Origin: Vibrio sp. SCSIO 43136
GTDB taxonomy: Bacteria > Pseudomonadota > Gammaproteobacteria > Enterobacterales > Vibrionaceae
Length of the DNA: 64,000 nt
Direction: 5' to 3'
NCBI RefSeq assembly: GCF_023716565.1
Contig: NZ_CP071848.1
Coordinates: forward strand, 2,480,001 to 2,544,000
The translations under genes were made by a program, and so were the position numbers. Below are positions 1-64,000 of this stretch, piece by piece; the first letter of the stretch is position 1; the number at the start of each line of letters is the position of its first letter. A model generated the notes under the pieces. It was not told the DNA's origin, searched no databases, and worked only from the letters and a program-made list of their open reading frames with translations.

Positions 1-550
1 TAATGAGAGAAATATTATCGACAGTCGCTGTGATATCACGAGTAGCGTAAACACGTTTGTCCGCAGGGGCTAGGTCACCCGTCTGACCTATGATTGCCAC
101 CCCAGCATCCTTGGTCACTTGACCAAATACTTCATTGGTAGGGGTAATATCATAGCCCGGAATCGACTCAAGCTTATCCAGCGTGCCACCCGTGTGGCCT
201 AAACCACGGCCAGAGATCATTGGAACGAAACCACCGCACGCGGCCACCATAGGGCCAAGCATCAGCGAGGTCACATCCCCGACTCCACCAGTAGAGTGTT
301 TATCTACAATTGGACCGCCAAAGTTTTGCTCGGCCCAATCAATTACCATGCCGGAATCTCGCATTGCACAAGTCAGAGCAATGCGTTCTGGCATGGTCAT
401 TTCATTGAAAAAAATAGCCATCGCAAACGCTGCGATCTGGCCTTCAGAGACTGTATTTTTGGCAACGCCTTGAATGAAGAAGTTGATCTCTTCATTCGTC
501 AGTACTTCGCCATCACGTTTTTTACGAATAATTTCTTGTGGTAAATACAT
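1..550 (-). CDS. deoA: Thymidine phosphorylase (5' part, runs off window)
   Basis: This gene encodes the N-terminal 183 codons of thymidine phosphorylase, which converts thymidine and phosphate to thymine and 2-deoxyribose-1-phosphate in the cytoplasm. The reverse-strand translation starts [15 protein letters not shown] and contains the family's phosphate-binding signature KHSTGGVGD, followed by [20 protein letters not shown]. The ATG at 548-550 is preceded by an AGGAGG ribosome-binding site at 557-562. The gene lies 85 bp downstream of deoC on the same strand, so the two form a deo operon whose remaining genes are probably beyond the left edge. The 3' end is missing only because the window ends. 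Confidence 0.95.
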
Positions 551-559
551 TAGTACCTC

Positions 560-576
560 CTCAGCATCCTGCTGAG
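560..576 (-). promoter_or_regulatory. Hairpin abutting the deoA ribosome-binding site
   Basis: A perfect 7-bp inverted repeat (CTCAGCA, 3-nt loop, TGCTGAG) lies in the deoC-deoA gap. Its last bases run into the AGGAGG ribosome-binding site of deoA. It could tune deoA translation or protect the upstream message; this is inferred from position only. Confidence 0.4.
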
Positions 577-635
577 TACAAAATAAGTATAGGAGAGTTG
601 GGATAAACGGGGTGCAAGCACCCCATCTAAATGAC

Positions 636-1412
636 TTAGTAAGCTGCAGGGTCTGCAGTTTCGTCACTCACTTCTAATGTATTAAGAAGGTTTGTTAGTA
701 GGCTTGATGCACCAAAGCGGTAGTGCATGTTGTCTGCCCAGTCAGCGCCTAGGATGTCATCTGCCATCGCAAGGTAAGCTGCTGCGTCTTCCGCCGTACG
801 AACGCCGCCAGCTGGCTTAAAGCCAACCTTAGCTGCAACGTCCATATCACGGATAACTTCGAGCATCATACGTGCATATTCAGGGGTAGCGTTAACTGGC
901 ACTTTACCTGTTGAAGTCTTGATGAAATCAGCACCTGCTTTGATAGAAATTTCAGAAGCTTTCTTGATCAATGCTTCCTCTTTTAGTTCACCAGTTTCGA
1001 TGATCACTTTAAGAAGGATATCACCACAAGCTTCTTTCACTTGCTTCACAAGTTCAAAGCCCACTTCTTCATTACCAGCGATAAGTGCACGGTACGGGAA
1101 TACCACGTCAACTTCATCTGCGCCGTAAGCGATCGCCGCTTTGGTTTCAGCAACGGCAATCTCGATATCGTCGTTACCGTGTGGGAAGTTAGTTACTGTT
1201 GCAATGCGAACTTCAGGCGTACCTTGTTCGCGCAGCGTTTTCTTCGCAACCGGAATAAAGCGAGGGTAAATACAGATTGCTGCTGTGTTACCTACAGGTG
1301 ATTTCGCATCATGACAAAGCGCAATCACTTTTTCATCAGTGTCGTCGTCATTTAGCGTGGTTAGGTCCATAAGTTTTAGCGCGCGCAATGCTGCTGCTTT
1401 TAAATCGCTCAT
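636..1412 (-). CDS. deoC: Deoxyribose-phosphate aldolase
   Basis: DeoC splits 2-deoxyribose-5-phosphate into acetaldehyde and glyceraldehyde-3-phosphate, the last step of deoxynucleoside breakdown. The 258-residue protein has the usual length of the enterobacterial-type enzyme. The Schiff-base lysine sits in FIKTSTGK (about K165) and the second catalytic lysine in FKPAGGVRT (about K199). The ATG at 1410-1412 is preceded by CGGAG. It is the first gene of a minus-strand deoC-deoA operon. Deo operons are classically controlled by CytR, CRP and DeoR; I could not place a convincing operator in the 220-bp upstream gap, which holds a 7-bp hairpin at 1445-1462. Confidence 0.97.
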
Positions 1413-1444
1413 TTGTATCTCCGAAAAGTATATTCATTTAGTAG

Positions 1445-1462
1445 CGGTGGATGTTTCCACCG
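1445..1462 (-). other. Hairpin in the deoC 5' leader
   Basis: A 7-bp perfect stem (CGGTGGA/TCCACCG) with a 4-nt loop lies 33 bp upstream of the deoC start. No U-tract follows, so it is not a terminator. Its role is unknown. Confidence 0.35.
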
Positions 1463-1632
1463 GATTACAACATGAACGGACTTGGTTCCCTGAAGACTTG
1501 AACCGAACACGTCGGTTGCAATTGCTATCCTTGTCACCGCACAGTACCAGTTTGGTCTATGGCACAGCAGTTATTAACTGTGACTAACGTATATATGCTT
1601 GGTTACCCTCAATAAGCTCACTTCCTGTAAGC

Positions 1633-1803
1633 TCAGCTGAAGAATCGTTCAATGATCCAATGGTAAGCCATGCCGCCTAAGTACACCCCAACAATTCCCA
1701 TCACTCCAGAAAGCACTGGAGGGGCAGGAATAGGCAACTTAAGCGCAGAAAATAAGATGCCAACGACAAATCCTGCCAGTGTCGCTAATAACACTTCGTT
1801 CAT
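1633..1803 (-). CDS. Small XapX-domain membrane protein
   Basis: This is a 56-residue protein beginning MNEVLLATLAGFVVG. It has two hydrophobic segments separated by a Pro-rich turn (LPIPAPPVLSG), as in the XapX (DUF1427) family, whose function is unknown. I chose the ATG at 1801-1803 because AAGGTGA stands just upstream and family members are 50-60 residues long; the frame stays open further upstream but that extension is not family-like. It lies between nupC and deoC on the same strand. The name comes from an association with xanthosine/nucleoside genes, and this position beside nupC and deoC fits that. Confidence 0.8.
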   Translation of the reverse strand: MNEVLLATLAGFVVGILFSALKLPIPAPPVLSGVMGIVGVYLGGMAYHWIIERFFS

Positions 1804-1926
1804 AGCATTCACCTTAACTTCCATAGATACATACATTATAGATATTTCAGCAAAAACTGTAGCCGTATCTAGAACGCAAACGGTTTGTATCTCAAAAAAA
1901 ACGAAACTGGCCTTTAGCCAATTCCC

Positions 1927-1966
1927 AAAAAAAAACACCCCGCAGCAATGGCTTGCTACGGGGTGT
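1927..1966 (-). terminator. nupC Rho-independent terminator
   Basis: A GC-rich stem (ACACCCCG pairing with CGGGGTGT, with further pairing of the inner AGCAA/TTGCT arms) is followed on the minus strand by a run of nine T. It lies 38 bp beyond the nupC stop. Confidence 0.9.
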
Positions 1967-2003
1967 TTTAATACAGGCGTCTATAAAATATCGACCTTAA
2001 TTC

Positions 2004-3251
2004 TTACATGCCAGCTAGGCTTAGGCAGAAACCAGCGATAGTAGCGGCCATCAAGTTAGATAGCGTACCTGCGATTACTGCTTTAACACCCATGCGAGCG
2101 ATATCTGGACGGCGTTTAGGTGCAAGGCTACCTAGACCGCCAAGTAGAATCGCAATAGAAGAAAGGTTTGCGAAACCACATAGAGCAAATGAGATAATTG
2201 CTTTAGTTTTCTCAGACAGTACCACTTCTGGGCTTTCTGCTAGGTAAGGTGCAAACTGAGAGTAAGCAACAAATTCGTTCGCAACCGTCTTCATACCGAT
2301 GAACTCACCAGCAACTGTAGCTTCAGCCCAAGGAACACCGATTAGGAATGCTAGAGGTGCGAAGATGTAACCAAGGATCATCTCTAGGCTTAGCTCAGCC
2401 ATACCGAACCAACCACCGATGCCACCAAGCATACCGTTGATTAGAGCAATCAGACCGATGAATGCGATTAGCATTGCACCAACGTTAAGCGCTAGTTGAA
2501 GACCTGCAGATGCACCGCCTGCTGCTGCGTCGATAACGTTAGCTGGCTTGTCTGCGCCTTCTTGACTGATATCGTCAAGTTGCTCAATAGCTTCTTCAGT
2601 TTCTGGCTTGATGATTTTAGCAAACAGAAGACCACCTGGTGCTGCCATGAATGACGCAGCGACTAGGTATTCAACTGGCACACCCATAGAAGCGTAACCT
2701 GCTAGTACACCACCAGCGATAGATGCTAGACCACCACACATTACTGCGAATAGCTCAGACTGAGTCATGCGAGGTACGAAAGGACGTACAACTAGCGGAG
2801 CTTCTGTTTGACCAACGAAGATGTTCGCCGCTGCAGACATAGATTCCGCACGAGAAGTGCCTAGTGCTTTTTGTAGACCACCACCAAGAATCTTGATAAC
2901 CCACTGCATAATGCCTAGGTAGTACAGCACTGAAATTAGCGCTGAGAAGAAGATTAGAGTAGGTAGAACACGGAACGCAAAAATGAAACCTACATCAAAT
3001 GTTGTTGCTAGGTTGCCGAAAAGGAAACCAGAACCTTCTCCACCGTAGTTGATTACACTTGAAACAGCATCAGAAATGCTGCGTAGGATCTCTTGTCCCC
3101 AAGGAACGTAGAGAATGAACGCACCCAGTGCGAATTGGATGGCAAATGCGCCACCTACAGTACGTAGATTAATAGCTTTGCGGTTGTCAGATAGTAGAAC
3201 TGCGATTGCAATCAGCACTACCATGCCAACCAGGCTCATAAACAGGCTCAT
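2004..3251 (-). CDS. nupC: NupC-family nucleoside:cation symporter
   Basis: This is a concentrative nucleoside transporter of the inner membrane that imports pyrimidine and some purine nucleosides with H+ or Na+. The 415-residue protein is polytopic, begins [20 protein letters not shown], and has the family motifs [13 protein letters not shown] and the conserved C-terminal [11 protein letters not shown]. The length matches the NupC family. Its neighbours deoC and deoA degrade the imported deoxynucleosides. The upstream 200 bp hold a CRP-like site and a PurR/CytR-like half site. A strong terminator follows. Confidence 0.96.
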
Positions 3252-3393
3252 AGTTTATGACTTCCTTATAATTAGTAATTTGGCGTGTAACAATTTTTGA
3301 AACTCAAAAACGAGGTGGATTATACAAACCCTCACCAAAGAAGCTAGCACCCCCCTCACACTTTCGTTCTACCAAGGAGAAAAATCAGCACAT

Positions 3394-3415
3394 TTTTATG
3401 ATTTAGATCACATTT
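3394..3415 (-). promoter_or_regulatory. CRP-like site upstream of nupC
   Basis: Read on the minus strand, the site has AAATGTGATCT followed by AAATCA, very close to the CRP palindrome AAATGTGATCT-AGATCACATTT. The left half is perfect. It lies about 143 bp upstream of nupC. CRP control of nucleoside uptake is established in Enterobacteria and Vibrio. Confidence 0.65.
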
Positions 3416-3422
3416 TAACTGC

Positions 3423-3438
3423 AATAGGAGAACGTTTG
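3423..3438. promoter_or_regulatory. PurR/CytR-like operator near nupC
   Basis: The sequence AGGAGAACGTTTGCGC matches the PurR-type palindrome ACGCAAACGTTTGCGT at 12 of 16 positions, with one half (ACGTTTGCG) intact. CytR and PurR are related LacI-family regulators with similar half sites. It lies close upstream of the CRP-like site when read toward nupC, as CytR/CRP pairs usually do. Which repressor binds cannot be told from sequence. Confidence 0.45.
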
Positions 3439-3452
3439 CGCTTTCATAAAGA

Positions 3453-4235
3453 TCATAGATCACAAATGCCAAATAGTAATTTGCTATTTTCCTTCACTTG
3501 TGACGCAATCGTTTGCTTTTGTTCCGTTCGCAGGGTGTTCAACGAAGTTAGCACCTCAGCGACTCTTTTCGGCTCATTAGGCACACCTTGATACCCACTT
3601 AATGGCATATCAGGGGCATCTGTTTCAAAAACGAGCGATTCTAAGGGTAATCGTGCAATCGTTTGCCTAGTTTTGTTCGCTCTCGGGTAAGTGATCACCC
3701 CACCGACACCAATTTTTAGCCCGAGATTGATGTAATCCATCGCTTGCTGATAACTGCCACTAAATCCGTGAACCACACCTCCATAATCTGGCTGGGTCCG
3801 TTTTAAGCTCTGGATCATCTCTTGGTGGGCTTTTCTTGAATGCAATATCACTGGCAATTTGAATTGGTTTGCCAACAAGATTTGCTGCTCAAGTAACGAA
3901 ATTTGCTCATCAACCTGCTCTTTACCTTGAAAGAAATCTAATCCGCACTCCCCTACTGCGACACATTTTTGACTGAGCCGAAACGACTCTTCAAGTTGCC
4001 ACTTCAACCGCTGTATTGAGTTGTCATTTATCCCACCTAAAAACAGTGGATGAAATCCGAATGCGTAATAAATTTGGGCATGCTTTTCGCCAAGTTTTAT
4101 CAGCTCAGCCCAATTGTCTTGATTGATACCCGGCACAATGAAGTGTGTTACGCCCGCTTGAAGCGCCTCATTAATCACAATTTCTAAATTTTTTTGCCTC
4201 GCAACAAGGTCTAAATGGCAGTGGGTATCTATCAT
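3453..4235 (-). CDS. TatD-family metal-dependent hydrolase (YjjV-like)
   Basis: This is a 260-residue TIM-barrel hydrolase of the TatD family, whose members are metal-dependent deoxyribonucleases or phosphoesterases. The N-terminal metal motif is DTHCHLD; others are GECGLDFF, the HSRKAH segment and the C-terminal FETDAPDMP. In E. coli the paralogue yjjV sits beside the deo operon, and this gene is likewise one transporter away from deoC-deoA, so it is probably the YjjV branch rather than TatD itself. It starts at an ATG (4233-4235). Its substrate is not known. Confidence 0.85.
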   Translation of the reverse strand: MIDTHCHLDLVARQKNLEIVINEALQAGVTHFIVPGINQDNWAELIKLGEKHAQIYYAFGFHPLFLGGINDNSIQRLKWQLEESFRLSQKCVAVGECGLDFFQGKEQVDEQISLLEQQILLANQFKLPVILHSRKAHQEMIQSLKRTQPDYGGVVHGFSGSYQQAMDYINLGLKIGVGGVITYPRANKTRQTIARLPLESLVFETDAPDMPLSGYQGVPNEPKRVAEVLTSLNTLRTEQKQTIASQVKENSKLLFGICDL

Positions 4236-4593
4236 TGCTACTCCATATTTTGTTCGGTCAACAACGCCTATTATAATGACTGTCTAGCGACGAATTCGGC
4301 AATAGTTCAATGTAATCGATTGCAATATTAAAACAGATGTTAAGCCCTATATATCAAGGGGTGCGACCACTAATAAGACTTATATCATTATCAATTGAAA
4401 TTCCCATAGATCCTGTGAGGCAAACGGTTTCTTTTCATAACCGCAAACGATAAAATGGCCTATAGTGTTTATGGAACTAATGCATTTGATGCAGATAAAT
4501 CATAAACAAAAGTTTACTAGGTATTAATTGTAGGACTCACCTAGCCAATCCACCGTCGGTAATCTCCTCTCCGACAGAAACAGGGAATTGATC
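4236..4593 (+). promoter_or_regulatory. Promoter region of the BMP nucleoside transporter operon
   Basis: This 358-bp gap separates two divergent genes. It holds a PurR/CytR-like operator at 4418-4433 (AGGCAAACGGTTTCTT, 12 of 16 matches), a second half site CCGCAAACGA at 4441-4450, and the 5-bp hairpin GTCGG/CCGAC at 4554-4574 just before the ribosome-binding site. A likely transcription start is downstream of the half sites, near the TATAGT at 4462-4467, so a bound repressor would cover the -35 region. A TATCATTATCAATT stretch near 4382 recalls half a Fur box but was not accepted. Confidence 0.5.
4418..4450 (+). promoter_or_regulatory. Pair of PurR/CytR-like half sites before the BMP transporter
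   Basis: GGCAAACGGTTT is followed 12 bp later by CGCAAACGA. Both resemble the CGCAAACG half site of LacI-family purine/nucleoside repressors. The same half-site type occurs upstream of nupC, suggesting shared control of the two uptake systems. Confidence 0.5.
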
Positions 4594-5589
4594 GTGAAAA
4601 AAACTATTCTAAAAGCATCTGCTCTTGCAGTGGCAGTCGCATCATTTGGTGCATTTGCAGCAAAACCAGCCGTGGTTTACGACACAGCAGGTAAATTCGA
4701 TAAATCATTTAACGAAGCTGTATTCCAAAAAGGCGTAAAAGTTTTTAAAGCCGATAAAGGCATCTCAGTACGTGAATTCGAACCACAAAACGAAGCTCAG
4801 CGTGAACAAGGTCTCCGCCGTCTTGCTAGCCGTGGTTTCACTCCTATCGTTGCTGTCGGTTTCAACATGGCATCTGCGGTTGAGAAAGTTGCGACTGAGT
4901 TCCCTGATATTCAGTTCACTATCATCGACATGGTGGTAGACAAACCAAACGTTCAGTCAATCATCTTTAAAGAGCACGAAGGCTCATTCCTTGTCGGTGC
5001 ACTAGCAGCTAAGACCTCTGCAACAGGCAAAGTAGGTTTTGTTGGTGGTATGGACATTCCATTGATCCGTAAGTTTGAGTGTGGTTACCGCCAAGGTGCA
5101 ATGCACGCTAACCCACAAGTGGAAACATTCCAAAATATGACTGGCTCAACTCCAGCGGCTTTTGCTGACCCAGCAAAAGGCTCTGAGCTAGCAAAATCTC
5201 AGTTCTCTAAAGGTGTGGATGTAATCTACGCTGCTGCTGGTGGTACGGGTATGGGTGTTTACCAAGCCGCAAAAGATGCAGGTAAATACGCTATCGGTGT
5301 AGATTCAAACCAAAACCATCTACAACCAGGCACCATGCTAACGTCTATGGTGAAAAAAGTTGGCCTTGCTGCTTACAACTCTTGGGAAGAAGCTGAGCAA
5401 GGTAATTGGAGTGCTGGCATCAAAGTGCTTGGTCTAAAAGAAGGTGCGGTTGAGTGGGCTTATGATGAGCACAACCAAGCGTTAGTTTCGGAAGATATGA
5501 AAGCATACCTAGCTAGCCTGCAAGAAGACATCATCGCAGGAAAGATCAAAGTTCATGATTACATGGCAGATAACACCTGTAACTTCTAA
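4594..5589 (+). CDS. BMP-family nucleoside-binding periplasmic protein
   Basis: This is the substrate-binding protein of an ABC importer of the basic-membrane-protein (BmpA/PnrA) family, which binds purine nucleosides. I chose the GTG at 4594 (MKKTILKASALAVAVASFG) because AGGGA lies 7 bp upstream; an in-frame TTG at 4588 is too close to that site. The N-terminus is a classical signal peptide ending AFA-AKP with no lipobox cysteine, so the protein is probably soluble in the periplasm, unlike the spirochaete lipoproteins. The motifs YDTAGKFDKSFNE and IGVDSNQNH are family-typical. Three transporter genes follow, after a strong intercistronic hairpin. Confidence 0.9.
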   Translation: MKKTILKASALAVAVASFGAFAAKPAVVYDTAGKFDKSFNEAVFQKGVKVFKADKGISVREFEPQNEAQREQGLRRLASRGFTPIVAVGFNMASAVEKVATEFPDIQFTIIDMVVDKPNVQSIIFKEHEGSFLVGALAAKTSATGKVGFVGGMDIPLIRKFECGYRQGAMHANPQVETFQNMTGSTPAAFADPAKGSELAKSQFSKGVDVIYAAAGGTGMGVYQAAKDAGKYAIGVDSNQNHLQPGTMLTSMVKKVGLAAYNSWEEAEQGNWSAGIKVLGLKEGAVEWAYDEHNQALVSEDMKAYLASLQEDIIAGKIKVHDYMADNTCNF

Positions 5590-5626
5590 ACTTTAGGTTT
5601 AGACAACTTTCGATCTGTTAAAAATA

Positions 5627-5666
5627 ACGCCGCTGTTTGGTTGCACGACCACATAAACAGCGGCGT
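5627..5666 (+). other. Intercistronic stem-loop after the BMP gene
   Basis: A perfect 12-bp stem (ACGCCGCTGTTT at 5627-5638, AAACAGCGGCGT at 5655-5666) with a 16-nt loop is not followed by a U-tract. It sits between the binding-protein gene and the ATPase gene. Such hairpins protect the 3' end of abundant binding-protein mRNA, as between malE and malF. Confidence 0.7.
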
Positions 5667-5687
5667 ATCACTATAAGGCAATATCTC

Positions 5688-7271
5688 GTGACACAAGAAC
5701 AATCTATTGCCATTGAACTCAAAAATATCGATAAGCGTTTCGGTGCGGTCCACGCAAACCGAGATATCGATCTGCGAGTTCCTTCAGGCACGATTCACGG
5801 CATAATTGGGGAAAATGGTGCGGGTAAATCAACCCTCATGAGCATCATTTATGGCTTTTACCACGCAGACCACGGCGAAATGACGGTAAACGGCCAAGCC
5901 TACAAACCCGCCAATTCACAAGAAGCGATCAGCGCAGGCATCGGCATGGTTCACCAACACTTTATGTTGGTAGAAACCTTTACCGTGCTTGAGAACATCA
6001 TCCTCGGTGCTGAAGACGGCTGGAAACTGACAGAGAGTATCGGCAAAGCACGCAATAAACTGAAAGCACTGGCTGATGATTATGGTCTCGAAGTGCCGCT
6101 AGACGCTATAGTAGGTGAGTTGCCCGTCGGTCTTCAGCAGCGAGTTGAAATTCTAAAAGCACTCTACCGAGGTGCTAAGATTTTGATCCTCGATGAGCCA
6201 ACAGGCGTGCTAACACCACAAGAAGCGGATCACCTCTTTCGCATCTTGGATAAACTGCGCTCCCAAGGCACCACAATAATGATCATTACTCACAAGCTAC
6301 GTGAAGTACTTGCGATCACTGACAACATCTCAGTGATGCGTCAGGGTGCAATGGTGGAACACGTGGTGACAGCGCAGACGGACAAGGAATCTCTAGCTGA
6401 GCTGATGGTTGGTCGTAAAGTACGCCTGAAAGTAGACAAGTCTGAAGCATCTCCAAAGCAAGAACTGATTAAAGTGGATAACCTACAGTACTTTGATGAC
6501 TCAGGTGTTGAACGAGTCAAAAGCGTTAGCTTCGGGGTACGACAAGGCGAGGTTGTCGGCATTGCAGGCGTGTCTGGTAATGGTCAATCAGAGATCCTCG
6601 GACTGCTATCTGGGATTTTACAGCCCTTCTCAGGCCAGATAGAGCTCAATGGTCACAAGATAGATAACACGACCACCTTAGACCCTCGCCAAGTGCGAGC
6701 TATCGGTGTGGGCCATATACCTGAAGATCGCCATAAACAAGGACTTATCAATAAGTTTGAAGCGCAAGAAGCATATATCCTTGGTTATCATCACCTCCCT
6801 GACTACAACAAAGGGATGCTGCAAGATAAAGCGGCGATAAAGCTTAGCTGCCAACAAAGCATGGATAAGTGGGATGTTCGCCCTAACGATACGACGCTCA
6901 AGACCGCAAACTTTTCTGGGGGTAACCAGCAAAAACTGGTGATCGCTCGTGAAATGGAGCAAAACCCAGATGTACTGCTCGTCGGTCAGCCAACCCGCGG
7001 TGTTGACATTGGTGCTATCGAGTATATCCACCAGCAAATCATCGCAGCTCGCGACGAAGATAAAGCGGTGCTGTTGGTATCGGTTGAACTTGATGAAATC
7101 TTGTCTCTGTCTGATCGCATAATAGTAGTGTTTGACGGAGCTATCGTTGGTGAAGTGTCGGCCAAAGATGCGGATGAAAAAACGCTAGGGTTGATGATGG
7201 CAAATATCCTGCCTGACCATTTAAAAGCAACCAATAGCGATATCCAAAGCGCACAAGGAGGCGAGCAATGA
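5688..7271 (+). CDS. ABC transporter ATPase for nucleosides (two nucleotide-binding domains)
   Basis: This cytoplasmic ATPase powers the BMP-type importer. It has two tandem ABC domains: the first has Walker A GENGAGKS and Walker B ILILDEPTG; the second has a degenerate Walker A (GVSGNGQS), signature FSGGNQQK and a Walker B LLVGQPTRGVD with Gln for the catalytic Glu. This asymmetry is normal for the sugar/nucleoside (MglA/RbsA/NupA-like) class. I chose the GTG at 5688 (VTQEQSIAIELKNID) because the upstream extension runs through the stem-loop at 5627-5666. The stop overlaps the next gene by 4 bp. Confidence 0.9.
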   Translation: MTQEQSIAIELKNIDKRFGAVHANRDIDLRVPSGTIHGIIGENGAGKSTLMSIIYGFYHADHGEMTVNGQAYKPANSQEAISAGIGMVHQHFMLVETFTVLENIILGAEDGWKLTESIGKARNKLKALADDYGLEVPLDAIVGELPVGLQQRVEILKALYRGAKILILDEPTGVLTPQEADHLFRILDKLRSQGTTIMIITHKLREVLAITDNISVMRQGAMVEHVVTAQTDKESLAELMVGRKVRLKVDKSEASPKQELIKVDNLQYFDDSGVERVKSVSFGVRQGEVVGIAGVSGNGQSEILGLLSGILQPFSGQIELNGHKIDNTTTLDPRQVRAIGVGHIPEDRHKQGLINKFEAQEAYILGYHHLPDYNKGMLQDKAAIKLSCQQSMDKWDVRPNDTTLKTANFSGGNQQKLVIAREMEQNPDVLLVGQPTRGVDIGAIEYIHQQIIAARDEDKAVLLVSVELDEILSLSDRIIVVFDGAIVGEVSAKDADEKTLGLMMANILPDHLKATNSDIQSAQGGEQ

Positions 7272-8395
7272 GCCAAGCAAAAGTACCCGCTTGGGTAACC
7301 GTGGCACTCTTGCCTGCAATTAACGTATTAGTTGCTTTTCTGGTATCAGCACTACTGTTTCTTTACATCGACATCAACCCAGTGGATGCGGCAAAAGTGA
7401 TGTGGACCGGGGCATTTGGCTACGCTGAAGGCTTTGGTTACACCATGTATTACGCCACTGGCTTCATCTTCACCGGACTGGCTGTCGCCGTCGCATTCCA
7501 TGCAGGTCTGTTTAACATTGGTGGTGAAGGTCAGGCATATATTGGTGGCCTTGGGGTCGGCCTTATCTGTTTAACACTCGGTGAGTATGCCCCTTGGTAT
7601 ATCGTCTTCCCAGTGGCGATCATTGTTGGCGGTCTGTTTGGTGCAGCCTGGGCATTTATCCCAGCTTACCTGCAAGCAAAACGCGGCTCACACATTGTTA
7701 TCACCACCATTATGTTCAACTTCATCGCTGCATCCTTGATGGCGTACCTTCTGGTCGATATCTTGAAGCCAGAAAATACCATGGCAACGGAGAGTCGTGT
7801 ATTTGCGGCGTCGAGTTGGCTACCTAAGATGCATGAAATTCTTGCGGTTTTCGGTATCGAAATGGCGGCAAGCCCGATGAATCTGAGCTTTATTTTTGCC
7901 CTGCTTTGCTGTGTATTTGTGTGGTTGTTTATGTGGCACTCACGCTGGGGATACGAGATCCGCTCGGTCGGCTCTAACCCATCAGCCGCAAGCTATGCAG
8001 GCATCAATTACGTTAAGATCATTGTATTAACCATGCTTATTTCTGGCATGTTAGCGGGCTTCTTTGGTCTAAACGTTCTGCAAGGTGAGCTTCACCAGAT
8101 CAAACTCAACTTTGTTGAAGGCTTTGGTTTTACTGGAATCGCAGTGGCACTGATGGGACGTAACCACCCAATCGGTGTATTGCTCGCTAGTTTACTGTTT
8201 GGCTTCCTTTATCAAGGGGGCGCTGAGCTCAGCTTTGAATATGGCGTCGACCGTAACATCGTAGTTGTATTGCAAGGTTTGGTTATATTGTTCTCTGGCG
8301 CACTAGAACATATGTTCCGCCCAAGCCTTGAGAAAACTTACCTGAAACTGTTTGGCCCGAAGAAACCAGACCAAGCTGAGAAAGGAGTCGCTTGA
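7268..8395 (+). CDS. ABC transporter permease for nucleosides (first subunit)
   Basis: This is a 375-residue inner-membrane permease of the BPD_transp_2 (branched-chain/ribose/nucleoside) family with about nine hydrophobic segments. It carries the conserved FNIGGEGQAYIGG segment and the GSNPSAASYAGI loop that docks with the ATPase. AAGGAGG stands just before the ATG, inside the end of the ATPase gene, so the two are translationally coupled. With the next gene it forms a heterodimeric channel. Confidence 0.9.
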   Translation: MSQAKVPAWVTVALLPAINVLVAFLVSALLFLYIDINPVDAAKVMWTGAFGYAEGFGYTMYYATGFIFTGLAVAVAFHAGLFNIGGEGQAYIGGLGVGLICLTLGEYAPWYIVFPVAIIVGGLFGAAWAFIPAYLQAKRGSHIVITTIMFNFIAASLMAYLLVDILKPENTMATESRVFAASSWLPKMHEILAVFGIEMAASPMNLSFIFALLCCVFVWLFMWHSRWGYEIRSVGSNPSAASYAGINYVKIIVLTMLISGMLAGFFGLNVLQGELHQIKLNFVEGFGFTGIAVALMGRNHPIGVLLASLLFGFLYQGGAELSFEYGVDRNIVVVLQGLVILFSGALEHMFRPSLEKTYLKLFGPKKPDQAEKGVA

Positions 8396-8397
8396 TT

Positions 8398-9363
8398 ATG
8401 TTTGAAACGATTATTCTCATGCTGGATGCTACGTTACGTGTGGCAACTCCACTTATCTTGGCGTCTCTTGCTGGCATGTTCTGTGAGCGCTCAGGCATCG
8501 TAAATATCGCCTTGGAAGGTAAATTACTGGCGTCGGCCTTTGCGGGTGCAGCAACAGCGCATGTGACGGGCTCAGCTTGGCTCGGTTTGTGTGCTGGTAT
8601 TGGTATCTCAGTATTGCTTGCCCTACTCCATGGTTTTGCTTCTATCACTCACCGTGGTGATCAGGTCGTCAGTGGTATGGCGATCAATATCTTAGCTGCT
8701 GGTTTAACCATAACCCTTGGTCGTCATTGGTTCCACCAAGGCGGCCAAACTCCAGCGCTTTCGGGTGATGCACGCTTTGCTCCGATCACTCTTCCAGGCG
8801 CGGAAGCACTCGCAGATGTCCCTGTCATTGGCCTGCTCTACTCAGAACTTATTAGTGGCCACTCCATATTGGTCTATTTAGTCGTACTGATTGTTCCTTC
8901 CGCTTGGTTCTTACTGTTTAGAACACGTTTTGGTTTGCGTTTGCGTGCTGTAGGTGAATCGCCATCTGCGGTTGATACTGCTGGTATCTCTGTGGTGCGG
9001 ATGCGTTATGCAGCGGTTGCCATTTGTGGGGTTTTAGTCGGTATCGGTGGTGTCTACCTGTCCGTTGCTCAAACGGCGCAGTTTATCCCGAATATGAGTG
9101 CAGGTAAGGGCTATATGGCGCTAGCAGCGCTTATCTTTGGTAAGTGGCGTCCGTTTACGGCGATGGGTGCTTGTCTGCTGTTTGGTTTCTTAGATGCGTT
9201 AGCCATTCGAATGCAAGGCGTGAGCATCGGTGACTTTGCTATCCCTGTACAAGCCATTGAAGCGATTCCGTACGTACTCACGGTCTTCCTACTCGCAGGC
9301 TTTATCGGAAAAGCAGTGGCTCCAAAAGCGATTGGTGTTCCATATACCAAAGAGCGCGAGTAA
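8398..9363 (+). CDS. ABC transporter permease for nucleosides (second subunit)
   Basis: This is a 321-residue partner permease of the same family, beginning MFETIILMLDATLRVATPL. It has the conserved NIALEGKLL segment and the ATPase-docking loop AVGESPSAVDTAGI. I chose the ATG at 8398, which has GGAG ten bases upstream, over an in-frame TTG at 8392 that overlaps the previous stop. It is the last gene of the importer operon and is followed at once by a terminator. Confidence 0.9.
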   Translation: MFETIILMLDATLRVATPLILASLAGMFCERSGIVNIALEGKLLASAFAGAATAHVTGSAWLGLCAGIGISVLLALLHGFASITHRGDQVVSGMAINILAAGLTITLGRHWFHQGGQTPALSGDARFAPITLPGAEALADVPVIGLLYSELISGHSILVYLVVLIVPSAWFLLFRTRFGLRLRAVGESPSAVDTAGISVVRMRYAAVAICGVLVGIGGVYLSVAQTAQFIPNMSAGKGYMALAALIFGKWRPFTAMGACLLFGFLDALAIRMQGVSIGDFAIPVQAIEAIPYVLTVFLLAGFIGKAVAPKAIGVPYTKERE

Positions 9364-9385
9364 TCACTAGTACTTCTTAATGCAT

Positions 9386-9423
9386 AAAAAAACGGTAGCC
9401 TGCCATGCAGTCTACCGTTTTTA
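9386..9423. terminator. Bidirectional terminator between the nucleoside importer and prfC
   Basis: A stem of ACGGTAG paired with CTACCGT, with A-rich and T-rich flanks on both sides, lies between two convergent genes and can serve both strands. Confidence 0.9.
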
Positions 9424-9446
9424 ATTACAAGTCAATTAACGAGAGA

Positions 9447-11036
9447 TTAATGCTCGCGCGTTGCACGGAATTGAACGTCCGGGAAACGCTCACTCGCAAG
9501 GTTTAGGTTAACCATGGTTGGTGCGATGTAAGATAGGTTATCACCACCATCTAGCGCCAAGTTAGATTGGTTCTTACGCTTGAACTCATCTAGTTTCTTG
9601 TCATCGTCACACTCAACCCAACGAGCTGTTGCTACGTTCACGCTCTCGTAGATCGCTTCTACGTTGTATTCCGCTTTCAGACGCGCTACAACCACCTCAA
9701 ACTGAAGTACACCAACCGCACCAACGATCAAATCGTTGTTTTGTAGCGGACGGAACACTTGCACCGCACCTTCTTCCGAAAGCTGGATCAAACCTTTTAA
9801 CAGTTGCTTCTGCTTTAGTGGATCACGCAGACGGATACGACGGAACAGTTCTGGTGCAAAGTTTGGAATGCCCGAGAACTTAAGTGATTCACCTTGAGTA
9901 AAAGTATCACCAATCTGGATAGTACCGTGGTTGTGCAGACCGATGATGTCACCTGCGTATGCATTTTCCGCACGAGAACGGTCACCCGCCATAAAGGTTA
10001 CCGCATCCGAGATGTTGATCTGCTTGCCAAGACGAACGTGGTTCATCTTCATACCCTGTTTGTAGGTACCCGATACGATACGCATAAATGCGATGCGGTC
10101 ACGGTGTTTAGGGTCCATGTTCGCCTGGATCTTGAATACGAAGCCAGAGAATTTCTCTTCGCTCGCTTCAACTTCACGCTCATTTGCCTGACGTGGCATT
10201 GGCTGAGGAGCCCACTTAGTTAGACCGTCTAGCATGTGATCTACACCGAAGTTACCTAGTGCGGTACCGAAGTAAACTGGCGTTAGTTCACCTGCTAGGA
10301 ATAGCTCTTCATCAAACTCAGGTGCTGCACCTATCACAAGTTCAAGCTCTTCACGCAGCTGCTCAGCTAGGTCGTCGCCTACAGCTTCATCTAGCTCAGG
10401 GTTGTCTAGACCCTTGATGATGCGCTGCTCTTGGATTGTGTGGCCTTGACCTGTTGAGTAGAGGATCGTCTCATCACGGTGGATGTGGTAAACACCTTTG
10501 AACTCTTTACCACAACCGATTGGCCATGAGATTGGCGCACACGCCATGTTTAGCTCGCTCTCAACCTCATCCAGAAGCTCCATTGGATCACGGATATCAC
10601 GGTCAAGTTTGTTCATGAAGGTGACGATCGGCGTATCACGCAGACGGGTAACTTCCATCAGCTTACGAGTACGATCCTCGACACCTTTCGCTGCATCGAT
10701 AACCATCAGACATGAGTCTACTGCGGTTAGAGTACGATAAGTATCTTCCGAGAAATCTTCGTGTCCTGGAGTATCAAGCAGGTTTACTAGGCAATCGTTG
10801 TATGGGAACTGCATTACCGAGGTCGTTACCGAGATACCACGCTCTTTTTCCATCTCCATCCAGTCTGACTTCGCGTGTTGCGCTGAGCCACGACCTTTTA
10901 CCGTACCCGCTGTCTGGATAGCGCGTCCGAATAGTAGAACCTTTTCAGTAATGGTGGTTTTACCCGCATCCGGGTGAGAGATGATTGCGAAAGTTCTACG
11001 CTTAGACACTTCCTGCATAAATGGAGAATTCGACAT
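9447..11036 (-). CDS. prfC: Peptide chain release factor 3
   Basis: RF3 is the GTPase that removes RF1/RF2 from the ribosome after termination. The 529-residue protein has the translational-GTPase motifs HPDAGKTT (G1), [10 protein letters not shown] (G3) and NKLD (G4), the effector region [14 protein letters not shown], and the RF3-specific C-terminal half. Length and sequence match the Enterobacterial enzyme. A 10-bp hairpin lies in its 5' leader. The order prfC-rimI-holD on one strand is conserved with E. coli, although yjjG is absent here. Confidence 0.97.
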
Positions 11037-11058
11037 TTGAATGATCTTCTTTGTATTG

Positions 11059-11086
11059 CTTGGTTTTGATGATCACCAAAACCAAG
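11059..11086 (-). other. Hairpin in the prfC 5' leader
   Basis: A perfect 10-bp inverted repeat (CTTGGTTTTG/CAAAACCAAG, 8-nt loop) lies 23-50 bp upstream of the prfC start. No U-tract follows on the minus strand. Its function is not known. Confidence 0.4.
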
Positions 11087-11297
11087 TGATTGAATTCGCT
11101 ATATCACGCCTTAGCGCAATCTAGTTCACAATAAAGCACTAACTAATCAGATAGTTAGCATTAGTTATTTGCTATTACTGTGATAACTACATTGGTCGGT
11201 CTCTACTGGCGGATTTTTTGGTGTGCGCAATTGTATGAGATCCGCCCCAAGCTTTCCAGTTTGTGGCGAAAAAAGCAGCTTAAGAAATGCGCAGGCG

Positions 11298-11750
11298 CTA
11301 CGAAAAGCTCAAGAAAAGGTAGCTCATCACCACCGCATCTTCACGGCCCGTCGCTGTCGGGTAATAATCTCGGCGGCGATCAACCTCATTGAAGCCTTCA
11401 CTCTGGTATAAGTTATAAGCTGCGATGTTGCTTTCACGCACTTCCAGCCATGCGCTTTCACAGCCATGCTGTTCACTCACATTGAGGAACTCGCTGAGCA
11501 GCTGGCGACCATAACCCTTACTTTGAAATTTAGGGTCGATAACGATGTTTAGCAAAGTGATCTCACCCACGATGTTTTGTGCGTAGAAATAGCCAATCAC
11601 TTGCTCATCTTCCACTAGCATGTGGTGGCATGCCCCACGGCTATCGAGATCTCGGATCATGCTTTCAGACCAAGGGTGAGTGTGGGCCGCTTGTTCGATC
11701 AACCAGATCTGGTCAAGAGCTTGAGCGGTAATCGGAGTAAGTTTAGCCAT
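11298..11750 (-). CDS. rimI: Ribosomal protein bS18 alanine N-acetyltransferase
   Basis: RimI is a GNAT-fold acetyltransferase that acetylates the N-terminal alanine of ribosomal protein S18. The 150-residue protein has the acetyl-CoA-binding segment VIDPKFQSKGYGRQLL and the family-typical EVRESNIAAYNLYQSEGF. It overlaps the upstream holD by 8 bp, the same arrangement as holD-rimI in E. coli, so the two are co-translated. Confidence 0.93.
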   Translation of the reverse strand: MAKLTPITAQALDQIWLIEQAAHTHPWSESMIRDLDSRGACHHMLVEDEQVIGYFYAQNIVGEITLLNIVIDPKFQSKGYGRQLLSEFLNVSEQHGCESAWLEVRESNIAAYNLYQSEGFNEVDRRRDYYPTATGREDAVVMSYLFLSFS

Positions 11751-12144
11751 AAGATTTGATTTGTTGCCAAAGCGCTCGTTTATGCGTTTGGTCGCTTTCT
11801 ACTAAAGAGATGGAGGAAGAAGATAGGCGTTTAACACCCGCTGGCAGTTCGATATCGCAATCCACCTGCCATGCCCAAGTCAGCGCTGATAGCTCAGCGT
11901 TCACTGCTTGAGTCGGTGTTAGGGTAAAGCATTGCTCAAGCGTCACACCCAAAGTTGGCGATACCTTGCCGATGAACTGTGCTTCATTAGCTAATAGTGG
12001 CTCATTGCTAACGATAAGCAGCTTACAGTTTTCAGGGATGATAACCGCCGTTGCAGACTGCTCAGTGCCTAGTCTCTCAGGATGCGCAAGCTCCCATTGG
12101 TCTATGCCCATCTCTTCGAGGTATTGAAGTTGTTGTGTTGACAT
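11743..12144 (-). CDS. holD: DNA polymerase III psi subunit
   Basis: Psi joins the clamp loader through chi and links it to SSB. The 133-residue protein starts MSTQQLQYLEEMGIDQWEL, matching the psi N-terminus with its conserved G-I-T/D-Q-W pattern, and ends near ALWQQIKSYG, also typical. I chose the ATG at 12142-12144; an ATG 36 bp upstream would add residues with no family counterpart. It overlaps rimI by 8 bp. In E. coli, rsmC lies divergently upstream, but here rsmC is 40 kb away. Confidence 0.88.
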   Translation of the reverse strand: MSTQQLQYLEEMGIDQWELAHPERLGTEQSATAVIIPENCKLLIVSNEPLLANEAQFIGKVSPTLGVTLEQCFTLTPTQAVNAELSALTWAWQVDCDIELPAGVKRLSSSSISLVESDQTHKRALWQQIKSYG

Positions 12145-12245
12145 AAAGGTTTCCGAAACGGTTCCAATTGGGTTGAACATCTGAAAGGGCGGGATGATAG
12201 CAGAGCTGCATACCTTGTACTAGAAGAGACTGTGTTGTCGTTATT

Positions 12246-12354
12246 CAGGCTTTGCTTCCACAAGCCACCATAAACTCATCCATGAGGGTTTCACTGCGGC
12301 ATCCCTGCCGCAGAGACTTGCTCCAGCAAAGCCAAAACAACTCATTTGAGTTGT
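12246..12354. repeat. Nested inverted-repeat element upstream of holD
   Basis: About 110 bp of non-coding DNA is packed with palindromes. An outer pair GGCTTTGCT/AGCAAAGCC (12248-12256, 12325-12333) encloses CTCAT/ATGAG (12275-12286) and an 8-bp stem CTGCGGCA/TGCCGCAG with a 4-nt loop (12294-12313). A further 8-bp stem follows at 12337-12354. It looks like a mobile or REP-like palindromic element, but no copy elsewhere in the window was seen. Confidence 0.5.
12333..12354 (-). terminator. Probable terminator of the ubiT-acetyltransferase operon
   Basis: On the minus strand the 8-bp stem ACAACTCA/TGAGTTGT is followed by TTTTGG, immediately after the acetyltransferase stop. The U-tract is short, so termination may be partial. 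Confidence 0.5.
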
Positions 12355-12357
12355 GGA

Positions 12358-12861
12358 TTACAAAGAACCAAACTCAGCCGTATACTCTACCAGCCCAGAA
12401 TGCTCAGCCAAATCCACCAGCTCATTCGCCACTACCTGAAATGCCCCTTCCGGCACTTCCCACTGGCAGCTCAAATCATGCTTCGCTGCATCTTCAAAAC
12501 CAAAACGGCCATAGTAGTTAGGATCACCTAATACCACACAAGCCGGGTAGCCAAGCTCTGCCAACGAATGCAGCGCTTCTTTCACTAATTCTGTGCCAAT
12601 GCCCTTGCCTTGATGCTCTTTTGCTACAGCCAAAGGTGCTAATCCTTGCCAATTAAGATCCTCGCCACCAACCGTGACTGGCGAAAACAGTACATAGCCA
12701 ATCACTTCACCTTCATCACTGCACGCCACTAAGGACAAAGTTCGATGACCATTCTCTCGCAGAGAGGCGACTAGATTCGCTTCTGCTTCAGTTTCAAAGG
12801 TGTTCTTTAATAGCTGCTCGACTGGGATAATATCCGCAGGTGCTTCAGTTCGAATAAGCAT
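12358..12861 (-). CDS. GNAT-family N-acetyltransferase (YhbS-like)
   Basis: This is a 167-residue acetyltransferase of the GNAT superfamily. The acetyl-CoA loop is APLAVAKEHQGKGIGTELV and the C-terminal part has VVLGDPNYYGRFGFE, both typical of the YhbS group. I chose the ATG at 12859-12861 (MLIRTEAPADIIPV); it lies inside the end of ubiT, overlapping it by 17 bp. In E. coli yhbS is next to yhbT (ubiT), so this pair is conserved. The substrate is not established. Confidence 0.85.
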   Translation of the reverse strand: MLIRTEAPADIIPVEQLLKNTFETEAEANLVASLRENGHRTLSLVACSDEGEVIGYVLFSPVTVGGEDLNWQGLAPLAVAKEHQGKGIGTELVKEALHSLAELGYPACVVLGDPNYYGRFGFEDAAKHDLSCQWEVPEGAFQVVANELVDLAEHSGLVEYTAEFGSL

Positions 12862-13372
12862 TTGGGCTCTCTTGTGGGTTAAGATCAGTTTGCATGCCTT
12901 TTTGCACAAAGTTAGCTAACTGATCTAAGGCAATTTTCATTCCTGATGGTAACGCATCAAGGTCAACGCTATCCATCAAATTTTTCACCTCTAGGCCCAG
13001 TTCGGTATCGCCTTCAATGCTCAAACGACGCTGGAAAAATAGAGTATCTGGGTCTTCTTTACGACCTGCGATGAGCACCAGATCATTTAGCTCTCCACTA
13101 AAACTCACATCGTGGGCCACCACTTTATCTGCCACCACCAACTGCTCGTCTTGGTAGCTAATGAACCATGCAAGATTAAGATCTCGCACTTCCACTTTTA
13201 ACCACTTATCTTCTAGAAATTCAAAATCACCATCTTCCAGTGCTTCACGAAACACCTGCTTGAGCCCTTCGAGAAGTGCTCGATTTTGCAGCGATTGTGG
13301 CAAAAGTTGGGCTGGAGATCTCAAAATGGCAGCCGCATTATGTACCAATTGAGCTCGGATCTTATTTAACAC
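12845..13372 (-). CDS. ubiT: O2-independent ubiquinone biosynthesis accessory factor UbiT (SCP2 domain)
   Basis: UbiT (formerly YhbT) carries an SCP2 lipid-binding domain and works with UbiU and UbiV to make ubiquinone without oxygen. The sequence has the family block RKQDPDTLFFQRRL-type (here RKEDPDTLFFQRRL) followed by IEGDTELGLEVKNLMD. I chose the GTG at 13370-13372, which gives 175 residues and aligns with the E. coli start; a TTG 39 bp upstream is possible. The acetyltransferase gene overlaps its end. A weak FNR-like half site lies at 13414-13427 upstream. Confidence 0.9.
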   Translation of the reverse strand: MLNKIRAQLVHNAAAILRSPAQLLPQSLQNRALLEGLKQVFREALEDGDFEFLEDKWLKVEVRDLNLAWFISYQDEQLVVADKVVAHDVSFSGELNDLVLIAGRKEDPDTLFFQRRLSIEGDTELGLEVKNLMDSVDLDALPSGMKIALDQLANFVQKGMQTDLNPQESPNAYSN

Positions 13373-13681
13373 GCTAATATCTCTTGTATTCGATGAAATA
13401 GATGACAGCAAACAGCATCGTTATCAACGAAAGTGCTACCACCATAGTTATGAGTTGTCTTCATACTAGTAGATTCTTTGTTAATAATTCATGTTATACG
13501 TCAAAAAAAGCAGTGCTAGCTAACGCTGCACTTTTACATCTTTGTTTTCAACGCTATAGTGACTAAACTTAGGTGTGAGAGCCGTACTTTTTCGTACTGA
13601 TATTTCTAACATCGACATTTACATTAATGCAACGAACAAAGTACATGCCTTCACTCATTGCTCGTTTTTCGGAAAATTTGG
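13373..13681. promoter_or_regulatory. Divergent promoter region between ubiT and the c-di-GMP gene
   Basis: This 309-bp gap contains TTGATAACGATGCT on the minus strand (13414-13427), an intact FNR half site with a poor second half. At 13503-13536 is a bulged stem (AGTGC-AGC/GCT-GCACT) followed on the minus strand by seven T, like a terminator or attenuator in front of ubiT. No other clear signal was seen. Confidence 0.4.
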
Positions 13682-15721
13682 ATGCCAACTGAACAATTAC
13701 ATGACTGGTTTTCTACGCTAACTGACAATAGCCCGTTTTTCTTTGCGATTATTGACCAGCAGCATAATTACCGCATGGTTAATGAACGCTACTGCGAGAT
13801 CTCAGGTCTCGATAAAAGTGAAATGGTTGGTATGTCCGATAAACAAGTTTTAGGGGAGGTATTCTATAAAAACCTCAAACCCTATTACGAACGAGCATTT
13901 GATGGGGAAACCATCGAAGCTGAGATCACACTCAACGACCACAACCTCGAAACCAGCCTTCATTTCAGTTTGGCTCCGGTGAATAACGAGACAGGTGGTG
14001 TGGAATGCGTCACCTTTCATGCTATCGATACCTCCGAAAAGCAAATCCTTGTACGCTCGCTTGAAGAATCTGAAAGCAAGTTTTCTCGCTTAACCGAATT
14101 GCTTCCAAGCGGCCTATTGCTCGTGGAAGAGGGTTGTATCATTTCTGCCAACCCTGCATCTGCTCGCCTACTCGGCTTCAATAGCCATTCAGAGTTACTG
14201 GGGGAAGAGCTTAGCCGCTTGTTTGTGGATGAAAAAACCAAGCGTACCTTTGGGTCTCAATTGCTTCATTTGCTCTCTGAGTCGAGCCTTATCTGTTTGA
14301 CCGGTGCCCGCTGTGGTATCGAACGCAAAGTCAAACTTCAAGTAGAACAAACTCGCATCCTGGGTAATCAGTCACAAATCGTGCTGTTAGAAGATATGAG
14401 TGAGGCGCAAGGTAACTCTAATACGGTGAGTGAAACCTCACACATCGACTCTTTGACGAAGCTCTACAACCGTTTTGGCTTCACTCGTCGCCTAGAGCAG
14501 TATATTCACAATGAAACGCCATTGGTGATGCTCTACCTTGATATCGATAACTTTAAGAATATCAATGACTCCTTAGGCCACCATATCGGTGATAAGGTGA
14601 TCAAAGAGGTCTCAGCGAGGCTGCAACGTCTACTGCCTTCGCAAGCTGTGCTTGGGCACTTGGGTGGTGACGAGTTCGGTATCATTCTGCCGGAGCCAGA
14701 TCATAACCGTACAGCAGACCTACTTGCTGAGCGCATCATTTCGCTAATCAACCAGCCTTTTGACCTTCACCATTTCAGTAAACGCCTAGCCTGCTCAATC
14801 GGTAGCGTGCAATACCCAGGTGATGGTCAGGATGCGAGGATCTTGCTGCAAAACGCTGATACCGCAATGTATGAAGCCAAAGATCGTGGCCGTAACCGTC
14901 TGATTAAATTTAATGATCAGATGAATAAAGAAGCGCGTATGCGGCTATGGCTAGAGATCGAGTTGCAAAAAGCACTGCAACAAAACGGTTTGGAAGTATG
15001 GTATCAACCTAAGGTAAACGCCAAAGATTTCAGTATCAACGGTGCAGAAGCACTCGTGCGCTGGAAACATCCTGTTGAAGGTTATATTAGTCCAGGTGCG
15101 TTTATTCCTGTTGCAGAACGAGCAGGCCTTATCGAACAACTTGGCCGAGTGGTGATGCGAGAAGTTTTCTCAACAGTGAAACGCTGGAAAGTGCAAGGCA
15201 TCTTGCCTGGTCGTGTAGCGATTAACCTTTCGCCAGAGCAGTTTGGTAACCCTAAGCTTATCGATTATATGGAGAAGCTACTGCACACCACGGAACTTGA
15301 CTCGAGCTGTATTACTTTCGAGCTAACGGAAAGTGCGGTAATGAGTGATAGTGACCACACACTGCAGATGCTCAATGCTATTAAAAAGCTGGGTTTTGCT
15401 TTATCGATTGATGATTTTGGCACCGGTTACTCATCGTTATCTTACCTAGCTCGTTTTCCATTAGACGAACTCAAGATAGACCGAGCCTTCATCTCCGATG
15501 TGGATAAGCTTCCTAAGCAAGTTACCGTGATCGAAAACATCATTAACTTAGGTAAATCACTGAACCTATCCGTCGTCGCTGAAGGTGTAGAGACTCGCCA
15601 GCAAGCAACCTTGCTCTCTAATTTAGATTGTCACTCTATCCAAGGCTTCCATTTTTACCGCCCTCAACCAAAGAATGAGGTGGAAGAATTGTTGGTGCAG
15701 AATCGTCGACATAAGAATTGA
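13682..15721 (+). CDS. rocS: PAS-GGDEF-EAL cyclic-di-GMP enzyme (RocS-like)
   Basis: This 679-residue cytoplasmic protein makes and/or degrades cyclic di-GMP. Two PAS-type domains (about residues 10-120 and 130-245) precede a GGDEF domain with an intact GGDEF (about 328-332) and an EAL domain with EALVRW (about 456). The EAL catalytic set appears complete: ELTES, DDFGTGYSSL, LKIDRAF and EGVET. No RxxD inhibitory site stands five residues before GGDEF. The ATG at 13682 is preferred over a TTG at 13658. The position beside the ubiU/U32 genes matches that of V. cholerae rocS as I recall it, so the symbol rests partly on gene order. Confidence 0.75.
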   Translation: MPTEQLHDWFSTLTDNSPFFFAIIDQQHNYRMVNERYCEISGLDKSEMVGMSDKQVLGEVFYKNLKPYYERAFDGETIEAEITLNDHNLETSLHFSLAPVNNETGGVECVTFHAIDTSEKQILVRSLEESESKFSRLTELLPSGLLLVEEGCIISANPASARLLGFNSHSELLGEELSRLFVDEKTKRTFGSQLLHLLSESSLICLTGARCGIERKVKLQVEQTRILGNQSQIVLLEDMSEAQGNSNTVSETSHIDSLTKLYNRFGFTRRLEQYIHNETPLVMLYLDIDNFKNINDSLGHHIGDKVIKEVSARLQRLLPSQAVLGHLGGDEFGIILPEPDHNRTADLLAERIISLINQPFDLHHFSKRLACSIGSVQYPGDGQDARILLQNADTAMYEAKDRGRNRLIKFNDQMNKEARMRLWLEIELQKALQQNGLEVWYQPKVNAKDFSINGAEALVRWKHPVEGYISPGAFIPVAERAGLIEQLGRVVMREVFSTVKRWKVQGILPGRVAINLSPEQFGNPKLIDYMEKLLHTTELDSSCITFELTESAVMSDSDHTLQMLNAIKKLGFALSIDDFGTGYSSLSYLARFPLDELKIDRAFISDVDKLPKQVTVIENIINLGKSLNLSVVAEGVETRQQATLLSNLDCHSIQGFHFYRPQPKNEVEELLVQNRRHKN

Positions 15722-15726
15722 TGCTC

Positions 15727-15860
15727 GGTAAGCGGACGCAAGGCTAACGATTTAAAGGTTGAGGGGCTGAAGGAAGCCAAGGTTTGGCTAAAATCCTATC
15801 TCTGTTCATCATACCGTTAGTAAGGCGTCCGTTAGCGAAGCGTCCGTTTCCCCTTAAACC
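15727..15860. repeat. Dispersed 15-bp element, copy 1 (with inverted arms)
   Basis: Two abutting 15-bp units, CGTTAGTAAGGCGTC and CGTTAGCGAAGCGTC (15815-15844), follow an inverted copy CGGACGCAAGGCTAACG (15733-15749). The tail reads CCCCTTAAACC (15850-15860). Related units occur at 23.2 and 36.0 kb. Confidence 0.7.
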
Positions 15861-15867
15861 GAAATTC

Positions 15868-15881
15868 TTGCTCAACATCAA
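15868..15881 (+). promoter_or_regulatory. FNR-like site upstream of ubiU
   Basis: TTGCTCAACATCAA matches the FNR/CRP-family anaerobic site TTGAT-N4-ATCAA at 9 of 10 positions and lies 65 bp before the ubiU start. Control of ubiUV by FNR is established in E. coli, so an anaerobic promoter here is likely. Confidence 0.7.
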
Positions 15882-15946
15882 CACCTTTCCTTGTAATCCT
15901 CCATAAAATCAACCATTACCACCAATAATAATCAGGTATCGAGCAC

Positions 15947-16960
15947 ATGGAGCTTCTGTGTCCTGCAGGTAATTTACCTGCTCTTAAGACCGCAATAGAT
16001 TGTGGTGCCGACGCGGTGTACATTGGGTTCAAAGACGACACCAATGCACGCCATTTTGCCGGGCTAAACTTTACTGGAAAGAAATTAGATAAAGCGGTTC
16101 AGTACGTCCACGATAGAAACAAAAAAATTCACGTGGCGCTTAACACCTTTGCTCACCCATCCGGCTTTGAACGCTGGACCAACGCCGTCGACCAAGCCGC
16201 ACAATTAGGGGTTGATGCATTAATCATCGCAGACATTGCTGTCCTTGAATATGCTGCTACTCGCTACCCAGAGTTAGAGCTTCACCTTTCTGTGCAAGCT
16301 TCAGCAACTAATGTAGCTGCTATCAATTTCTACAGGCAAAACTTCAACGTAAAGCGAGTTGTATTGCCACGAGTGCTCTCTATTCACCAAGTAAAACAGC
16401 TTTCTAGAAACATTCCACAAGGCGTCGACTTAGAAGTGTTTGCGTTTGGTAGCCTATGCATCATGTCGGAAGGTCGTTGCTATCTCTCTTCCTACATGAC
16501 GGGGGAATCTCCAAATACCGTCGGTGCCTGCTCCCCTGCTAAATATGTACGCTGGCAAGAAACTGAAAATGGTTTGGAATCTCGCCTCAATGATATTCTC
16601 ATTGACCGCTATAGCCACGGTGAAAACGCAGGTTATCCGACCTTGTGTAAAGGACGCTTTGATGTCAATTTGGATGGCGAGCAAAAGCGCTTCCACGCAC
16701 TTGAAGAGCCAACCAGCCTAAATACCTTATCCCTGCTGCCTGAACTGTTTGCAGCCAATGTCGCCTCAGTAAAAATTGAAGGTCGCCAACGCAGTCCAGC
16801 TTATGTTGAACAAGTTACACGCACTTGGCGTAACGCTATAGACAGCTATTTAACAAACCCTGAGCAATACCAAGTACAACCTCAATGGGATGCTGCATTG
16901 GCTAATGTGTCAGAAGGTACACAAACCACGCTCGGTGCATACCACCGCAAATGGCAATAA
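15947..16960 (+). CDS. ubiU: O2-independent ubiquinone biosynthesis protein UbiU (U32 family)
   Basis: UbiU (formerly YhbU) is annotated as a U32 peptidase, but with UbiV it forms a [4Fe-4S] heterodimer needed for hydroxylation steps of ubiquinone synthesis without oxygen. The 337-residue protein starts MELLCPAGNLPALKTAIDCG. The cluster cysteines are visible: two in SLCIMSEGRC, one in GACSPAKY and one in TLCKGRF. ubiV follows after 12 bp, making an operon, and an FNR-like site stands upstream. Confidence 0.95.
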   Translation: MELLCPAGNLPALKTAIDCGADAVYIGFKDDTNARHFAGLNFTGKKLDKAVQYVHDRNKKIHVALNTFAHPSGFERWTNAVDQAAQLGVDALIIADIAVLEYAATRYPELELHLSVQASATNVAAINFYRQNFNVKRVVLPRVLSIHQVKQLSRNIPQGVDLEVFAFGSLCIMSEGRCYLSSYMTGESPNTVGACSPAKYVRWQETENGLESRLNDILIDRYSHGENAGYPTLCKGRFDVNLDGEQKRFHALEEPTSLNTLSLLPELFAANVASVKIEGRQRSPAYVEQVTRTWRNAIDSYLTNPEQYQVQPQWDAALANVSEGTQTTLGAYHRKWQ

Positions 16961-16972
16961 GGGAGAGACTCC

Positions 16973-17848
16973 ATGAAATACGCACTTGGGCCTCTGCTCT
17001 ACTTTTGGCCAAAGCAAAACGTACAAGATTTTTACGACCAAGCAGCTAACAGCGATGCTGACATTATCTACTTAGGTGAAAGCGTCTGTTCAAAGCGCCG
17101 CCTGATGAAGCCTGCTGATTGGTTTGAAATCGCTCAGTGCCTATCGCAGCAAGGCAAGCAAGTTGTACTTTCGACTATGGCGCTGCTGGAAGCCCCTAGC
17201 GAAGTCAACGTGATGAAACGTTATATTGATAACGGGGACTTTGCGATTGAAGCCAATGACGTGTCAGCCATCCAGCTAGCGTCAGAAAAGAAGGTTCCAT
17301 TTGTGGTTGGCCCTGCGGTTAACACCTACAACGCCCACACGCTGAAACTGTTTTTAAAACAGGGAATGATCCGTTGGTGTATGCCGGTCGAACTTTCTCG
17401 TGATTGGCTTAGCAATACTTTAGCCCAATGCGATGAGCTAGGTATTCGCAATCAATTTGAAGTGGAAGTATTTAGCCATGGCTATCTACCGCTAGCCTAT
17501 TCTGCTCGCTGTTTTACGGCGCGCGCAGAAGACCGACCAAAAGATGAATGCGAGACTTGCTGCATCAATTACCCAACTGGGCTAAAAGTTGCGAGCCAAG
17601 AGGGGCAAGAAGTATTTAACCTTAACGGTATTCAGACCCAATCGGGTTACTGCTACAACTTGGTTAATGACATCCGCTCAATGCAAGGGCTGGTCGACAC
17701 TGTACGTTTGAGCCCACTAGGATTGGAAACTTTCCAACATTTGGAGAAATTTAAGGCCAACGAAACAGGCAACAACCCTATCCTACTCGAAGGTCGAGAG
17801 TGCAACGGTTATTGGCACAAGCTCGCAGGCTTAGAAGTGACTTCTTAA
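16973..17848 (+). CDS. ubiV: O2-independent ubiquinone biosynthesis protein UbiV (U32 family)
   Basis: UbiV (formerly YhbV) is the partner of UbiU. The 291-residue protein has the expected cluster cysteines: one in GESVCSKRR near residue 40, one in [10 protein letters not shown] and the pair in CETCCINYP. An AGGGAGAG ribosome-binding site lies just upstream of the ATG. The gene is followed by a strong terminator shared with the convergent MATE gene. Confidence 0.95.
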
Positions 17849-17850
17849 TA

Positions 17851-17880
17851 AAAAACAGGCTCGATTGAGCCTGTTTTTTT
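17851..17880. terminator. Bidirectional terminator, ubiV and MATE gene
   Basis: The stem AACAGGCTC/GAGCCTGTT with a 4-nt loop is followed by T7 on the plus strand and T6 on the minus strand. It overlaps the stop codon of the convergent MATE gene. Confidence 0.93.
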
Positions 17881-19231
17881 ATGCGGCAACGACTGGGCGT
17901 CTTAGTAACTCACCCGATTTTAAACGGCGTAAATCTCCAATCATCACTACTATCACTATCACGGTTAGGGCAATGTTAGACAGTGGGAATGCAGCCCACA
18001 CCCCTTCGACTCCGAAATACTTAGGCAATAACAGTAAGAAAGGCACTTGGAACAATATATTGCTCAAAGAGACAATAATAGCTTTACGCCCAAGCCCCAT
18101 ACCTTGATAGAGTGCGGCAGCAACGACCAAGAAGCCGTCCATAAACACCACACACAGGTGAATACGCATACCCAAAATGGTTTGAGCTGCTAGATCTGGG
18201 TCATTTTCGTTAAAGATGCCTACCACTTGTTCTGGGAATAGGTACAACAGACCCACAAACGCCATGCCACCAACCACAGTCACTGTCATTGCTGCCTTGA
18301 GCACCTTAAGAATATTGTCGACTTTGCGTGCGCCAAAGTTATAACTCACTAACGGTTGCATTCCGTTAGCAAAACCCTCAGCGACTAAATAGTAAACCGT
18401 GACGATATATCCAACGATGGCATAAGCACCAATCGTCACCCCACTGCCATAGACACTAAACATCCAGTTGTGCATCGCAATCATGATTGAGCTATAGGCA
18501 TACATGAACAGGCTAGATAAGCCGATACCAAATATCTCAGGGATGTACTTTAGGTTAAAACTGCAATCGCTCAACTTAAGACGCAAGTTCGCATACGGTG
18601 TGAAGAAATAGCCTAGGCCAATCACTGTCACTATGCTCTGAGCTAGGGCTGTCGCTAATGCAGCCCCTTGCAGTTCCCATTGAAGAACTGCGATGAACAC
18701 GTAATCAAGTACGATATTGGCTACTGCGCCAATCACCATCAAAGTTGTGGCCAGATTAGGGTTATTATCATTGCGGAGCAAAAATGGCAGGGCAATTGAT
18801 CCAAACGTAGCGGGTAATGCAAAGATCAGTATATCTAAATACTGCTCTGCCATTTGTAGCTCTGGCCCTTGAGAAGCTTGTAAGCCAATGATGTCATCAC
18901 CCACCCAATAAAGCAGTGGTGCAAACACAGGAGGTAGCAACAGAAATAGCCATACCCCAGATGAAAAAGCCTCTTTGGCTTGAACAAGGTTCCCTTCACC
19001 TTGCTTGATTGACGATAGGGCTCCGGTACCGACACCTATCATCATGCCCACGCCGACCATGGTACCGATCAATGGCCAAGCAATGTTTATACCCGCCAAT
19101 CCCGCAGCACCGATGTAATGGCCAATAAAAATACCATCGACCACTTGATAGAGACCATTAACTAACATCGCCGCTACCGTTGGTAGAGCGTACTGCCAGA
19201 ATTGTTTCACTATCGGGTCATTAGATCGCAT
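17879..19231 (-). CDS. MATE-family efflux transporter
   Basis: This is a 450-residue inner-membrane exporter of the multidrug and toxic compound extrusion family, which expels cationic drugs or metabolites in exchange for Na+ or H+. It has about twelve hydrophobic segments in two halves; the first begins ALPTVAAMLVNGLYQVVDGIFIG, the usual first-helix signature with the VDxxFIG motif. Full family length. It is a lone gene between ubiV and nlpI with no linked regulator. The substrate cannot be predicted. Confidence 0.9.
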   Translation of the reverse strand: MRSNDPIVKQFWQYALPTVAAMLVNGLYQVVDGIFIGHYIGAAGLAGINIAWPLIGTMVGVGMMIGVGTGALSSIKQGEGNLVQAKEAFSSGVWLFLLLPPVFAPLLYWVGDDIIGLQASQGPELQMAEQYLDILIFALPATFGSIALPFLLRNDNNPNLATTLMVIGAVANIVLDYVFIAVLQWELQGAALATALAQSIVTVIGLGYFFTPYANLRLKLSDCSFNLKYIPEIFGIGLSSLFMYAYSSIMIAMHNWMFSVYGSGVTIGAYAIVGYIVTVYYLVAEGFANGMQPLVSYNFGARKVDNILKVLKAAMTVTVVGGMAFVGLLYLFPEQVVGIFNENDPDLAAQTILGMRIHLCVVFMDGFLVVAAALYQGMGLGRKAIIVSLSNILFQVPFLLLLPKYFGVEGVWAAFPLSNIALTVIVIVVMIGDLRRLKSGELLRRPVVAA

Positions 19232-19350
19232 AAGCTATTTAAGGAGAATAATTCACTCAGATTATAGTTTCAACATCAAACTATATCAGAAAGTAGCAAC
19301 AATGCATCTTGTTTTTCAAATTATTTTGAATAAATAGCTGGGCATGAGTT

Positions 19351-19380
19351 AAAACAGAGGCTAAAAAGCCTCTGTTTTTT
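19351..19380. terminator. Terminator downstream of nlpI
   Basis: The stem ACAGAGGCT/AGCCTCTGT with a 4-nt loop has T4 on the minus strand and T6 on the plus strand. It overlaps the nlpI stop region. Confidence 0.85.
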
Positions 19381-20278
19381 ATAAAGTTTGTTCAGCTTGG
19401 GGGGAGTCTTTCTGCTCACGTAGTAGAGTGAAGATATTTCCTAGCTCTAACAATGAGTATCTATGTTCAACGTATTCGTAGACATTAAATGATACCGATA
19501 GCTTATAAAGCGCAATAGCGTTGGCGTAATCACCATTGAGCTGATAACGCTTGCCTAAATAGAAATAAGCTTCAGTCAATCGTTGCGACAACAACTCGTT
19601 ATTTTTTGTCGCCTCAACTATGGCTCGAAATGCCGCCTCTTCAGATACTTCATCAAGCAGTAGTGCCGCCATGATCCAACCCCAACGATCGGTACGTTCA
19701 TCATAACGTTGCTTTAGGTTTTGCAATGCAATTTCTGGCTGCGTCTCATGTTCAATCATGTATAGCCAGATCGCTCTGAATGGATCTTCTGAGTCATCGG
19801 CGTAATGTTTGACCATTGCATCGTGAGCGAGTTCGTATCGACCACCGTAGTACAAAGCAATCGCTCGGTTTCTTTCAGCATACTCATTGGTCGGATCAAG
19901 CTCTAGGGTTGAATCGAATGCATCGTAAGCGGCGTCAAACTCGCGCTTTTCGGTAAAGTACACACCAAGCAAATTAAACACATCCGGCTGACGAGGGTTG
20001 AGCTGCAGTGAGCGTTCAAAATCAAGTCGGGCAAGGTCTCTCAAACCAACATTATCGTAATGATTACCTCGCTCATAATAGAGTTTAGAAAGCACATCTC
20101 CATTGAGATCTTCACGAGTTAAAAGCTGACTGATGCGAGCGATCTGAACTTCTTGCTGCAAGCTTGCTTGTAATGGAACTGCCATTGGTGGGTATAACCA
20201 CTGACTATTATTTTGTGTTGCACAGCCCGTAAGTAGCATCATGCCACCGAGTGCTGCGCACTTTAACCATTTGACCAA
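19379..20278 (-). CDS. nlpI: Lipoprotein NlpI (TPR)
   Basis: NlpI is an outer-membrane lipoprotein with TPR repeats that scaffolds peptidoglycan hydrolases and guides the protease Prc. The 299-residue protein has a signal sequence ending in the lipobox LTGC (Cys about 19), then TPR motifs such as DLARLDFERSLQLNPRQPDV and DAAYDAFDSTLELDPTNEYA. It lies 93 bp downstream of pnp on the same strand, as in E. coli. Confidence 0.95.
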   Translation of the reverse strand: MVKWLKCAALGGMMLLTGCATQNNSQWLYPPMAVPLQASLQQEVQIARISQLLTREDLNGDVLSKLYYERGNHYDNVGLRDLARLDFERSLQLNPRQPDVFNLLGVYFTEKREFDAAYDAFDSTLELDPTNEYAERNRAIALYYGGRYELAHDAMVKHYADDSEDPFRAIWLYMIEHETQPEIALQNLKQRYDERTDRWGWIMAALLLDEVSEEAAFRAIVEATKNNELLSQRLTEAYFYLGKRYQLNGDYANAIALYKLSVSFNVYEYVEHRYSLLELGNIFTLLREQKDSPQAEQTL

Positions 20279-20302
20279 ACTGAATCTCCTTGTGGCTCAA
20301 GC

Positions 20303-20333
20303 ATAAAAAAGAGGAGCCTTAGCTCCTCTTTAT
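20303..20333 (-). terminator. pnp terminator
   Basis: The stem AAGAGGAGC/GCTCCTCTT with a 4-nt loop is followed on the minus strand by a run of T. It separates pnp from nlpI, so nlpI may depend on read-through or its own promoter. Confidence 0.9.
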
Positions 20334-20371
20334 AACACGCTTTTCAGATAATTGCGTAAGTCTTAACGAAA

Positions 20372-22489
20372 TTATTCTGCGCTTGGCGCTTCGTCAGCAG
20401 GCTTCTCTACCGCTTCTTTCATGCTCAGACGAACACGGCCTTGGCGGTCGATTTCAAGTACTTTAACTTGTACTTCTTGGCCTTCTTTCAGGTAGTCAGA
20501 TACTTTCTCTACACGCTGCTCAGCGATTTGAGAGATGTGTACTAGACCATCTTTACCTGGAAGAACCGTTACGAATGCACCGAAGTCAGCTAGACGCGCA
20601 ACTTTACCAGTGTAGATACGGCCTACTTCAACTTCAGCAGTGATCTCTTCGATACGACGGATTGCTTCTTTCGCAGCTGTACCTTCAGTTGCAGCGATCT
20701 TGATTGTGCCGTCATCTTCGATTTCGATAGTAGTACCAGTTTCTTCCGTTAGCTGACGGATAACTGCACCACCTTTACCGATAACGTCTTTGATCTTCTC
20801 AGCGCTGATCTTCATCGTGTGGATACGTGGAGCGAACTCAGAGATATCTTCACGAGCACCTGAGATAGCTTCATCCATTACAGTAAGGATGTGCTTACGT
20901 GCACCTTGCGCTTGGTCAAGAGCAATCTGCATGATCTCTTTAGTGATACCTTCGATCTTGATATCCATCTGAAGAGCTGTGATACCAGTGTTAGTACCCG
21001 CTACTTTGAAGTCCATGTCACCTAGGTGGTCTTCGTCACCAAGGATGTCAGAAAGAACAACGAAATCATCGCCTTCTTTCACAAGACCCATTGCGATACC
21101 CGCAACAGAAGACTTGATTGGAACACCAGCATCCATAAGAGCTAGAGACGTACCACATACAGAAGCCATTGAAGATGAACCGTTAGATTCAGTGATTTCC
21201 GATACAACACGTACTGTGTATGGGAACTCTTCAACAGAAGGCATTACTGCAGCAATACCGCGCTTAGCTAGTTTACCGTGGCCGATTTCACGACGCTTAG
21301 GAGAACCAACAAAACCTGTCTCACCTACACAGTATGGAGGGAAGTTGTAGTGTAGTAGGAAGTGATCTTTACGCTCACCTGTTAGCTCATCGATGATTTG
21401 AGCGTCACGCTGCGTACCAAGAGTCGCAGTAACGATCGCCTGAGTTTCACCACGAGTGAATAGCGATGAACCGTGAGTACGTGGAAGAACACCAGTACGT
21501 ACGTCTAGCGCACGAACCATGTCTTTCTCACGACCGTCGATACGTGGGTTACCCGCGATGATGCTGCGACGTACAACTGTCTTCTCTAGATCGTGGAAGA
21601 TAGTGTGGATTTCTTTGGTGTTCGCTTCTGGATCTTCAGCAAGTAGCACTTCGTTTACTTCACCAGCGATCTCGTGGATGCGGTCGTAACGAGCCATCTT
21701 CTCTGTGATTTGGTAAGCTTCAACAAGTTTAGCTTCTGCTAGTTCAGCAATCTTGTTTACAAGTGTAGTGTTCTCTTCAGGAGCAACCCAATCCCAAGCT
21801 GGAGTAGCAACTTCAGCTGCAAACTCGTTGATTGCTTTGATAACAACTTGCTGTTGGTCGTGGCCGTAAACCACTGCTGATAGCATCTCTTCTTCTGTTA
21901 GGTTGTCAGCTTCTGACTCAACCATAAGAACAGCGCCTTCAGTACCCGCAACCACTAGGTCAAGCTTAGACGTTTCTAGCTCAGTGTTGCTTGGGTTAAG
22001 TACTAGTTCACCGTTGATGTGACCAACACGCGCTGCACCGATAGGACCGTTGAACGGGATACCAGAGATAGCAAGCGCTGCAGACGTACCAATCATGGTT
22101 GGAATGTCTGGTTGTACGTCAGGGTTAACTGACATTACAGTTGCGATAACTTGCACTTCGTTTTTGAATGCGTCTGGGAAAAGTGGACGGATTGGACGGT
22201 CGATTAGACGTGCAATCAGAGTTTCACCTTCAGAAGGGCGACCTTCACGCTTGAAGAAACCACCAGGGATTTTACCCGCAGCGTAAGTACGCTCTTGGTA
22301 GTTTACTGTTAGTGGGAAGAAGTCTTGGCCTTCTACGGCTTCTTTCTTACCAACGACAGATACGAATACTGAAGTGTCATCTACGTTTACCATTACAGCA
22401 GCAGTAGCTTGACGTGCGATTACGCCCGTTTCTAGAGTTACGGTGTGGTTACCGTATTGAAACGTCTTAACAACTGGTTTTTCAAACAT
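20372..22489 (-). CDS. pnp: Polynucleotide phosphorylase
   Basis: PNPase is a 3'-to-5' phosphorolytic exoribonuclease and core degradosome subunit. The 705-residue protein has two RNase PH domains, a KH domain (about residues 550-610, with [20 protein letters not shown]) and a C-terminal S1 domain ([18 protein letters not shown]). The order rpsO-pnp is conserved. The 271-bp leader between rpsO and pnp is where E. coli pnp is autoregulated through an RNase III stem; a comparable long stem was not clearly resolved here. Confidence 0.98.
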
Positions 22490-22720
22490 TGTTATTCCTT
22501 GAACTAGGCACAGGCCTAGAGAGTATTGATTATGTTCAAAGCATTACTAATCGCGACTAGTGAAAATAGACTTAAATTTCGGGAAATCTATTTTTAATAG
22601 CCGCGACCATTAGGTCGACGTTGTGACTGTAACACTTTGAGTGGTTAGCAATTGTCCAGGATGGATTTTTGCCGAGGGTAGTATAGCGGTAAAAGCTATC
22701 GATGGCTAAATTTAGCCAAC

Positions 22721-22746
22721 AAAAAAGGGGCTTAAAGCCCCTTTTT
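22721..22746 (-). terminator. rpsO terminator
   Basis: The stem AAGGGGCTT/AAGCCCCTT lies 15 bp past the rpsO stop with a run of six T on the minus strand. Confidence 0.92.
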
Positions 22747-22760
22747 CGAACAAACTGTTC

Positions 22761-23030
22761 TTAGCGACGTAGGCCAAGACGTTTGATTAGGTCTTGGTAA
22801 CGCTCTAGGTTCTTACCTTTAAGGTAATCTAGAAGCTTACGACGACGAGAAACCATACGTAGAAGACCACGACGGCTGTGGTGATCGCCTTTGTGCGCTT
22901 TGAAGTGACCTTGTAGGTGGTTGATAGAAGCAGTTAGTAGTGCTACTTGTACTTCTGGTGAACCAGTGTCGCCTTCAGATTGTGCGTATTCTGCAACGAT
23001 TGCTGCTTTAGTTTCTGCATTCAGAGACAT
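22761..23030 (-). CDS. rpsO: 30S ribosomal protein uS15
   Basis: S15 binds the central domain of 16S rRNA early in 30S assembly. The 89-residue protein begins [20 protein letters not shown] and ends [12 protein letters not shown], full length and typical. GGAGAG precedes the ATG. It lies between truB and pnp as in E. coli and is separated from pnp by its own terminator. Confidence 0.98.
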
Positions 23031-23109
23031 AATTCTCTCCTAATAAGAGTTGGGTTTTAAAAGTGTGCCGCCAATCTCTGATTCAGCAGGCACGATGAGC
23101 GGGGGATTA

Positions 23110-23262
23110 TAAGGGGGGTTTAAGGTTTAGGCAAGGGAATATTCGGCAATCGGTAAACGGGCGCTTCGCTTACGGTAAACGGTGTTACCAATGGAACTCA
23201 AATACCCCCACCGATAGCCGTTAACGAAGTGTCCGTATGCCGTTAGCGCTAGCATCCGCCCT
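23110..23262. repeat. Dispersed 15-bp element, copy 2 (inverted arms)
   Basis: Read on the minus strand the arm at 23151-23182 contains CGTAAGCGAAGCGCC followed by CGTTTACCG. A direct arm at 23218-23259 contains CGTTAACGAAGTGTC. Both are diverged versions of the 15-bp unit seen at 15.8 and 36.0 kb. A CCTTAAACC-type stretch (minus strand) lies at 23117-23130. Confidence 0.6.
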
Positions 23263-23297
23263 AAAAAAACGGGAAAGCCTAAGCCTCCCCGTTTTTA
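23263..23297 (-). terminator. truB terminator
   Basis: The stem AAAACGGG/CCCGTTTT encloses an imperfectly paired 15-nt interior and is followed on the minus strand by a T-rich stretch. It ends the metY-to-truB transcription unit just after the truB stop. Confidence 0.75.
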
Positions 23298-24239
23298 TCA
23301 TTGCTCTTCGTTACGAAAAACAACCAGTCGCTTCGGTGCGATGCGACCATCGTCGTCGATTTCACCGATACCGATGAAGGTGCCTTCGCACATCATGCGT
23401 ACTTGACCGTCAACTGGACCGCCAAATACTTGTACTGGCTGGCCGTGTTGAACCATATCTGCAAGCTCTGGGATAAGGTCTACCGACTCTAGGTCTTGTA
23501 CCGCAGTATCCATAGGCATTAGCAGTGGATCAAGCAGCTCACGAGGTGCTTTTTCTTCACGGTGTGCTTGCTCTAGCAGCTCTTCAAGTTGCTCTAGCGT
23601 CACCATGCGCTCGTATGGGTAGCTAGAAACACCCGTACGTCGTAGGTAAGTTACATGAGCACCACAGCCTAGCATCTCGCCAAGGTCATCAACGATAGTA
23701 CGGATGTAAGTACCTTTTGATACGTGCACATCCATCTCGATCTCATCGCCATTGAAGTTCAATAGCTCAATCTCGTAAACATGGATTGGGCGTGATTCAC
23801 GAGGAACCTCGATACCTTCACGAGCGTACTCGTATAACGGCTTACCTTGGTACTTCAGTGCAGAGAACATTGATGGGATCTGCTCTGATTCACCACGGAA
23901 CTTGGCAATACAGCGCTCAAGCTGACCACGGTCAACTTTAACTGGACGAGTTTCTACTACTTCACCATCAGAGTCTGAAGTGTTAGTACGCTCACCAAGC
24001 TTGGCTTTCACTACGTAGCGCTTGTCAGAATCCAGTAGGAACTGAGAGAACTTAGTCGCTTCACCAAGACAGATTGGCAGCATGCCAGTTGCTAGTGGAT
24101 CTAGCGCACCGGTATGACCCGCTTTCTCTGCGAAGTAGATGCGTTTTACTTTTTGTAGCGCATCGTTCGAAGTAATACCGGTTGGTTTATCCAGCAAGAT
24201 CACGCCATTGACTGGGCGACCGCGACGACGTCTAGCCAT
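23298..24239 (-). CDS. truB: tRNA pseudouridine-55 synthase
   Basis: TruB makes pseudouridine 55 in the T loop of all tRNAs. The 313-residue protein has the catalytic motif [14 protein letters not shown] (Asp about 48) and [17 protein letters not shown]. It overlaps the end of rbfA by one base and is the last gene of the rimP-nusA-infB-rbfA-truB operon. Confidence 0.97.
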
Positions 24240-24634
24240 TACTCTTCGTCCTCACGACCCGCTTCTGACTTCTTCTCGTTGTCACGAGAAACCACTTTGC
24301 TCACTAGGTTCGACATACGCATACCTTCAACTAGGGTATCGTCGTAAGTGAAGCGAACTTCAGGTGTTAGACGTAGGCGGATGCGCTTACCCAGCATCAT
24401 ACGGATATGTGGTTCGTGCTCTTTAAGTGCTGCTAGACAGCCTTCTGGCGTCTGCTCACCCACACATAGGAAAGTAACGAATACTTTTGCGTAAGCTAGG
24501 TCACGTGATACTTCAACGTCCGAGATAGTTACCATGCCGATACGTGAGTCACGAACTTCACGTTGCAGGATCATCGCTAGCTCTTTTTGCAACTGCTGAG
24601 AAACGCGCTGCGTACGGCTAAATTCTTTAGACAT
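24239..24634 (-). CDS. rbfA: 30S ribosome-binding factor A
   Basis: RbfA is a late-acting 30S maturation and cold-shock factor. The 131-residue product from the ATG at 24632-24634 begins [20 protein letters not shown], the conserved KH-type fold start. An upstream in-frame start would add 23 residues with no family counterpart. It lies between infB and truB in the conserved operon. Confidence 0.96.
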
Positions 24635-24742
24635 AATCTTTTCTCTTAAATAGTAAGAATGGGGGGATGGATAAACTCCAGCCCCCCATGGTGTATTCAA
24701 CAACCATTACTCAAGGATTGAACCCAAAGTAATTTTAGTCAA

Positions 24743-27406
24743 TTAGTCCAGTGTACGTTTGATTTCCACTGTTTCGAATACTTCGATCTGGTCACCAACG
24801 CGAACATCATTGTAGTTCTTAACGCCGATACCACACTCGTAGCCATTCTTAACTTCTTGTACGTCATCTTTGAAGCGACGTAGCGACTCAAGCTCACCTT
24901 CGTAGATTACAACGTTTTCACGTAGTACACGGATTGGGTTGTTACGCTTGATCAGACCTTCTGTAACCATACAGCCTGCAATCGCACCCAGTTTAGGCGA
25001 CTTAAATACGTCACGTACTTGAGCTAGACCGATGATTTCTTGCTTGAACTCAGGAGCAAGCATACCGCCCATTGCCTGTTTCACTTCATCGATTAGCTGG
25101 TAGATGATTGAGTAGTAACGAAGATCTAGGTTCTCGTTTTCAATCGTACGGCGAGCAGATGCATCAGCACGAACGTTGAAGCCAAGGATGATAGCGTTAG
25201 AAGCTGCTGCAAGTACTGCGTCAGTTTCTGTGATACCACCAACACCTGAACCTACGATGTTCACTTTAACTTCGTCAGTTGATAGCTTACGTAGTGAATC
25301 AGCGATTGCTTCTACAGAACCCTGTACATCAGCTTTCAGTACAACGTTTAGTTCTGCAACTTCACCAGCTGCCATGTTAGAGAACATGTTCTCTAGCTTA
25401 GCTTTCTGCTGACGAGCCAGTTTCACATCACGGAATTTACCTTGACGGTAGTTCGCAACTTCACGAGCTTTACGCTCATCACGTACAACAGTCGCTTCGT
25501 CACCTGATGCAGGTACGCCAGAAAGACCTAGGATCTCTACTGGGATAGAAGGACCTGCTGAAGCTACTTCGTTACCAACTTCATCACGCATTGCACGAAC
25601 ACGGCCGTACTCTTGACCACAAAGAACGATGTCGCCCTTGTTTAGAGTACCAGACTGTACAAGTACAGTAGCTACTGGACCACGGCCTTTATCTAGACGT
25701 GATTCAACAACCACACCAGACGCCATACCTTCTTCTACAGCGGTTAGCTCTAGAACTTCAGATTGAAGTAGGATCGCTTCTAGTAGGCCTTCGATGTTAG
25801 TACCTTGTTTCGCAGAGATGTGAACAAACATGTTCTCACCGCCCCACTCTTCAGGGATTACATCGTACTGTGCTAGTTCGTTCTTAACGTTATCTGGGTT
25901 AGCGTCTTCTTTATCGATCTTGTTCACAGCAACGATTAGTGGCACTTCTGCCGCTTTTGCGTGCTGGATAGCTTCGATAGTCTGAGGCATTACACCATCA
26001 TCCGCAGCAACTACTAGTACAACGATATCTGTCGCTTGAGCACCACGAGCACGCATTGCAGTAAACGCTGCGTGTCCAGGAGTATCAAGGAAGGTAATCA
26101 TACCGTTGTCAGTTTCTACGTGGTAAGCACCGATGTGCTGGGTAATACCACCTGCTTCGCCCGATGCAACGTGTGTGCGACGGATGTAGTCAAGTGTAGA
26201 AGTTTTACCGTGGTCAACGTGACCCATGATAGTAACAACTGGTGCACGAGACGTAGCTACTGCATCGCTGTCACGGTCATTCAGTACCGCTTCTTCTAGT
26301 TCGTTCTCTTTGCGAAGAACAACTTTGTGACCCATTTCTTCCGCAACTAATTGAGCAGTTTCCTGGTCAATTACTTGGTTGATAGTCGCCATTGCGCCCA
26401 TCTTCATCATCACTTTGATAACTTCCGTTGCTTTCACTGACATCTTGTTTGCCAGTTCAGAAACAACGATAGTTTCGCCGATCACAACGTCTTGCTTAGC
26501 GACAGTCGCAGACTTGTCGAAGCCGTGTTGCATTGAAGTAGGTTTCGCCAGTTTGCCTTTACGGCCACGGCCACGCTGGTTGTTGTTACGACCATTGCGA
26601 TCATCATTGCCAGAAGCTTTTTTCTTCTTCTTGCGACGACCGCCTTCCGAACGACGATCCGCTTCATCTTCAGCTTCACGTGCGTAAGTTGATGTCGTTA
26701 CATGGTAATCTGTCTTTTCCATATCACCCTTTTTCTTGTCTGCAGCAGACCAACGCTCTTCGTTCTTTTCAGCCATTTCACGAGCTTTTTCAAGTTCGCG
26801 CTGACTATCCTCTTCAGCTTTACGTTTAGCTTCTTCTTCCTGACGACGCTTCAGCTCATCGGCCTCTTTTTGCGCTGCATCTTGCTTAGCTTTATCTTCA
26901 GCACTACGTTCAGCTTTCTGTTTCTCAGCAGCTTCACGTTGTGCTTTCGCTTCTGCTTCACGCTTAGCTTTTTCTTCTGCTTCGCGCTTGGCTTTTTCTT
27001 CCGCTTCACGCTTAGCAGCATCTTCAGCTTCGCGACGTGCTAGCTCTTCAGCCTCACGTTTTGCCGCCTCTTCTGCTTCGCGTTTCGCTTCATCTTCAAT
27101 TGTACTGCGCTTAACGTAGGTACGTTTTTTGCGCACTTCAACCTGAACATTTTTACTCTTGCCGCCACCTGCAGCGACGTTTAGCGTGCTGCGAGTTTTA
27201 CGTTGTAGTGTCAAACGTGTCGGCTCTGATTCAGCTGAAGTATCTCCGTGTTCTTTTTTCAGATGCGTAAGAAGCACTTGCTTCTCTTCATCACTAACAA
27301 AGTCACTGCTGCCTTTCTTCATGCCAGCATCAGCAAGTTGTTCAATTAGACGGTCCGTTGGCGTACCAATTTCCTCGCCCAAAGCTTGAACTGTAAGTTT
27401 TGTCAT
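24743..27406 (-). CDS. infB: Translation initiation factor IF-2
   Basis: IF-2 is the GTPase that delivers initiator tRNA to the 30S subunit. The 887-residue protein has an N-terminal IF2-N domain, a long charged linker of Lys-Arg-Glu-Ala-Glu repeats (about residues 100-225), a second IF2-N domain and the G domain with [17 protein letters not shown] and NKID. The repeats include at least six near-copies of AKREAEE, predicted to form a single long helix. Shorter forms from internal starts are known in E. coli; I did not map such starts here. Confidence 0.98.
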
Positions 27407-27432
27407 CCGCTATCCTCCTTGCTGAATTTAAA

Positions 27433-28920
27433 TTATTCTTCGTCGCCGAACCAACAGATGTTACGAGCTGCCATGATCAGCTCACCTGCACGTTCTTCTG
27501 TCAGATCTTCGATGCCTTCAAGGTCATCAGTACCTTGTTCAGCAAGATCTTCTAGAGTTGCTACACCTTTTGCAGCAAGTTTGAACGCCATTTCGCGTTC
27601 TAGACCTTCTAGTGCTAGCAGATCTTCTGCAGGCTCTAGACCGTCAAATGATTCTTCTTGAGCAAGTGCTAGAGTCGTCAGTGCATCTTTTGCACGGCTA
27701 CGTAGCTCTTCAATCAGCTCTTCGTTTAGACCATCAACTTCTAGAAGTTCAGCCACTGGTACGTAGGCAACTTCTTCAAGCGTAGAGAAGCCTTCTTCAA
27801 CTAAAAGCTGAGCGAAGTCTTCTTCGATGTCTAGGTGCTTCATGAATGATTCAATTGCAGCACTTGCTTCTTCTTGGTGTTTCTTCTCAAGATCAGCAAC
27901 AGTCATAACGTTCAGTTCCCAACCAGTAAGCTGAGACGCTAGACGTACGTTCTGACCAGAGCGGCCGATTGCTTGAGCTAGGTTATCTGCTTCAACAGCG
28001 ATATCCATTGAGTGCGCATCTTCATCAACAATAATAGATGCTACGTCAGCTGGAGCCATTGCATTGATAACGAATTGCGCAGGGTTATCATCCCAAAGCA
28101 CGATATCGATACGCTCGCCGCCAAGCTCGCCAGAAACAGCTTGTACACGTGCACCACGCATACCAACACACGCACCTACTGGGTCGATACGCTTATCGTT
28201 AGTTTTAACCGCAATCTTGGCACGAGAACCAGGATCACGCGCTGCGCCTTTTAGCTCGATAAGCTCTTCTGCGATTTCTGGCACTTCCACACGGAATAGC
28301 TCAGTCAGCATGTCAGGCTTAGAACGAGTGATGAATAGCTGGAAGCCACGAGCTTCTGGAGCTACTTTGTAAAGCAAACCACGTACACGGTCACCCGGAC
28401 GGAAGTTTTCACGTGGTAGCTGGTCATCACGTAGGATCACAGCTTCTGCGTTGTTACCAAGATCCATGATAACGGTGTCACGGTTAACTTTCTTAACCAC
28501 ACCAGTGATTAGATCACCTTCGTTATCGATGAACTGCTCAACGATTTGAGCACGCTCAGCTTCACGTACTTTCTGTACGATCACTTGTTTCGCTGTTTGA
28601 GTAGTAATACGGTCAAACGTTACTGACTCAATGTCGTCTTCGATAAAGCCGCCAAGTTCGATAGTTTCATCATCGTACTGAGCCGCTTCTAGAGAAATCT
28701 CTTTTGTTGGCGTTTCAACTTCTTCTACCACTTCCCAGCGACGGAATGTGTCGAACTCACCACTTTTACGGTCGATAGCAACACGTACATCAATTTCGAT
28801 TTCGTACTTTTTCTTTGTTGCCGTTGCTAGTGCGATTTCTAGTGCTTCAAAGATACGCTCACGAGGAACTGCTTTTTCGTTTGAAACAGCTTCAACAACC
28901 GCCAAAATTTCTTTGTTCAT
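27433..28920 (-). CDS. nusA: Transcription elongation/termination factor NusA
   Basis: NusA binds RNA polymerase and nascent RNA, promoting pausing, termination and antitermination. The 495-residue protein has the N-terminal polymerase-binding domain, an S1 domain ([20 protein letters not shown]), two KH domains (including [18 protein letters not shown] and [18 protein letters not shown]) and two C-terminal acidic repeats, as in gammaproteobacteria. It lies 21 bp downstream of rimP and 26 bp upstream of infB. Confidence 0.98.
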
Positions 28921-28941
28921 CTAATTAGCCTCTATCCAGAC

Positions 28942-29397
28942 TTAAAATTTAGGGATCAGGTTAGCTTTTGAAATATTGCTAAGGACAAATTCTTCTTTTT
29001 CGCCATCGACAGTCAGAGTTACTGTGTCGCCATCGACGCCCTCAATAACACCTTTCCACTTACGACGGTTGCCCATAGCCATTTTCAACACAAGGCTCAC
29101 CTCGTGACCAACAAACTGCTCATAATGCGCAGCTTTGAAAAGTGGACGCTCCAAGCCTGGTGAAGATACTTCTAGGTTGTACGCCACTGAAATTGGATCT
29201 TCTACATCCATCACCGCACTTACCTGGTGGCTAACTTCAGCACAGTCATCTACGTTGATGCCATTTTCGCTATCAATGTAGATACGTAGTGTTGAGTGCT
29301 CGCCGGCACGGATAAATTCTAGGCCAACCAACTCGTAGCCAGATGCCGCTACCGGCGCTTCCAACATTTCGGTTAATTGTCTTTCTAAACCAGTCAT
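28942..29397 (-). CDS. rimP: Ribosome maturation factor RimP
   Basis: RimP helps assemble the 30S subunit. The 151-residue protein from the ATG at 29395-29397 begins [16 protein letters not shown] and contains the family signature [20 protein letters not shown] lies just upstream. Longer in-frame reading would run through the terminator at 29449-29470 and is rejected. It heads the protein-coding part of the nusA-infB operon, after the tRNA-fMet gene. Confidence 0.96.
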
Positions 29398-29448
29398 GAT
29401 TTCACCTTCTTGGATATTTACATTTTGTAAATATAACCACTCTAGAAA

Positions 29449-29470
29449 CAAAAAAAGGGCTAATAGCCCT
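29449..29470 (-). terminator. Terminator between tRNA-fMet and rimP (proximal to rimP)
   Basis: The stem AGGGCT/AGCCCT with a 3-nt loop is followed on the minus strand by a run of seven T. It is the second of two tandem hairpins upstream of rimP. Confidence 0.8.
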
Positions 29471-29512
29471 ATCATAAAATCAGCATTATCTAAGTTTTCA
29501 AAACTCAGATAA

Positions 29513-29544
29513 CAAAAAACCCCGAATCTAGTCGGGGTTTTTTG
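29513..29544. terminator. Terminator between tRNA-fMet and rimP (distal to rimP)
   Basis: The stem AACCCCGA/TCGGGGTT with a 6-nt loop has T-runs on both strands. With the hairpin at 29449 it forms a double terminator, so nusA-operon mRNA must come from read-through or a promoter between 29398 and 29670. Confidence 0.88.
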
Positions 29545-29667
29545 TTGCTTGACCCTGATGATACTGATGTTGCCATCAGCCCGCAATCGCTTAACGCCTT
29601 AAAAAGCTGTCTAAGCCATTACGCAAACTTGCTAACCAACATTCTCATTCAAAACAATAAGAAAAGT

Positions 29668-29744
<77 letters not shown>

Positions 29745-29791
29745 TCCGACTGCTGAGCATTATACGCCCAACATTACAAGTTTGTAAATCA

Positions 29792-29875
29792 TGGTGCCGA
29801 GAGAGGGACTCGAACCCTCACACCATAGGCACTAGCACCTCATGCTAGCGTGTCTACCAATTTCACCATCTCGGC
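29792..29875 (-). tRNA. leuU: tRNA-Leu (GAG)
   Basis: The 84-nt minus-strand sequence has the acceptor GCCGAGA/TCTCGGC, a long variable arm as in class II tRNAs, anticodon loop ATGAGGT (anticodon GAG), T arm GGTTCGAGTCC and encoded CCA. It lies just downstream of secG, as leuU does in E. coli, and is probably co-transcribed with secG and tRNA-fMet. Confidence 0.96.
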
Positions 29876-29885
29876 ATTCAATCTT

Positions 29886-30218
29886 TTATTGAGGAATTTC
29901 GTCGCCGTTTTCAGCTGGAATTTCACTCACATCAGTAGCTTGCTCAACAGTTTGACCTAGTGTCGGGTCAACCCATTGTGATTCAGTAGTATGTGTAGAC
30001 ATACGACCTAACGCTAAGCTAGCGATGAAAAATACAGTTGCAAGAATTGCAGTAGTTCGGGTTAGGAAGTTTCCTGAGCCACCAGCGCCAAACACTGTGT
30101 TTGATGCGCCAGCTCCGAACGAAGCTCCCATATCTGCGCCTTTACCTTGTTGAATCAACACCAGGCCAATAATACCAATCGCTGCCAACAGGTAAATCAC
30201 AAGTAGAACTGTAAACAT
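29886..30218 (-). CDS. secG: Protein translocase subunit SecG
   Basis: SecG is a small inner-membrane subunit that stimulates the SecYEG translocon. The 110-residue protein has two transmembrane helices around the conserved cytoplasmic segment [22 protein letters not shown]. It is followed by tRNA-Leu(GAG) after only 10 bp and preceded by glmM on the same strand. Confidence 0.96.
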
Positions 30219-30412
30219 ATTTCCACCTATGTTCCTAATTGTTGAGCCAGCGCCGTCTTCAACCTGAGGACAAGGCTAGCGCACTTTCAACGTGAAAGCG
30301 GAAAGCATACTAACCAAACCCTATAGCGCTGACAAGTAAAAATTCACGAAAATGTAAGCATTACAGTTTGATCGCTCAAAATACTAGCAACAACACCTAT
30401 ATCGTCGTGAAA

Positions 30413-30443
30413 TAGTGGCCTAAGCTTTTATAAACCTAGGCCA
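30413..30443 (-). terminator. Possible glmM terminator
   Basis: GGCCTA/TAGGCC arms with an A/T-rich interior lie just after the glmM stop. A weak T-rich stretch is inside rather than after the stem, so termination is uncertain. Confidence 0.3.
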
Positions 30444-30448
30444 ACCAC

Positions 30449-31786
30449 TTAAAAGCTCGCTTTAACCGCTTCAGCGATTTTCAGCGCTGATGATTTCACT
30501 AGCGCATCGTCTTCACCTTCGACCATCACACGGATCAGAGGTTCGGTACCAGACTTACGCAGCAATACTCGACCTTTATCACCAAGTTCGGCTTCCACCT
30601 CAGAAACTGATGCTTTTACTGCTTCCGCTTCTAGTGGATTAGAATCGCCAGAAAAACGTACATTTTCTAGCACTTGTGGGTAAAGTGTCATGCCTTGAGA
30701 AAGCTCATTAAGCGACATTTCGCTACCAACGACTGACGCCAGTACTTGCAGTGCAGCAACGATGGCATCACCAGTGGTTACTTTGTCCAGTAGGATCACA
30801 TGGCCTGAGTTCTCAGCACCAATCTTCCAACCTTTCGCTAACAGTTGCTCCATGACGTAACGGTCACCTACCGCTGCACGCACAAATGGGATACCTAACT
30901 GCTTCAGGCCATTCTCCATACCAAGGTTGGTCATGAGTGTACCAACCACACCACCTTTGAGTTCGCCACGACGCAGGGCATCACGGGCGATGATGTACGC
31001 AATTTGGTCACCGTCAATCTTGTTGCCTAGGTGATCGACCATAATGATACGGTCGCCATCGCCATCAAACGCAAGACCTAAATCTGCATTTTCTGCCACA
31101 ACGCGCTCTTGCAGTGCACGGACATCGGTTGCACCCACTTCGTGGTTGATGTTAGTACCGTTTGGCTCAACACCCATCGCAATTACTTCTGCACCTAGCT
31201 CGCTAAACACTGAAGGTGCAATGTGATAAGTCGCTCCATGGGCACAATCCACGACGATTTTAAGGCCTGCAAGGCTCATTTCCGATGGGAAGGTGCCTTT
31301 ACAGAATTCGATGTAACGGCCTGCTGCATCATTTAAACGAGATGCCTTGCCTAGCATGGCCGACTCTACACACTCGATGTCTTTATCCAGCTCAGCTTCA
31401 ATCGCCAACTCAATATCATCAGGAAGCTTAGTCCCCTCTGATGAGAAGAACTTAATACCGTTATCGTAGAATGGGTTATGTGAGGCAGAAATTACGATAC
31501 CCGCTTCAGCGCGGAAAGTTTGCGTCAGGTATGCCACCGCTGGGGTTGGCATTGGACCAGTAAAAATAGCCTTAAGACCAGCAGCAGCAAGACCCGCTTC
31601 TAGTGCCGACTCCAACATGTAGCCGGAGATACGGGTATCTTTACCAATAATAACTTTCTTCGTGCCCTGTTTCGCCAGTACACGACCAGCTGCCCAGCCA
31701 AGCTTAAGTACAAAGTCAGGTGTGATTGGGTATTGACCCACTTTGCCACGTACACCATCGGTACCAAAATAACGTCTTTGAGACAT
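30449..31786 (-). CDS. glmM: Phosphoglucosamine mutase
   Basis: GlmM converts glucosamine-6-phosphate to glucosamine-1-phosphate on the way to UDP-GlcNAc. The 445-residue protein has the phosphoserine loop [19 protein letters not shown] (Ser about 102), the metal loop [13 protein letters not shown] and the C-terminal phosphate-binding [12 protein letters not shown]. The order ftsH-folP-glmM-secG is conserved with E. coli. Confidence 0.97.
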
Positions 31787-31804
31787 GATTATTCCCTGTT
31801 TATT

Positions 31805-32635
31805 TTATTGATTTGCTTGAGTCATGCGTACAATCGCCATCGCATCGGCGGTTTCTTGCACGTCATGGACTCGAATTATTTGTGCGCCTTTCATCGCCGC
31901 AATGGTTGCACAGCTTACACTTGCAGCAACGCATTCTGCAGGTTTTTTGTCTAAAAGCTTGAATAGCATCGACTTGCGCGACATGCCCGCAAGGATAGGT
32001 AAACCAAACTTATGGAAGCTTTCCAAATTCGCCAACAGCGAGTAGTTGTGCTCAAGAGTTTTACCAAAGCCAAACCCAGGATCTAGCACCAACTGCGACT
32101 TATCAATGCCGACCGCTTCACAAGTCGTAATTCGCTCACTCAAGAATTGACCGACATCTTCAATCAGATCGCCATAACTTGGACTGGTTTGCATGGTGCG
32201 GGGCTGGCCTTGCATATGCATTAAGCAGATAGGCACATTCGCTTCTGCAGCCACCTCTAACGCACCAGGCTCTTGCAGTGCTCGAACATCATTGATCAAG
32301 TCTGCACCAGCAGCAATTGCTTGACGCATCACTTCAGCCTTGCTGGTATCGATGGATATCCAGACATCGCTCACCGCTCTAAGCGCTTCAATGACCGGAA
32401 TCACTCTATCAAGCTCTTGTTGCAGTTCAACGTCGGGAGCACCCGGACGAGTGGATTCACCACCGATATCAATCAGCGTTGCTCCGGCCGCGATCATCTG
32501 CTGGGCGTGCTCAATGGCTTTATCAATTCGATTGAACTTTCCACCATCTGAAAAGGAGTCAGGAGTCACGTTCAAAATCCCCATCACCTGAGGTGTAGAG
32601 AGATCGAGCGTTTTGTTTTTGGAATGTAGGATCAT
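31805..32635 (-). CDS. folP: Dihydropteroate synthase
   Basis: FolP joins p-aminobenzoate to dihydropterin pyrophosphate in folate synthesis and is the sulfonamide target. The 276-residue protein has the two signatures MGILNVTPDSFSDGG and DIGGESTRPGA, plus the LDPGFGFGKT loop. It lies 18 bp upstream of glmM and 60 bp after ftsH, with a hairpin in the ftsH-folP gap. Confidence 0.97.
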   Translation of the reverse strand: MILHSKNKTLDLSTPQVMGILNVTPDSFSDGGKFNRIDKAIEHAQQMIAAGATLIDIGGESTRPGAPDVELQQELDRVIPVIEALRAVSDVWISIDTSKAEVMRQAIAAGADLINDVRALQEPGALEVAAEANVPICLMHMQGQPRTMQTSPSYGDLIEDVGQFLSERITTCEAVGIDKSQLVLDPGFGFGKTLEHNYSLLANLESFHKFGLPILAGMSRKSMLFKLLDKKPAECVAASVSCATIAAMKGAQIIRVHDVQETADAMAIVRMTQANQ

Positions 32636-32651
32636 AGCAATATAAACACAA

Positions 32652-32685
32652 AAACCCCGAGCAATACTCGGGGCTTTATTTTAAG
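32652..32685 (-). terminator. Terminator between ftsH and folP
   Basis: The stem CCCCGAG/CTCGGGG with a 5-nt loop is followed on the minus strand by five T. folP and glmM must be reached by read-through or a separate promoter. Confidence 0.88.
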
Positions 32686-32695
32686 ACATTAGTGA

Positions 32696-34654
32696 TTAAG
32701 AATCTTTGTCAGCACCATCTTGTGGTTTGCTTTCAGATACTTCGTCAGCTTTAGCTTCTGCTTTTTCCTCTGGCTGTTCTTCAGCTTTTGGCTCAGCTTT
32801 AGCTTGGTTTGATGCTTCTTGAGCAGCCGTTTGGTCACCCCAGCCTGCTGGCTCACGGATAACTTCCTTACGCTCCATCAAGTCATCAATCTGACCTGCG
32901 TCAATGGTCTCATACTTCATTAGCGCATCTTTCATCGCATGCATGATGTCCATGTTGTCTTCAAGGATCTTCTTGGCGCGGTCATAGTTAGAATCGATGA
33001 TTTTACGAATTTCATCATCAATCAACTTAGCGGTATCGTCAGACATGTGTTTGGTCTGAGTTACGCTGCGACCTAGGAATACCTCACCCTCTTCTTCAGC
33101 ATAAAGAAGTGGACCCAGTTTTTCCGAGAAGCCCCATTGTGTCACCATCTTACGTGCAATATCAGTCGCACGTTCGATATCGTTAGAAGCACCAGTCGAT
33201 ACCTTATCAGCACCGTAGATTAGCTCTTCTGCCAGACGACCACCGTATAGGCTCGATACCATAGACTCAAGATGCTGACGAGACATGCTCACGCGATCTT
33301 GCTCTGGTAAGTACATAGTCACACCCAGTGCACGACCACGTGGGATGATAGATACTTTGTACACAGGATCGTGCTCAGGTACTAGACGACCAACGATAGC
33401 GTGACCCGCTTCGTGGTATGCCGTTGACTCTTTGATCTCTTCAGACATCACCATAGAACGGCGCTCAGCACCCATCATGATCTTGTCTTTTGCCAGTTCG
33501 AACTCAACCATAGAAACGTTGCGCTTGTTACCACGCGCAGCAAATAGTGCTGCTTCGTTAACTAAGTTTGCGAGATCTGCACCAGAGAAACCTGGGGTAC
33601 CACGTGCAATCAGTGATGGCTCAACATCACCAGCCAGTGGAACCTTACGCATGTGTACTTTAAGGATTTGCTCACGACCACGTACATCTGGTAGACCTAC
33701 TACTACTTGACGGTCAAAACGACCAGGACGAAGTAGTGCAGGGTCAAGTACGTCTGGACGGTTAGTCGCAGCAATAACGATAATACCTTCGTTACCTTCG
33801 AAACCATCCATCTCAACTAGCATCTGGTTTAGGGTTTGTTCACGCTCATCGTGACCACCACCTACACCAGCGCCACGTTGACGACCGACAGCATCAATCT
33901 CATCGATAAAGATGATACATGGTGCGGCTTTCTTCGCTTGTTCGAACATGTCACGCACACGCGATGCACCTACACCGACGAACATTTCTACGAAGTCAGA
34001 ACCTGAGATAGTAAAGAACGGTACTTTCGCTTCACCAGCAATCGCTTTTGCTAGTAGCGTTTTACCTGTACCCGGAGGACCAACCATCAATACGCCCGTT
34101 GGGATCTTACCACCCAACTTCTGGAAACGGCTTGGGTCACGTAGGTAATCTACTAACTCTTTCACGTCTTCTTTGGCTTCATCACAGCCAGCTACGTCAG
34201 CAAAAGTCGTTTTGATTTGCTCTTCGCTCATCATACGTGCTTTGCTCTTACCGAACGACATAGCACCTTTGCCACCGCCGCCCTGCATCTGGCGCATAAA
34301 GAAGATCCACACACCAATCAACAGAATCATTGGGAACCAAGAAATAAAGATGGTTCCTAGCAGGCTCTGCTCTTCTGGTGGCGTACCTACCACTTTAACG
34401 TTTTGATTAATTAGATCATCCAACAGCTTGCTGTCATAAACAGGCATGTAAGTGACGTAACGCGAGTTATCACGACGAACGAAAACAATCTCTCTGTCCT
34501 TAAACTGCGCTTCTCTAATCTGGCCTTGGCCAACTTCCTGTACAAACGTGGTGTAGTCTACTGTTCTGCCATTAGATTCCCCAGGGCCAAAGCTCTGGAA
34601 AACTGACATCAGCACAACGGCGATAACAAGCCACAAGATTAAATTTTTTGCCAT
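32696..34654 (-). CDS. ftsH: ATP-dependent zinc metalloprotease FtsH
   Basis: FtsH is a membrane-anchored AAA+ protease that degrades LpxC, sigma-32, SecY and other proteins. It has two N-terminal transmembrane helices around a periplasmic domain, Walker A GPPGTGKT, Walker [12 protein letters not shown], the SRH region and the zinc motif HEAGH. I chose the ATG at 34652-34654 (652 residues); a TTG three codons upstream is also possible. The C-terminal tail is rich in Lys, Ala and Glu and is variable in the family. It lies 144 bp downstream of rlmE. Confidence 0.97.
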
Positions 34655-34798
34655 GTCACTCAAGGTGTCAGCCTCGCGATAACTATTTGTAATTAAAAGG
34701 TAGGGTACTACAGATTCATAACTGTAGCTATAGTGTTAATTTGTAACTGGGTGTTTAGAACAAATCTCGTTCAACCAGCGAAATCAACCGTTTCGGTG

Positions 34799-35428
34799 TT
34801 AACCTTTGTAGCCAGTAGCTACAACGAACACTTCGCGCGAACGAGCACGAGACGAATCAGGTTTGCGAATCTTCACGACCTTAAACATTTCTCGACACTC
34901 TTTCACATATTGGTCAAAGCCTTCACCTTGGAATACTTTAACCACAAAACTGCCGTTTGGAGCAAGCACTTGGCGACACATATCCAATGCCAGTTCGACA
35001 AGATACATCGCACGCGGCTGATCAACTGAATTGTTACCTGCAATATTAGGTGCCATATCAGACATCACGACATCGACCATGTCAGGTTGAATACGTTCAA
35101 GCAAAGCATCTAACACCGACTCTTCACGGAAATCACCCTGCAAAAAAGCCACACCAGCAATCGGGTCCATTGGCAGAATGTCACAAGCGATAATCTTGCC
35201 TTGGTCGCCAACCACTTTTGCTGCAAATTGAGACCAACCACCCGGTGCAGCCCCAAGGTCAACAACGGTTTGTCCCGGTTTTAAAAGTTTGTCTTTCTCT
35301 TGAATTTCTTCAATTTTAAAGATAGCACGAGAACGATAACCTTTCTTACGAGCTTCGTTTGCGTACTTATCATCAAAGTGTTCTTTCAACCATCGACTAG
35401 AGCTAGCCGAATGTTTTTGTTTACTCAT
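34799..35428 (-). CDS. rlmE: 23S rRNA (uridine-2552-2'-O)-methyltransferase
   Basis: RlmE (FtsJ/RrmJ) methylates U2552 of 23S rRNA, needed for late 50S assembly. The 209-residue protein has the SAM-binding motif [13 protein letters not shown], the catalytic Asp in [10 protein letters not shown] and the Lys in [12 protein letters not shown]. It precedes ftsH on the same strand and is divergent from yhbY, as in E. coli. Confidence 0.97.
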
Positions 35429-35558
35429 TTGAATCCTAATTTGATCAAAGGTCTATAAGACTAGTCTATTCACAATTTGAATAAACGGTAGTCTTCCAGC
35501 ATAGATGGCGTTAAAATGCGGGTTTTCAACCCTAATAGTAAAGAAATTTGGTCGCGTA

Positions 35559-35855
35559 ATGAACCTAAGCACAAAACAAAAACAGCATCTCAAAGGCCTT
35601 GCACACAGTCTGAAACCTGTCGTGCTTATGGGCGCAAATGGATTAACTGAGGCTGTGCTTGCGGAAATCGAAATCGCTCTAGATCACCACGAGCTGATTA
35701 AAGTAAAAGTCGCGTCAGAAGATCGCGAGACGAAAAACCTAATCATCGACGCTATCGTTCGTGAAACAGAAGCAGAAAAAGTGCAAACAATTGGTAAGAC
35801 ACTTGTTCTGTACCGTCAAAGCGAACAGCGCAAGATTGAAATCCCACGTAAATAA
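35559..35855 (+). CDS. yhbY: CRM-domain RNA-binding protein YhbY
   Basis: YhbY is a small CRM-domain protein that binds pre-50S particles. The 98-residue product starts MNLSTKQKQHLKGLAHSLKP and holds the conserved GANG loop (VLMGANGLTEAVLAEIE), matching the E. coli protein in length. An in-frame TTG start 54 bp upstream is not family-like. It is divergent from rlmE and followed by a terminator. Confidence 0.95.
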   Translation: MNLSTKQKQHLKGLAHSLKPVVLMGANGLTEAVLAEIEIALDHHELIKVKVASEDRETKNLIIDAIVRETEAEKVQTIGKTLVLYRQSEQRKIEIPRK

Positions 35856-35877
35856 CTAATATTTAGTTATCCAACGT

Positions 35878-35908
35878 AAAAAAAGGTCGCATCAAGCGAC
35901 CTTTTTTG
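35878..35908 (+). terminator. yhbY terminator
   Basis: The stem AAGGTCGC/GCGACCTT with a 5-nt loop is followed by T6. It also has an A-run on the other side and may serve greA. Confidence 0.92.
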
Positions 35909-35941
35909 TGTCCATAGAAAAGCCTAGTCTTTTGCTTTTCC

Positions 35942-36010
35942 CTTAAGCGAAGCGCCCCTTAGCCCTGCGTCCGTTAGCAACGCGTCCGTTAGCAAAGCGT
36001 CCGCTTAACG
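35942..36010. repeat. Dispersed 15-bp tandem element, copy 3
   Basis: Four contiguous 15-bp units and a partial fifth fill the gap between yhbY and greA: CTTAAGCGAAGCGCC, CCTTAGCCCTGCGTC, CGTTAGCAACGCGTC, CGTTAGCAAAGCGTC, then CGCTTAACG. The array stops one base before the greA stop codon. The same unit occurs at 15.8 kb and, diverged, at 23.2 kb. Confidence 0.8.
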
Positions 36011-36011
36011 A

Positions 36012-36485
36012 TCAAATATACTCAACCTTATCAATATCATAATCACGCACACCACCCGGAGTCGTGATAGATACTTCATCGCCTTCCATCTTACCGATCA
36101 GGCCGCGAGCGATTGGTGAGCTCACCGAAATCTTACCCGCTTTGATGTCTGCTTCGTGGTCACCAACAATCTGATACGTAGACTCTTCATCAGTGTCAAC
36201 ATCAATCACGGTCACTGTGGTACCAAAGATAACCTTGCCAGTGTTTTCCATGTTTGCCACGTCAATGACTTGAGCAACAGACAGTTTGTATTCGATATCA
36301 CGAATTTGAGCTTCACAAATACCTTGCTCTTCACGAGCTGCGTGGTATTCCGCATTCTCTTTAAGGTCACCCAGTTCGCGCGCCTCTGCAATCGCTTCAG
36401 AAATCACAGGACGACGCTTTAACAATACATCAAGTTCATCACGTAGTAATTTCTCACCACGTACAGTCATTGGGACTTTTTCCAT
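36012..36485 (-). CDS. greA: Transcription elongation factor GreA
   Basis: GreA stimulates transcript cleavage in backtracked RNA polymerase. The 157-residue product from the ATG at 36483-36485 begins [18 protein letters not shown] and has the acidic coiled-coil tip region ([16 protein letters not shown]) and the C-terminal FKBP-like domain. GAGAGG lies before the start. A hairpin with a U-tract stands in the leader about 56 bp upstream. Confidence 0.97.
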
Positions 36486-36540
36486 TCTATACCTCTCAGC
36501 TAAAGAAGGTGATTCTCTAAAAGACACCTTTCTTCAGACA

Positions 36541-36578
36541 ACAAAACCCCACTCGAAACGAATGATGTTCAAGTGAGG
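36541..36578 (-). terminator. Attenuator-like hairpin in the greA leader
   Basis: On the minus strand CCTCACTTGA pairs with TCGAGTGGGG (one G-U pair, one C-A mismatch at most), followed by TTTTGTTG, 56 bp before the greA ATG. In E. coli the greA leader ends partly at a terminator, releasing the GraL small RNAs, and this has the same position. Confidence 0.55.
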
Positions 36579-37040
36579 TATAAATTCAAATCGTGTTTTG
36601 GTTAGTGTAATCAAAGTTATCTTTCAGGTCATCTAAAAAAGGTGATATCGATCACACAACCTAATTCATTCAATAAGTTAGAGATCTATCACATTCTGTA
36701 GGGCAACAGCCAAAGGTGCGCCACATCACATAAATAAACAAAAAACAAACACAAAAATAATGTTTTACAAGCCAGTTCAAATTTCAATCAAACCATTGTT
36801 TAATAAATATATTTTTTCTAAATAAATATAATAAAACAGTGTTCACTATTGGTTTTTATATCATTTTACTACCGATGAGATGAACTTTCGGGGTACAACA
36901 TCATCACCTAAGCAAATGCGAGCCACATCACTAATCGGGTTGCCTAACACGATTTATGAATTGGCTGGCAATTATAAGAGTGACGCAGAATCCACTGCCC
37001 GCTCAAATTTCACGGACTATCAATTAGGACTTAGAAAGCA
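36579..37040 (+). promoter_or_regulatory. Divergent greA/ompU regulatory region
   Basis: The gap holds a near-perfect CRP-like palindrome GGTGATATCGATCACAC (36638-36659), a second weaker site with an intact ATCACATT half (36677-36698), a very A/T-rich stretch (36725-36870), and an ompU leader of up to about 170 nt. Two TCAAA motifs (36777, 36788) recall ToxR boxes (TNAAA repeats) but are spaced by 11 rather than 10 bp. ToxR control of ompU is known in V. cholerae. Confidence 0.5.
36638..36659. promoter_or_regulatory. CRP-like site between greA and ompU
   Basis: GTGAT and ATCAC flank a 4-bp centre in AAAGGTGATATCGATCACACAA, a close match to the CRP consensus on both halves. It lies about 150 bp from the greA start and 380 bp from ompU. 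Confidence 0.6.
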
Positions 37041-38051
37041 ATGAACAAAAAAATGATTGCTCTTGTTGTAGCTGCTGCTGCAAGCACTGGCGCAACTGCT
37101 GCTGAAGTTGCAAAAACTGAAGACTCTTCTCTAGCTATCGGTGGTCGTATCGAAGCTCGTCTAGCTATCCAAGATGGTAAAGCTGAAGACCAGTCTCGCG
37201 TACGTCTAAACGTAGCAGGCGAAACTCAAATCGCTGACGGTCTAACTGGTATCGGCTTCTACGAAGGCGAATACAAAGCGACTAAGTACAACTCTACTGA
37301 CAACAAACATGATACAGATACTCTAGAGCATCGTTACATGTACACTGGTGTTGCTGGTGACTTCGGTAAAGTAACTGTAGGTACTGTAAACGGTTCTCTA
37401 CAAAAAGTGACTGACTTCACTGATATCATGTCTTACCACGGTAACGGTGCAGCTCCTAAGCTAGACGTAGCTGACCGTCCTGACCGCTCTATCGCTTACG
37501 CAGGTGAGTTCGCAGGTCTTGAAGTTCGTGCTAACTACGCATTCGAATCAGCTGTTGCAAACAGCGAAGGTAAACTAGAAGGCGAGAAAAACTCTGGTTA
37601 CGCTCTATCTGGTATCTACAACATCGGTGAGACTGGCGCTCGTGTAACTGCAGCTTACGCTCAGCAAGATAACGGCGAAACCAAAGAAAACAAACAAGCG
37701 ATGGCTGGTGCTTCTTACGAACTAGGCAACATCTACGTTGCTGGTCTTTACACTTACGGTAAAGAGAACGTAACTGGCGCTGACAACACTAAAACTAACG
37801 GTTACGAACTAGCAGCAGCTTACAAACTAGGCCAAGCGAAATTCACTACTACTTACAACCGTCTAGACAACGAAGTTGGTAGCTCTGCTGCTGAAAAAGC
37901 AACTGACGCAATCGCAGTTGACGCAACTTACTACTTCAACGCTAACTTCCGTACTTACGCTTCTTACAAGTTCAACCTACTGAAAGAAGAGAAAGTTGGC
38001 GCTATCAAGTCTCAAGACCAAGCTGTTCTAGGTCTACGTTACGACTTCTAA
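37041..38051 (+). CDS. ompU: Outer-membrane porin OmpU
   Basis: OmpU is a trimeric beta-barrel porin and a major outer-membrane protein of vibrios. The 336-residue precursor has a signal peptide (MNKKMIALVVAAAASTGATA) and ends in the barrel-closing QAVLGLRYDF with C-terminal Phe. The block TDFTDIMSYHGN and the strand FRTYASYKFNLL match Vibrio OmpU. The gene order greA-ompU-dacB also agrees. Codon use is strongly biased (CTA, GGT, CGT), as in highly expressed genes. Confidence 0.93.
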   Translation: MNKKMIALVVAAAASTGATAAEVAKTEDSSLAIGGRIEARLAIQDGKAEDQSRVRLNVAGETQIADGLTGIGFYEGEYKATKYNSTDNKHDTDTLEHRYMYTGVAGDFGKVTVGTVNGSLQKVTDFTDIMSYHGNGAAPKLDVADRPDRSIAYAGEFAGLEVRANYAFESAVANSEGKLEGEKNSGYALSGIYNIGETGARVTAAYAQQDNGETKENKQAMAGASYELGNIYVAGLYTYGKENVTGADNTKTNGYELAAAYKLGQAKFTTTYNRLDNEVGSSAAEKATDAIAVDATYYFNANFRTYASYKFNLLKEEKVGAIKSQDQAVLGLRYDF

Positions 38052-38080
38052 TTTAGCCTTAGCTAAATTCTAGTCTGATA

Positions 38081-38108
38081 AACGTCCGCTTTATGCGGGC
38101 GTTTTTGT
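38081..38108 (+). terminator. ompU terminator
   Basis: The stem AACGTCCGC/GCGGGCGTT with a 4-nt loop is followed by T5GT3. A smaller TTAGC/GCTAA hairpin precedes it at 38052-38066. Confidence 0.92.
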
Positions 38109-38173
38109 TTGTATGGCATGTATGAAACCTGCTGCTATACTGCTCACTTCTATTAAAAGTCAGCGGATAGACT

Positions 38174-39553
38174 ATGCGACAGCTTGTTTTCATTGCCCTT
38201 CTTCTCTCTGGTAGCTGCTGGGCTACTCTCCCTGTTGATAAACTGCCCGATGGTAGCCGCACTGCTTTTGTCAGTGGCGATTTATCTCATACCACTTCGC
38301 AGCAAAGCCAAGATCAGCTTTTTCCGCCGGCGAGCACATTAAAAGTCATTACCGCTTTGGCGGCTAAACTTGAGCTAGGCGATGAATTTCGTTTTTCAAC
38401 TCGGCTTGAACGTGTTGGTGCTGAATATGTACTGCGTTTTAGTGGTGACCCGACGTTAACCAGTAAAGATTTGGCCTCGCTACTCAAGCAAGCTAAAGTC
38501 AATGGATTGAAAGAGATAACCAACCTCTACTTAGATGGCTCTGTTTTTACTGGTTATGAGCGTGGTGTGGGCTGGCCGTGGGATATTCTAGGGGTTTGCT
38601 ATAGTGCGCCTGCAAGCGCCATTACTTTAGATAAGAACTGTGTGCAAGCGTCAATCAAAAGTTTGCCAAACGGAAGAACGGAAGTTTTCGTGCCTTCGCA
38701 CCAACCCATCACTGTCTCTACGGTGGCGATTGCACTTAATAAGGTGAGCAAGAAGAGCAATCAGTGCGATCTTGAGCTCACTACGACCAAAGGCAATAGC
38801 TACCACCTTTCCGGTTGTATGCTTAAACGTGATAAGCCGCTGCCGCTCAAGTTTGCTCTGCAAGACACTGTTGACTACACCGAGCATGTACTAAAACGAC
38901 TACTCAATGAACAAGGCATTAAACTTAAAGGACAGATCCGCCACAAGAGTGTTGAGCGCCAAGGCAAGCTAATCGCCGTTCATCAATCACAATCCCTAGT
39001 GCCACTTTTGGATGTAATGCTCAAACAGTCCAATAACCTGATTGCGGACAATCTTACTAAAGCTTTAGGCAATGCGTTCTTCCACCAGCCAGGCAGTTTT
39101 GCAAATGGCGCAGAAGCGATAAAACAGGTCCTATTTACCCATACTGGTATCGACCTAACCCAAGCAGTGTTCACAGATGGCTCAGGGCTATCCAGAAACA
39201 ACCGCATTACCGCTCAAGACATGGCGAAAGTATTGCAATACATTTGGCAAAACGACTCGACACTCAACCTCATCGCTTTGCTGCCAGTGGCGGGAGAAAG
39301 TGGCACCCTTTTGTATCGAAAAAGCATTCGCAAAGCACCTTACAAAGGGGCAATCCAAGCCAAAAGCGGCTCTTTGTTTGGTACCTACAACCTTGCGGGA
39401 TACATCCTCGATGAGAGTGGTGCGCCTAAAAGCTATTTTGTGCAGTTCGTAACCGATTATCACCCAATAAAAAGGGACGATGCACCTAAGGTGCTCGCCC
39501 CTATCTATCAGTTTGAACAGGCACTATATAAAGACCTGCTGGCTAAGCCGTAA
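38174..39553 (+). CDS. dacB: D-alanyl-D-alanine carboxypeptidase/endopeptidase PBP4
   Basis: DacB is a periplasmic class-C penicillin-binding protein that trims peptidoglycan side chains. The 459-residue precursor has a signal peptide ending GSCWA, then the serine motif ASTLK, the SxN motif SNN (KQSNNLIAD) and the KSG motif (AKSGSL). Length fits the PBP4 family. It lies directly downstream of ompU and convergent with the MgtE-type gene. Confidence 0.95.
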   Translation: MRQLVFIALLLSGSCWATLPVDKLPDGSRTAFVSGDLSHTTSQQSQDQLFPPASTLKVITALAAKLELGDEFRFSTRLERVGAEYVLRFSGDPTLTSKDLASLLKQAKVNGLKEITNLYLDGSVFTGYERGVGWPWDILGVCYSAPASAITLDKNCVQASIKSLPNGRTEVFVPSHQPITVSTVAIALNKVSKKSNQCDLELTTTKGNSYHLSGCMLKRDKPLPLKFALQDTVDYTEHVLKRLLNEQGIKLKGQIRHKSVERQGKLIAVHQSQSLVPLLDVMLKQSNNLIADNLTKALGNAFFHQPGSFANGAEAIKQVLFTHTGIDLTQAVFTDGSGLSRNNRITAQDMAKVLQYIWQNDSTLNLIALLPVAGESGTLLYRKSIRKAPYKGAIQAKSGSLFGTYNLAGYILDESGAPKSYFVQFVTDYHPIKRDDAPKVLAPIYQFEQALYKDLLAKP

Positions 39554-39566
39554 ATCAGGCCTTAAA

Positions 39567-40394
39567 TCAATTTAATCCCAAGAAATAGTTCACTACGTTG
39601 AAGTAGATCCAGATCCCTGAGATATCGACCACAGATGCCAGTACTGGGCTCACCAGTACGGCAGGGTCGAGCTTGCAAGCTCGTGCCAAAATCGGCAATA
39701 CACCACCTAAAGTGGTCGATAATGTCACCTGAATGAACAGTGCCACTGCGATAGCCAATGCTATGGTATTTAAGTCAAAGCCACCCGTTGAGCTGCTGCC
39801 ACTAAATAGCAACACTCGGCACAAAATAACCACGGCAATCACTGCAGCCAAACAGAGTGCAATTCGACTCTCTTTCCATATTACATCTAGCCACTGGCGC
39901 TTTTTGAGCTCACCTGTGGCGAGCGCCCTGATGACCAAGGTTGCCGCCTGTGAGCCCGTATTACCACCAGCGGCAGCAATGACCGGCATATAGACAGCAA
40001 GTAGCACCAGTTGGCTCAAAGTGTCTTCGTACTGAGCAATAATGAGTCCTGAAACGATGCCAAGCAAAGCCAAGGCCACAATCCAGCCAACACGCTGGCG
40101 GAAGTGAGCAATGACACTGGTGCTTAAATAATCTTTTGCCGTTTCGGCTTCAGAAAAGTTTAACCCCAATTGCATAGCATAGTGACGAGCTCGTTTATTC
40201 GAGCCTTGCGCCTCCAATTGGTCCAAAAACCAATGCACGTCAGAAACTTTACAGTTATGTAAGATCTCCACTGCTTCCTCTATAGGCATCACGCCTAATA
40301 AATGAAGCTGAGTCTCTTTGTCGTATTGCAAAAATGCGCTGTGAGCAGCGCCAATTTCATCGGCTGAAAATAGCGATGGTTGAATTACCGTCAT
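39567..40394 (-). CDS. MgtE-type divalent cation channel lacking CBS domains
   Basis: This is a 275-residue inner-membrane protein with an MgtE pore domain, likely moving Mg2+ (possibly Co2+ or others). The pore signature AAAGGNTGSQAATLVIRAL and about five hydrophobic segments are present. Only about 100 cytoplasmic residues precede them, resembling part of the MgtE N domain (LLGVMPIEEAVEILH), and the tandem CBS domains that sense Mg2+ in full-length MgtE (about 450 residues) are absent. The gene is preceded by a long structured leader with a leader peptide, so regulation may be at the RNA level. Confidence 0.85.
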   Translation of the reverse strand: MTVIQPSLFSADEIGAAHSAFLQYDKETQLHLLGVMPIEEAVEILHNCKVSDVHWFLDQLEAQGSNKRARHYAMQLGLNFSEAETAKDYLSTSVIAHFRQRVGWIVALALLGIVSGLIIAQYEDTLSQLVLLAVYMPVIAAAGGNTGSQAATLVIRALATGELKKRQWLDVIWKESRIALCLAAVIAVVILCRVLLFSGSSSTGGFDLNTIALAIAVALFIQVTLSTTLGGVLPILARACKLDPAVLVSPVLASVVDISGIWIYFNVVNYFLGLN

Positions 40395-40526
40395 GGCGAA
40401 TCTCCCGATTAGCGGTAACGACCATAAAACACGCCTACCCCTGCGTTTTATCGCATCAAAGGAAGTAAAATGTGCTCTATATACTGCTGATAAACCCTCA
40501 AAGGTTCATCGGCATGCCCAGGAAGC

Positions 40527-40560
40527 AGGAGAAAAATTGGGGGAAAAGTTGGGTGTTGAA
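40527..40560 (-). promoter_or_regulatory. Rut-like C-rich, G-free stretch in the MgtE-type leader
   Basis: In 34 consecutive nucleotides the minus-strand RNA has no G and 14 C, the composition of Rho utilization sites. It lies between the CCCTACC hairpin and the gene, where Rho-dependent termination could be switched by leader translation. Confidence 0.4.
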
Positions 40561-40622
40561 AAGAATTTTTTCGAAAGATTCCCTACCACTAAGGTAGGGC
40601 GGAGTCGCCAATACCGAAGCGG

Positions 40623-40667
40623 TTATTTTTCTCCCTGACTACTTGGGGGATGGTCGGTATTGTTCAT
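40623..40667 (-). CDS. Leader peptide MNNTDHPPSSQGEK upstream of the MgtE-type gene
   Basis: A 14-codon open frame (ATG at 40665-40667, TAA at 40623-40625) is preceded by CGGAG seven bases upstream. It contains Asp-His-Pro-Pro, and Pro- and acidic-rich leader peptides (MgtL, MgtP, CorL) set expression of Mg2+ transporters in Enterobacteria by ribosome stalling or destabilization. Its start region pairs with the sequence just past its stop. No homologue is known to me. Confidence 0.6.
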   Translation of the reverse strand: MNNTDHPPSSQGEK

Positions 40668-40760
40668 GTTTAACTCCGAAAGTGACTGCAAATCGCAGCG
40701 GAGCGAATTATAACACTGAGATCTAGCTCACGCTAGGTGGTAAAAGGTAAGTTTTAGGTA

Positions 40761-40793
40761 AAAAAATGGCTCCTTCATGAGGAGCCATTTTTA
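40761..40793 (-). terminator. tyrS terminator
   Basis: The stem ATGGCTCC/GGAGCCAT with A-run and T-run flanks lies 16 bp after the tyrS stop and can act on the minus strand (T6). Confidence 0.92.
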
Positions 40794-40808
40794 AATCAAA
40801 CCAATCAA

Positions 40809-41996
40809 TTACTTGATAGTAACACGAGCAAATTTACGTTTACCGACTTGATAAACCGCAGTGCCAGCTTCTGGTACCCATTTGGTATCTTCAATCTTAG
40901 CACCATCAAGTTTCGCTGCGCCTTGACGGATCATACGCATAGCGTCAGATGTAGAGTTTACAAGACCTGCCTCTTTGAGCAGGTTAGCAATTGCAATGCC
41001 TGCGTCAAACTCAAACTCTGGCATCTCTTCAGGCATCGCACCTTTTTGGAAACGGTTAATGAACTCTTGCTCAGCCGCATCTGCGTCCGCTTGAGAGTGG
41101 AAACGCTCGATGATTTCTTTCGCCAATAGGATCTTGATATCACGAGGATTCTTACCAGCTTCTACGTCAGCTTTAAACTGCGCGATTTCCGCTAGTGGGC
41201 GGAAAGATAGCAGCTCGTAGTAACTCCACATTAAGTCATCAGAGATGGACATGATCTTACCAAACATCTCGCTTGGTGCTTCGCTAATACCGATGTAGTT
41301 GTGCGCAGACTTCGACATCTTCTTCTCGCCATCTAAGCCAACGAGTAGAGGCATAGTAAGCACAACTTGAGGCTTCTGACCGTGCGCTTTTTGCAGTTCA
41401 CGCCCCATCAGTAGGTTGAACTTCTGGTCAGTACCACCAAGCTCAACGTCTGTTTCCATTGCTACTGAGTCATAACCTTGTAGGAGTGGATACATAAACT
41501 CATGGATAGCAATTGGCTGACCGCCTGTGTAACGCTTTTTAAAGTCATCACGTTCTAGCATACGTGCAACGGTCTGGTTCGCCGCAAGACGGATCATGCC
41601 TTCAGCGCCTAACTCAGATAACCACTCAGAGTTGAATGCAATCTTAGTCTTAGCTGGGTCTAGGATCTTGAACACCTGCTCTTTATACGTTTCTGCATTA
41701 CGCAGCACGTCTTCGCGAGTCAGTGGTGGGCGAGTGGTATTCTTGCCCGTCGGATCACCAACCATACCGGTAAAATCACCGATAAGGAAAGTCACATCGT
41801 GACCTAGCTCTTGGAACGCACGCAGTTTGTTCAGGATAACTGTGTGGCCTAGGTGGATATCAGGTGCAGTTGGATCGGCACCCAGTTTGATGCGAAGAGG
41901 GCGGCCCTCTTTCAATTTGGCAATCAGTTCTTCTTCTGGAATCAGTTCGTCAACACCGCGCTTGATCTCCGCTAGTGCCGTTTCCAAATTCGCCAT
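40809..41996 (-). CDS. tyrS: Tyrosyl-tRNA synthetase
   Basis: TyrS charges tRNA-Tyr. The 395-residue protein is of the shorter TyrRZ type, with HLGHTVI in place of HIGH, the KMSKS loop ([14 protein letters not shown]) and a C-terminal S4 RNA-binding domain ([12 protein letters not shown]). The start [14 protein letters not shown] is typical. It is divergent from the M23 peptidase gene. Confidence 0.96.
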
Positions 41997-42115
41997 TTTT
42001 GTTCACTCCCACAGATTTGGCAAAAAAATTACATCACGACAGTGTACTTGAATAGCACTCGGTTTTGAAACCAGTTAGACTCGGATATTAGTTATTTTCT
42101 TTGAATCGGATTCAA

Positions 42116-43429
42116 ATGGCTAAGTTTGCTCGTCTGCCGCTTGTGCACAAACTATGGATTGTCTTTTTTACTGCGATTGTCGTGTTCGCACTCTTCTTTC
42201 TACCCGACACTAAACAGCTCAAATCTCAAGGCACGACTTTAGAAATCGGCAAGCACTACCCATTAACCATTAATGTTGAAGCGCTGAATCCGAGTGTCGA
42301 AGTGATGCCGACCTCTCTCATTCGCTGGGAAACCTATACCGTGCAGTCTGGAGAGAGTGCCGCCCTGCTGTTCAATCGAATTGGCCTTTCTGCAAAACTG
42401 CTTCACCAGTTGATCAGCAGTGACAAAGAGATTAATCGCCAGCTTTCTAGACTTCGTCCGGGCAACAAACTTCAATTTGGTTTTGACGAGCAAAATGAAC
42501 TGGTACAGCTCAATCGCAAACTAACAGAATTTGAAACGTTCAAGATCACCCGCTCAGACGACGGGTTTAGTTCCACGACCTCTACCAAACAAGTCGATAT
42601 CCAATACAATTATTCAGAGTCAGAAATCACCTCAAGCTTTTGGAATGCAGGTGTGAGTGCTGGGTTAACCGCTAACCAGATCATGGAATTGGCAGGTATT
42701 TTCGGCTGGGATATCGATTTCGCACTAGATATTCGCAAAGGCGACAACTTCCAAGTTTTGTATGAAGAAAAACTGGTAGAAGGCGAGAAGCTCGGGCGTG
42801 GCAACATTATTGCCGCTGTGTTTACCAACCAAGGCGATACCTTTAAGGCGATTAGAGACCCAAAAACAGGGGCCTACTACGATGAAAATGGCCGAGCGAT
42901 GAAAAAAGCTTTCCTGCGCTCACCAGTCAACTTCCGATACGTAAGTTCCAACTTTAACCCTCGCCGTTTACACCCGGTAACCGGGCGAGTAAAACCTCAC
43001 CGAGGTACGGACTATGTGGCTCCAGTAGGTACTCCAATTTGGGCAGCAGGTGACGGTATCGTCGAGAAAGCTGGCTACAATAAATTCAACGGCAACTATG
43101 TGTTCATCCGCCACAGTAACACCTACATCACCAAATACCTGCACCTTAAAAAGCGCAAGGTAAAAACTGGCCAACGAGTCAAGCAGGGCCAAACGATCGG
43201 TACGCTCGGCGCTACAGGTCGAGTCACTGGCGCACACCTACACTATGAGTTTTTGGTTAACGGCGTGCACAAAAACCCGCGCACGGTAAAACTGCCGCAA
43301 GCCAAATCCTTAAAAGGCTCGGCGAAACAAGCCTTCATCGGTGAAGCGCAGCAACGTCTGGCTCAACTCGAAAAGTATCAACACCTAATGATGCCAATCG
43401 ATGAAACCAAACTTGCTGCCAACAACTAG
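42116..43429 (+). CDS. M23-family peptidoglycan endopeptidase (MepM/Shy-like)
   Basis: This is a membrane-anchored periplasmic D,D-endopeptidase that cuts peptide cross-links to allow cell-wall growth. The 437-residue protein has an N-terminal anchor (LWIVFFTAIVVFALFFL), a LysM/OapA-like region (YTVQSGESAALLFNRIGL) and a C-terminal M23 domain with zinc ligands in PHRGTDYVAP and GAHLHYEF. I chose the ATG at 42116 over a TTG 15 bp upstream. The domain order matches E. coli MepM and the V. cholerae Shy enzymes; which Shy paralogue it represents was not decided. Confidence 0.9.
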   Translation: MAKFARLPLVHKLWIVFFTAIVVFALFFLPDTKQLKSQGTTLEIGKHYPLTINVEALNPSVEVMPTSLIRWETYTVQSGESAALLFNRIGLSAKLLHQLISSDKEINRQLSRLRPGNKLQFGFDEQNELVQLNRKLTEFETFKITRSDDGFSSTTSTKQVDIQYNYSESEITSSFWNAGVSAGLTANQIMELAGIFGWDIDFALDIRKGDNFQVLYEEKLVEGEKLGRGNIIAAVFTNQGDTFKAIRDPKTGAYYDENGRAMKKAFLRSPVNFRYVSSNFNPRRLHPVTGRVKPHRGTDYVAPVGTPIWAAGDGIVEKAGYNKFNGNYVFIRHSNTYITKYLHLKKRKVKTGQRVKQGQTIGTLGATGRVTGAHLHYEFLVNGVHKNPRTVKLPQAKSLKGSAKQAFIGEAQQRLAQLEKYQHLMMPIDETKLAANN

Positions 43430-43440
43430 ACCCAAAAACG

Positions 43441-43472
43441 CAAAAGCTCGGTTCACCAACAATGAACCGAGC
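43441..43472 (-). terminator. Terminator of the GT9 gene
   Basis: The 10-bp stem GCTCGGTTCA/TGAACCGAGC with a 7-nt loop is followed on the minus strand by TTTTGCGTTTTT. It lies between two convergent genes, next to the CCCTTAAA repeats. Confidence 0.85.
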
Positions 43473-43522
43473 CCCTTAAAACCTTAATCCCTTAAACCCT
43501 TAAACCCTTAAACCCTTAAACC
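43473..43522. repeat. Tandem CCCTTAAA octamer array
   Basis: Four perfect abutting copies of CCCTTAAA (43489-43520) follow two degenerate copies (43473-43488). The array lies between the terminator and the stop codon of the GT9 gene. Similar CCCTTAAACC stretches flank the 15-bp elements at 15.85, 23.12 and 35.94 kb. Confidence 0.85.
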
Positions 43523-43526
43523 AAGC

Positions 43527-44588
43527 CTACTTGTTCAACCCAACCTTCTCAAAAACCGCCTTAGCATCTAGGTTATCCAACCCTTCCACTTCTGCGCAGT
43601 TGGCGCCTAGAAGTCCATAACGCTTGGTATCCGTATGGGTGAAAATACCGATACAAGTAGCATCTGCTGCATCTGCTAAATGAAGCGGTCCAGTATCACA
43701 ACAGATAAAAGCATCAAGCTGTTTCAAAACTGCCGCTAAATGGCGCATATCACTGGATTGAAAAGTCTTACGACCAGATTCGAGTGCAGAAGTGATATCA
43801 GGGCTTAAAATTTCCACCCATTGGATAGGCTGCGGCGCACCTTGCTCGAACTTAGCCAAAATGTCACGCCACTGCGCCTCAGATAAAAGCTTATCGCCAC
43901 GAGCCCCTCTGAAATAGGCCATAGTAACGCCCGGATGATCACCTTTTAGCTCATCAGCTACAGATTGCCCCTTGATCAACTCATCATTACCAAACGCCAT
44001 GGTGTGATCATATTGAGAGTCCACAGGTAGCCCCATCTGTACCAACACATCCAAGCTATTAAGTGCAGCGTGAGGCAAACACTCACCACGAGGTATTGAG
44101 TGGGGAGCAGCAGGTAAACGGCGCTGGTTATATTCTGCCACTTTGTTTTTTGCATCTAACATCGCACACATCATGGCGTCACCCACCGAACTATATGGCA
44201 CAAGCACCAAGTCATACTGATTGCGACGCAGTTTGCCCATGCAGCTCAGCCATTTACCAAGCTGTTTGAATGAGAAGTGCGAGTAATCCATTTGCCCAAA
44301 CCCCATATGAGCAAAGACTTGGCCCTGCCAAGGTTCATTGAGCAACAGATCGATTTGTGCGTCTGGATACTGCCTGCTCACTTCACGCAAAAATGGCAGC
44401 ATAAAGTACATATTGCCAATGCGCTTATTGTTACGGATAACGATAATACGTTTGACCTGTTCAGGCGCTAATAAGTCTTTTTGCAAGCTCTTGTTATTCG
44501 ACAGCATTTTGTAGAGAAGCGTTTCCAGCCCGCCCATTTTGTCGCGGCGATAACTGTCAAATTGACGCAAGGCGTTTTTAATACTCAT
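43527..44588 (-). CDS. Glycosyltransferase family 9 (heptosyltransferase-like)
   Basis: This is a 353-residue GT9 (ADP-heptose:LPS heptosyltransferase superfamily) protein, probably acting on the lipopolysaccharide core at the inner face of the inner membrane. It has the N-terminal IIVIRNNKRIGNMYFMLPFLR (where heptosyltransferases have R-x-D/N-x-x-G-D) and the C-terminal CCDTGPLHLADAADATCIGIF nucleotide-sugar motif. It is isolated from other LPS genes, so the acceptor cannot be told. Confidence 0.85.
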   Translation of the reverse strand: MSIKNALRQFDSYRRDKMGGLETLLYKMLSNNKSLQKDLLAPEQVKRIIVIRNNKRIGNMYFMLPFLREVSRQYPDAQIDLLLNEPWQGQVFAHMGFGQMDYSHFSFKQLGKWLSCMGKLRRNQYDLVLVPYSSVGDAMMCAMLDAKNKVAEYNQRRLPAAPHSIPRGECLPHAALNSLDVLVQMGLPVDSQYDHTMAFGNDELIKGQSVADELKGDHPGVTMAYFRGARGDKLLSEAQWRDILAKFEQGAPQPIQWVEILSPDITSALESGRKTFQSSDMRHLAAVLKQLDAFICCDTGPLHLADAADATCIGIFTHTDTKRYGLLGANCAEVEGLDNLDAKAVFEKVGLNK

Positions 44589-44613
44589 AGTGGTGAATCA
44601 GATCCTTTAGAAA

Positions 44614-44661
44614 CAAAAAAGCGCTTAGATGCAATCAGCTAATCATTGCAAACTAAGCGCT
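44614..44661 (-). terminator. Terminator of the RND pump operon
   Basis: The stem AGCGCTTAG/CTAAGCGCT continues into an inner GCAAT/ATTGC stem and is followed on the minus strand by T6GT3. It lies 15 bp after the RND stop. Confidence 0.9.
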
Positions 44662-44676
44662 CGATTCTAGCATAAG

Positions 44677-47600
44677 TTAAGGACTAGGTTGCACTTCCTG
44701 CGGCTTAGCTTCAACTTTGGGTTCTCGACCAAGCATCAGCAAGCAAGGTGTTAGTACCAAGGTCAAAACGGTTGCAAACGCTAACCCTCCTGCCACGGCA
44801 GTTGCCAATTGAGACCACCACTGTGTACTCGGAGCACCAAACTCAATCTTTTGGTTAATTAAGTCGACGTTCATCTCCAGTACCATCGGCAACAAGCCGA
44901 GTATCGTCGTTACCGTAGTTAACATTACCGGGCGCAAACGCTGCACCCCAGTGCGCAAAATTGCTTCTTGCTTTTCAAGCCCTCGCTTACGCAACTGGTT
45001 ATAGGTATCAATCAACACGATGTTGTTGTTCACCACGATACCTGCCAAAGCGATTACCCCGATGCCCGACATGATGATGCCAAACGGTCTTTGGAAGATA
45101 AGCAAACCGGCAAATACACCCACGGTGGAAAACAGCACCGCACTCAAGATCAAGAAAGCTTGGTAGAAGCTGTTGAACTGAGTTATCAATATCAGCGCCA
45201 TTGCCGCAAGGGCAACTAAGAAGGCGTTCTGCAAGAAAGCAGATGAGTTTTCTTGCTCCTCATTTTGACCACGGATTTTGTACTCAATACCCGTAGGCAA
45301 GTCGAGCTCTGCCAACGCCTCCGCAATTTTTGGCAATTCTAGTGCAAGGTTATATCCTTCCGCCATATCAGCCTTAATACTTAGTACTCGATGACCATCC
45401 ACACGGTGAATCGTGTCCTGCTTTTGGTCTGGCGTGATGCTCGCAAAGTTAGTAATTGGCACTAGCCCCGCTGGCGTTTTGATTCGTAACTGGTCAAAAC
45501 GGCCTATGTCACGCTTATCTTCTGGGAAGCGCACCAAGATATCGACCTCTTCGTTTGAATCATCCGGTAAGTAATCACCAATTTTCAGACCATTGGTCAC
45601 AAACTGAACCGTATTACCCACTAAGGTCGCATCAGCAGCAAAGCGTGATGCATCATCACGACGGATATCTATTTGCCAATCAATACCTGCTTTGCTCGAG
45701 TCATCACTAATGTTAGTAAAGGCTGGGTTGTTATCTGCCCAGTGTCGAACAATCTTTGCAGCATCGTCGAGATGAGTCGGTATGCGGGCCGACAGCTCAA
45801 TCACTAAGTCATTCTCTACCGGAGGACCAGCTGCAGGGAATTTGTACTCAATTTCCACACCTGCAAAGGTGTCCGTCACCTCACGAAGCTCTTCGATGAT
45901 GGTTTTGACTTTACGGCGGTACTGCCAATCCACAGGCGTGATGGTAATCACCCCTATTTCATCGTCACCACCAGTTTTGGTATAAACACTCTCAAACTCA
46001 TCATGACCGAGCATCACTTCTTCTATCTCACGCATCAGCTTATCTTTCTCTTGAATAGAAAGATCACCATACGAACGTACTTTGACGTTAAAGCGAGGCG
46101 GATCAACATCTGGGAAGAACTCGGCCCCGAGGCCTGCCTTGCCATAACTAAAGCCAACTGCGACCGCCAGTAAGATAGCACTAAAAAGGATCTTAAGTGG
46201 ATGTCTTACCGCAATGGCTAAGGTGTGATAGTAGAGCTTAGTGATGCCCGTCGCTTTAGAAAAATCACCATTATGCAGCGCAATCATCTTCTCTTGGTTT
46301 GCAGCAGAGACATGTTGCGGACGGCCAATGAGTCCCCCTAATACAGGCACAAATAACAACGCCATTACCAATGAAGCTGTCAGCGTTGCTATCAGCGTTA
46401 ATGGCAAATACTTCATAAACTCGCCAGTCACATCAGGCCAGAACAATAGCGGTGCAAATGCGGCTAATGTTGTCGCTGTCGATGCAGTTATTGGCCAAGC
46501 CATGCGCTTCGCTGCGTCTCGATAAGCTTCTTTTCTTGGGGTGCCTTCTTGCATTCGCCTATCAGCAAACTCGGTAACTACAATCGCCCCGTCCACCAGC
46601 ATGCCGACTGCCATGATTAATGCAAACAGCACAACGATATTGATGGTCAAGCCAAACACTGCTAGTGCCAATAGGCCCGTTAGGAAAGAGCCGGGAATGG
46701 ATACGCCAACCAAGAAGGCCGTTCTCGCACCAAGGATAGCGATAATAACAATCACCACCAAAATGATTGCAGACAAGATGTTGTTCTGCAGATCATTAAG
46801 CATCATTTTAACGTCTTTAGATTGATCCCAAGTGTATTTGATCAATAAGTTGTTCGGCCAATCTTCACGTGCTTGCGCCGCTTCCAATACGGCTTTTACC
46901 AGCTCAACCGTTTCAATGATGTTTTCACCAGCACGCTTTTTCACATCCAAGACAATCGCAGATTCCCCATCCAATCGAGCAAAGCTCTCAGGGTCTCTAA
47001 ATGCACGGCGTACGGTTGCGATATCACCAAAGGTAATCACTTGTTTGCCATCTACTTTCACTGGCAGTTCTAACACATCTTTCAATGAGTCAAACACCGA
47101 TGGCACTTTGACTGAAAAACGCCCATATCCGGTATCAACAAAGCCAGCAGCAACCACCTTGTTGTTAAGCGCAATCAGATTATAAATATCGCCTTGATCT
47201 AAGCCGTAACTTTCCATCAGCAGTGGATCGACGATGATCTCAACCACGTCTTCACGATCACCTGCAATATCCACTTCGAGCACTTGTCGATAGCTCTCTA
47301 ACTTATCGCGGATCTGGCGAGAAATTTGCACAATCGTACGCTCAGGCACAGTACCGTACAGGACCACCGATAACACAGGCTCTTCAGATGCCAAGGTCAC
47401 TTCATTTACTGTTGGCTCATCGCTATCTTCTGGAAGCTTAGGTTTGGCAAGATCTACAGCCTCTCGTACATCGGCCATCGCCTTATCCAGATCCACCCCG
47501 ACGTTAAACTCCAGCATTACAGAAGCGTGACCTTCGGAGGCCGTGCCTATCATCTCTTTCACCCCTTCAATTGAGCGTAGTTCTTGCTCAATAGGACGAA

Positions 47601-47793
47601 CGAGCAAGCGCTCCGCATCGGTTGGTGAAATGCCTTGGTGTCCTACCGACACATAAATGATCGGTATTTGAATATCCGGACTGGACTCTTTTGGTATCGA
47701 TAGATAAGTACCGACACCAGCAATCAAGATCATCACCAATAAGGTGATCATCGTTCGCGCTCTAGACAGCGCTGCGTCTATGACTCCAAACAT
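44677..47793 (-). CDS. RND-family efflux permease
   Basis: This is a 1038-residue inner-membrane proton-driven pump that works with a membrane-fusion protein and an outer-membrane channel. It has the N-terminal helix, two large periplasmic loops and the TM4 region FALIMAVGMLVDGAIVVTEFADRR, with a single Asp (VDGAI) where AcrB-like drug pumps have VDDAI. The gene follows the fusion-protein gene by 9 bp. Vibrios have several such Vex/Vme pumps; the substrate and exact paralogue were not assigned. No outer-membrane factor is encoded nearby, so TolC is the likely partner. Confidence 0.93.
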   Translation of the reverse strand: MFGVIDAALSRARTMITLLVMILIAGVGTYLSIPKESSPDIQIPIIYVSVGHQGISPTDAERLLVRPIEQELRSIEGVKEMIGTASEGHASVMLEFNVGVDLDKAMADVREAVDLAKPKLPEDSDEPTVNEVTLASEEPVLSVVLYGTVPERTIVQISRQIRDKLESYRQVLEVDIAGDREDVVEIIVDPLLMESYGLDQGDIYNLIALNNKVVAAGFVDTGYGRFSVKVPSVFDSLKDVLELPVKVDGKQVITFGDIATVRRAFRDPESFARLDGESAIVLDVKKRAGENIIETVELVKAVLEAAQAREDWPNNLLIKYTWDQSKDVKMMLNDLQNNILSAIILVVIVIIAILGARTAFLVGVSIPGSFLTGLLALAVFGLTINIVVLFALIMAVGMLVDGAIVVTEFADRRMQEGTPRKEAYRDAAKRMAWPITASTATTLAAFAPLLFWPDVTGEFMKYLPLTLIATLTASLVMALLFVPVLGGLIGRPQHVSAANQEKMIALHNGDFSKATGITKLYYHTLAIAVRHPLKILFSAILLAVAVGFSYGKAGLGAEFFPDVDPPRFNVKVRSYGDLSIQEKDKLMREIEEVMLGHDEFESVYTKTGGDDEIGVITITPVDWQYRRKVKTIIEELREVTDTFAGVEIEYKFPAAGPPVENDLVIELSARIPTHLDDAAKIVRHWADNNPAFTNISDDSSKAGIDWQIDIRRDDASRFAADATLVGNTVQFVTNGLKIGDYLPDDSNEEVDILVRFPEDKRDIGRFDQLRIKTPAGLVPITNFASITPDQKQDTIHRVDGHRVLSIKADMAEGYNLALELPKIAEALAELDLPTGIEYKIRGQNEEQENSSAFLQNAFLVALAAMALILITQFNSFYQAFLILSAVLFSTVGVFAGLLIFQRPFGIIMSGIGVIALAGIVVNNNIVLIDTYNQLRKRGLEKQEAILRTGVQRLRPVMLTTVTTILGLLPMVLEMNVDLINQKIEFGAPSTQWWSQLATAVAGGLAFATVLTLVLTPCLLMLGREPKVEAKPQEVQPSP

Positions 47794-47802
47794 GCTGCTC
47801 TC

Positions 47803-48885
47803 CTAGGGCTTTTGCACAGCGATGACAGGGTCGCCATCTCGGACAAAACCTTGCCCGACCGTGATGATGTTGACCGAATCGCCAAGGCCGGTCAGCCAGA
47901 CACCGTCTTGCTCCGCTTTAACCAACTGAATCGGCACGAACTTAACCGTCTCTTCGACTAAGGTTTTTACCCCTAAGTTGCCGCTCTCATCCAAGGCCAA
48001 CATCGCCGGAGTAACCTTGACCGCCATTTGCTCACCCAGCGTCAATGTCACTTCAGCACTGATACCTGCCGATATCTTCTGGCCCTGATTAGGAATTTGA
48101 ATCTCGATTTCAAATGTGTTGGTTGCTGGAGAAGAAACGCGAGAAACGTAGCTAAGCTTACCTTGCATCTCAACATCCGTTACCAATCGAACATCGGCGG
48201 ATTGGCCCAGTTGAAGTTGACCAATATGCTGCTCACTCACATCGGCTTCAATAAGAAGCACGGAAAGATCAAGCAAACTAGCCACAGGGTCTCCGATTCC
48301 AACAAAGTCCCCTTCTTCCACCATTAAATCATCAATATAGCCATCAAATGGCGCTTTGATTAAGGTATTTCGCAATGCCAACTTTACATTTTCTAACGAA
48401 GCTTTGGCATCGGTAAGAGCCGCTTGGGCGGTACTAAACGCCACTTCCCCTTGTAGGCCGCGATTTTTCAACGATTGCGCTGCTTTAAATTCTTTCTCTT
48501 TTACTGCCAGCATCGCTTTGGCTTTTTCCAATTGGATGTTTAAATCCCCTTTGTCGATTTGTGCGATCGGCTGACCTGCGGTCACCGCATCACCTTTATC
48601 CACTCTCAGGGCGATAATTTTTCCGGCAATTTCCGCACCGAGCTTAGCTTCACGTTTAGGTGCAGTGCGTCCATAAAGATCGATATTGCGAGCCGTAGGA
48701 GACGCATTGAAGGTTTCGTAAGCGACTTTAGCCAATGGCACTTGCTGCTCTTGCTTGTTTGCTTGCGGGTTTTCTTCGGCATGCAACATCCCCATTCCGA
48801 GCCAAACCGACAGGGCAATCAAACAGATAAGCGAAAGTATCCAAGGTCGTTGAGAAAAAAAGCCACTAACACGAGAGATAGGCAT
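47803..48885 (-). CDS. RND efflux periplasmic adaptor (membrane-fusion protein)
   Basis: This is a 360-residue HlyD/AcrA-type adaptor bridging the RND pump to the outer membrane. It has an N-terminal membrane segment (WILSLICLIALSVWLGMGM), a barrel-sandwich part (GAEIAGKIIALRVDKGDAV), an alpha-helical hairpin and a beta-barrel domain (VTLTLGEQMAVKV). I chose the ATG at 48883-48885 with AAGGA upstream; a longer frame would add 33 residues without family match. It is the first gene of a two-gene operon. Confidence 0.92.
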   Translation of the reverse strand: MPISRVSGFFSQRPWILSLICLIALSVWLGMGMLHAEENPQANKQEQQVPLAKVAYETFNASPTARNIDLYGRTAPKREAKLGAEIAGKIIALRVDKGDAVTAGQPIAQIDKGDLNIQLEKAKAMLAVKEKEFKAAQSLKNRGLQGEVAFSTAQAALTDAKASLENVKLALRNTLIKAPFDGYIDDLMVEEGDFVGIGDPVASLLDLSVLLIEADVSEQHIGQLQLGQSADVRLVTDVEMQGKLSYVSRVSSPATNTFEIEIQIPNQGQKISAGISAEVTLTLGEQMAVKVTPAMLALDESGNLGVKTLVEETVKFVPIQLVKAEQDGVWLTGLGDSVNIITVGQGFVRDGDPVIAVQKP

Positions 48886-49038
48886 AACTGAATCCTTGTA
48901 AATGTTTTCTTTGCGACATCCAACTGCAAAGCATTCTTTTTTTGTGTAGAGAGAAAAGTGAGTGTAACTGTTTAATACGAGCAATAACTGTTCAAAGTTG
49001 CTACAAACGCAAAAAATTTGATAGGAATCTTATTTTAA

Positions 49039-49063
49039 TAAAAAGCCCGCAATTTTGCGGGCT
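49039..49063 (-). terminator. erpA terminator
   Basis: The stem AGCCCGC/GCGGGCT with a 6-nt loop is followed on the minus strand by T5, 16 bp beyond the erpA stop. Confidence 0.93.
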
Positions 49064-49079
49064 CATTCAATAGTTTAGA

Positions 49080-49421
49080 TTAGACGCTAAACGAGGCGCC
49101 ACAGCCACAGGTAGTGGTTGCGTTCGGGTTGTCGACAAAGAAACGAGAGCCTTCTAGCCCCTCGGTATAATCCACTTGACCGCCAACTAGATATTGCAGA
49201 CTCATTGGGTCAACCACCAAGGTCACGCCTTGATTTTCAATAATCATGTCACCGTCATTCACTGACTCATCAAACGTGAAGCCGTATTGGAAACCACTAC
49301 AGCCTCCACCCGTGATGTAGACGCGTAACTTAAGCTCTGGATTTTCTTCTTCAGCAATCAACACTTTAACTCGTGATGCCGCCGCATCAGAGAAGGATAG
49401 CGGAACTTGTACTTCGCTCAC
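49080..49421 (-). CDS. erpA: Iron-sulfur cluster insertion protein ErpA
   Basis: ErpA is an A-type carrier that delivers Fe-S clusters, for example to IspG and IspH. The 113-residue protein has the three conserved cysteines: one in [11 protein letters not shown] and two in [11 protein letters not shown]. It starts at a GTG (49419-49421) with AGAGG upstream. It is divergent from hemL, as in E. coli. Confidence 0.96.
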
Positions 49422-49646
49422 AAAGACCTCTCACAGTATGGTGCTAAACCTTTCAATAGTTCAGCTAATAGTAATCCGTCGATTATCCAATACCCGACTA
49501 ATTCGTTCAAGTATTAATCGTCACTTGATTCACTCAATGAAAATGGGCAAACAGCACAAAAGCTAGGATCGCCCCAGATATCTATTAGAAACCACGAAAC
49601 TTTGGGTTTACAATGCACGCGGATAAAAATTAATGAGGAACAATCC

Positions 49647-50939
49647 ATGAGCAAGTCAGCTGATCTGTATCAAAAAGCTCAACAAACCATTCCAGGTGGC
49701 GTGAACTCACCAGTACGTGCATTCAACGGTGTCGGTGGCACACCACTATTTCTAGAACGTGCCGATGGGCCACTGGTTTTTGACGCAGATGGTAAAGCTT
49801 ACATTGATTACGTAGGCTCTTGGGGCCCAATGATCCTAGGCCACAACCACGTTGCAATTCGCGATGCTGTCATCGATGCAGCGCAGCGCGGGCTGAGCTT
49901 TGGTGCGCCAACAGAAATGGAAATCACCATGGCTGAGTTGGTTTCTGAGCTAGTTCCATCCATGGAGCAAGTACGCATGGTAAGTTCAGGTACAGAAGCG
50001 ACCATGAGTGCAATCCGCCTTGCACGTGGCTTCACAGGCCGTGACAAAATCATGAAATTTGAAGGCTGTTACCACGGCCACGCAGACAGCTTACTTGTAA
50101 AAGCTGGCTCTGGCGCTCTTACCCTTGGTCAGCCAAGCTCCCCAGGCGTACCAGAAGACTTTGCCAAGCACACGCTCACCGCAACATTTAACAACCTAGA
50201 TTCTGTGCGTGAAATGTTTGCAGCTAACCCAGAACAAATCGCTTGTATCATCGTTGAACCTGTTGCAGGCAACATGAACTGTATTCCCCCTGTGGAAGGC
50301 TTCCTAGAAGGTCTGAGAGATATCTGTGACGAAAACGGTGCCCTACTGATTTTTGATGAAGTGATGACGGGTTTCCGTGTCGCTCTAGGTGGCGCACAAG
50401 CACACTACAACATCAAACCAGACCTAACCACACTAGGTAAAGTTATCGGTGGCGGTATGCCTGTTGGTGCTTTTGGCGGTCGCAAAGAAGTGATGCAATA
50501 CATTGCACCTACTGGCCCAGTTTACCAAGCAGGTACACTATCAGGTAACCCTGTTGCAATGGCGGCAGGTTACGCTGCGCTAAATCTTCTTAAAGAAGAA
50601 GGCAACGAGAAACGTCTAGCGAGCAAGACCAAGCAGCTAGCTGATGGCTTCAAACAACTGGCAGACAAACACGGTATCCCACTAGTGGTGAACCAAGTGG
50701 GCGGCATGTTCGGCTTCTTCTTTACCGACAAAGAGAGCATCAGCTGTTACCAAGAAGTGACTGAGTGTGACATCGAGCGTTTCAAAACCTTCTTCCACTT
50801 AATGCTTAAACACGGTGTTTACCTAGCACCTTCAGCATTTGAAGCAAGCTTTACTTCTCTTGCTCACAGCAGCAAAGAAATCGAAGCAACGCTAGAGGCC
50901 GCGGATCACTGTTTCGCTCTTCTAGCGCAACAGGCTTAA
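49647..50939 (+). CDS. hemL: Glutamate-1-semialdehyde 2,1-aminomutase
   Basis: HemL makes 5-aminolevulinate from glutamate-1-semialdehyde for tetrapyrrole synthesis, using pyridoxal phosphate. The 430-residue protein has the PLP lysine in [18 protein letters not shown] and [11 protein letters not shown] chose the ATG at 49647 ([18 protein letters not shown]) with GAGGAA upstream; the 15 extra upstream codons are not conserved. Confidence 0.97.
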
Positions 50940-50956
50940 ACCTCACCGCTAACGTT

Positions 50957-50989
50957 AAAAAGCTGGCAATCTCGTTGTCAGCTTTTTTT
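50957..50989 (+). terminator. hemL terminator
   Basis: The stem AAAAAGCTG/CAGCTTTTT with an inner CAA/TTG pair is followed by a T-run. Confidence 0.92.
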
Positions 50990-51116
50990 ATGCCCATTTA
51001 CCTCCAATAAGGTTAAACCCCTCTAATATCGGTGGTTTATAAACAATTTAGATTTGATAAGTTGCCACTTTGTCGCCATCATTGGGTAAGAAACTTAGCC
51101 ATACAGGACTTTGATT

Positions 51117-52202
51117 GTGCCAAATAAACTAAAGATGACATCAAGCCATTGGGTGCTTGTAGCAGCACTGCTTGCTGCGGCATGGGCATGTTATTTGTTA
51201 GTCGCACCTTATATTAACTCGATTGTTCTTGCGTTTATCATCTCACTGCTAATGTTCCCAGTGCACGAGTGGATAGAAAAGAAACTGCCTAAATACCCCA
51301 ACTCCTCTGCGGTGATCTCTTGTCTGTTTCTGACGGTGATTATCGTTTTGCCTTTGCTGGCGGTGTTTGGCGCTATTGTGCAGCAAGCGGCGGTAGTCTC
51401 ACAAAATGTCTATACTTGGGGCACCAATGGCGGCATGCAAGAAGCGCTCAATCACCCATATGTGACCACGCTGTTTGACTTCATTAATGAGTACTTGCCA
51501 TTTGATGCTATTGAACCTCAGCAAATTGCTCAAAAGATCGCTGAGTTCCTATCCCAGTTTGGCACCCAGCTGGTGGCTATCAGCGCTAAGATTTTGGGTG
51601 ATGCTACCAACTTCTTAATGGACTTCTTCTTGATGCTGTTTGTGTTGTTTTTCTTGCTGAGAGACCACGACAAAATCATTACCTCAATACGTCACATCAT
51701 TCCGCTGTCTCGAAGCCAAGAAGATCGCTTGCTGGAAGAGATTGAACAAGTATCAAAATCTGCGGTATTAGGTTCCTTTTTGACGGCGATAGCGCAAGGC
51801 GTTGCGGGTGGCTTTGGCATGTGGCTGGCAGGTTTCCCTGGCCTATTTTGGGGCACTATGATGGGCTTTGCTTCCTTTATCCCCGTCGTAGGTACGGCAC
51901 TTATCTGGGTTCCAGCCACTTTCTATCTATTTGTAAGTGGCGATACCAACTGGGGCATCTTCTTGCTGATCTGGAGTGTTGCAATTGTTGGCTCTATCGA
52001 CAACGTGCTTCGCCCACTGTTGATGCAGGGCAGCGCAGGCATGAATACCCTAATGATCTTCTTCTCGCTACTAGGTGGTATCCAACTCTTTGGTCTGGTT
52101 GGACTTATCTATGGTCCACTGATCTTTGCCATCACTATCGTATTGTTCAACTTGTACGAAGAAGAATTTCAAACCTTCCTCAGCAAACAAGACAATAATT
52201 AA
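51117..52202 (+). CDS. AI-2E-family transporter (PerM/YdiK-like)
   Basis: This is a 361-residue polytopic inner-membrane protein of the AI-2E exporter family, whose members include the autoinducer-2 exporter TqsA, PerM and Na+/H+ antiporters. About eight hydrophobic segments are seen, with the conserved GFASFIPVVGTALIWVPAT segment near the C-terminal third. I chose the GTG at 51117 because AGGA lies 8 bp upstream; an in-frame TTG at 51111 is also possible. The family name does not prove AI-2 transport here. It lies between hemL and rsmC. Confidence 0.85.
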   Translation: MPNKLKMTSSHWVLVAALLAAAWACYLLVAPYINSIVLAFIISLLMFPVHEWIEKKLPKYPNSSAVISCLFLTVIIVLPLLAVFGAIVQQAAVVSQNVYTWGTNGGMQEALNHPYVTTLFDFINEYLPFDAIEPQQIAQKIAEFLSQFGTQLVAISAKILGDATNFLMDFFLMLFVLFFLLRDHDKIITSIRHIIPLSRSQEDRLLEEIEQVSKSAVLGSFLTAIAQGVAGGFGMWLAGFPGLFWGTMMGFASFIPVVGTALIWVPATFYLFVSGDTNWGIFLLIWSVAIVGSIDNVLRPLLMQGSAGMNTLMIFFSLLGGIQLFGLVGLIYGPLIFAITIVLFNLYEEEFQTFLSKQDNN

Positions 52203-52265
52203 GTCTCTTCATCCTCTGGGCAGATTGTGCGACAATCTGCCCAAATTTTTATCTAAGTAATCCCT

Positions 52266-53288
52266 ATGTCCAACTACACAGCTCCTAGCCAAATTGCCCA
52301 ACGCCAACTCGAATACTTTGCCGATAAGAAGGTACTAGTAGCGGGTGAAGTTGAAGATCTTTTTGCCGTAGAGCTTGCCAAACACTGCCAATCGGTTGCC
52401 GTTTTCACCACCAACTATGGCCTCTACCGTCAATTTGAAGCCTATACGGATATTCAAAGATACTTTGGCGCTCAGTTAGAGGCGCAAGTGGACTGCGACA
52501 TGCTGCTACTCTACTGGCCAAAAGCCAAAGCAGAAGCGCAATATTTACTCGCCATGTTAATGGACAAACTGGGCGTGGAGTGTGAAATTGTGGTGGTTGG
52601 CGAGAATCGCTCTGGGGTAAAAAGCATTGAGAAGATGTTTGCCCCGTATGGCCAGATCAAAAAATACGACTCTGCACGTCGCTGTTCTTTTTACTGGGGT
52701 CAGTGCTTAGAAAAAGCTGCACCATTTAACTTAGACGACTGGTACAAAGAGTATACACTGGCAGTAAACGAGCAAAATTTGATCATTAGAAGCTTACCAG
52801 GTGTGTTTAGCCACGGTGAGTTTGACCTTGGTAGCCAATTACTGATTGATAACCTCCCTTCTTTGAATGGTCGAGTATTAGATTTTGGTTGTGGCGCTGG
52901 CGTATTAGGCGCTTACATGGCGACTAAATACCCTCAGATCCAAATTGAGATGTGTGATATCAGCGCACTTGCCGTTGAGTCTTCCAAAGCAACTCTTGAA
53001 GCCAATGGTTTGCAAGGCAAGGTGTTTGCTAGCGACGTCTATTCCGACATTGAACCAGGACTGAATTACTTAATCAGTAACCCACCATTCCATGCCGGAT
53101 TGGATACCAGCTACAGCGCTACTGAAACCTTGCTTGCTGATTCACCTAAATATCTCAAGCGTGACGGTGAACTGGTGATTGTCGCCAACAGCTTTCTTCG
53201 CTATCCGCCGATCATCGAAAGTGCGCTCGGGCAATGTGAAACCACAGCGAAAACTAACAAGTTCGCAATATATCGCGCTAAAAAGTAA
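52266..53288 (+). CDS. rsmC: 16S rRNA (guanine-1207-N2)-methyltransferase
   Basis: RsmC methylates G1207 of 16S rRNA in the 30S subunit. The 340-residue protein has a degenerate N-terminal methyltransferase-like domain and a catalytic C-terminal domain with [16 protein letters not shown] and the N2-guanine catalytic motif SNPPFHAG. The start [18 protein letters not shown] is typical. Confidence 0.95.
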
Positions 53289-53297
53289 GTCAATAAA

Positions 53298-53323
53298 CAA
53301 CCGCCTTCCGAGGCGGTTTTTTG
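53298..53323 (+). terminator. rsmC terminator
   Basis: The stem ACCGCCT/AGGCGGT with a 4-nt loop is followed by T6. Confidence 0.93.
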
Positions 53324-53456
53324 GTCCTATATCGCAGAAAAACTGCGCTAACCACCACGCTTTCCACTGCACTTACTTGATTAAGAAAAAAAACTCCGTA
53401 TAACTGTTCAGATCCCATAATATCCATTGCCTTTGGAAGCTTTTCGCCGATCTGTT

Positions 53457-56400
53457 ATGTTTAAATTCCATCGCAAGCAACGATTTAAAAGACTGCAACA
53501 TACTCTAATGATTGCCTTTTTGGCCTTGAGTATCATTCCACTTACCGTTATTGCTCTGTTCTTTCTTCAGTCTCATAGCCAAGATCTTCAAGAGCAAAGC
53601 ACGTCACATTTGATCTCGGTAAGAGACTCGAAAAAGCAGCAGTTAATCGACTATTACTTTTCGAAAGAGACCGAGCTGATTGGTTTTGTCCGCTCAGAGC
53701 TTGCATACGCCAGCGGTGGCCGTTTTTATGGCTTAGTCAATGCGTTCAAAAACCTTGGTCAAGACATTGAAAAAGCAAGAGATAACGCACAGCAGCGTTA
53801 CATCGTAGGATCTGGAGATCAAGTAAGAACCTCGATCATGCCAGAGTCGAGTGATTATGTCGGCAGCGAGCGTTACCGCCTACTGCATAAACGCTACCAT
53901 AGAGCCTATATTGAACGCTTAAAGCGCTCAGATTTCGATGACATTTTGCTGGTAGATGTGGACGGCAACGTCGCCTATTCAGTCACTAAAGGCACACAGT
54001 TTGGCACCAATCTTCTGACTGGCCCTTATCAAGACTCGGTACTCGGTCAAACCTTTGCTAACATCCAAAACCAAGTTAAGCAACTAGACCTAGACCACGA
54101 TGTACTGCCAACCATAGTGTCTGATTTTGCCTTAGAAGATGACCAAAGTGTTGCTTGGTTTGCGGCGCCTATTGTTCAGCAAGGCTACCTACATAGCTAT
54201 GCAATGATGAGGCTGCCTGCCACACGTTTATTAAACCTATTTAACGACACCCTTAACACCGACATGGTGACCTTGTTGGTAGGACAAGACCTTACCCCTC
54301 GCCTTCTGACTAACTCACAGCAACAAGTGGACGATAGCCTTGCAATCGTCAAAGCTGCGCTAGGTAATTCAGAGCGCGTAGAGTCTTACGTCAATGGCAG
54401 CGACGAACAGGTTCTCGCAGCATACACTAGCATTGAACTGCCAAACATTCAGTGGGCATTGATCACCGAACTGCCAGAGCGAATCGCTTATGCGCGTATC
54501 CACCAGCTTGAAAAACTGTTTGTCGCTGCGATGCTCATCGCCATTATTCTGGTATTTATCTGCTCACACTATCTGTCGAATTTCATTACCTCGCCACTGT
54601 TGAAACTGACTTGGTCGGCTGAGCGAGTCTCGGCAGGTGATCTCGACGAAGACTTGTTCACGACCACACGTAAAGATGAAATTGGGCGGCTCGCCGTCGC
54701 TTTTGCCCGAATGCAGCGCTCCATTCGCGACAAGATCGAGTTGATCAAACAACAGAATCGAGAATTAGAAGCCAACTTAACCATCATTTCGAAGCAAAAC
54801 GATGAGTTGCAGCTGGCAAATAAGCTCAAAGATGAATTTCTAGCCACCACCTCCCATGAGCTGAGAACCCCGCTACATGGTATGATTGGGATCGCTGAAG
54901 CCCTTGTCGCTGGGGCAAATGGTCCGATCCCGGCAACTCAGCGCCATCAACTCGACATTATCATCAACAGTGGTCAACGCTTAGCAACCTTGGTGGATGA
55001 CCTGCTCGATTACCACAAAATGCGTTATGGCAAGCTTGAAATTAATTCAGCAGCAGTCAACCTATCTAGCGCAACACGGCTAGTGCTTGAGCTATCACAG
55101 CACCTGCTTGGTAACAAGTCACTGCGTATCATCAATCAAGTACCCACCGATATGCCACTTGTAAGTGCTGACCCACAGCGCCTTGAGCAAGTGATGTATA
55201 ACCTGATTGGTAACGCCATCAAATACACTTCCGAAGGTAAGGTGGTCATCTCAGCTACCGTCATCGACGATGCGATTCGCATTCAAGTCGTGGATACTGG
55301 ACAAGGGATCCCAGCGCAAGAATTGGAGCTTATTTTTGAGCCACTTATCCAAGCAGGCCAAGATACTAACCGATACCGACAAGGGGCTGGATTGGGATTA
55401 TCCATCAGTCGTCAGTTGGTCGAATTGATGGGCGGTTCACTTTATGTAAGCAGCCAGCCTATGGTAGGTACGACATTCAGCTTCAGCTTGCCATTGGCTA
55501 ACCCTGACCAGATTGAAGCAACCGAGCAGAATGAAGCACACCACCACTTCCAAGCACCTGAAAGTAGTGAGTTGCCTACAACCCCTCAAGAGTTGCCAGA
55601 AAACCCAGATGGTCCCTTGGTCATTGTGGCGGATGATGAACCAGTCAACCTACAAATATTGGAAAGCTTCCTTTGCATTGAAGGCTACCGTGTCAAAACC
55701 GCCAGCGACGGCCCAGAAGTATTAGAGCTGATTGACGAAGAGAAACCCGAACTACTGTTACTCGATGTCATGATGCCAGGCATGAGTGGCTATCAGGTGT
55801 GTGAACAGCTAAGGCAACGTTTTGATCACGCTGAACTTCCGATCATCATGCTGACTGCATTAAGTCAAACCCACGACCGAGTCCGAGGGTTCGATGCTGG
55901 GGCCAACGACTACCTGACCAAACCATTTAACAAGCCAGAATTAGGCTCTCGCATCAAAGCGCACCTTCAAGCCAGCAAGTCTGAATTGCGACGCCAAGAG
56001 AACTCATTGCTGCAAAATGAGCTTAAGCAACGCGCCTTAGTTGAAGCTAATCTGCTTGAAACACAAGGCAGACTCCTTGAGCAGCTAGAGTCTGCCCCAG
56101 AAGCCATTATCTGTTTAGACCATGAACACAGGATTCACTACTCTAATCAGGCCGCCACCCGGCTATTCAAGCGCTCTCGCGAGCAATTAAAACGCAGCTC
56201 AGCTGACGAATTGATTGCTGCGAAATTCCTCTCGATTGAACAGGAACACTACTGTGGACAAATAGAACTGTTTGTCGGAGACAGCCGAATACGTCATAGC
56301 AGCGATATTTTTCAGTTGCCACCAGGCAATGAGATCAAATCACTGTTTATCTTTGATACCGGCTCTGGAGCGAACAGTGAGCGGATTGATAACCTAGAAA

Positions 56401-56837
56401 CCGCAATTGAAGCCCTATCAAGCTATGCTTTTGAAGGCGACAAGGACAAGCTGCAACAACTCAAAGAGCTAGGGGGTGAATTTACTCGACTTGCCGATAA
56501 AGTCAGCGATAAGAGCCCCAACAAGCAAGAGTTAATGCGTGAAATTTTGGTTGAAGCCATGACGACTGCGCTCGATTACTGGGAAAGCGATACTGGTGAG
56601 AGCAAATTTACTTTTGCAGAGCAAAGCGGATTATGGCGAGTCTATCTAGATCGAAGCACGCTGCAAACACGCACACTAGACAAATATCTGCGCACAGAAA
56701 CCCTGCCAAAGACCCCTCGCTGGCGTACAGTGCTTAACTCAATGGATTACATTCTAGAGCATTGCCATGGACAAAATACGCAGCGAGATAAGCTCACATC
56801 GCTACGGGATAAGCTTCAGCACTTATTAACACAATGA
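53457..56837 (+). CDS. chiS: Chitin-responsive hybrid sensor kinase and DNA-binding regulator ChiS
   Basis: ChiS is the inner-membrane sensor that activates chitin-utilization genes in Vibrio. The 1126-residue protein begins MFKFHRKQRFKRLQHTLMI, with transmembrane helices at about 17-40 and 351-372, a periplasmic sensor between them, HAMP, a kinase domain with the phosphoacceptor in SHELRTP (about H467), a receiver with Asp in LLLLDVMMPG (about D770), a PAS-like segment (870-965) and a C-terminal region (about 1030-1105) corresponding to the non-canonical DNA-binding domain of V. cholerae ChiS. The next gene encodes the binding protein that holds ChiS inactive without chitin. The ATG at 53457 is preferred over a TTG at 53427. 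Confidence 0.92.
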   Translation: MFKFHRKQRFKRLQHTLMIAFLALSIIPLTVIALFFLQSHSQDLQEQSTSHLISVRDSKKQQLIDYYFSKETELIGFVRSELAYASGGRFYGLVNAFKNLGQDIEKARDNAQQRYIVGSGDQVRTSIMPESSDYVGSERYRLLHKRYHRAYIERLKRSDFDDILLVDVDGNVAYSVTKGTQFGTNLLTGPYQDSVLGQTFANIQNQVKQLDLDHDVLPTIVSDFALEDDQSVAWFAAPIVQQGYLHSYAMMRLPATRLLNLFNDTLNTDMVTLLVGQDLTPRLLTNSQQQVDDSLAIVKAALGNSERVESYVNGSDEQVLAAYTSIELPNIQWALITELPERIAYARIHQLEKLFVAAMLIAIILVFICSHYLSNFITSPLLKLTWSAERVSAGDLDEDLFTTTRKDEIGRLAVAFARMQRSIRDKIELIKQQNRELEANLTIISKQNDELQLANKLKDEFLATTSHELRTPLHGMIGIAEALVAGANGPIPATQRHQLDIIINSGQRLATLVDDLLDYHKMRYGKLEINSAAVNLSSATRLVLELSQHLLGNKSLRIINQVPTDMPLVSADPQRLEQVMYNLIGNAIKYTSEGKVVISATVIDDAIRIQVVDTGQGIPAQELELIFEPLIQAGQDTNRYRQGAGLGLSISRQLVELMGGSLYVSSQPMVGTTFSFSLPLANPDQIEATEQNEAHHHFQAPESSELPTTPQELPENPDGPLVIVADDEPVNLQILESFLCIEGYRVKTASDGPEVLELIDEEKPELLLLDVMMPGMSGYQVCEQLRQRFDHAELPIIMLTALSQTHDRVRGFDAGANDYLTKPFNKPELGSRIKAHLQASKSELRRQENSLLQNELKQRALVEANLLETQGRLLEQLESAPEAIICLDHEHRIHYSNQAATRLFKRSREQLKRSSADELIAAKFLSIEQEHYCGQIELFVGDSRIRHSSDIFQLPPGNEIKSLFIFDTGSGANSERIDNLETAIEALSSYAFEGDKDKLQQLKELGGEFTRLADKVSDKSPNKQELMREILVEAMTTALDYWESDTGESKFTFAEQSGLWRVYLDRSTLQTRTLDKYLRTETLPKTPRWRTVLNSMDYILEHCHGQNTQRDKLTSLRDKLQHLLTQ

Positions 56838-56853
56838 GTATAAAACCTTAGCA

Positions 56854-56885
56854 AAAAGCCAGCGTCGAATCGCTGGCTTTTTTTG
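56854..56885 (+). terminator. chiS terminator
   Basis: The stem AAAAGCCAGCG/CGCTGGCTTTT with a 6-nt loop runs into T7. It separates chiS from the chitin-oligosaccharide operon. Confidence 0.93.
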
Positions 56886-57234
56886 TCTCGCCAATAGTGT
56901 TCAGTGCGCCTGTGCGATAGTCTAACCCTGCCACTCTTCGTTCGCTCTAACACGTCACTACAGCCTTAATTACCACCGAAAAATAACCTTATTAACGGCC
57001 CAATAAACGACGTATAAATCAGCACAAAAGCGCTTTTCCACTACTAATTATCTGGTTTTATAGCTAGATTGCGAACACAATCACAACAATTTGTTGAATT
57101 TATTTTTCTTCTTTAAATTAACGTAAAAATCGAAAGTGACGTATATCAACAAATATACCTCAAGCCATAAAACCCAATAAAACAAATACTCAAAGAGTAA
57201 GTAACCACTAACAAGAATACTGCATGCCAATCAC

Positions 57235-57256
57235 TTTATCGATCATGATCACAGTT
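57235..57256 (+). promoter_or_regulatory. CRP-like site in the chitin-operon promoter
   Basis: CGATCATGATCACAG contains an intact GATCACA half and a GATC match in the other half, 13 of 22 matches to the CRP consensus overall. It lies 37 bp upstream of the first TAACG pair. Confidence 0.4.
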
Positions 57257-57293
57257 TAAAATTCATACAATTCTGAGTCATTCTAGCCGAAAT

Positions 57294-57337
57294 TAACGAA
57301 AATAACGGAGACATAGCTGATATTAACGTTTTTAACG
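57294..57337 (+). promoter_or_regulatory. Two paired TAACG repeats (candidate ChiS sites)
   Basis: TAACG occurs at 57294, 57303, 57324 and 57333. Each pair has 9-bp spacing and the two pairs are exactly 30 bp apart, near three helical turns. Direct rather than inverted repeats suit a non-dimeric or tandem-binding regulator. Further single copies lie at 56993 and 57119. Confidence 0.5.
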
Positions 57338-57527
57338 TAACTCCTGTTTGACCAGAAACGCTTTCAGGTGTTTTCTTAGCCTTGACCGCAGCTATAGGCC
57401 ACCCAGAATTTCCACAGTTGAGGAAATCATCGGTTGGAAAGAAAGGGATAGTTTGCGGCGAGTGTTTATCAATTGATGACATTCACATCCATTTAGTGAA
57501 ATAAAAAGCAATGAGTAAGGAACAGCT

Positions 57528-59201
57528 ATGCTTGCCAATATTAAGAAGACAGCTCTGGCAGCCGCAGTAATCGCTGCAGCAACAACTGTTGCACCAGCAA
57601 CTGCCGCTGACCGTGTTGAACTAACAGTTGTCGCAGACTTCTACCCAACACTTGTACGCAACTTCAACCCGTACCTACCAACTAACCTACGTACAACAAC
57701 TGACTTTGTTTACGAGCCACTAGTTGTCTTCAACGAAATGCATGGAAACACCCCAACAATGCGTTTGGCAGAAGACTACCGTATGTCTGATGACCTAATG
57801 ACAGTAACATTTGATATCCGTAAAGGTGTTAAGTGGTCTGATGGTCAAACATTCACAGCTGACGATGTCGTTTTCTCATACAAGCTACTACGAGAGAATC
57901 CAGATCTAGACCAGCGTGGTATCAACAAGTGGGTATCTAACGTTGAGCGTGTAAACGAATACCAAGTTCGTTTCCGTCTAACAGAAGCAAACTCAAACGT
58001 ACCTTATGAGATTTCTCTAGTACCAATCGTCGCTGAGCACGTTTGGTCTAAGGTCGAAGATCCAGCATCTTTCTCTAACGAAAACCCAGTAGGTACTGGT
58101 CCATTTACTGAAGTTGATACTTTCACTCCTCAACTTTACGTTCAGTGTCGTAACCCGAACTACTGGGACAATGACAACCTAGACGTTGATTGTCTGCGTG
58201 TTCCACAAATCGCAAACAACGACCAACTACTAGGTAAGATTGTAAACTCTGAACTGGATTGGACTTCTTCATTCATCCCAGACATCGATCGCACTTACGC
58301 TGCGGCGAGTCCTAACCACCAGTACTGGTACCCGCCATCAGGCACTCAAGCATTCGTGCTTAACTTCAAAAACCCGGATGCTGCGAAGAACGAAGCTCTA
58401 ACTAACGTAGACTTCCGTCGTGCATTCTCTATGGCGATTGACCGTCAAACTATCATCGATATCGCATTCTACGGTGGCGGTACGGTGAATGACTTCGCAT
58501 CTGGTCTAGGTTACGCATTTGAGTCTTGGTCTGACGAAGAAACGCACAAGAAGTACCAGAAGTTCAACACCTACAATGTTGATGGTTCTAAAGCATTGCT
58601 GAAAAAAGCTGGCTTTAAAGACCTAGACGGCGACGGTTTTGTTGAAACTCCATCAGGTAAGAACCTAGAGCTACTAATTCAATCTCCTAACGGTTGGACT
58701 GACTTCAACAACACAGTACAGCTAGCGGTAGAGCAGCTTCAAGAAGCGGGTATCAACGCACGTGCTCGTACGCCTGAGTTTGCGGTATACAACGAAGCGA
58801 TGGTGAAAGGTACGTATGACGTGGCTTACACTAACTACTTCCACGGTGCAGACCCACACCTATACTGGAACAGTGCATACCACTCAAACCTACAACAAGG
58901 TGCAGGTATGCCACGCTTTGCGATGCACTTCTTTAACGATAAGAAGCTAGACACGCTACTAGACAGCTTCTACAAGACGGCGGATAAAGATGAGCAAGTT
59001 GAAATCGCTCACGGCATCCAGCAGATCATTGCATCTAACCAAGTAACGGTTCCTGTAATGTCTGGTGCTTACATGTACCAGTACAACACAACTCGCTTCA
59101 CTGGCTGGTGGAATGAGAAGAACCCGAAAGGTCGTCCAAACATCTGGGCAGGCATCCCTGAGCGTCTACTACACGTTCTTGATTTGAAACCAGTTCAATA
59201 A
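57528..59201 (+). CDS. cbp: Chitin-oligosaccharide binding protein (SBP family 5)
   Basis: This is a periplasmic solute-binding protein of the peptide/oligosaccharide (SBP_bac_5) family. Its position after chiS and before Dpp-type permease and ATPase genes matches the V. cholerae chitin-oligosaccharide binding protein, which binds (GlcNAc)n and also represses ChiS in the absence of ligand. The 557-residue precursor has a signal peptide ending APATA-AD, the ADDVVFSYKLL and GTGPF motifs and no lipobox. AAGGAACAG precedes the ATG. Codon bias is strong, indicating high expression. A UUCG-capped hairpin follows. Confidence 0.92.
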   Translation: MLANIKKTALAAAVIAAATTVAPATAADRVELTVVADFYPTLVRNFNPYLPTNLRTTTDFVYEPLVVFNEMHGNTPTMRLAEDYRMSDDLMTVTFDIRKGVKWSDGQTFTADDVVFSYKLLRENPDLDQRGINKWVSNVERVNEYQVRFRLTEANSNVPYEISLVPIVAEHVWSKVEDPASFSNENPVGTGPFTEVDTFTPQLYVQCRNPNYWDNDNLDVDCLRVPQIANNDQLLGKIVNSELDWTSSFIPDIDRTYAAASPNHQYWYPPSGTQAFVLNFKNPDAAKNEALTNVDFRRAFSMAIDRQTIIDIAFYGGGTVNDFASGLGYAFESWSDEETHKKYQKFNTYNVDGSKALLKKAGFKDLDGDGFVETPSGKNLELLIQSPNGWTDFNNTVQLAVEQLQEAGINARARTPEFAVYNEAMVKGTYDVAYTNYFHGADPHLYWNSAYHSNLQQGAGMPRFAMHFFNDKKLDTLLDSFYKTADKDEQVEIAHGIQQIIASNQVTVPVMSGAYMYQYNTTRFTGWWNEKNPKGRPNIWAGIPERLLHVLDLKPVQ

Positions 59202-59213
59202 GCTATAAACCCT

Positions 59214-59235
59214 GCGGTGCACTTCGGTGCACCGC
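59214..59235 (+). other. UUCG tetraloop hairpin after the chitin-oligosaccharide binding protein gene
   Basis: A perfect 9-bp stem GCGGTGCAC/GTGCACCGC is capped by the very stable C(UUCG)G loop. No T-run follows, so it is an mRNA-stabilizing intercistronic hairpin rather than a full terminator. Confidence 0.75.
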
Positions 59236-59360
59236 CTATCAAACACTTTCCCCTCTCTTTAATTAAAGGTATGGCGCTCGTCGTCAGGGGACAACTCGTT
59301 CTAAAAAGGACAGCCTGAACCCAGAATCAGGTCAAAAGCTGGGTGAGTAAGGTAAAAGTT

Positions 59361-60347
59361 ATGGGATATTTTTTAAGACGTTTGTCGTTCTATTTGGTAG
59401 CGCTTTTATTTGCTGCCACACTTAATTTCATTATACCAAGAGCTATGCCGGGTGATCCGGTCACTATGATGTTCGCCAACGCCAGTACTCAGGTAACCCC
59501 TGAACGTATTGCTGCAATGAAAGAGCTACTTGGTTTCGTTGATGGGCCTATCTATGTCCAATACTTCACGTACATCAAAAGCATCCTTAACTGGGAGCTA
59601 GGTACTTCAATCAAATTCTACCCTCTAAGCGTTAACGAATTGCTGGGTGGTGCCTTTGGTTGGTCACTATTTTTGGCGGGTACCGCAGTAATCCTCTCGT
59701 TCTCACTTGGCTCCATTTTGGGCATCTTTGCCGCGTGGCGTCGAGGCAGTAAGTTCGATACCTTCATCACTCCAGGCATGTTGATCGTTCAAGCCGTTCC
59801 ACAGGTGGTTATCGCCATGCTTGCGATGTTCATCTTTGCTATCGGCCTTCGTTGGTTCCCAACTGGCTACGCCTACACTGCAGGTGTAGTGCCAGATTGG
59901 ACTAGCTTTGCATTCTACAAAGACGTTGCTTATCACGCTGTTCTACCACTGTTCTGTGCCTCGATTGTTCAAGTTGGCGGCTTCCTTGTGAACATGCGTA
60001 ACAACATGATTAACCTGCTAGGTGAAGACTACATCACCATGGCTAAAGGTAAGGGCCTGAGCGAAAACCGCGTGGTGTTTAACTACGCTGCACGTAACGC
60101 CCTACTTCCAAGTGTGACCGCACTATCTATGTCGCTGGGTATGGCGATTGGTGGTCAGCTTATTGTTGAAATCATCTTTAACTACCCAGGACTTGGCACC
60201 GTACTACTAAACGCTATTCACGCTCGTGACTACCAAGTTCTTCAAGGTCAGCTACTAATCATGACGCTGTTCATGCTGTTCTTTAACCTATTGGCAGACA
60301 TGCTTTATGTTGTGCTTGACCCTCGCCTGCGTAAGGGAGGCAAATAA
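59361..60347 (+). CDS. Chitin-oligosaccharide ABC transporter permease (DppB-like)
   Basis: This is a 328-residue inner-membrane permease of the Opp/Dpp family, beginning MGYFLRRLSFYLVALL. It has the usual N-terminal helix, the RAMPGDP motif and the ATPase-contact loop DYITMAKGKGLSENRV. I chose the ATG at 59361 (AAGG upstream) over a GTG at 59343. It pairs with the next gene, 2 bp downstream. Function comes from the chiS-cbp context; sequence alone shows only the peptide/oligosaccharide class. Confidence 0.9.
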   Translation: MGYFLRRLSFYLVALLFAATLNFIIPRAMPGDPVTMMFANASTQVTPERIAAMKELLGFVDGPIYVQYFTYIKSILNWELGTSIKFYPLSVNELLGGAFGWSLFLAGTAVILSFSLGSILGIFAAWRRGSKFDTFITPGMLIVQAVPQVVIAMLAMFIFAIGLRWFPTGYAYTAGVVPDWTSFAFYKDVAYHAVLPLFCASIVQVGGFLVNMRNNMINLLGEDYITMAKGKGLSENRVVFNYAARNALLPSVTALSMSLGMAIGGQLIVEIIFNYPGLGTVLLNAIHARDYQVLQGQLLIMTLFMLFFNLLADMLYVVLDPRLRKGGK

Positions 60348-60349
60348 TC

Positions 60350-61375
60350 ATGAAAGATTTATTTAAACTGATTGCTCGTAACTCAGTCGCACGCTTTGGC
60401 TTAATCATCCTAATGGTGTTCTTGTTTGTGGCACTTTTTGCCCCGCTGATCACCAAGCACGCACCAGATAAGCGTACGGGTAACCCACACGAATACCCTG
60501 GATTTGTTGTAAAAATGGCCAAAGCGAACCCTGATGGCTGGGTTGCAGAAAATCTTGCGACTGACCGCCGTACCATGATCATGTCGAAAAAGGCCGACCA
60601 CGTACTGGGTACCACACGTATGGGTCGTGACGTATGGTCACAACTGGCTTACGGCGCACGCGTATCGCTAGCAGTAGGTTTTGGTGCAGGTATCACCGTA
60701 TGTTTCCTAGCGACCGTAATTGGTATCTCAGCAGGTTACTTTGGTGGTCGTGTCGACGACATTCTCACCGCAGCTATGAACATCATGCTGGTCATTCCTC
60801 AGTACCCACTACTGTTTGTACTGGCGGCATTTATCGGTGAAGCTGGTCCACTTACCATCGCCATCATCATAGGTTGTACTTCCTGGGCGTGGGGTGCGAG
60901 GGTCATACGTTCACAAACCCTAGCATTACGTGAAAAAGAGTTTGTAAAGGCTGCAGAAGTTCTAGGCGAGTCGTCTTGGCGCATCATCTTTGTTGAGATT
61001 CTACCTAACCTAATCCCAATCGTTGGCGCAAGCTTCATCGGCTCGGTGATGTACGCCATCATGATGGAAGCCATCATCTCGTTCCTAGGTCTAGGTGACC
61101 CGAACACAGTGAGCTGGGGCATCATGCTTTACAACGTACAGGCGTCTTCTTCAATGCTTATCGGTGCTTGGTGGGAGCTTATCGGCCCTTGTATCGCTCT
61201 GACACTACTAGTAACGGGCCTTGCCCTACTTAACTTCGCCGTCGATGAAGTGGCTAACCCTCAGCTACGCTCTCACAAAGGCATGAAGCGTTGGAAGAAA
61301 CTAGCAGAGCAAGACAAAAAAGATCGTACGCCAGAGATGGCACCTCAAAATGCACTTTGGAGCGGAGATAAATAA
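60350..61375 (+). CDS. Chitin-oligosaccharide ABC transporter permease (DppC-like)
   Basis: This is the 341-residue second permease subunit, with the N-terminal cytoplasmic helix, a periplasmic stretch that includes HVLGTTRMGRDVWSQLAYGA (a DppC hallmark) and the EFVKAAEVLGESSWRIIF docking loop. It begins 2 bp after the first permease gene and ends 1 bp before the ATPase start, so the genes are co-translated. Confidence 0.9.
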   Translation: MKDLFKLIARNSVARFGLIILMVFLFVALFAPLITKHAPDKRTGNPHEYPGFVVKMAKANPDGWVAENLATDRRTMIMSKKADHVLGTTRMGRDVWSQLAYGARVSLAVGFGAGITVCFLATVIGISAGYFGGRVDDILTAAMNIMLVIPQYPLLFVLAAFIGEAGPLTIAIIIGCTSWAWGARVIRSQTLALREKEFVKAAEVLGESSWRIIFVEILPNLIPIVGASFIGSVMYAIMMEAIISFLGLGDPNTVSWGIMLYNVQASSSMLIGAWWELIGPCIALTLLVTGLALLNFAVDEVANPQLRSHKGMKRWKKLAEQDKKDRTPEMAPQNALWSGDK

Positions 61376-61376
61376 G

Positions 61377-62360
61377 ATGACTGAACCACTAATTTCGATC
61401 CGCAACCTATGTGTGGACTACATTACCGATGCAGGCGACGTGCGCGCCTGTAACAACGTCAGCTTTGACATTGCGCCGGGCGAGGTATTTGGCCTAGCGG
61501 GAGAGTCTGGCTGTGGTAAATCAACCGTTGCCTTCTCGCTAATGCGTCTTCACAAGCCGCCCGCATTTATCACTGGTGGTGAGGTGATTTTCAACGGTGA
61601 GAACATTCTCGATTACAGCGATGAGCGCATGCAGTCTTTCCGCTGGAGCGAAATGTCGATGGTATTCCAAAGTGCCATGAACGCTTTGAACCCAGTGCTG
61701 ACAATGGAAGAGCAATTTTGCGATGTGATCATGCGTCATACCAATATGACTCGTGAGCAAGCAAAAGTTCGCGCCGAAGGTCTGCTGGAAATTGTCGATA
61801 TTCACCCGAGCCGATTGACCGATTACCCTCACCAGTTCTCTGGGGGCATGCGTCAGCGTTTGGTTATCGCCATTGCACTCGCTCTGAATCCAAAAATGAT
61901 CATCATGGATGAGCCGACCACAGCTCTAGACGTGGTCGTTCAGCGCGAAATTCTGCAAAAGATTTATGCACTGAAAGAAGAGTTTGGCTTTTCGATTCTG
62001 TTCATTACTCATGACTTATCACTGATGGTCGAATTCTCAGATCGCATCGGCATTATGTATTCGGGTGAATTAATTGAAGTCGCACCGTCAAAAGAGATTT
62101 TGGATAACCCATACCATCCGTATACCCGTGGTCTAGGAAGCTCTTTCCCACCACTGACAGGGCCAAAAACTAAACTCGAAGGTATCCCAGGCAATCCATT
62201 GAACTTGTTAGAGATACCTCAAGGATGTCGTTTCCAAGCACGCTGTGACCGTGTACACGAAGCCTGTCGCACTCAAGCAACAGCACTAAGAACTATTGAA
62301 ACGAATCGACTATCCAACTGCCACCTATACGGTGAGCCTATCGCTCAGGTCAGGGCTTAA
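61377..62360 (+). CDS. Chitin-oligosaccharide ABC transporter ATPase (DppD-like)
   Basis: This is a 327-residue ATPase with Walker A GESGCGKS, signature FSGGMRQR and Walker B MIIMDEPTTALD. The C-terminal oligopeptide-transporter extension has cysteines (GCRFQARCDRVHEAC) that in this class can bind an Fe-S cluster. The ATG at 61377 is used. It works with the next ATPase as a heterodimer. Confidence 0.91.
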   Translation: MTEPLISIRNLCVDYITDAGDVRACNNVSFDIAPGEVFGLAGESGCGKSTVAFSLMRLHKPPAFITGGEVIFNGENILDYSDERMQSFRWSEMSMVFQSAMNALNPVLTMEEQFCDVIMRHTNMTREQAKVRAEGLLEIVDIHPSRLTDYPHQFSGGMRQRLVIAIALALNPKMIIMDEPTTALDVVVQREILQKIYALKEEFGFSILFITHDLSLMVEFSDRIGIMYSGELIEVAPSKEILDNPYHPYTRGLGSSFPPLTGPKTKLEGIPGNPLNLLEIPQGCRFQARCDRVHEACRTQATALRTIETNRLSNCHLYGEPIAQVRA

Positions 62361-62399
62361 ACCCTGACCGCTAGCACTGAGCAACTGGAGACAATAATT

Positions 62400-63395
62400 A
62401 TGAGCAATAAATTTGGCGAACTACTGGTCGAAGGCAAAAACCTAGTAAAAGACTTCCCAATTACCAGTAATGCCCTTCAACAACCAATGATGCGAGCGAT
62501 CAACGACGTATCATTCAAAATGTACAAAAGCCGCGGGCTATCGGTGGTCGGCGAGTCCGGCAGTGGTAAGTCGACGACGGCGAAAATGATAGCCAAAATG
62601 TATGCGCCAACAGGCGGCACCATCGAATACAAAGGGCGTGATATTCAATCGATCACCAGCCGTAAAGATACTATGCACTACCGTGAAGGCGTGCAGATGG
62701 TGTGGCAAGACCCGTTTGGTTCACTCAACCCGACACACAATATTTTCCACCATATTGCGCGACCGCTACTGATCCACAAGAAGGTAGACCCGCGTAACAA
62801 AAAAGAACTTGAAGAGCGAGTTTACGACCTGCTTGAGCAAGTTGGCTTGATCCCACCAAAAGAGACAGCTCAGAAGTTCCCCCATCAGCTGTCTGGTGGC
62901 CAACGCCAACGTGTCAACTTGGCCCGTAATATCGCCGTTGGAGCAGAAGTCGTGTTAGCCGATGAGCCAACCTCGATGCTCGATGTCTCTATCCGAGCGG
63001 GTGTTCTAAACCTAATGGAAGAGATGAAATTCGAGAAAGAGATGTCCCTGCTTTACATTACTCACGATATCGCCACTGCGCGCTATATCGCCGAAGATCT
63101 TGCGGTGATGTATGTCGGACATATGGTTGAGTGGGGAGATACGGAAGAGATCATTCACGATCCTCAGCACCCATATACTCAACTGCTTGTTTCAGCGGTA
63201 CCAGACCCTAAAAAGTCTATCCATGAAAAATTAAAAGGTAACAAAGGGGAAATTCCTCTTTGGACGCCAGAGTCAGCAGGTTGTCCATTTGCTGGTCGTT
63301 GTACCCACGCCTCCGATAAGTGTCGTGAACAACTACCAGGCGTGACTCAGCTCTCTGATAACCACTTTGTTCGTTGCTACCTATACGAAAACTGA
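62400..63395 (+). CDS. Chitin-oligosaccharide ABC transporter ATPase (DppF-like)
   Basis: This is a 331-residue ATPase, partner of the previous one. It has Walker A GESGSGKS, signature LSGGQRQR and Walker B VVLADEPTSMLD, and the C-terminal GCPFAGRCTHASDKC extension. The two ATPase genes are 39 bp apart. The full set SBP-TMD-TMD-NBD-NBD makes a complete importer. Confidence 0.91.
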   Translation: MSNKFGELLVEGKNLVKDFPITSNALQQPMMRAINDVSFKMYKSRGLSVVGESGSGKSTTAKMIAKMYAPTGGTIEYKGRDIQSITSRKDTMHYREGVQMVWQDPFGSLNPTHNIFHHIARPLLIHKKVDPRNKKELEERVYDLLEQVGLIPPKETAQKFPHQLSGGQRQRVNLARNIAVGAEVVLADEPTSMLDVSIRAGVLNLMEEMKFEKEMSLLYITHDIATARYIAEDLAVMYVGHMVEWGDTEEIIHDPQHPYTQLLVSAVPDPKKSIHEKLKGNKGEIPLWTPESAGCPFAGRCTHASDKCREQLPGVTQLSDNHFVRCYLYEN

Positions 63396-63427
63396 TCGCC
63401 TCACGGCGATTATTGAAGGAATAATTG

Positions 63428-64000
63428 ATGCAAATCCTAACTAATCACATCGGCTATGAAGTAGACGGCAGCAAGCAGGCTGTTTTGCTGATGGGGGCAC
63501 AATCAAGTTCACTGAGTAATGTGGAAGTGGTCTGCGCCCAAAGTCATACAGTTCAGGCAAGCATAAGTGCAAGTCCAGCGATGCGTGTAGCTCGCTGGCA
63601 CCATGGCTACTTTTGTACTGTCGATTTTTCGCATCTCGACAAATGTGGTCACTACTATTTAAAGCTTGAAGACATCCAATCACACGTTTTTGAGATTGGC
63701 CAAGGTGTGGCCATGCAGCACTGTTTTTCCGATCTGCTGCACTATTTTAAATCTCAACGTTGTAGCGGTGTTTTTGACCGTCAAGACCAGCAAGCCCCGA
63801 TCGTTGGCAGCTCAAAAGTTGTCGACGTCCACGGTGGCTGGTATGACGCATCAGGCGACGTAAGTAAGTACTTAAGTCACCTTTCCTACAGCAATTTTTT
63901 TAACCCTCAGCAAACCCCTATGGTGGTTTGGAATATGTTGAAAGGTCTGGAGTTATTGGAGGAGCGCTCCGACTTCGCAGCATTTTCTCAGGTTCGACTA
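63428..64000 (+). CDS. Glycoside hydrolase family 9 protein (5' part, runs off window)
   Basis: The frame is open from the ATG at 63428 to the window end (191 codons). It starts MQILTNHIGYEVDGSKQAV, the N-terminal Ig-like (CelD_N) domain of GH9 enzymes, and contains GGWYDASGDVSKYLSH, the GH9 catalytic-base region. There is no signal peptide, so the enzyme should be cytoplasmic and act on oligosaccharides imported by the upstream ABC transporter. In V. cholerae a GH9 glucosidase/glucosaminidase gene follows the same transporter. Substrate specificity is inferred. The 3' end is outside the window. Confidence 0.85.
   Translation, partial: MQILTNHIGYEVDGSKQAVLLMGAQSSSLSNVEVVCAQSHTVQASISASPAMRVARWHHGYFCTVDFSHLDKCGHYYLKLEDIQSHVFEIGQGVAMQHCFSDLLHYFKSQRCSGVFDRQDQQAPIVGSSKVVDVHGGWYDASGDVSKYLSHLSYSNFFNPQQTPMVVWNMLKGLELLEERSDFAAFSQVRL

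Follow-up and report, generated by a model that had tools for sequence, protein, structure and literature searches.

A conserved Pro-Pro leader peptide and structured leader RNA upstream of a CBS-less MgtE-type gene in the Vibrionaceae

Introduction

In the Enterobacteriaceae, the genes for the Mg2+ transporters MgtA and CorA carry a tiny frame in their 5′ leader (mgtL and corL, the former with acidic and proline codons), and alternative stems involving the frame are described for both leaders (PMC11552253; PMC11282234). As presented in these reports, the more the frame is translated, the less the gene is expressed. In the corA leader, the ON-state stems sequester a flanking pyrimidine-rich rut site, and corA expression stays high when the corL frame is unable to start (PMC11552253; PMC11282234). 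The mgtCBR leader of Salmonella is described as holding the short proline/acid frames mgtP and mgtQ, whose translation sets alternative stems for an Mg2+ transporter (PMC3641672; PMC8092293). RNA leaders of MgtE-type genes have also been reported. The M-box (ykoK) is an Mg2+-binding aptamer, and the M. tuberculosis M-box is described as controlling a small upstream frame and Rho-dependent termination (PMC12810186). The SRC-65-1 mgtE motif, a riboswitch candidate reported only in Thioalkalivibrio, is a structured RNA that places the Shine–Dalgarno sequence and AUG of the gene at the base of a stem (PMC11109978). Among the matches listed in a search of open-licence PubMed Central, none was an mgtE leader peptide or RNA element from Vibrio or the Vibrionaceae; the other mgtE RNA elements among them were the M-box and the Thioalkalivibrio-confined motif (PMC11109978).

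The leader described here, from Vibrio sp. SCSIO 43136, shares with the mgtL and corL leaders a tiny frame and, putatively, alternative stems upstream of a probable Mg2+ transporter gene, yet it differs from them in several respects. The transporter belongs to a different family, MgtE, and the core of the peptide is D-x-P-P-S, with one Asp before Pro-Pro, whereas MgtL has EPDP. The end of the Vibrio frame pairs with a tract ~85 nt downstream, and a near-invariant strand by the gene start is complementary to the frame. The mgtCBR frames serve a gene family other than that of the Vibrio leader, and mgtQ has its effect where translation of mgtB begins, a comparison made by description (PMC8092293). 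The SRC-65-1 motif was likewise compared by description, and the M-box covariance model gave no match to the Vibrio leader. In Rfam 15, no family reached the gathering threshold or E 10 on the leader strand, and the one match was to a snoRNA on the opposite strand (E 4.6). Rfam presumably holds the enterobacterial Mg sensor and M-box families, and no homology in sequence or structure to the described Mg2+ leader RNA families appeared on the leader strand. The comparisons below indicate that the Vibrio leader is a real new leader-RNA family. By analogy it is best read as a leader that would work like mgtL or corL.

The locus and its gene

The window is the whole 64,000-nt stretch of DNA that was analysed, and all features below lie on its minus strand. 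The leader, ~300 nt long, is located between tyrS (40809-41996) and a gene for a 275-aa MgtE-type channel (39567-40394). A terminator-like hairpin with a T run at the end of tyrS (40759-40792) may separate tyrS from a promoter of the leader's own, for which the candidate is the extended −10 element TGTTATAAT (40707-40715, including TATAAT at 40707-40712). Of 65 non-redundant genus leaders, 58 have the pattern TGnTAnnnT at 28-70 nt before the leader begins, vs 2 of 65 in a control stretch, and a two-hexamer promoter scan of 40000-41500 found 0 sites with 2.0 expected. From 5′ to 3′ the leader then holds the hairpin P0, a ribosome-binding site, a 14-codon frame, the 3′ strand of helix P1, the hairpin P3, a G-free tract that ends in the 3′ strand of helix P2, the 3′ strand of helix P_long and P4, the start hairpin of mgtE. 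The segment 40380-40705 folds well below its shuffles (z −4.0). Elsewhere on the minus strand of the window, the known S15 and rimP leader RNAs (22974-23094 and 29450-29574) are ordinary. An earlier note on this DNA had read from the letters a TATAAT box, a 14-codon frame with a good ribosome-binding site, a 9-bp stem at the frame start, a perfect 7-bp hairpin and a final hairpin in the start region, and all of these are present; its G-free stretch is there too, at 45 nt and not the 34 nt given. P2 and P_long are absent from that note.

The gene behind the leader encodes an MgtE-type channel without recognisable CBS domains, as the earlier note had supposed. Its only family below E 0.04 is PF01769, the MgtE transmembrane domain (E 6e-33, residues 136-266), and neither MgtE_N nor CBS domains were found up to E 10 within HMMER's filters. 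TIGR00400 scored 150.1 bits, under its cut-off of 232.75, and aligned over profile positions 269-448 of 450 only. When solved structures were compared, the match was confined to the transmembrane part of full-length MgtE (2yvx, residues 298-469 of 473). Judging from the family, the ion carried is probably Mg2+. A link to salinity was considered and set aside: in a Photobacterium damselae RNA-seq study, an MgtE gene, which may or may not bear the leader, is reported 5.35-fold up in 1% vs 3% NaCl (PMC10308900), and the variable was NaCl.

In 7 of 148 genus genomes the leader precedes a short form of 108-134 aa, which retains the N-terminal region of MgtE and no more than the first membrane helix and lacks the channel domain (L124, L125 and L157-L161). 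In another genus of the family (g107), four of five loci (L129, L130, L131 and L134) have a 127-128-aa short form, each with an intact leader frame, and the fifth (L128) is full length. Comparison of the short genes of L124 and L125 gave pS 0.78 and pN 0.22, and thus at least that short form is under purifying selection. The short forms of G099 and G142 have stops in the wider match and may be decaying.

Distribution across genomes

A protein search of the 148 genus genomes found a match in 147. A full-length CBS-less ortholog in one frame (at least 68% identity) was present in 95 of the 148, and in four the gene was split between frames; at the split loci L098, L100, L101 and L087 the leader frame is still kept. 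From 103 genus genomes 106 upstream regions were taken, and 102 of these contain the leader frame. No leader frame was found at three of the other four, the divergent paralogs L088-L090. The last, L099 in G016, is a divergent CBS-less mgtE (54% identity) with a diverged MQNVDFPPS frame that has no Shine–Dalgarno sequence upstream; this frame (MQNVDFPPSLNGIGNN, without a clear ribosome-binding site) is possibly a decayed or distant leader.

A covariance model built on 66 non-redundant leaders matched 106 of 148 genus genomes, at a single place each besides a weak antisense second match. Across the family, 220 of 329 genomes in 7 of 13 genera were matched, and across the order 17 of 295, 16 of them from the same genus. 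In another family, one genome of 11 (G194) carries the leader together with CBS-less mgtE (L126), a unit that was probably acquired by horizontal transfer. The model also matched 59 of 61 named loci chosen by protein alone, of which 35 hold a verbatim model row and are not independent of the model; of the 26 without such a row, 24 were matched. The two named loci without a model match are L216 (Photobacterium rosenbergii) and L222 (a V. ordalii fragment), and those with a match come from Vibrio species and Salinivibrio proteolyticus. Two further orthologs, outside the 106 upstream regions, are present in G005 and G139, with model matches just upstream of both. At all 30 outlier loci, mostly from other genera, the leader is followed by an MgtE-type gene or short form in the same orientation.

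The earlier note had asked for frame and stem conservation in related vibrios, and the outcome is strongly favourable: frame, stems and Pro-Pro are kept in seven genera of the family.

The leader peptide frame

The leader frame, MNNTDHPPSSQGEK* (40623-40667), is preceded by a GGAG ribosome-binding site 6 nt before the ATG (40674-40677), and GGAG at this spacing occurs in 130 of 133 leaders. Asp5, Pro7 and Pro8 are invariant in all 133 collected frames, of which the 31 from outlier loci came from a pattern demanding Asp and Pro-Pro. Residue 6 is His in 127 frames, Asn in three, Gln in two and Tyr in one. Past residue 9 the tails vary freely (e.g., GEK, ENQTI, GSL and GGHF) with P2 pairing kept. 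In L020 and L087, loss of one base after Pro8 gives a shorter peptide, MNNTDHPPVAG, that retains the start, Asp5 and Pro-Pro.

Since the pattern used for L124-L155 demanded Pro-Pro and Asp, two other searches serve as checks. A model-free rule, which asked for a frame 8-30 aa long behind a Shine–Dalgarno sequence, with Pro-Pro within residues 5-11, and demanded neither a sequence nor Asp, found a frame at 58 of the 61 named loci vs 0 of 61 in antisense; the three loci without one are L214, L216 and L222. A pattern without the Pro requirement matched 92 of 106 loci, and all 92 proved to have Pro-Pro.

The constraint on the frame differs between neighbouring codons. Counted over 97 frames, with redundant genus rows removed and with rows that are not independent events, codons 7-8 show 70 synonymous vs 0 non-synonymous row differences and codons 2-4 show two synonymous vs 56 non-synonymous. 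All four Pro codons are in use at position 8. Such a contrast would follow from selection on Pro-Pro as peptide and on codons 2-4, which lie in a strand of P1, as RNA. Thus, on the codon evidence, the leader frame and its Pro-Pro look selected as a peptide. Frame, Shine–Dalgarno sequence and codon-level selection point to a short frame with proline and acidic codons in the 5′ leader, as in mgtL. Breaks in the frame also occur. The frame of L125 is broken by a one-base deletion, and in L156 (G584) an intact mgtE (275 aa) stands behind a leader frame with no usable start and an early stop, which indicates that the leader is not strictly needed.

Helices of the leader RNA

P0 (40685-40699) is the hairpin with which the RNA presumably begins, with 94.1% of alignment cells paired and changes on both sides in four of six pairs. 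P1 joins CAATACCGA in codons 2-5 of the frame (40654-40662) to TCGGTATTG directly past the stop codon (40609-40617); 92.6% of cells are paired, and one of nine pairs has changed on both sides. P3, between P1 and the pyrimidine tract, is a perfect 7-bp hairpin (40581-40599; 40593-40599 with 40581-40587) in which 96.4% of cells are paired and six of seven pairs show changes on both sides. P2 links the end of the leader frame, GGAGAAAAAT (40625-40634), to ATTTTTCTCC in the pyrimidine tract (40528-40537), with 89.8% of cells paired and changes on both sides in four of 11 pairs. Jointly, P0-P3 have 92.7% of cells paired vs 42-52% when slid (alignment A1). Their 15 pairs with changes on both sides were reached in 0 of 500 shuffles, which ignore relatedness. 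In most genus leaders listed, a CTAGA-like box directly follows the P2 3′ strand (the place of 40500-40530); it is absent in the window.

Pairing in P2 and P1 was also assessed free of alignment. For 73 distinct P2 strands, own partners gave −15.27 vs −13.61 kcal/mol for mixed ones, and 0 of 5000 permutations did as well; for 20 distinct P1 strands the signal is weaker (−9.79 vs −8.58 kcal/mol; equalled or bettered in 15 of 5000 permutations). Because strands resemble one another among relatives, only six of the 73 P2 strands and two of the 20 P1 strands have their own 3′ strand as the single best partner. Outside the genus, P2 has been rebuilt from other sequence, as GGGAAGC/GCUUCCC in L140 and GGAAAGCCU/AGGUUUUCC in L154.

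Two further helices involve the start of mgtE. P_long would pair CGACCAT inside the leader frame (40650-40656), overlapping P1, with ATGGTCG (40419-40425), which adjoins the mgtE start hairpin. In 94 rows 97.2% of its cells are paired, and it is almost invariant and thus without compensatory support. A possible compensation in L066, L143 and L144 (GACAAUC in the frame, GGUUGUU downstream) was seen by eye and not counted, since the search space is long and the seven pairs include wobbles. P4 joins GTTACC (40414-40419) to GGTAAT in mgtE codons 2-4 (40384-40389); in the same 94 rows 96.1% of cells are paired vs 21.1-33.5% for slides, and one pair has changed on both sides (to U-A, in four rows). 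Between them, pairing at 40396-40413 predicts a small hairpin whose loop would contain GGGAG (40402-40406), the mgtE ribosome-binding site; the sequence of this hairpin is nearly invariant within the genus. Inserts that look hairpin-like by eye lie between the P4 5′ strand and this ribosome-binding site in L061, L062, L067, L069, L132, L138 and L140, that is, inside the P4 loop and in several lineages. Pairing and compensatory changes thus back P0-P4 to differing degrees. P1 and P_long share nucleotides and compete for the frame start. P1 and P2 cross, and both have pairing support, P1 being weak in a pseudoknot-free folding model.

The tract that receives P2 is C/T-rich, 45 nt long with 15 C and no G (40527-40571), and is a candidate Rho-loading site. 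In the segment 45-90 nt past the stop codon, C exceeds G in 65 of 65 genus leaders and 29 of 29 outside it (94 of 94), as would be expected of a Rho site. By composition, the leader contains a pyrimidine-rich, G-poor segment that would suit Rho.

A proposed translation-coupled attenuator

The leader is proposed, with moderate confidence, to be a cis-acting, translation-coupled attenuator that resembles mgtL and corL in action and has no detected homology to them. A ribosome would be at work on the tiny frame as RNA polymerase moves along the leader. If it reaches the stop codon without hindrance, this ribosome would cover the end of the frame and block P2, the pyrimidine tract past P3 would be open, and Rho would be expected to terminate transcription before mgtE. 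Conversely, if the ribosome pauses or drops off at the Asp-x-Pro-Pro codons, as on mgtL in low Mg2+, P2 would form, the tract would be closed off and transcription would reach mgtE; P2 would form likewise if the frame were untranslated. Comparison of the leaders establishes the conserved frame, the selection on Pro-Pro, the P0-P4 pairing and the pyrimidine bias. Folding models predict that P2 survives a ribosome at Pro-Pro and that a ribosome at the stop covers the P2 strand. Rho as effector and cytoplasmic Mg2+ as signal are inferred.

In the leader of the window, the end of the P2 5′ strand is shared with the stop codon; elsewhere the stop codon is found at this place or a few codons further on. 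Folding was modelled with the ribosome footprint held unpaired in 92 leaders of the 97 rows, 64 from the genus and 28 from outside the genus core; L066, L067, L124, L143 and L144 were omitted where the start or anchor was not found, and the anchor of L045 was misplaced. In the 64 genus leaders the modelled probability of P2 is 0.80 in the free RNA, 0.84 with a ribosome at Pro-Pro and 0, by construction, with a ribosome at the stop, and predicted openness of the tract is 0.48, 0.475 and 0.63, respectively. For the 28 from outside the genus core, the corresponding values are 0.42, 0.46 and 0 for P2 and 0.47, 0.49 and 0.54 for the tract, and in the models these leaders are a weaker case for an attenuator. 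P1 is weak in the genus leaders (modelled at 0.14 free and 0.17 with a ribosome at the stop). P1 and P2 are mutually exclusive in these foldings because the model holds no pseudoknots, and their coexistence is possible. The mgtE start region has a modelled openness of 0.42-0.46 in all three ribosome states, and thus transcription termination is favoured over occlusion of the start. Intrinsic attenuation by P3 is not favoured: the T-rich stretch begins only after other bases, and a consensus scan of 40000-41500 found no terminator-like site at P3. Other observations do not sit easily with the attenuator: conservation of P_long and of the mgtE start exceeds what it requires, the peptide has a single Asp before Pro-Pro where MgtL has EPDP, and the intact mgtE behind a broken frame in L156 counts against it.

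Alternative readings

In a first alternative, the output would be translation of mgtE and not termination. The near-invariant GAUGGUCG-UUACC could pair with the leader frame as P_long or help to close P4, and the leader ribosome would decide whether the mgtE start is free. The two helices are 97.2% and 96.1% paired in 94 leaders and directly adjoin one another; in genus leaders the modelled probability of P4 rises from 0.57 to 0.77 once a ribosome at Pro-Pro removes P_long, and mgtQ/mgtB is described as a precedent in which a translated small frame frees the ribosome-binding site of a transporter gene (PMC8092293). This reading is nonetheless doubtful, given that the modelled openness of the mgtE start is unchanged between ribosome states, that P_long has no compensatory change and that L026, L028, L033 and L133 have lost the UUACC strand of P4. 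Control of the mgtE start alone is kept only as a rival. A different proposal concerns the signal, which would be not Mg2+ but the translation of Pro-Pro, through EF-P activity, charged tRNA-Pro or overall ribosome speed. It agrees with Pro-Pro as the invariant core, with the reported response of the mgtP leader to proline limitation (PMC3641672) and with the described action of EF-P and EfpL on polyproline (PMC11611912). It appears unlikely, however, as Asp5 is also invariant in the 133 frames, although its RNA lies in P1 and P_long, and an MgtE-type gene or short form stands behind the leader at every locus examined, the 30 outlier loci included.

A riboswitch, in which direct binding of a metal ion by the RNA would be the mechanism and the frame of lesser importance, would fit a highly conserved, structured leader before a metal channel gene, and the M-box, described as binding Mg2+ (PMC12810186), and the Thioalkalivibrio mgtE motif, described as a riboswitch candidate (PMC11109978), provide models for it. 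Much of the conserved sequence of the Vibrio leader lies in helices and the frame, its Pro codons vary synonymously only, and the leader strand matches no Rfam family, all of which makes direct metal binding improbable. Finally, close species with high DNA identity could retain an ordinary, unregulated 5′ leader through shared descent. This view is contradicted by the shuffles, slides, permutations and codon-level selection, and in other genera (L140 and L154) the P2 strands have been replaced by new complementary sequence; hardly any weight can be given to it.

The attenuator may be one part of a wider system, and we offer this only tentatively. The leader would be a Vibrionaceae-wide, independently evolved ribosome-based Mg2+ sensor in which the RNA coding for the D-x-P-P-S peptide pairs in turn with itself, with the Rho-loading tract and with the mgtE start, sets both transcription and translation, and replaces the lost CBS sensing; in two or more genera it would also control the short channel form, which has no more than one membrane helix.

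Implications for the Vibrionaceae

The earlier note had suggested an independent or distant Vibrio version of the enterobacterial leaders, which fits the lack of an Rfam family match on the leader strand, and had proposed that Mg2+ sensing shifted from protein to RNA. The latter can fairly be supposed, because there is one leader per genus genome, before a CBS-less gene or a short form. The comparisons suggest that a tiny conserved peptide leader probably uses the ribosome to sense conditions such as low magnesium. The leader RNA family, without a match in Rfam 15, is testable by simple reporters, and the 220 matched genomes of the family form a natural comparison set in which constraint on peptide and RNA can be separated codon by codon. 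If the proposal is true, Mg2+ sensing by the ribosome through acidic/Pro leader peptides would not be confined to enterobacterial mgtA, mgtCBR and corA, and a large marine family would have evolved it a second time, or kept it unnoticed, in front of the gene of another transporter family. The loss of regulatory CBS domains from an MgtE channel would also be easier to understand.
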